Shown: positions 1 through 21,651 of the stretch, one piece after another | Numbering within the stretch: position 1 is the first letter of the stretch | Layout of the letters: each line of letters opens with the position of its first letter | IMG/VR virus record: IMGVR_UViG_3300025070_000275 | Coordinates: 1-21,651 of that record | DNA: 21,651 bases | Direction: 5' to 3' (one strand) | Origin: a virus | Notes under the pieces: model-generated | What the model was told of the DNA's origin: nothing | Databases searched by the model: none | Seen by the model: only the letters and a program-made list of their open reading frames with translations | Position numbers and translations under genes: made by a program

Positions 1-427
1 CAATCATGATATCGCCGGCTCCATATGGTTGCGTAAGTTCATTAGAAAACTGTACGCCAACGAGCCAAGGCTGGATGTTATCGACAATGACTTCCCTTAC
101 TACGCCTACAGGCACGGCAAGACACTGCTTTGCTTCCACCACGGGCATAAAGTAAAGATGGATCGGCTGCCTAAAGTGTTCTCAAGCGAGCCTAGATTCA
201 GAGAGGAGTGGGGTAAGTCGACGATGGCGTACATCCATAGCGGACATTATCACCACGAGCGAATATTGGAGGACGCAGGGGCCGTCATGGAACAGCACCC
301 TACGTTAGCGTCAAGAGATTCATACGCCACTCGTTTGGGGCTTATGTCCCAGCGAGGCGCAAAGGTCATCACATACGACGCTGAAGACGGAGAGGTTAGT
401 AGGATAACGATTAGGCCTAGAGCCTAA
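1..427 (+). CDS. Metallophosphoesterase, C-terminal part (5' truncated by window edge)
   Basis: The frame is already open at base 2 and begins with Asn-His-Asp, the end of the GNHD motif of calcineurin-like metallophosphoesterases. The TTG at 29 is therefore internal and the true start lies outside the window. Further on, HHGHK (near base 155) and SGHYHHE (near base 240) supply the later metal-binding histidines; GHYH fits the family GHxH motif. The C-terminus is a short beta-rich tail. The family hydrolyses phosphoester bonds with two metal ions; phage members near replication genes are often compared with Mre11/SbcD nucleases, but the substrate cannot be read from this fragment. Its TAA stop overlaps the stop of the convergent DUF4224-like gene by 4 bp. 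Confidence 0.8.
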   Translation, partial: NHDIAGSIWLRKFIRKLYANEPRLDVIDNDFPYYAYRHGKTLLCFHHGHKVKMDRLPKVFSSEPRFREEWGKSTMAYIHSGHYHHERILEDAGAVMEQHPTLASRDSYATRLGLMSQRGAKVITYDAEDGEVSRITIRPRA

Positions 428-615
428 GCAGTTTCCTTAGCTTCTTCGCTCAAAGCCCCCTCAATGGCAGCCCTAGTTGTAAAGGGCTTGCCTTTAGCGT
501 CAGTGAAATACTTAATGCCTTGAGCATCCAACACCTTGATTAACTTCGGCGACGTATACGCCTTGAAGATGTGGAACAGGTCGCGGTAGTACAAGTATTC
601 AGTCTGATCTTTCAT
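424..615 (-). CDS. Small DUF4224-like phage protein
   Basis: A 63-residue protein. The core, from about residue 22 to 54 (PKLIKVLDAQGIKYF followed by DAKGKPFTTRAAIEGAL), has the short helix, glycine turn, strand and 'G-K/R-P' pattern of DUF4224 proteins, which are small phage proteins sometimes found fused or next to recombination functions. No catalytic residues are visible and I assign no function. The start is supported by GGAG about 6 bases upstream of the ATG. The gene lies just downstream of a hairpin terminator on the same strand, so its expression depends on read-through or on a promoter inside a very short leader. Its stop overlaps that of the convergent metallophosphoesterase gene. 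Confidence 0.7.
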   Translation of the reverse strand: MKDQTEYLYYRDLFHIFKAYTSPKLIKVLDAQGIKYFTDAKGKPFTTRAAIEGALSEEAKETA

Positions 616-629
616 TTAATTCTCCGTTT

Positions 630-658
630 AAAAAAAGCCCCGCGGGGTTAGGCGGGGC
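630..658 (-). terminator. Rho-independent terminator after the SSB-like gene
   Basis: The arms GCCCCGC (637-643) and GCGGGGC (652-658) form a perfect 7-bp GC stem with an 8-base loop. Read on the minus strand, the stem is followed directly by a run of seven Ts (630-636, plus strand TAAAAAA to AAAAAA). This is a classical intrinsic terminator placed 22 bases after the stop of the SSB-like gene and just before the ribosome binding site of the DUF4224-like gene. Confidence 0.8.
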
Positions 659-679
659 AATAGGCGTAGGAGCGCCTTC

Positions 680-970
680 TCACCAAGGGATATCTTCAGT
701 TGGCGCAGGAGCTGGCTGTCGTGCCGGCTGTTGAGCGGATTGATCAGCGCTTGGCTTCCAAGTATTCAACTCAGCATACCATTTGCCTGATCGACCTTCT
801 TTGATTTCAATGTTCATCCACTCTGAATCTGGGTCTGCCTTCTTGCGAGCGGCAACCCAAGGGCCAAACTCATCGAGCTTAATTGACAGCTTTAGCTTTA
901 CAAAGTCTGGGGCATTGTCATCGGGTAGTTTAACCAGCAGGCCATCTACAAAAACTTTTTGATCACTCAT
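680..970 (-). CDS. SSB-like small protein with acidic C-terminal tip
   Basis: A 96-residue protein. Residues 1 to about 72 are rich in beta-type sequence with several aromatics (FGPWVAARKK, SGKWYAELNTW). A Gln/Pro/Ala linker (about 73-88) follows, and the protein ends in TEDIPW. This resembles the layout of single-stranded DNA binding proteins: an OB-like domain, a flexible linker and an acidic tip ending in D-I-P-F that recruits partners. A full-length SSB is about 150-180 residues, so this is a short or distant version; I infer the function from layout and from its place downstream of the ERF annealing gene, not from clear homology. The start has GAGGAG upstream and overlaps the preceding gene by 8 bp. 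A terminator follows. Confidence 0.55.
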   Translation of the reverse strand: MSDQKVFVDGLLVKLPDDNAPDFVKLKLSIKLDEFGPWVAARKKADPDSEWMNIEIKEGRSGKWYAELNTWKPSADQSAQQPARQPAPAPTEDIPW

Positions 971-1205
971 AACATCTCCTCAACGGGTTGGTTTTCATTA
1001 CTTGATTTTCATAGGTGGTAAATACACCACCTTTTGATTGCGCCAGATTCAAAGCCTCCTTTACCTCATTTGGCGTCTCTTCTATGATGCACCGCAGTGT
1101 CTCCCACTCTTCGTTAGCCACTGCGCTTTTGACTTGGGCAATAAAATCGAACTCCTCACGTATTACTTTCATGTACGCAAGGAATTCTTCTTCACCGGTT
1201 ACCAT
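963..1205 (-). CDS. Small hypothetical protein between ERF and SSB-like genes
   Basis: An 80-residue acidic, mostly helical protein of unknown function. It is accepted as a gene because it is locked between two convincing neighbours: its start overlaps the end of the ERF gene by 7 bp and its stop overlaps the start of the SSB-like gene by 8 bp, all in the same direction. No cysteine cluster, membrane segment or catalytic motif is apparent. The Shine-Dalgarno sequence is weak, which suits translational coupling to the ERF gene. A role in recombination or replication is only a guess from position. Confidence 0.65.
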   Translation of the reverse strand: MVTGEEEFLAYMKVIREEFDFIAQVKSAVANEEWETLRCIIEETPNEVKEALNLAQSKGGVFTTYENQVMKTNPLRRCYE

Positions 1206-1591
1206 CCGCGCTTCGCACCGGATGTTGCGTTGTTAGCATCGTCGTCTTTGTCAGCTCCGATACCTAATGCCATTGATAGGCTGTAACGCTTTGCATAGGT
1301 AACTGCACTGCCGAACGCCTGTGCTGTTGGCTTGTCTGCCCGAACAATCATCTTGCCAGTTGATAGGTGCTCACCATGCCCATAAAGGACAGTCTCGATA
1401 CAAGCGCCCACCTCACACTCATGGCTAATCTGCTGGATCATTATGCCGTGCCCATTCAAAGCTTCCTTGGCATAGTCCCAAAGATTTTCAAAGTTAACGT
1501 AGCTACTTTTAAAGTGAGGGTTTACTGATTCTGCTTTGGCGTGAGATAGCTCCTGTTGAACTTCAAGAAGCTTTTCTATTAACGTAGTCAT
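1199..1591 (-). CDS. erf: ERF-family single-strand annealing protein
   Basis: ERF-type recombinases anneal complementary single strands and support phage recombination and genome circularisation. The 130-residue protein has the family pattern: NPHFKSSYVNFENLW (24-38), a central region about GHGIMIQQ, FGSAVTYAKRYSL (93-105, the most conserved part) and GADKDDDAN (112-120). It is close to the length of the conserved ERF core; the longer C-terminal tail of P22 Erf is absent. The open frame extends upstream to 1681, but I place the start at the ATG at 1591 because GGAGG lies 5 bases before it and the upstream part is AT-rich control DNA. It leads the minus-strand recombination cluster. Confidence 0.88.
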   Translation of the reverse strand: MTTLIEKLLEVQQELSHAKAESVNPHFKSSYVNFENLWDYAKEALNGHGIMIQQISHECEVGACIETVLYGHGEHLSTGKMIVRADKPTAQAFGSAVTYAKRYSLSMALGIGADKDDDANNATSGAKRGW

Positions 1592-1614
1592 ACTGCCTCC
1601 TTCATTTGATTGAG

Positions 1615-1671
1615 CTTGCAGTCTACAAAACTTTTTAAAACTTTGCAAACCTTTATATAACTTTGTTGACA
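1615..1671. promoter_or_regulatory. Possible divergent promoter elements (weak)
   Basis: On the minus strand, TTGCAA, a 17-base spacer and TAGACT (within the repeat array, near 1646 to 1619) could form a promoter for erf, with four of six matches in each box. On the plus strand TTGACA is present at 1666-1671, but no acceptable -10 box lies 16 to 18 bases further on. The assignment rests on position and partial matches only. Confidence 0.3.
1627..1664. repeat. Four direct repeats phased at exactly 10 bp in a divergent control region
   Basis: Copies start at 1627, 1637, 1647 and 1657: AAAACTTT, AAAACTTT, AAACCTTT and ATAACTTT. The period equals about one helical turn, so all copies face the same side of the DNA, and the A/T-rich steps may also bend it. 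The array lies between the divergent erf and RepA-like genes. It may be an operator or origin element; no regulator is identifiable from the sequence. Confidence 0.65.
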
Positions 1672-1728
1672 GATCGGCCAAAGTCGTTCAGAGTTGAGAG
1701 CTTTCACCACAACAAAAAGGGGATAGAA

Positions 1729-2892
1729 ATGCAGGACGAATGGGCAGACTACTGTGACGCAGTAGGTAGCAAACCCACCTTTGTAATCAAAGAAGAACTA
1801 ATCAACGAAGCCTTTCAAAACCAGCAATACCAAACAAAACAAAACGGATCATCTCTCTCACGTTTGCGAGGCGTTGCAGTCAACAGCCGCATAGAAGAGC
1901 TTGAGATGCGCCTAGCGAAAGAAAGGGACGTTATCCCGGGGATGATTACCACCGGCACTGTAACACTCGTATACGCGCCCTCAGGAGCTGGTAAGACCGT
2001 GTGGATTCTGGGCAACCTATTTCAGAGTATTCGGAATAACCTGATAAAAGGCTCGGATGTGATCTATTTTAACGAAGATGACGGAGCCAAGGGCGTACTC
2101 CAGAAAGCCAAGATGGGCCACAAGCATGGCATGACCATGATTACCCTGGCTAACTCTCCAGATCCTTCGCTACGCACGACAACTGACGCGCTCCATTTAC
2201 TAAATGCCATCCGCGAAGAGGGAGAGGCTGACGGAAAGATCGTTATCTGTGACACCCTCAAGAAGTTTGCCCCCGTCCTCAACAAGGGAGACATGCGAGA
2301 AGTCCTTCACGTGTTCCGTGAGTTCGCCGCTGCTGGCGGCACAGTCATCCTGCTAGGCCACTGCAACAAGCACCGGAGCATGGACGGGCGGCTGATCTAT
2401 GAGGGCGTAGGTGATCTGAAGGCAGACGTAGACAATATGTTTGGTCTTGATCCCGTCAACGACAAGTTTGCCTTCTATCAAGAGCTGTTAGTAATCAATG
2501 AAAAGGATCGTAGCCAAATCAGCTTTGAAGGCGGATTCAAGTATAAGCAGACCAGTGCGACAGTGGGGTATGAAGAGTCAGTAGATTCTGTGCAGTTCAT
2601 GACAGTCGACGACATCAGCGAACTTAAAGAGAAACAACGAGCGCAGATCAATATAGGTAAAGCCATCAGCAAATACGAAGACGAGTACGTGCTTCTAAGT
2701 AGCGTTATGAAAAGTAACAAAATGTTTAGCCAGTCTGACCTTCTTCAGCTTTTACATGATGACGAAATTAATCCCAATGGATGCACCAGAAAGAAGCTTC
2801 TTAACTGCATTGATTTGCTCAAAGGAAACAACCTAAAGCTAGAAAGACGTGGCGAACACGGCAAGAAATTTTACCGTTGGGTTCCAATGTAA
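1729..2892 (+). CDS. RepA-like AAA ATPase (AAA_25-type replicative helicase)
   Basis: RecA-fold ATPases of this type act as hexameric helicases in plasmid and phage replication. Within 387 residues the Walker A is APSGAGKT (83-90), the Walker B is VICD (172-175), and ILLGHCNKH (about 205-213) fits the later sensor strand. The N-terminal 60 residues look like a flexible or partner-binding segment. Residues from about 310 resemble a winged helix, including SQSDLLQLL and a final beta hairpin with KKFYRW. The start at the ATG at 1729 is preferred over an upstream start at 1663 because AGGGGAT lies a few bases before it. The gene is the first of the plus-strand operon; a primase or polymerase may lie outside the window. 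Confidence 0.82.
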   Translation: MQDEWADYCDAVGSKPTFVIKEELINEAFQNQQYQTKQNGSSLSRLRGVAVNSRIEELEMRLAKERDVIPGMITTGTVTLVYAPSGAGKTVWILGNLFQSIRNNLIKGSDVIYFNEDDGAKGVLQKAKMGHKHGMTMITLANSPDPSLRTTTDALHLLNAIREEGEADGKIVICDTLKKFAPVLNKGDMREVLHVFREFAAAGGTVILLGHCNKHRSMDGRLIYEGVGDLKADVDNMFGLDPVNDKFAFYQELLVINEKDRSQISFEGGFKYKQTSATVGYEESVDSVQFMTVDDISELKEKQRAQINIGKAISKYEDEYVLLSSVMKSNKMFSQSDLLQLLHDDEINPNGCTRKKLLNCIDLLKGNNLKLERRGEHGKKFYRWVPM

Positions 2893-2893
2893 T

Positions 2894-2933
2894 CCCCAGA
2901 ATACCCAGAATCCCCAGAATACCTCTAATCCCC
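2894..2933. repeat. Left 9-bp repeat array (CCCCAGAAT units)
   Basis: Units CCCCAGAAT (2894-2902), ACCCAGAAT (2903-2911), CCCCAGAAT (2912-2920) and a decayed ACCTCTAAT (2921-2929) run on without spacers, followed by CCCC. The strand-reversed unit ends in CTGGGG, which matches the CTGGGG step of the right array, so the two arrays are imperfect inverted copies with the same 9-bp period. Confidence 0.85.
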
Positions 2934-2945
2934 TTCTGTAGGGGG
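2930..2945. repeat. Small GC hairpin between the two arrays
   Basis: CCCCT and AGGGG can pair around the loop TCTGT. No T run follows on either strand, so this is not a good intrinsic terminator. A nine-G run (2964-2972) lies a little further on. The hairpin is probably part of the larger imperfect palindrome formed by the two 9-bp arrays. Confidence 0.5.
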
Positions 2946-2988
2946 CGGGGTAGCCTAGACATAGGGGGGGGGCTAAATAAGGGTATTA

Positions 2989-3025
2989 GGGGGAAACTGG
3001 GGAAACTGGGGAAACTGGGGAAACT
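2989..3025 (+). repeat. Right 9-bp repeat array with G-quadruplex motif, abutting the ninB start
   Basis: The unit GGGGAAACT occurs four times without gaps (2990-3025), the first after an extra G at 2989. This gives four tracts of at least four Gs separated by five-base AAACT loops, a textbook intramolecular G-quadruplex motif on the coding strand. The ATG of ninB begins at 3028. The last GGGG (3017-3020) is the only candidate Shine-Dalgarno sequence for ninB, so folding of the mRNA could block its translation. Confidence 0.85.
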
Positions 3026-3027
3026 GA

Positions 3028-3450
3028 ATGGATACATCACACCGCTGGCTTGTTGACACTAAAGACAAGATGAACTTTTTTATCGCTTTCGTTACTACAC
3101 AGTTTGGTGACGGCAAGAAGATACTGTACGCAATCAAAGACACCACCCGCAGTGACAGGCAAAACAACGCTATGCACCTGTGGTTCCGGCAGATAGCACA
3201 GGAGCTAAACGACGCGGGATACTGGGTACGACATCCCTTTAGTGACAAACTGGAGATACCCTTTACGGAGGTGCTGGTCAAGGAAACCCTCTACAAGCCC
3301 ATCATTAAGTCCATGTACAACAAAAGCTCCACAGCTAATGTAACCCCCAGGGAACTCTCAGAAGCCGCTGAGGTGCTAATTAGGTGGCTCTCAGAGCATA
3401 AGGGCGTATATGTACCCTTCCCCCAACAACTAAAGGATCAACTAAAGTGA
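3028..3450 (+). CDS. ninB: NinB-like recombination protein
   Basis: NinB (lambda Orf) binds single-stranded DNA and assists phage recombination, replacing RecFOR-type functions. The 140-residue length matches the family. The signature RSDRQNNAMHLWF (41-53), followed by a helix and N-D-A-G-Y, is typical, as are the helical C-terminus and a final segment around GVYVPFPQQ. The gene lies downstream of the RepA-like ATPase and before a methyltransferase and ninG. The start is directly after a G-rich repeat array that leaves only GGGG as a ribosome binding site. The stop overlaps the next gene's GTG start (GTGA), which implies translational coupling. Confidence 0.82.
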   Translation: MDTSHRWLVDTKDKMNFFIAFVTTQFGDGKKILYAIKDTTRSDRQNNAMHLWFRQIAQELNDAGYWVRHPFSDKLEIPFTEVLVKETLYKPIIKSMYNKSSTANVTPRELSEAAEVLIRWLSEHKGVYVPFPQQLKDQLK

Positions 3451-4148
3451 AAGTTCTTGATTTATTTGCAGGGATAGGCGGATTTACGCTCGGGCTGGAG
3501 CGGTCAGGATTTGAGGCAGTCGCCTTTTGTGAGATAGATCCATACGCTCAGAAGGTATTAAAAAAGAACTGGCCGGAGGTGCCAATCTATGACGATGTAC
3601 GAACAATCACAGCAGAGCGATTGGCTGCAGACGGAATTAGAGTTGATGTCATCACAGGAGGATTCCCCTGCCAAGACATCTCAGTTGCAGGAAGCCAGGC
3701 AGGAATCGAGGGCGACCGAAGTGGGCTGTGGTCAGAGTGCGCCCGTTTACTTGGGGAGCTTCGACCCCAATACGCCATCTTTGAAAACGTCACAAACCTG
3801 CTTAATGGAGAACGGGGAGCTTGGTTTAAGCGAGTTCTCTGGGACATTTCCTCGCTCGGGTATGATGCGGAGTGGCACTGTATACCAGCTTCCGAACTTG
3901 GCGCGCACCATCACAGAGATCGGATCTGGATTATTGCCTACCCCAACAGCACACAACGCCAAAGAGGGAGCTTATCCATCGGAGTACACAAGAAAGACGC
4001 CAACATTATCGGCTCAAGCGGGTGGCAAACTGAACCCAGCCTGGGTCGAGTGGCTAATGGGGTTCCCAGTCAATCATACAGACTTAAATGCTTAGGCAAT
4101 GCAGTTGTTCCGCCAATACCAGAGCTTATCGGGAGAGCTATAAAGTGA
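3447..4148 (+). CDS. DNA (cytosine-5) methyltransferase, compact phage type
   Basis: The enzyme transfers a methyl group from S-adenosylmethionine to cytosine C5, probably to shield phage DNA from restriction. The 233 residues show motif I DLFAGIGGFTLGLE (4-17), motif IV with catalytic Cys75 in GGFPCQDIS, motif VI ENV (113-115), motif VIII HHHRDR (154-159), and motifs IX/X GRVANGVP and LGNAVVPPIPELIGRAI (from 216). Only about 45 residues separate motif VIII from motif IX, so the target recognition domain is very short. The GTG start overlaps the ninB stop (GTGA), with AAAGGA upstream. A long ORF is nested in the +1 frame of this gene (separate entry). The stop overlaps the ninG start, again as GTGA. 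Confidence 0.9.
   Translation: MKVLDLFAGIGGFTLGLERSGFEAVAFCEIDPYAQKVLKKNWPEVPIYDDVRTITAERLAADGIRVDVITGGFPCQDISVAGSQAGIEGDRSGLWSECARLLGELRPQYAIFENVTNLLNGERGAWFKRVLWDISSLGYDAEWHCIPASELGAHHHRDRIWIIAYPNSTQRQRGSLSIGVHKKDANIIGSSGWQTEPSLGRVANGVPSQSYRLKCLGNAVVPPIPELIGRAIK
3589..4095 (+). CDS. Possible overprinted gene nested in the methyltransferase gene (+1 frame)
   Basis: A 168-codon ORF wholly inside the methyltransferase gene, same strand, +1 frame. A strong Shine-Dalgarno sequence, GGAGGT (3575-3580), lies 8 bases before its ATG. The product shows, in order, SQEDSPAKTSQ (about 22-32), SLKTSQ, a stretch reading FSGTFPRSGMMRSG, then GSGLLPTPTA, and near the end LNPAWVEWLMGFP. From memory, these marks recur in poorly understood proteins annotated beside phage C5 methyltransferases. 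They lie over the enzyme's own conserved motifs (PCQDIS, DRIWIIAYPN, GRVANGVP), so they could instead be a passive shadow of a constrained frame. I list it as a candidate gene; function unknown. Confidence 0.4.
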   Translation: MTMYEQSQQSDWLQTELELMSSQEDSPAKTSQLQEARQESRATEVGCGQSAPVYLGSFDPNTPSLKTSQTCLMENGELGLSEFSGTFPRSGMMRSGTVYQLPNLARTITEIGSGLLPTPTAHNAKEGAYPSEYTRKTPTLSAQAGGKLNPAWVEWLMGFPVNHTDLNA

Positions 4149-4570
4149 GACTAAAAAGAACAGCAGCAGACCATTGGTTTAGCCGATGCGTCCGCATACG
4201 AAACGACTTCAAATGCCAAGGTTGTGGCGCACAGTACGAGTCAAACAGCACAGGGCTACACTGCTCGCACTACTTTACACGCGCTAAGAAGGGCATACGG
4301 TACGACGGAATGAATGCCTTTGCTCACTGCTACGGCTGTCACCAGAAATACGGCAGCAATCCTGACTACTTTGTTCGCCACTACATCGACGAGTACGGCG
4401 AGGGTGCCCTTGAGTTATTAAGGGAGAAGGCCGAGGATGTGATGCTGGGCAAGCGCATGAACAAAGAGCAGAAGGAAATAGCCAAGCATTACAGGGAAGA
4501 GGCCGCCCGTATGGAGAATGATAGGGCGGCAGGTGTAGCTGGCTGGTTAGAGTTTGAAAGCTGGGACTAA
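4145..4570 (+). CDS. ninG: NinG/Rap-like recombination endonuclease
   Basis: Lambda NinG (Rap) is a structure-specific nuclease that cuts recombination intermediates. From the GTG start the product has 141 residues. A zinc-binding and nuclease-like core is visible: CQGC (24-27), HCSHY (39-43) and CYGCH (62-66), with RAKKGIRYDGMN between, matching the family layout of CxxC, HCxH and CxxC. The C-terminal half is helical and charged, with KRMNKEQKEIAKHYREE. An ATG at 4088 in the same frame lies inside the methyltransferase gene; the GTG at 4145 is preferred because GGGAG lies 9 bases upstream and it forms a GTGA overlap with the preceding stop. Its TAA overlaps the stop of the convergent late gene. 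Confidence 0.8.
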   Translation: MRLKRTAADHWFSRCVRIRNDFKCQGCGAQYESNSTGLHCSHYFTRAKKGIRYDGMNAFAHCYGCHQKYGSNPDYFVRHYIDEYGEGALELLREKAEDVMLGKRMNKEQKEIAKHYREEAARMENDRAAGVAGWLEFESWD

Positions 4571-7500
4571 AGGTTTTCTTCAAGAATGGGCTGGACTGTT
4601 CGCATCCAGGGCGCCCATAGTATGCCCTTGCCTTCGGTGATTGCCTCTTCCAGGTCTTTCTCTCCAACAAGCAACGGGAAGAAATCGCTTGATACGTCTT
4701 CAACCATATCAACCGGCGCAGGCATAAAGCCACCAATGAATGACTTCGGGTCTCCCTCTATGGCTTTTTCAATAGCGTATTTGCTTTGAGAGTTGAGAGT
4801 GGCGACGCCGATAAAGAAGTCTGTAAAGTACGTTTGCGCTCTATCTAAATCTCCAAACTCTTCGCCCTTTAGCGGCTGTCTAAGTTCGTTGAGCAGGGTG
4901 TTGCCACCTCCAACGATGGTGACATAAGCAATAGCGTTTTTGATGGCCTCTCTTTGATTCCCTTGTTTAACTTGCTCAATAACCAAGCGATCAATCTGCT
5001 GTAGCTGCTTAATGCCAAAGGTACGCAGCATGTAAAGCAAGCGGCCATTAGGGTGGTCGATGTACCACTTCGGCATCTGCGCCATGTCAGAGGGTTGCAG
5101 CTTGCCTAGCTCTGCCGCCGCAAACTCTTTAACTCGCTGTGTCCGTCGACTGTTAATTAGGTCAGACTTAAGCCTTGCCATTTCGTTTCGGTTAAACAGC
5201 CAGGAATATTCTGCATCAATTGATCCGTCAAGAACCTTCTGTTGTCCCCGCTTCACCGCAGTCGTCAATGTTAGTGATTTGCCCGCTCGGTCTGCGCCAC
5301 GGAAACCAGAAGACTGGAACGTCAAGTCGCTAAGCCTATCGAACCTTTTCTGCCATCCCTTGGAGCCTTCTCTAATGAATTCGCCGGTTGCCTGCTGAAG
5401 AAGGCCGACATCTTCTACGCCAAAGGTATACCCGCCTCTCTTGAAATACTCTCTGATAGCCAGGGCGGTGTTGTCTGCGCCAAAATTAACAACCGTATTT
5501 GCGCTATCACCAAAGTTAAGAATGGCTGAGTAAGGGTTCCCAATGGTTCCCATGTATGCGGCCTTACGCATATTGGCTAGCCAGTTGTTTGGAGCCTGAA
5601 TACCCCTAACGACAAAGCTACGCATAAGATCGTCCGCAGCATAAATAGCGCCTTCGCTTGCCCCCGCATCTTTCAGGCCGCTTCTTAGCTGGCTAAACGC
5701 AGCTTCGCCATTTTCAATCTCCATTTGAACGGCTTTCTTTCGCTTCTTAATTACCTTCGCAACATTTCTTTGATCAACTGTAGGGACTTTTTCCGCCGAT
5801 TCCTTTATTAACCTGTTTGAGTTGTTTTGAAGCTTGAACGCCTTGTGCATTTGTATAACTGCGTCGTCAGAAACCAACTTGTCTCGCATAACAACAAGAG
5901 GACTTTCATAAGCCAAAGCCTCGGATGGAGACTCAAGTTTGCCCCTTTGAATTTGCTTCATGTTTTCGTCTGCGGCCCTTCTGGGCATTCCACGCCGAAC
6001 AAAAACAGAGGCTCTGTTAGTTTCTGCAAGCATCTGAGACGGGAAATACAGCGGATCATCGCCAAGCTCTCTATAAACAAAAGTCCTGTAGTCATCGGCC
6101 TGAGCAAGTCTTAGCTTTTGCAGCAATTGAAACCCTTCAAACTGCTCTTTAGTTAGTAAGGACTTAAAGTTCTCGAAAGCCTCCATCCTTTCTTCTGCAC
6201 TGACCTTTGGCACTCCGCCCTTAGATACGCCAGTGTTTGAGAAATTAAGCAGCTCCATTTTTATGCGGCCAGACCTATCATCCTGCATGACCTTGCCAAA
6301 CGATTGCACTTGCGGCGATGAGAACACCTTGTCTAGCGCCTGTTGATTTTGCGCCATACGGGTAGCCATCTTTTGCATTGACCCACCAAACTCATTGCTC
6401 ACGCGGTTCTTGGCTACATTAACAATAGACTCTAGCTTATCTTCCCAAAAGTCTCGGAACCCAAAGTATTTGCTTCGGCTGCTTAGCGCTTCGTCTGTAG
6501 ACTTAAACTTAACGCCCTGATTTAACCTGCCCTTAACATCATCAATGCTTTGCTTTGCATAGTTAAGATCGCCCCTCATCTTTCCGGCCTTCATCTCCGA
6601 CTGCATTATTCGGCCTATGGGGATTTCCATTTCCTCAGAGAGATTGCGGTAGACGTTTGTAATTTCAGTGCCTTGAGGCATTCGGCCCATTTGATTGTAG
6701 AAGTCTAAAACCATTTCATCGGCGCGCAGCTGAGCATTGCCGACAACGCTACTGCCGGAAAGAGCACCCTTTCCCTCTCTAAGAGACCGCAGTTTTTTCT
6801 CTTCAGCTTCAACGGCAGCACGCAACCCAGCCTCAAGCTCAAGATCCTTGCCTATTGTTCTACCGCCAACGCCACCCAATCCCCCTGTAAGGGCTACAGC
6901 GCCAATAGCCAAAGGCTCTGACGCAAGATCCGCTACGCCTTCAAGACGCTCTTTTACGCCTCCCTCGCCTTCAGCGAAACGATATGTTGCAATCTCAGCG
7001 GATGTAATTCCAGCCTGCCTTGCCGCGCCTGATGCGGCTGTGGTTCCAACACCGGCCATCTTTGCAAGCCGAACAGAGGGTATAAGGCCAGCACCAATCC
7101 TAATGCCCATATCAATGGCTCGATGATCTTCGGCAAACTCCTTTTCAATCCTTCTCATTTTAGAGAGTGATTTGTCGTAGTCTTCGCCAGTAACCTTTGA
7201 GTGGATAGAAGCCGCCGCTTCGTCGCCGATAATCCCAAGCGTCAAGCTTTCGGTAATCGCGATGCCTGTGCCTATAGCTTCCTCACTGATGTCTTCAGCG
7301 TCAAAGATGTCGGCGTCTACCTGAGCCTTAATAGGATCAAGGGCATCAAGAATATCCTGGCGACCCTTTTCCTTCGCAAGCCGCTCAATCTCTTTAATTT
7401 GCTCTCTTTGTTCTAGGCGATCCCTATAAAGAAGCTGATCCTCTTTTTCCCTTTGGAATAAACGGCCCTCTCTAGTTGATATGCCGTCATCGGGAATAGG

Positions 7501-7593
7501 CATATTATCTAGCGCTTCAAGAATGTCATCACGGCCTTGAGCCTCCGCAAGCTTGCGAACCTTATAGGCCATTGATTGAAGTCTAAAACTCAT
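4567..7593 (-). CDS. Large internal virion (DNA ejection) protein, 1008 aa
   Basis: This is the last and largest gene of the late operon. Size, position after two other ejection-type proteins and lack of any enzyme motif suggest an internal virion protein of the T7 gp16 kind, which leaves the capsid during infection to help DNA cross the envelope. The N-terminus holds two copies of LAxxxGRxDILxALD (15-29 and 72-86). Residues around 150-240 are rich in Gly/Ala with hydrophobic stretches (GAGLIPSVRLAKMAGVG, IGAVALTGGLGG) that could insert in membranes. The rest is mostly helical and charged, with Ala/Gln-rich coiled-coil-like parts. No lysozyme motif is evident. The start overlaps the previous stop by one base (TAATG). 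The stop overlaps ninG. Confidence 0.6.
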   Translation of the reverse strand: MSFRLQSMAYKVRKLAEAQGRDDILEALDNMPIPDDGISTREGRLFQREKEDQLLYRDRLEQREQIKEIERLAKEKGRQDILDALDPIKAQVDADIFDAEDISEEAIGTGIAITESLTLGIIGDEAAASIHSKVTGEDYDKSLSKMRRIEKEFAEDHRAIDMGIRIGAGLIPSVRLAKMAGVGTTAASGAARQAGITSAEIATYRFAEGEGGVKERLEGVADLASEPLAIGAVALTGGLGGVGGRTIGKDLELEAGLRAAVEAEEKKLRSLREGKGALSGSSVVGNAQLRADEMVLDFYNQMGRMPQGTEITNVYRNLSEEMEIPIGRIMQSEMKAGKMRGDLNYAKQSIDDVKGRLNQGVKFKSTDEALSSRSKYFGFRDFWEDKLESIVNVAKNRVSNEFGGSMQKMATRMAQNQQALDKVFSSPQVQSFGKVMQDDRSGRIKMELLNFSNTGVSKGGVPKVSAEERMEAFENFKSLLTKEQFEGFQLLQKLRLAQADDYRTFVYRELGDDPLYFPSQMLAETNRASVFVRRGMPRRAADENMKQIQRGKLESPSEALAYESPLVVMRDKLVSDDAVIQMHKAFKLQNNSNRLIKESAEKVPTVDQRNVAKVIKKRKKAVQMEIENGEAAFSQLRSGLKDAGASEGAIYAADDLMRSFVVRGIQAPNNWLANMRKAAYMGTIGNPYSAILNFGDSANTVVNFGADNTALAIREYFKRGGYTFGVEDVGLLQQATGEFIREGSKGWQKRFDRLSDLTFQSSGFRGADRAGKSLTLTTAVKRGQQKVLDGSIDAEYSWLFNRNEMARLKSDLINSRRTQRVKEFAAAELGKLQPSDMAQMPKWYIDHPNGRLLYMLRTFGIKQLQQIDRLVIEQVKQGNQREAIKNAIAYVTIVGGGNTLLNELRQPLKGEEFGDLDRAQTYFTDFFIGVATLNSQSKYAIEKAIEGDPKSFIGGFMPAPVDMVEDVSSDFFPLLVGEKDLEEAITEGKGILWAPWMRTVQPILEENL

Positions 7594-8915
7594 TAATTAG
7601 ACTCATCCAAAGCTTCTAGAGGAATTCCTTTCTCAAGGGATTTAAGCAGTCTGGCAAGCTCGCCCTCAGTATCCGAGGCAGAGCTTGAATCTTTGTCAGA
7701 GTCTTTGTTTTCGTCTGCCTTTTTGGAATCTTCTGCAAATACTGTTTCCACTGCCAATTCAAAAGTTTGTCCATCGGCCATCAACTCTGCAACTTTCACA
7801 GCTTTATTCGCTGCTATTGCCTTTGCCTCTTCAACATCCTCTTTGTTTCCATAGCTATATTTTTTGCTTTCGCCATAAATTTTTCCGGGCTTTTTTGTAT
7901 CCATGATATCAACAAGCAAGGCATCGGCTATCTTCCCAATCATTGACGCGCTTACGTTTTTACTTGCAGGGATTCTTCCCATTCGGCTTATAATTGCGTT
8001 GTGCGCCTGAGAGACATTTAATTTAGCAATGTCCCTGATCATCTTTATCTCATTTTCTTTAAAGCCAATATCTTTAAGCTCTTCATCTGTGTATTCAAAT
8101 CCGCCAACTTCTTTTTTGTTTCTAGCTTCGGTAAGTCTGTTATCCCTTTCAAGATTTTCAGCTTCAATCTCGTCATATAGATAGTCTTTGTTTGGATTCG
8201 CCTCTAAGAATTGCTCTCTACTTAAGCCGGTGGCTCTTGTTTGGGTTTTTAGCAGCAAATCTTTGTTCATTTCTGCCTTTACTTCATTGGCCAGATTCTG
8301 AACATCTACGTCTTTTTCCCACTGACTAAATCTTGCAACAGCCATCTCCGCTTGATCTACGGTAATATCATGCCTTTCAGCAACCCGCTTCGCCTCTAGC
8401 TTTTGCTGCTCTCTTTGAAACATATCTTGGCGAACGGTTCTTCCAAGATTTCCTGCAACCATGGGGTCAAGGCCGCCGTCCTTTGCGATTGTGTTTGCTT
8501 CTACTTGAAGCTCTGCTAGACGCTTGTTTTTTTCTGCTTCCGGGAGGGCTGGGTCGTTTACAACCTCATACATACGCTCTCTAACAGAGTTTAGCGCAGA
8601 ACCGGCCTCAAACTTTGATGTAGCCTGGACATCGGACTGCACGCGATTCATTGTTTCGCGAATTTTATTTGCGCTTTCTTCGTCAGTAATCATTTGAGAG
8701 TAAGAGCCTAATGCCTCTTGATACATCTCAGGCGTAAGTTCTCCCGAGGCTGCCATCTGCTCTAAGCCAAATAGCCCTTTTTGAAGCCTTGCTTCTTTTT
8801 CCTTTTCTCGTCGATCCTGTCTAAGGCCTCCAAGTTGTTGTCCAGCCTCAAAGAGTCCGCCGATGTAAGCGGGCTGTGTTAATGATCTAACAAGATCTCT
8901 ACCAAAACGTGCCAT
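7593..8915 (-). CDS. Probable internal virion protein, helical, 440 aa
   Basis: A helical, highly charged protein with no recognised enzyme motif. The N-terminus (MARFGRDLVRSLTQPAYIGGLF) includes a short amphipathic or hydrophobic segment, followed by Gln/Glu/Arg-rich coiled coil to about residue 250, then a region with NAIISRMGRIPASK and an acidic, Ser/Asp/Lys-rich tail (about 405-425). Its place between a Gln/Ala-rich structural protein and the 1008-residue protein matches the set of two to three ejection proteins found after the tail genes in podoviruses. The start is well supported: AAGGAG lies 7 bases upstream. The stop shares one base with the next start, which implies coupled translation. 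Confidence 0.55.
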   Translation of the reverse strand: MARFGRDLVRSLTQPAYIGGLFEAGQQLGGLRQDRREKEKEARLQKGLFGLEQMAASGELTPEMYQEALGSYSQMITDEESANKIRETMNRVQSDVQATSKFEAGSALNSVRERMYEVVNDPALPEAEKNKRLAELQVEANTIAKDGGLDPMVAGNLGRTVRQDMFQREQQKLEAKRVAERHDITVDQAEMAVARFSQWEKDVDVQNLANEVKAEMNKDLLLKTQTRATGLSREQFLEANPNKDYLYDEIEAENLERDNRLTEARNKKEVGGFEYTDEELKDIGFKENEIKMIRDIAKLNVSQAHNAIISRMGRIPASKNVSASMIGKIADALLVDIMDTKKPGKIYGESKKYSYGNKEDVEEAKAIAANKAVKVAELMADGQTFELAVETVFAEDSKKADENKDSDKDSSSASDTEGELARLLKSLEKGIPLEALDESN

Positions 8916-8926
8916 TATTTATCTCC

Positions 8927-10171
8927 TTAAGGAAGGAATGGGAAGTCAAAGTCAAAACCAGATCCCAAAGCTCCGCTAAACAATCCAGTACCCAACGCGC
9001 CAGCAAGGTTGGCTCTACCAAGCGCTGTAGCAAGAAGCGTGTCAATGCCTGATGCTTGCGCCTCTCCAAACAACTGCGCACCATAAATCTGAGCTTGCTG
9101 CTGTTGTGCCGCCGCAGTCTGACCTGGCGCCGTTGCCGCAACAAGTTGCTGCTGTGGCAGATACGCCCCTGCCAGTGCGCTCATGCCCAGCTGCTGCTGA
9201 CCCTGTGTTAACGCCTGAGAGCCGCCTAGCAAGCCCTGGCCCGCTTGTAGCGCCTGAAGCGCCTGAGCCTGCTGAGAGGCTCTGAGGGCCTGCTGTTGGG
9301 CTGACAGGTTGGCGCCAAGACCTGCATATTGAACGCCTAATGCCGCCTGCTGTGCTTGCTCTGCTTGAGCCTGCCCCATAGCTGAAAGTATCGCCCTGTT
9401 CTTTGCTTCTTCTTGAGCTTGGGCTAAGGCTAATTGCTCTGATGTTCCGCCAAATTGCGAAGTGCGTGTGCCAAGTCTGCCCTGAGCCGCCAATCTTTCC
9501 TCTAGAGCTAAACGCTGACGCTCTTCCTCGGGCGTCTGAGCCGCTCTCATGCGCTCATAAACAGCTTGCTCTCGCGCATCTACAGGGTCAGCAAGGCCGG
9601 TCATAAATTGACTACCAAGGCCGAAGGCCTGCCGCGCGGCGTCTTGAGTCATATCAACGCCGAATGGCACTTCTCCCATCATGCTTTGACCGCTTGCAAC
9701 AGCGCCTAACCCAGCTTGCTGAAGCTCCTGCGCGCCAGTGGTGGGTTGACCAAAGTATTGCGCTGACTGACCAAAAAGAGCATCTGTTATCGCCTGCTCT
9801 CTTTCAGAAAGAGTCATTGTGGAATCAATTCCACCATCCGCGCCTCTGGCCGCGCCAAATTGACCGCCAGTAGCTGTAGAAATTGTGTAAGGACGGAACT
9901 GAGTTTGCGAAATACCCTGGCTAGCAAGCTGCCCGCCAAGCTCTAAACCACGCTCGCCAATATCTTCAAGGCCTTCGTATGCGTCCCTAATTAACGCAAG
10001 GCCAGCTCCTCCAGCTAGAAAGTCAAACAGAGGATTGCCTTCGGTTATTGGGGCTTGTTTTGTTGGTTTCCCCGCGGCAGCATCCGCAACAAACGGAAGT
10101 GATGTATAGCCACCTTCTACAAAAGGTGCGTCACTGTAACCTGTTTGACCAGTTCCCATAAGACCGTTCAT
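8927..10171 (-). CDS. Gln/Ala-rich virion protein, 414 aa
   Basis: The first 200 residues are Gly-rich and mixed; residues about 200-350 are strongly enriched in Ala and Gln, with long helical stretches such as EEAKNRAILSAMGQAQAEQA and ASQQAQALQALQAGQGL. The C-terminus is short and aromatic, FDFDFPFLP. Such Ala/Gln-rich proteins directly after the tail nozzle are common in marine podoviruses and are usually virion components, perhaps the smallest of the ejection proteins (a counterpart of T7 gp14 by position). That assignment is inference; no domain is recognised. The start overlaps the preceding stop as ATGA. Its stop lies just upstream of the ribosome binding site of the next gene. Confidence 0.55.
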   Translation of the reverse strand: MNGLMGTGQTGYSDAPFVEGGYTSLPFVADAAAGKPTKQAPITEGNPLFDFLAGGAGLALIRDAYEGLEDIGERGLELGGQLASQGISQTQFRPYTISTATGGQFGAARGADGGIDSTMTLSEREQAITDALFGQSAQYFGQPTTGAQELQQAGLGAVASGQSMMGEVPFGVDMTQDAARQAFGLGSQFMTGLADPVDAREQAVYERMRAAQTPEEERQRLALEERLAAQGRLGTRTSQFGGTSEQLALAQAQEEAKNRAILSAMGQAQAEQAQQAALGVQYAGLGANLSAQQQALRASQQAQALQALQAGQGLLGGSQALTQGQQQLGMSALAGAYLPQQQLVAATAPGQTAAAQQQQAQIYGAQLFGEAQASGIDTLLATALGRANLAGALGTGLFSGALGSGFDFDFPFLP

Positions 10172-11700
10172 ATCATTTTACCTATTAGAGCTAATACGTG
10201 AATTTCTTGAAGCGATATAACGCTCCCATTAATATCTGCTTCCATTCCAACCGATACGCTCGTGCCGTATCCGCTAGCGTTTACGTTTCTTCTGCTGGTG
10301 ATAATTTCACCAGTTGTATATTGGGCGTTTGTATTAAACTCGCTTAGCCCATATTCCCCTACTACACCGCCTCCAAGAAGATCTAGCCTTTCAGTTTTAT
10401 AGAACGTACTGAAATCATAAGCCCATTTTAAAAACACATCGGCGGCATTTGACCCTACGATTGTAGGTTTAATCTTCTTTAACATCTTGATTCTTGAAGG
10501 ATCGTTAAAGGTTAAGCCAGGGCTGTAGTATTTGAATCTGTACTTCTCTGCATTGTCTTGATAGCCAGAGTATTCGCTAATTCCCTCAGATGTACCAATA
10601 TACAAAGTGCCGTCTTCAATTCGGGCAAATGACGTAAAGCCAGTGCTAAGCCATCGAGTAACCCTAAACGCGCCATTTTCTAACTGCGCCCTAACATCAA
10701 AGCAGTAAATAATGTTTTGACCAACAAACGAGAGTAAATAGAAACTTTCTTCGGGGCTGTAAACCGAGCGGAAAAACTGAGTCTCAGCTTGCAGTGAGCC
10801 AATGATGTCTTTAGTAATATTTGAAGACAGCGACGATATGGGGGCTGACTTCTCTTGGATTGTTCTGCCGAAACTTCTTAGGCCGGTATACGACAAGAAC
10901 AGCACGTCTGTCCCTGTATGTTGAACAGTATCTCTGTCAACGCATCCGATGCCCGCAACCGTGTCTAGCAAGGTCATTGAGGCCGGTGCATCAGCCCCTT
11001 GGTAAACAATGATGCTATGCTTTCCAAAGATAATAAGAAGATTGTTGTGCGCAGATAAAGCAACGATTTCGTCATAGCCATCTGGCCATACCTTTGACAC
11101 ATCAATTGAGCCGCTTGTGCCACCAGACCAATCGTGACCAATTAAAAGGTCTGACCAGTAAACAGTAGATTTGTCATTTGTAACGTCTGCTGTCCAAAGT
11201 CGACCATAGGCCCCAATAACTTCATTGCCGTACATTCCAGAGACAACGCCGGCAGAACCAGTCACACTGCTTAGCGTAACAACCGCTGCGCCAGCATTGT
11301 CATAAACCAAAGGCTCGTGTCCGCGCTGGAAGAAATAAATATTGTCGTTGAAGTTAACGATCTTCCAGTTGTCAGCGGAAATTGTATAGCTTCCAGGTGT
11401 TTCGTCAGCGAGCGTTGTTGTGCCACTAAAGATCTTGTTATTTCCAACAGAAAAAATCTTTGTGTTCCCAGCGTTATCTTTAAACTCAGCAATAGCCCTG
11501 ACTGACTCAGTGCCAAGTGCCGTTTTATTTGTAGTGATAACGCTATGGCCTTTACGCGCAGCAACCCGCCCTCGCTTATCAATTACAGCATTGTCTGCAA
11601 TTTCAGCAAAAGAAGGATCTTGCGCTATAGGCGAATCTTCGGTGTTTATACCTTTAAAGCCAGGGGCTACAAGATTAATGCTTTGTAATGACTGGGCCAT
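10168..11700 (-). CDS. Tail nozzle / stabilisation-like beta protein, 510 aa
   Basis: A beta-rich protein with repeated blade-like segments (VRAIAEFKDNAGNTKIFSVGN, YGRLWTADVTNDKSTVYWSD with IGHDWSGG, LYIGTSEGISEYSGY), resembling propeller-type tail nozzle or DNA-stabilisation proteins that close the portal channel in podoviruses (counterparts of T7 gp12 or P22 gp10 by role). The N-terminus (APGFKGINTEDSP, then FAEIADNAVIDKRGRVAARKG) is the sort seen in phage proteins of this group. The frame opens at 11751, but the ATG at 11700 is preferred because GAGG lies about 6 bases before it and it follows the stop of the adaptor gene. The stop overlaps the next start (ATGA). Confidence 0.62.
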   Translation of the reverse strand: MAQSLQSINLVAPGFKGINTEDSPIAQDPSFAEIADNAVIDKRGRVAARKGHSVITTNKTALGTESVRAIAEFKDNAGNTKIFSVGNNKIFSGTTTLADETPGSYTISADNWKIVNFNDNIYFFQRGHEPLVYDNAGAAVVTLSSVTGSAGVVSGMYGNEVIGAYGRLWTADVTNDKSTVYWSDLLIGHDWSGGTSGSIDVSKVWPDGYDEIVALSAHNNLLIIFGKHSIIVYQGADAPASMTLLDTVAGIGCVDRDTVQHTGTDVLFLSYTGLRSFGRTIQEKSAPISSLSSNITKDIIGSLQAETQFFRSVYSPEESFYLLSFVGQNIIYCFDVRAQLENGAFRVTRWLSTGFTSFARIEDGTLYIGTSEGISEYSGYQDNAEKYRFKYYSPGLTFNDPSRIKMLKKIKPTIVGSNAADVFLKWAYDFSTFYKTERLDLLGGGVVGEYGLSEFNTNAQYTTGEIITSRRNVNASGYGTSVSVGMEADINGSVISLQEIHVLALIGKMI

Positions 11701-11707
11701 AATTACC

Positions 11708-12355
11708 TCACGGCGTATAGAAGATTGTTTCTTCTGGGTGCTTCTGGGCATCTAACGCAATAGCATCTGATAGGTGCCTATCTGCAATTGCAAAATACTC
11801 AGGAGCTGACGTACCGCCCGTCTCGCCTCTTTCTCTTGCTAACAGCGCAACAGCCAAATGAATTACCGGCATTGCAGGCACTGTCATTTGATCGTTGTTG
11901 TCAGTTAAATCATCTTGTCGCTTTACGCAGGTAAAACGAATTGTGTACGCAGCATCAGGCGTTGGGTATACATCAATCTGGGTATCTCCGCTGGCATCTA
12001 CACCGTTGTAGGTGTAATACGTTGGCGACCCCTTTAGCTCTTCAGATATGTAACGCTTTTCGTCAAAGAACGTAGACGTCTTGTATTCCATAAAACGATT
12101 GGATGTATCGTTTATAACGCTTAGTTCTTTAATTCTGTTTTGGCCGCCGGTCAGCGCGTAAGTGTAAACATCATCGCTTGTTGTAATGGTGATGGTCGTT
12201 CTTAATCCAGACCAATCCCAAGAGTCTTCAACGATACGCTTAGCGTCATTAACATAAGCACTAACCATCTTGCCGTAGGTGGTAGAGGAAACAGAACTAA
12301 CTTCCTCTTCCCTCATCCTGCGCAACACATTATTTACTAAATTCAAATAGGTCAT
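11708..12355 (-). CDS. Head-tail adaptor protein (gp4/gp11-like), 215 aa
   Basis: Adaptors of this type bind under the portal ring and receive the nozzle. The N-terminal part MTYLNLVNNVLRRMREEEV is the helical start common to phage adaptor and connector proteins; KMVSAYVNDAKRIVEDSWDW (about 29-48) continues the helical pattern, followed by beta strands (TTITITTSDDVYTYAL) and a long C-terminal helix (VIHLAVALLARERGE, then AIADRHLSDAIALDAQ). The size and its place directly before the nozzle-like gene agree with this. The start overlaps the preceding stop as ATGA and the gap to the next start is only 7 bases. It could equally be named tail tubular protein A-like. Confidence 0.68.
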   Translation of the reverse strand: MTYLNLVNNVLRRMREEEVSSVSSTTYGKMVSAYVNDAKRIVEDSWDWSGLRTTITITTSDDVYTYALTGGQNRIKELSVINDTSNRFMEYKTSTFFDEKRYISEELKGSPTYYTYNGVDASGDTQIDVYPTPDAAYTIRFTCVKRQDDLTDNNDQMTVPAMPVIHLAVALLARERGETGGTSAPEYFAIADRHLSDAIALDAQKHPEETIFYTP

Positions 12356-14622
12356 CTTTTTACCCTATCGGCAATCATTCTTGTAAGGAAGCCACCCATC
12401 ATATCATTTGCCGTTTGAGGCTTAATTAATGACGGAACTTCTGGCAGCTGATAATTAAGTCGAGCATAGAACGGCGAAAACATACTGCTGCCACCGCCAC
12501 CGCCGCCACCACTGCTAGGAGGAGGTGCTATCGGATCTTCAGGTGGTATAAACCCATCTTCAGGTGGCATTGCCGGATCATCGTCAGATGGCACTTCTGG
12601 ATCATCAGGCGGCGCTTCCGGATCATCAGGCGGCGCTTCCGGATCATCATCAGGCGGTCGTACAAATTCAGGTGGCGGAATAAATTCAGGTGGTGGCAGC
12701 TCATCATCAATAACGCCCGGCAAAGGGGTTATTTCAGGCGGTATTGCCGGATCATCATCAGGTGGAGCTACAGGCTCATCAGGCGGTGCTACCGGGCCTT
12801 CAGGAGGCGTTACAGGCTCATCAGGCGGTCGTACAAATTCAGGCGGTGGCACAAACTCAGGCGGCAACATATCATCAATAACGCCTGGCAAAGGTGTTAC
12901 CTCGGGTGGCGCTGCCGGATCGTCTGAAGGAGGTTCTAGCTCAGGTGGTGGTATAAACTCAGGAGGAAATTCAGGAAAATCAGGATCATCTCCTCCTGGT
13001 AACGGGCCTTCAAAAGGATCATCAAAAATATCATCAGGATCACCAACATCAGGCGGCGGTACAAACTCATCTGGCGGAGGTGCTGCAGGATCGTCACTAC
13101 CCGGTAAAGGTGTTACTTCAGGTGGTGTTACAGGCTCATCTATAGGCGGTGTTGTAGGCGGCTGTTCAGGCGGCGGTACAAGCTCATCAGGAGGTGTTGT
13201 AGGGTCATCAATAGGGCCCGGTAAAGGTGTTACTTCAGGTGGCTGCTCAGGTGGCGGCACAAATTCATCAGGAGGAGGTGCTGTAGGGTCATCAGTACCG
13301 GGCAAGGGCGTTACTTCAGGTGGCTCTTCAGGGTCATCTGTTGGCGGTGTTGTAGGTGGCTCTTCAGGATCATCTTCATCATCAGTAGGGACTTCAGGTA
13401 AAGAAGGTATTGGTTGTCCAGCCTCTTCTATCGCGTCTAGAATTCGCTGACGTATTTCAGGATAACCAGGTGTTCCTACAAGAATATTCGCTAACCAATC
13501 AGGTATACTATTCCCGTACCCGCCTAAAACAACACTAGTAATAACAGCAGTAGATACGTCCGGATTTTCAATTGCACCTGTAACGTAGTCAATCAGGTCT
13601 CCAATTTTGTTCTTAACAAAATCACCGGCTTCTCCAGCAGTGTTAACAAGAATCTCACCTATGTCAGAAAGTACTTCTCCGTAATCACCCTCTTCAAGAG
13701 CGCCTTGAATACCGCTTTCTCTGACAATACCTCCTATTGTGTTTAATATTTCACCAACACTAGGTAAGAAAATAATACCAGCCGTGGGAAGCCAGTCAGG
13801 AATTTCAATGCCACGTATATATGGCTTAATAGCGTCAAGAATTCCTTGTATGGTTTCTCCCCCTGCAGGTGCATCCGGGCCTATAATGTCTTTAATAGAA
13901 ACAGATACGCCATAACCACCGGGAAGAACCACTAATTCTTCATCTGGTTTAGTAGGGTGAGGTACTGTAGCTATTCCGCCACCAGTAAGATTAGCAGCGG
14001 CTTGTTCTAAAAACTGGCTAGTATATTCCCCTGTAGGCGCTTCAAGCTCAGGTATTTGTTCTGGATTATTTATAAGCACGTCAAGAATGTTTCGAGCTTC
14101 TGTTACAGACTGTACGACTTGTATGCCTTCAACAAGCTCTGTAAGAGCTTCAAGACTAATTGATCCTAGCTGTTCTTGAATAGGAACTTCGGGAGCTATT
14201 TTTATTGAGTTTGCTCTTAAAATTTCTTGTATAGAAGGATCAGCCCAAAGAGATTGCAGCTCATTTTGACCAATGCCGCCCAGCAATGCAGTAAGGCGAG
14301 CAAGCAAACCGTCTTGATTTTCTAAGTCTTCAAACTCAGGAATTGAAGGCATAGAAGAAAGCATGCCTGAAGTCGGGGCGTCAATCTCCATCATGTTTAA
14401 AGGTGTTCTGCCTTGAAGCTGAGATAGAAAGTTTGTTGTTTGTGCGGCCCTAGCTGCATCAACAACTCTAGCAATCTCAAGTGGATTAGTAATCGAGTAC
14501 TGCCCAAACAAACCACCGCCATTTACGCTTCCTTCCTGGAAAACTTCTTCTGCGGTTTGACCCATTTCTTCTGGAATGGGTGTACTACCAATTTCCCCTA
14601 AAAGATCTTCTAATGTTGCCAT
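12352..14622 (-). CDS. Proline-rich repeat protein, 756 aa, probable virion component
   Basis: I do not recognise a named family. Residues 1 to about 410 are acidic and helical with Gly- and Ile-rich parts (GDFVKNKIGDLIDYVTGAI). Residues about 411-697 are an extreme Pro/Asp/Glu region: the motif PPE-V/I-TPLPG occurs five times exactly and once in a decayed form, between blocks such as DEFVPPPE and DDPEAPP. A poly-Gly linker (PPSSGGGGGGGSS) follows, then a C-terminal domain of about 45 residues. A polyproline-II rod linking two domains, such as a fibre, whisker or tail spike shaft, is a reasonable guess from composition. The ATG at 14622 is chosen over a GTG at 14649 since it follows the previous stop directly. 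The stop overlaps the adaptor start. Confidence 0.65.
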   Translation of the reverse strand: MATLEDLLGEIGSTPIPEEMGQTAEEVFQEGSVNGGGLFGQYSITNPLEIARVVDAARAAQTTNFLSQLQGRTPLNMMEIDAPTSGMLSSMPSIPEFEDLENQDGLLARLTALLGGIGQNELQSLWADPSIQEILRANSIKIAPEVPIQEQLGSISLEALTELVEGIQVVQSVTEARNILDVLINNPEQIPELEAPTGEYTSQFLEQAAANLTGGGIATVPHPTKPDEELVVLPGGYGVSVSIKDIIGPDAPAGGETIQGILDAIKPYIRGIEIPDWLPTAGIIFLPSVGEILNTIGGIVRESGIQGALEEGDYGEVLSDIGEILVNTAGEAGDFVKNKIGDLIDYVTGAIENPDVSTAVITSVVLGGYGNSIPDWLANILVGTPGYPEIRQRILDAIEEAGQPIPSLPEVPTDDEDDPEEPPTTPPTDDPEEPPEVTPLPGTDDPTAPPPDEFVPPPEQPPEVTPLPGPIDDPTTPPDELVPPPEQPPTTPPIDEPVTPPEVTPLPGSDDPAAPPPDEFVPPPDVGDPDDIFDDPFEGPLPGGDDPDFPEFPPEFIPPPELEPPSDDPAAPPEVTPLPGVIDDMLPPEFVPPPEFVRPPDEPVTPPEGPVAPPDEPVAPPDDDPAIPPEITPLPGVIDDELPPPEFIPPPEFVRPPDDDPEAPPDDPEAPPDDPEVPSDDDPAMPPEDGFIPPEDPIAPPPSSGGGGGGGSSMFSPFYARLNYQLPEVPSLIKPQTANDMMGGFLTRMIADRVKR

Positions 14623-14623
14623 C

Positions 14624-14968
14624 TTATTTTTTCCAGTTAGCCAGGCCACGCAGCCCGAAGGATGCTGCTACAGCAGCCCCTAAAAAACCTTTGTACCAGT
14701 CAGGCATCTGATCTAGCACCCGAAAACCTTCCATTACCGTAGGCACCATGCTGGGAAAGAACGCAAGGATGCAAGGGATGGAAAACAAAATCGTAAACCA
14801 CTCGTCTTTCCATGAATTTGCCGCATTACTCGCATGTATATTTTCCCAGTTACTATCTTGCTTAATCGCTTCTAGCTTTCTTTCGTGTACCGCTCTTTTC
14901 TCTTCCGCTTTACGCTCAAGATGACCACCAACCAAAGAGACTATTGGCCCGAGAAGTTGCTGAATCAT
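14624..14968 (-). CDS. Holin-like protein (GTA_holin_3TM type)
   Basis: A 114-residue protein with three hydrophobic stretches: about 3-16 (QQLLGPIVSLVGG), 59-76 (FTILFSIPCILAFFP) and 90-106 (WYKGFLGAAVAASFGL). Between the first and second is a charged helix (HLERKAEEKRAVHERKLEA) and WENIHASNAANSWKDEW. This order matches the '3TM holin' family known from gene transfer agents and tailed phages, which forms lesions in the inner membrane at lysis. Its neighbours, three other small membrane proteins, support a lysis module. The start overlaps the preceding stop as ATGA. Confidence 0.72.
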   Translation of the reverse strand: MIQQLLGPIVSLVGGHLERKAEEKRAVHERKLEAIKQDSNWENIHASNAANSWKDEWFTILFSIPCILAFFPSMVPTVMEGFRVLDQMPDWYKGFLGAAVAASFGLRGLANWKK

Positions 14969-15312
14969 TCGGCCTCTTTATCCCAAAGCGCTTCAATTGT
15001 TCCGATTCGTATTGTCAACTCATGAACCTCTTCTTCTATTTGACGCAAACCAACTAGATCAATTTGAAGCCCTTCAATCAACATATCTTGCCTAGCATCC
15101 GCAGGCAACGATCCTAATTCTCCTCTAGGCCATAAAATACGAAACTCTGTGTTTCGCTCTATTTCCATTTGAGATTTATCAAATGAGTGCTCAAGCGTGT
15201 TAAGCCGCTCTTGGATACTAAAATAAGCCATTGTCGCAATAGACGTTGCAACAACCATCGCAAGCAAGTTGCGAATAGGTATGGTTATATCAGTAGACTC
15301 ATTAATATCCAT
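14965..15312 (-). CDS. Small membrane protein with coiled coil (lysis module?)
   Basis: The 115 residues comprise a short polar N-terminus, one hydrophobic segment (about 12-32, IPIRNLLAMVVATSIATMAYF), and a charged helical remainder (RLNTLEHSFDKSQMEIE and GLRQIEEEVHELTIRIGTIE) likely to form a coiled coil outside the membrane. This single-pass layout resembles spanin-like or holin accessory proteins, but it is not a confident family match. It lies between the XhlA-like gene and the 3TM holin-like gene, with an ATGA overlap downstream, so a role in lysis is inferred from position. Confidence 0.6.
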   Translation of the reverse strand: MDINESTDITIPIRNLLAMVVATSIATMAYFSIQERLNTLEHSFDKSQMEIERNTEFRILWPRGELGSLPADARQDMLIEGLQIDLVGLRQIEEEVHELTIRIGTIEALWDKEAE

Positions 15313-15314
15313 TG

Positions 15315-15512
15315 CTACCTAATAAACTCCAGGATCGCTATCATGGTCGTAATCATTACCCCGATAGCAAAAAACCCTCTAGTCATTAAAGACTCTAGTC
15401 GATCAAAGCGATTGTTATGCTCGTCTAGTTGCCGCTGAATCATTTCGTACCGAAGTGCGCATTCAGCTTCGTGCTTGTCTAAACGGGCCAGCGCTTCATC
15501 AACGGAGTTCAT
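15315..15512 (-). CDS. Small XhlA-like membrane protein
   Basis: A 65-residue protein with an amphipathic coiled-coil N-terminus (LARLDKHEAECALRYEMI followed by RQLDEHNNRFDRLESLM) and a C-terminal membrane segment (FFAIGVMITTMIAILEFI). Haemolysin XhlA-type phage proteins have this arrangement and act with holins on the cell membrane. The start is backed by AAGGA about 7 bases before the ATG. It is followed after two bases by the coding region of the single-pass coiled-coil protein. Confidence 0.62.
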   Translation of the reverse strand: MNSVDEALARLDKHEAECALRYEMIQRQLDEHNNRFDRLESLMTRGFFAIGVMITTMIAILEFIR

Positions 15513-15548
15513 AACTCATCCTTTAGTTAAATAGTAGTGCTACAAAAA

Positions 15549-15719
15549 TTACTGCTTTGCCTTGCCTACGTTAATCGCCATGATGTCAATAAAGCGATAC
15601 AGCTTTGCCATCCATGCGTCATCTTGAGGTGTTGGTGTGACTGCCGCGATTACCGAACAAACGGTAACAACCATAGGCGCAATTGCCGCTAAATCTGAAA
15701 TTAACTGCATAACATTCAT
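15549..15719 (-). CDS. 56-residue membrane protein of the lysis cluster
   Basis: Reading the minus strand from ATG at 15719 gives 56 codons, beginning MNVMQLISDLAAIAPMVVTV and ending VGKAKQ. There is one hydrophobic stretch (about 5-27), then A-V-T-P-T-P-Q-D-D and a helical tail with Y-R-F-I-D-I-M-A-I-N-V-G-K-A-K. Similar tiny proteins (one membrane segment, 'TPTPxDD', 'IDxxALNxGKAK') are familiar from phage lysis or holin neighbourhoods. AAGGAG lies 5-6 bases before the start, an excellent ribosome binding site. Role probably membrane-related; exact function unknown. Confidence 0.7.
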   Translation of the reverse strand: MNVMQLISDLAAIAPMVVTVCSVIAAVTPTPQDDAWMAKLYRFIDIMAINVGKAKQ

Positions 15720-15728
15720 AACAACTCC

Positions 15729-16295
15729 TTAATACTCGACCCATCCGGTCATAATGTATTTGGTTTCGCTAAGGGGCGGATTGCCTCTATGCGTATGCGT
15801 AAAGCCAGCGGGCCACAAAATAAAGTCACCCTGGCGTGGCTGAATACGCTTCCCGTAATACAAGAACTCAGTCTCGCCGCCTTCCTCGATATCGTTTAAA
15901 TACAAAATCCAAGTCAATAATCGAGTGCTACTACCACGGTTCATATTCTCTGTATGCCAAATGTGATATCCCTGACCTGGATTAGTCTTCTGAACTTTGT
16001 GATACCAAATATGGTGTTTCTCGCAGTCATTAAGGATCTGATACTCGCCAGCATACTCGGGGTAGATCTGCGACCAAAACACTTCGTTAAAACCCTGCAC
16101 AACATCTAGGCACTCTGCTGTTGTGTATTTTGATGGGTAAAATGCAGTGTCGTCTTTTTTGAGCTTGTAACCTTCGCCGTTTTGCTGGCGGTCGATTACG
16201 TTGCCCATTTGCTCTGCGCGGTCAAACTCTTCAATAACCTTCTTGCAATACTCAGGCGAAAACGCTCTTTCTTTATGCAGAATAAAATCACGCAT
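15729..16295 (-). CDS. 2-oxoglutarate/Fe(II) oxygenase, prolyl-4-hydroxylase-like
   Basis: These enzymes use Fe(II), O2 and 2-oxoglutarate to hydroxylate a substrate, here possibly a protein. In the 188-residue product (from the ATG) the metal triad is His114-x-Glu116 in WHTENM and distal His169 in THTHRG. Lys179 lies ten residues after His169, the same spacing as the distal His and 2OG-binding Lys of collagen prolyl 4-hydroxylase. The family's usual HxD is HxE here, a substitution known from some relatives. Between them LTWILYLNDIEEGGETEF and GDFILWPAGF form the double-stranded beta helix. A TTG at 16301 with GAGGA at 5 bases is an alternative start. The gene overlaps the tail-assembly chaperone. 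Confidence 0.85.
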   Translation of the reverse strand: MRDFILHKERAFSPEYCKKVIEEFDRAEQMGNVIDRQQNGEGYKLKKDDTAFYPSKYTTAECLDVVQGFNEVFWSQIYPEYAGEYQILNDCEKHHIWYHKVQKTNPGQGYHIWHTENMNRGSSTRLLTWILYLNDIEEGGETEFLYYGKRIQPRQGDFILWPAGFTHTHRGNPPLSETKYIMTGWVEY

Positions 16296-16608
16296 TGGCA
16301 ATACGATCCTCTAATGATTCGGGCCGTGTGTCTGGAAAGTCCGCACTTGCTGGCCAGTCGCGTAAAGCTGTGCGATAAGCGGTCAGCTCGGCTGTGTGAG
16401 GGTAGTCATTTACAGTTGCAAAAAGATCAGTGCGTTCTAGTTCGCTATTACGCCATTTACGCGCCTCATCCTCTTTTCTTCTTGTTAGCGTTTCTGCCGA
16501 CGGTAAAATTTCCTCGTAGTAATCATAATGCTCAGAAACAAAGGATTTGTCAGCTATAATTCTGTTTACTTCGTTTCCGTCAGCGTCTTTTATAATAAAA
16601 GTCTGCAT
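16288..16608 (-). CDS. Phage tail-fibre assembly chaperone-like protein
   Basis: The 106-residue protein has an N-terminal beta part (QTFIIKDADGNEVNRIIA), and the C-terminal half matches the Phage_tail_APC pattern: 'RNSELERTDLF' then DYPHTAELTAYRTALRDWP and a final proline-rich turn DFPDTRPE. Such proteins help fold or assemble tail fibres and usually lie next to the fibre gene, as here (4 bases after the stop of the Gly-rich fibre gene). The stop overlaps the start of the oxygenase gene by about 8 to 14 bp. Confidence 0.72.
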   Translation of the reverse strand: MQTFIIKDADGNEVNRIIADKSFVSEHYDYYEEILPSAETLTRRKEDEARKWRNSELERTDLFATVNDYPHTAELTAYRTALRDWPASADFPDTRPESLEDRIANA

Positions 16609-16612
16609 TTAA

Positions 16613-17734
16613 TTAACCCTCATAAAATATAATGACAAGCCCCTGACCACCATAGGCTGAAAAATCTGCGGGCGGATTGTTAGTACTTGCAAGACCACCT
16701 CCGCCACCGCCAGCTATCGCCGCTCCGGCCCAAACAGTATTCGAGGGTGTAATTATGGCACCGCCGCCGCCGAGCGCGTTAGCCATTCCATAGCCGCTCG
16801 TTCCAGCACCGCCACCGCCACCAATTTTACCGTGAGACATAGCAAGATTCTTGCTGGCTGAGGAAGCTGCGTCTCCTGCACCACCTCCGCCCGAAGAAAA
16901 AAGATCTACCTTCGCCTCAAAGCTGCCCAAAATAGCATTTGATGAAACGGTATTTGTGTGAAAAGCCGGAATAGGAGGGTTTCCGCCTCCTAAACCATAA
17001 GCATAATCATCAGTGTTAAAATTGGCACTATAATAAGTGTCTGGAAAAGTAAAATTTACATAGTCATGTTTTGTTCCCGCTCTAAACGCGCTGCCGCCGT
17101 TTGAGTATTCGCTGTCACCGACGTCTGGCGTTCCGCCGCCAATACCTGCTCCGCCACTTGCTGAATGGACGCTAGTAGTATTTCCAACTGTTGCATTGCC
17201 GGACGAAAAACCATCTCTCCACAAACCCACAGCCCCGCCTCCGGTTGCGGCTTTTGTATTATTTCCGGGTGTTGCTGATCCTGAGCCGCCTCCGGTGTAG
17301 TGTATATCGCCTCCTGATCCCGTTCCGCCATTGGCTCCTGATTGCGTGCCCAGAGCAGTGCTGTGATTTCCGCCGTTTCCGCCATTAGCAGTTAAAGCCA
17401 CGCTTAAAGTATTTGAGTTTACGGTGCTTGCTCCGCCAGCATTGCCCGGAGCGCCTCCAGTGCCTCCAGCACCTAAAGCCACAATTAACGCATCATTTCT
17501 TGTCACTGCAATAGAGGATTTAATAGCTGTTCCGCCAGCACCGCCACCTGTTGCGGCGGCCTTAAAATTTGCATTCGCCGCTCCTCCGCCACCGCCCGCA
17601 CCTATACAGTAAATGCTAACAGTGCCGTCTTTTGGAAAGTAATAAGTTCCTGACGTTGAAAAAAACAACACGTCTGGCGACCAGCCTCCGCCGCCACCGC
17701 CACCGCCACCAATAAAATCGCTTAATGAACTCAT
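16613..17734 (-). CDS. Glycine-rich tail fibre or adhesin protein, 373 aa
   Basis: Nearly a quarter of the product is glycine, in clusters of three to nine (the first, residues 9-17, is a nine-Gly run), with Ser, Asn, Ala and Thr between. Motifs such as GAGGGGGAANANF, GLGGGNPPIP and GGGGGAGTSGYG are typical of Gly-rich phage fibre tips and receptor-binding adhesins. The C-terminal sequence YGGQGLVIIFYEG is a conserved ending in proteins of this type. The start at ATG 17734 overlaps the previous stop by one base and has GGAGGG 7 bases upstream; an in-frame upstream start at 17749 is unlikely. A chaperone-like gene follows, which fits a fibre. Confidence 0.72.
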   Translation of the reverse strand: MSSLSDFIGGGGGGGGGWSPDVLFFSTSGTYYFPKDGTVSIYCIGAGGGGGAANANFKAAATGGGAGGTAIKSSIAVTRNDALIVALGAGGTGGAPGNAGGASTVNSNTLSVALTANGGNGGNHSTALGTQSGANGGTGSGGDIHYTGGGSGSATPGNNTKAATGGGAVGLWRDGFSSGNATVGNTTSVHSASGGAGIGGGTPDVGDSEYSNGGSAFRAGTKHDYVNFTFPDTYYSANFNTDDYAYGLGGGNPPIPAFHTNTVSSNAILGSFEAKVDLFSSGGGGAGDAASSASKNLAMSHGKIGGGGGAGTSGYGMANALGGGGAIITPSNTVWAGAAIAGGGGGGLASTNNPPADFSAYGGQGLVIIFYEG

Positions 17735-18909
17735 TAATAAACCCTCCAACCAATGGTCGAATTAACGTAAGTAAAAGTTAATGTCAGATTAGCTGTGTCA
17801 ATTGTCATATCTTCAGCGGTAGACATAATATTTTCGCCGTTGCGCCCTACAACTGTGTCTGTAAAATCCTGCACTGCAACATATACAGTATCACCCGCGG
17901 TTGGGCTCGCAGGCAATGTAGCCGTTTGAGTTGCCGCAGTAGAAACAAACATCTCACCTGCTGACAATGTAGTGCCTGACGCTCCAGTACTAACATTACC
18001 TAAACGGAAGTGATCAGATTCAATTGTTGCCGCTTCCGCAGTCGTTGTAATTAGCTTGCCTGTGCCATTTGGCGTTATGTTAATGTTGCCATTAGAAACG
18101 CTAACAATACTGTTTCCATTGACATCCAAATCGCCGCCTAGTTGTGGCGTTGTATCAAGAACTATCTCGCCTGCCGCAACAGATGCCTGGATTACCCAGC
18201 TTAAATTACCAGCGCCATCAGTTTTTAAGATGTAGTCAGCAACACCGTCTGCCGTAGGCCAGTTAAGGCCATCTAATACAATCTGCCCTGTGCCGTCAGG
18301 GGCAATCGCAATGTCGCCATTTGATGCACTAACAATAGAGTTGCCGTTTACATCAAGACTTCCACCAAGCTGAGGTGTTGTGTCTTCTACTACGTTAACT
18401 AGCTTGTTGGTGACATCGTTAATTTGACTTGCGTTAACCGTGACTCCGTCGAGAATGTTAAGTTCTGCTGTAGTCGAGGTAACGCCATCTAAGATATTTA
18501 ACTCTGCGGCAGTAGATGTAACAGCCACTCCGTCTATTTCAAGCGTTACTGTCTGAAGCGTTGTTGAATTAACTTCGCCTGCTGAGCCATAAATAACTGC
18601 TTTGTCATTAACTATTGTTCCTGCGACAGATCCGTCAACAAGATTAAGTTCGGCGGTCGTTGAAGTAACGCCGTCAAGAATATTGAGTTCTGCGCCTGTA
18701 GACGTGACTGTTGTAGCGTCTAAAGTCAGCGTGGGTATGGTGACTGTGCCTGTAAAAGTAGGGCTTTCTAAGTCGGCCTTAGTTGCTATCGCTGTAGATA
18801 TAGCATCGAATTCTACTTCGAACTCTACACCCTTAATAATTTTTGCAACGTCCCCGGTAGGCAGGGAATCTTTTACTTCAAAATCAGTAGTCTTAGTATA
18901 ATCAGACAT
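17734..18909 (-). CDS. Tail fibre protein with AELNILDG repeats, 391 aa
   Basis: The N-terminus is short and structured (VAKIIKGVEFEVEFDAISTAI), followed by SPTFTGTVTIPTLT. AELN-I/L-L/V-DG repeats occur at 73-80, 86-93, 135-142 and 148-155. A longer repeat, DTTPQLGG to GTG, occurs at 176-208 and 252-284 and is nearly identical. The C-terminus (about 325-391) is a beta domain with ATLPASPTAGD and ends in GWRVY. This combination is common in fibres of marine phages and suggests a trimeric beta shaft. The start has AGGGA about 9 bases upstream, directly after the terminator that follows the capsid gene. The Gly-rich fibre gene follows with a one-base overlap. Confidence 0.78.
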   Translation of the reverse strand: MSDYTKTTDFEVKDSLPTGDVAKIIKGVEFEVEFDAISTAIATKADLESPTFTGTVTIPTLTLDATTVTSTGAELNILDGVTSTTAELNLVDGSVAGTIVNDKAVIYGSAGEVNSTTLQTVTLEIDGVAVTSTAAELNILDGVTSTTAELNILDGVTVNASQINDVTNKLVNVVEDTTPQLGGSLDVNGNSIVSASNGDIAIAPDGTGQIVLDGLNWPTADGVADYILKTDGAGNLSWVIQASVAAGEIVLDTTPQLGGDLDVNGNSIVSVSNGNINITPNGTGKLITTTAEAATIESDHFRLGNVSTGASGTTLSAGEMFVSTAATQTATLPASPTAGDTVYVAVQDFTDTVVGRNGENIMSTAEDMTIDTANLTLTFTYVNSTIGWRVY

Positions 18910-18930
18910 AACGTATCCCTATTCAAGAAA

Positions 18931-18953
18931 GAAAAGGGGCCATTGCTGGCCCC
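18931..18953 (-). terminator. Rho-independent terminator after the major capsid gene
   Basis: GGGGCCA (18936-18942) and TGGCCCC (18947-18953) form a perfect 7-bp stem with a TTGC loop. On the minus strand TTTTCTTTCTT follows. It lies 15 bases after the capsid stop and before the tail-fibre gene, so it probably lowers downstream expression relative to the abundant capsid protein. Confidence 0.8.
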
Positions 18954-18968
18954 TAGAAGTGTTGCTTC

Positions 18969-19949
18969 TTACTCTGGAATAGCGAGTACGAAACCAGCTT
19001 CAGGACGATATACCTGAACACCGTACAAGCAATCTGCTGTGTACAGAGTCGAGAGGTATTCCTGCTTGTACTGAGTCTGCGAGCGAACTGCTTGCTGCTC
19101 AGCCATAACAAGAGCGTCATTGTGGAACAAAAGTGCCGCACGAACGTCGTCAGTTGATGCTGAGTTGTTAGCTGCAGTCTCGATAGTACGGCAGTTAGCT
19201 GAGACGTAAACGTCTACACCGTAGAGACTACCGATCAAACCACTGTTAGTAGCTTGACCTGCTACAAAGTCAGAAGACACGTATCGGTCGATACCCATGA
19301 TGGTGTTACGAACCGAAGGAGGAATCACAAAGTGACGTCCATCCATTGGTACGTTGTTGTCATCAAGCTTCTGAATCATTGCTCGGAAGAACGCATCGTT
19401 AAATACGTCAGCCGCAACAACAGTGTCATCAGTGTACTGAGTTACAGTAGTTCCGCCGTCGTTAAAGAACGTAGCAGTGTTCTCGTAGTCAGCGCCAGTG
19501 TCTGCTGGAGAAAGGTTCAATGTGCCGTCACCGAAGCCAGTAGCCGCTGAGTGAAGGTCATTGTCAATCTGTACAGCAAGCGAGTAACCAGCATCTTCAG
19601 TGTAGAACTGACGGAGGCTAGAAAGCGCCTGTACTTCAACGATGTCTTCGATCAGACGTGAATACTCAAAGTGACGGTCAATGTCGACAGTCAATTCGCC
19701 TTCAGTGTTTGCGATAATTGTTACCGCAGTATCGGCAGACTTAGCATTCGCATCGCCACGAACTGGCTTAGGAATGTGAAGCTTATCGCCCTTCTTTCCT
19801 GACATGGCAATCTTCTTTACAAGAGGAGCCATTTTCAGGTTCTTTTGGTAGGCAGCAATAATTTCGTCTGACCAGATTTCTGGTACGAAAGTAGCCGCCT
19901 CTGTCTTCGCGGTAAAACCACCCGCGCCTGGGTAAGTTGCAGTAGCCAT
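18969..19949 (-). CDS. Major capsid protein (HK97-fold), 326 aa
   Basis: The size, the position directly after a scaffold-like gene and the sequence pattern fit a major capsid protein. The N-terminus FVPEIWSDEIIAAYQKNLKMAPLVKKI, the segment GKKGDKLHIPKP, and the region around DIDRHFEYSRLIEDI are typical of N-arm and E-loop parts of podovirus capsid proteins. The C-terminal part contains MDGRHFVIPPSV and GSLYGVDVYVSANC, then LLFHNDALVMAEQQAVR, as in the P-domain and end strands. The start has AGGAGAT upstream. A strong terminator follows the gene, consistent with high expression from the late operon. Confidence 0.88.
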   Translation of the reverse strand: MATATYPGAGGFTAKTEAATFVPEIWSDEIIAAYQKNLKMAPLVKKIAMSGKKGDKLHIPKPVRGDANAKSADTAVTIIANTEGELTVDIDRHFEYSRLIEDIVEVQALSSLRQFYTEDAGYSLAVQIDNDLHSAATGFGDGTLNLSPADTGADYENTATFFNDGGTTVTQYTDDTVVAADVFNDAFFRAMIQKLDDNNVPMDGRHFVIPPSVRNTIMGIDRYVSSDFVAGQATNSGLIGSLYGVDVYVSANCRTIETAANNSASTDDVRAALLFHNDALVMAEQQAVRSQTQYKQEYLSTLYTADCLYGVQVYRPEAGFVLAIPE

Positions 19950-19966
19950 GTCAATCTCCTTTTAGA

Positions 19967-20782
19967 TTACTTGACTCGACCCTCTGCGTACGCTTTTAAA
20001 ATGTCATCTGCCATTAAAGAATAACGCTCGGGATCCGTTTTCATTAGTTTAATAATGTCGGCCCTGCGATATTGCTTCTCCTGCGTCCTCTCACCACTGC
20101 CTTTCGCATTACCTGTACTAGCGGCTTTGAGTTGCTGCTTCCGCACTTGCTTTTCAACATTTGCGGTTTGCTGAACAACTGTTTTTCTTTCCTTCCAGAG
20201 AGAAAACAATTCATCAGCAGCGTCAGCGTTATACTCTTTGTCTGCTTGTACAAACAACTGAGTCCTAATCTTTGAGGCTTTGATCCAATCGGCAAACTTA
20301 GGGTCATTCAGAATATTTTTCATATCTGGATGCCTGTTGTTAAGCTCTGCTATTGCAGATTGCTTTTTATAGCTTGCAGTATATTGTTCCGCTTCCTTAA
20401 TCTTAGGGTGATTCTCAATAGCACGATAAACAGCAGCTTGAGGATCTGTGAAGTAATCAATATCACTTTCAGGCTCAACATCTTGCTTTTGAGGTGCTGA
20501 TCGTGTCTGGGTATTAATATACTCATCCACTACCTTGCGAAGCTCACCCACTTCAGCAGAGTGCCGACTCATCACCTGTTCAACTTCTTGGTGCATCTGA
20601 ACAACTTCTTTCAGAGATTTACCTCGGTATTTCTCTGGAACATTTTGCTCAGTGTCTTCCTCTACTGCAGCTTGAGGTTGCTCAATAGCCTCTTCAGGCT
20701 CTTGAATCTCGGTTGCTTCACTTTCAATGTCGCTCACATTATCCCCTTCAGGGTGCGAGTCAATCATTGTTGCTCTAGACAT
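19967..20782 (-). CDS. Probable scaffolding protein, 271 aa
   Basis: Scaffolds direct capsid assembly and then leave the head. The product is helical and charged: the first 50 residues are strongly acidic (SDIESEATEIQEPEEAIEQ), residues about 60-100 look like a coiled coil, and the end is rich in Lys/Arg (VEKQVRKQQLKAA, then RADIIKLMKTDPERYSLMADDIL), which matches the basic C-terminal coat-binding helix of other scaffolds. It is directly upstream of the capsid gene. The ATG at 20782 is supported by GGAG 6 bases upstream; a second ATG five codons later is also in frame. No protease motif is visible. Confidence 0.8.
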   Translation of the reverse strand: MSRATMIDSHPEGDNVSDIESEATEIQEPEEAIEQPQAAVEEDTEQNVPEKYRGKSLKEVVQMHQEVEQVMSRHSAEVGELRKVVDEYINTQTRSAPQKQDVEPESDIDYFTDPQAAVYRAIENHPKIKEAEQYTASYKKQSAIAELNNRHPDMKNILNDPKFADWIKASKIRTQLFVQADKEYNADAADELFSLWKERKTVVQQTANVEKQVRKQQLKAASTGNAKGSGERTQEKQYRRADIIKLMKTDPERYSLMADDILKAYAEGRVK

Positions 20783-20805
20783 ATTAAACTCCGTGAACTA
20801 AGTCA

Positions 20806-21024
20806 TTATGGAGATTTACTTTTGCCAGCCTTTTCGTGTTCTCGTACCCACTTCATATGACGACCAGGAAAATCGCCGCTATGACCTTCGAGCACGCACT
20901 TCGGTGCTGACACCATTTTAGTAGCATTGGAACCGCATCCGCACCTACTGGTTGTGGTTCCGCTCTCTACCATCCTTTCAAAAACGTGTCCGTTCTCACA
21001 ACGGAAATCGTATATCTTATACAT
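20806..21024 (-). CDS. FmdB-like zinc ribbon protein, 72 aa
   Basis: The N-terminus YKIYDFRCENGHVFE resembles the first knuckle of FmdB-type zinc ribbons and CGCGS (28-32) the second. However, the usual four-Cys set is altered: ligands would be Cys9, His13, Cys28 and Cys30. The tail contains GDFPGRHMKWVREHEKAGK, which is also seen in phage members. These small proteins recur beside structural genes in marine phages; the function is unknown. The start overlaps the previous gene by 8 bp and its stop lies 23 bases before the scaffold gene. Confidence 0.68.
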   Translation of the reverse strand: MYKIYDFRCENGHVFERMVESGTTTSRCGCGSNATKMVSAPKCVLEGHSGDFPGRHMKWVREHEKAGKSKSP

Positions 21025-21271
21025 ACACGTCTTCTAACTCTTCTGCCTCTATCTGCTCTCGTGTTGCAGTAACCGTATCTGATAAGTTGATTACTGTCGC
21101 AAGCGCCGCTATTTGGCCTTTACGATAAAAGAGTTCCTGCTCATCTTTTACCGTTTGAATATCTGCGAGTTGTTTTGCGTTTGTTGAAAGCTCTTCAACA
21201 AGCTGCTTAAACCCCTCGCTGTTAAACAACTGATTGTAGTTGTCAAAGTACACCTCTAATTCAGGAGTCAT
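21017..21271 (-). CDS. Small acidic hypothetical protein, 84 aa
   Basis: An acidic, helical protein (TPELEVYFDNYNQLFNSEGF, then VKDEQELFYRKGQIAALATV) with no cysteine cluster, membrane segment or catalytic motif. Similar small proteins are common upstream of the scaffold in related phages, as I recall, but no function is known. AAGGA lies about 7 bases before the ATG. The stop overlaps the zinc ribbon gene by 8 bp, so the two are probably coupled. Confidence 0.65.
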   Translation of the reverse strand: MTPELEVYFDNYNQLFNSEGFKQLVEELSTNAKQLADIQTVKDEQELFYRKGQIAALATVINLSDTVTATREQIEAEELEDVYV

Positions 21272-21326
21272 ACTTTTCCTTTTTAGTTTGTTGAAAACTG
21301 CCTTTTATCACGGATTAATAAAAAAG

Positions 21327-21584
21327 TCAGGCTTTTCTTGATCTTGCTGTCTTTTTTGCAATCCGCTTTGGTTGAGCTGAATGTTGTTTGCCCGCCGCAG
21401 TATCTTTGCGTTTCTTTCGGGTTGTCGCTGCATACTCTTTTGCGCTTAACGATTTAATTGCAGCTTTAGGCAAATACCGCTCGCCTGTTGCTTTTGACCC
21501 TTGCGTTGATGGCTTTCCCGATTTGGTTTGCCACTTTTGCTTAGTCCACTTTTTTAGAGACTTCTGAGGCTTTTTAAGTGCCAT
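21327..21584 (-). CDS. Basic DUF5872-like protein, 85 aa
   Basis: Strongly basic, with about 30% Lys and Arg. The segment GKPSTQGSKATGERYLPKAAI followed by SLSAKEYAATTRKKRKDT matches a small phage and virus protein family that I recall as DUF5872. No enzyme motif is visible; the charge suggests nucleic-acid binding. The start shares one base with the stop of the gene upstream (TAATG), and GGGGG lies about 9 bases before it. The stop is followed by 55 bases without a gene. Confidence 0.65.
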   Translation of the reverse strand: MALKKPQKSLKKWTKQKWQTKSGKPSTQGSKATGERYLPKAAIKSLSAKEYAATTRKKRKDTAAGKQHSAQPKRIAKKTARSRKA

Positions 21585-21651
21585 TACTTATAGCCCCCGC
21601 CTTTGGCTTTATATTCTTTAGCCAACATCTGCGCTTTTCGAGCAGACCACT
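21584..21651 (-). CDS. C-terminal end of a late gene (cut by window edge)
   Basis: The last 21 codons and the stop of a gene entering from the right are visible: the product ends W-S-A-R-K-A-Q-M-L, then AKEYKAKGGGYK. The reading frame is open to the window edge. The stop shares one base with the start of the DUF5872-like gene. No function can be given from this short piece. Confidence 0.5.
   Translation of the reverse strand, partial: WSARKAQMLAKEYKAKGGGYK

Follow-up and report, generated by a model that had tools for sequence, protein, structure and literature searches.

A predicted two-chain C5-cytosine methyltransferase of a virus with its specificity half overprinted on the catalytic half

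The window, a stretch of 21,651 nucleotides comprising the IMG/VR virus record IMGVR_UViG_3300025070_000275, carries a C5-cytosine methyltransferase (MTase) gene which is flanked by a NinB-like gene upstream and a NinG-like gene downstream, with a GTGA start-stop overlap at either end (Table 1). Another open reading frame (ORF) lies wholly inside the MTase ORF, in the +1 frame, such that 507 nt are shared. The MTase frame is denoted frame 0, and the products of frame 0 and the +1 ORF are called alpha and beta, respectively. The upstream NinB/Orf-like gene yielded 22.9 bits against PF05772, slightly below the cut-off of 23.8, and the downstream NinG/Rap-like gene probably uses a GTG start, judged from the sequence, that overlaps the MTase stop.

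Alpha matches PF00145 over residues 1–172 with 182 bits (cut-off 22, E 2.4e-53), and a match to the M.HhaI profile extends over motifs I–VIII. The FPCQ and ENV sequences of the chain show no variation in 15 relatives. The PF00145 match stops at position 168 of the 324 in the profile, with neither a motif IX nor a recognition domain in the same chain, and motif IX is absent from frame 0 of the window MTase. No model exists for the +1 product in Pfam or NCBIfam, and no relation emerged when the profiles of the +1 and frame-0 chains were compared with each other, so that beta does not represent alpha copied into a second frame. The original prediction, of a 168-codon ORF overprinted at 3589–4095 with GGAGGT 8 bases before its ATG, and with the marks SPAKTS, GSGLLPTPTA and LNPAWVEWLMGFP in its product, was accurate in each of these positions.

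Table 1. Features of the methyltransferase locus, in window coordinates
Feature	Position	Strand	Remarks
Upstream NinB/Orf-like gene	3028..3450	+	phrog_72 E 5e-9
Alpha, C5-cytosine methyltransferase, frame 0	3447..4148	+	233 aa, GTG start
Alpha motifs I–VIII	about 3447–3962	+	PF00145 and M.HhaI profile match
Shine-Dalgarno GGAGGT of beta	3575..3580	+	ends 8 bases before beta ATG
Beta, putative recognition half, +1 frame	3589..4095	+	168 aa, ATG start, PHROG_1008 E 2.1e-26
Beta N-part, ~110–115 aa	3589..3933	+	over DNA for MTase residues 48–162 (motifs IV–VIII)
Beta putative recognition module LPTPTAHNAKEGAYPSEYTRKTPTLSAQAGGK, +1	3934..4029	+	frame 0 there is an open linker
Putative C5 motif IX in +1, LNPAWVEWLMGFPVNHTDL	4030..4086	+	weak PDB alignment (E about 1) and one-frame pattern
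Alpha motif X	about 4080–4145	+	GNAVVP conserved
Beta stop TAG	4093–4095	+	
Downstream NinG/Rap-like gene	4145..4570	+	phrog_5034 E 3.1e-25

A long ORF inside a conserved gene could be a mere shadow, in which constraint on the enzyme frame alone keeps a +1 ORF conserved without its being translated, and the database entries are over-predicted. The +1 opening in the window extends over 177 codons, compared with a median of about 61 in synonymous-codon shuffles of the window gene, none of which (0/300) equalled it, and the shadow reading is further countered by recoding the window gene and its relatives with synonymous codons, which left the +1 frame open across the span in 4 of 2,220 cases. Eighty viral relatives were picked by the enzyme frame alone, so that the choice was not biased, and inspection for +1 stops found a long opening across the homologous span in all 80, with insertions lengthening some to more than 280 codons. 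For loci L074, L078 and L080, a stop at nt 151 shifts the +1 start downstream. The beta ATG is kept in all 74 distinct genes, with 41% expected after synonymous recoding, and a Shine-Dalgarno match of at least 4 bases precedes it in 84% of them, as against 49% after recoding.

Selection on the two frames can be separated at the silent sites of the enzyme. Pairwise third-position divergence in frame 0, for 71 distinct genes, is 0.57 at codons 1–45, 0.26 at codons 48–170, 0.08–0.16 at codons 193–216 and 0.56 at codons 217–233, and the drop and the recovery coincide with the +1 ATG and the +1 stop, respectively. Conservation of the enzyme's silent sites is thus limited to the +1 ORF, contrary to what a shadow would leave. 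When changes in 235 pairs were classed by their effect in both frames, with rates given per 1000, those silent in the enzyme and altering the +1 product amounted to 163 upstream from the +1 ORF, 47.5 and 5.5 inside it and 136 downstream, while changes silent in both frames reached 197 and 139 inside the ORF. The ratio of the former class (SN) to the latter (SS) is 0.24 over the beta N-part and 0.04 over motif IX. Changes creating a +1 stop occurred at 173 and 279 per 1000 outside the ORF and at 9 and 0 inside it. This per-frame substitution test on homologous loci reveals purifying selection on the +1 frame beyond that exerted by the enzyme frame.

The most extreme values were obtained for a set of modules of about 35 aa, starting with [W/L/F]PTP, which recur between motifs VIII and X. 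The window +1 product has one such module and those of its relatives have several. Among 728 module pairs, chosen by DNA identity only (0.55–0.9) from modules that were themselves cut out by their +1 pattern, identity was higher in +1 than in frame 0 for every pair and the differences fell most commonly at the +1 third position, again in conflict with a shadow. At 70–80% DNA identity, the rates per 1000 opportunities were SN 2.4, SS 178, NS 138 and NN 8.4, giving SN/SS of 0.013 and NS/SS of 0.77, and +1-silent changes creating a frame-0 stop were seen at 0 of 3,464 opportunities. These values indicate extreme purifying selection on the +1 frame, with frame 0 being nearly free but held open. 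Over the recognition region, alpha is an almost free linker which needs only to remain open in order to reach motif X. Moreover, the AHNAKE module of the window is 73–79% identical in many products whose N-parts are only 27–40% identical to that of the window, which suggests, at the sequence level, that modules are exchanged between products.

A profile search for the +1 family in GTDB genomes and IMG/VR viral contigs, taking the best 80 matches of each scan, produced 157 loci from Proteobacteria, Actinobacteria, Bacillota, Planctomycetes, Chloroflexota, Bacteroidota and one archaeal MAG. The MTase frame is open right across the +1 ORF in 155 of these 157 loci. The family is uncommon per genome: two phylum samples, of 346 and 299 genomes, contained it in 7 and 4 genomes, respectively. 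The original prediction linked the marks in the +1 product with separate proteins annotated beside phage C5 MTases, and this part of it did not hold: a free-standing +1 product away from an MTase gene was found in none of the 157 loci drawn from the best 80 of each scan, and the annotated entries that were examined (Stenotrophomonas phage SOVA965 in locus L001, BLOOM_57 and Leona gp42) are the same overlapping ORF. Tblastn matches of the +1 product in phages and plasmids, some of which were examined, lie mostly under annotated methyltransferases.

Within those 157 loci, the constant association with the MTase gene is what a shadow would produce; nevertheless, given the silent-site and dual-frame data, we reject over-prediction, which has become scarcely credible. 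Both frames behave as protein-coding and both are under selection, and the claim that one stretch of DNA encodes two conserved proteins is borne out by the silent-site, dual-frame, module and recoding data.

The MTase frame is interrupted in the module region, with the +1 frame open, in just two of the 157 loci from the best 80 of each scan, L236 (at 3281) and L233 (at 1819), and these stops may reflect an error in sequencing or a frame-0 linker that has begun to decay.

The nature of the second protein emerged from the manner in which enzyme parts are distributed over the two frames. Motif X is in frame 0 in the window and in most relatives. For mycobacteriophage Eagle and Arthrobacter phage Leona, frame 0 ends after motif VIII and the +1 ORF carries modules followed by IX and X; their products Eagle gp77 and Leona gp42 match PHROG_1008 (E 1.7e-79 and 4.7e-65, respectively), with further matches to the C-terminal part of the full-length MTase profile PHROG_116. 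Streptomyces phage Darolandstone carries modules in +1 and IX and X in frame 0 while, in L258, L273–L280 and others, the first module or modules are in +1 and later modules, IX and X are in frame 0. Finally, in L310, motifs I–VIII, one module, IX and X share a single frame and the +1 ORF is absent; the AlphaFold2 model of this protein (pLDDT 85) matches full-length M.HhaI (Z 23.1, rmsd 3.2, 254 residues aligned). In L301 no +1 module was detected by pattern and one was found on reading the sequence. Motif IX, located by a pattern that found no match in 36 loci, is confined to one frame in 266 of 268 loci, and IX and X are split between frames without duplication. These layouts, together with the confinement of motif IX to one frame, imply that the two frames constitute one C5 enzyme that is divided differently according to lineage.

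The C-terminal half of beta is therefore best described, on sequence criteria, as the predicted recognition modules and motif IX of a C5 MTase and not as an unrelated new family. This identification rests on Eagle, Leona and L310, the direct PDB match for motif IX being weak: a profile search aligned motif IX of the DRM methyltransferases 4onq/4onj to LNPTWVEWLMGFPIGWTD of the +1 product with E about 1. Eagle gp77 and Leona gp42, each searched against PDB as a single sequence, gave no matches. PHROG_1008, which is matched by the window +1 product, Eagle gp77, Leona gp42 and BLOOM_57, is named 'DNA methyltransferase', a name that is silent on the matching proteins being an overlapping recognition half that lacks the catalytic motifs I–VIII.

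An unrelated protein, for example with an anti-restriction or regulatory role, could have been overprinted by chance on the MTase gene, and the strong protein-level constraint, the separate start and an N-part lacking a known homologue are compatible with this. We nevertheless judge it very improbable because the +1 product never occurs away from the MTase in the loci from the best 80 of each scan, because it carries a motif IX that is missing from frame 0 and present in one frame only, and because the same kind of module occurs in frame with I–VIII, IX and X in L310, L258 and others. The original suggestion that a second family arose by overprinting thus survives for the N-part only, about 110 residues over motifs IV–VIII, and fails for the C-terminal half. 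The N-part may be truly new sequence; no counterpart of its ~115 aa is known in single-frame enzymes.

Along the DNA, the parts follow each other as they do in an ordinary C5 enzyme, and lineages differ in where frame 0 is resumed. Both properties would also fit programmed frameshifting, whereby a single polypeptide passes from I–VIII in frame 0 to the modules and IX in +1 and back to X in frame 0. This mechanism requires two shifts, and it is at odds with the separate ORFs of Eagle and Leona. Furthermore, the constraint on +1 sets in well ahead of the modules, at an ATG preceded by a Shine-Dalgarno sequence, and continues through motifs IV–VIII, such that a shift after motif VIII provides no explanation. 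We consider frameshifting very improbable.

We conclude that the locus most probably encodes a two-chain C5 MTase with an M.EcoHK31I-like layout, in which the specificity half is overprinted on the catalytic half. Alpha would provide the catalytic core, with motifs I–VIII and X, and beta, translated from its own Shine-Dalgarno sequence and ATG, would contribute the N-part, the recognition module and motif IX. The two chains would be made from one message with two starts, and the enzyme would be completed in trans by the binding of beta to alpha. The modules of beta would then choose the target, with several modules conferring several targets, and the methylation may serve the phage against host restriction. 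Several observations count against the two-chain reading. In 'mixed' loci, both frames contain modules and frame 0 already has IX and X, leaving no evident part for the short +1 product. The direct PDB match for motif IX is weak, the N-part lacks a single-frame counterpart, and the model of the +1 chain alone is poor (pLDDT 63). A PDB fold search with this model gave no match, and three viral fold matches below 1e-3 were obtained, one of which is named SAM-dependent methyltransferase.

The small chain of M.EcoHK31I is likewise encoded within the large one in another frame, as beta is inside the alpha gene. The likeness extends, when compared by motif layout alone, to the location of I–VIII and X in one chain and IX in the other. 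M.EcoHK31I (YGGCCR) is a C5 methyltransferase that occurs naturally as two polypeptides (Lee, Kam and Shaw 1995, as described in PMC3404938), the large chain containing motifs I–VIII and X and the small one IX (PMC3404938), while M.AquI is split in the variable region and carries IX–X in the small chain (PMC3404938). Artificial fragments of several C5 enzymes show mutual complementation (PMC3404938; PMC5944983). The window system differs from M.EcoHK31I in that the TRD of the latter is described in the large chain whereas the constrained recognition sequence of the window is in the small (+1) chain, relatives of which often carry tandem modules. In addition, M.EcoHK31I belongs to an R-M system whereas no restriction gene was recognised next to the window MTase. 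The resemblance to M.AquI (CYCGRG) lies in an alpha chain with I–VIII and a beta chain with the distal recognition region and IX, and X is likewise in beta in Eagle, Leona and about ten others; in contrast, the window chains overlap by 507 nt, with X located in alpha and the recognition module entirely in beta. The multispecific C5 methyltransferases of SPbeta-type Bacillus phages are similarly phage-borne and, between motifs VIII and IX, likewise carry recognition units that are short and arranged in tandem, but all their units are in the enzyme frame whereas here the first module is in +1.

The overlapping MTase layout is widespread in phages and prophages, and an overlap with both proteins conserved extends over well over 100 loci and several phyla. 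Long same-strand overlaps of this kind are rare and difficult to prove, and this case is provable by sequence. Relatives of the MTase gene carried by the P2-like phage ev129 are present, as DNA, in 66 of 5,426 E. coli genomes, and in the intact E. coli case examined (L354) a +1 ORF encoding modules and motif IX has been left unannotated. Annotation often covers one frame only, as in a RefSeq E. coli prophage, or designates both as 'DNA methyltransferase' and, therefore, specificity has perhaps been sought in the wrong frame.

With some reserve, we lean towards a more general view, namely that these loci represent a large and mostly unannotated class of phage and prophage C5 enzymes which keep their specificity in an overprinted +1 frame, in exchangeable cassettes of ~35 aa each with its own target, frame 0 serving as an open linker. 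Cassette swaps would re-target the enzyme, and parts (modules, IX and X) would have moved between frames. The two-chain layout with a separate motif IX was already known from M.EcoHK31I; the constraint on the recognition region in +1, the tandem exchangeable modules, the shifting division between frames and the breadth of the class are new. We found no report of such overlapping genes in phages in the literature searched, which included few subscription journals. If the second-frame module sets the target, the arrays constitute a natural set of C5 recognition units and illustrate how a protein domain can change its reading frame.

Some loci show further rearrangements. In L116 (1143–2643), from a Synergistaceae MAG, MTase motif I is in-frame with the +1 modules and the remaining MTase is in the other frame, and an insertion resembling the HNH type lies between motif I and the modules. 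For Mycobacterium phage Jinglebell (L003, 1350–2250), compared with Spikelee (L004), the reading frame changes after LLVRG, so that the enzyme and the +1 frame are both disrupted, and a similar two-piece MTase match occurs in several deposited phages. The annotated Jinglebell genes 75 and 76, on the opposite strand at this locus, are probably artefacts.

Two short tandem arrays are located upstream from the NinB-like gene of the window, at 2890–2933 and 2990–3026, with units of the AATACCCAG type and GGGGAAACT in four perfect copies. Elsewhere in the window, at 12352–14649 on the minus strand, there is an ORF of 765 aa with proline and acidic repeats (PPEEPP, DDPEAPP) and DNA repeats of 18–81 bases.
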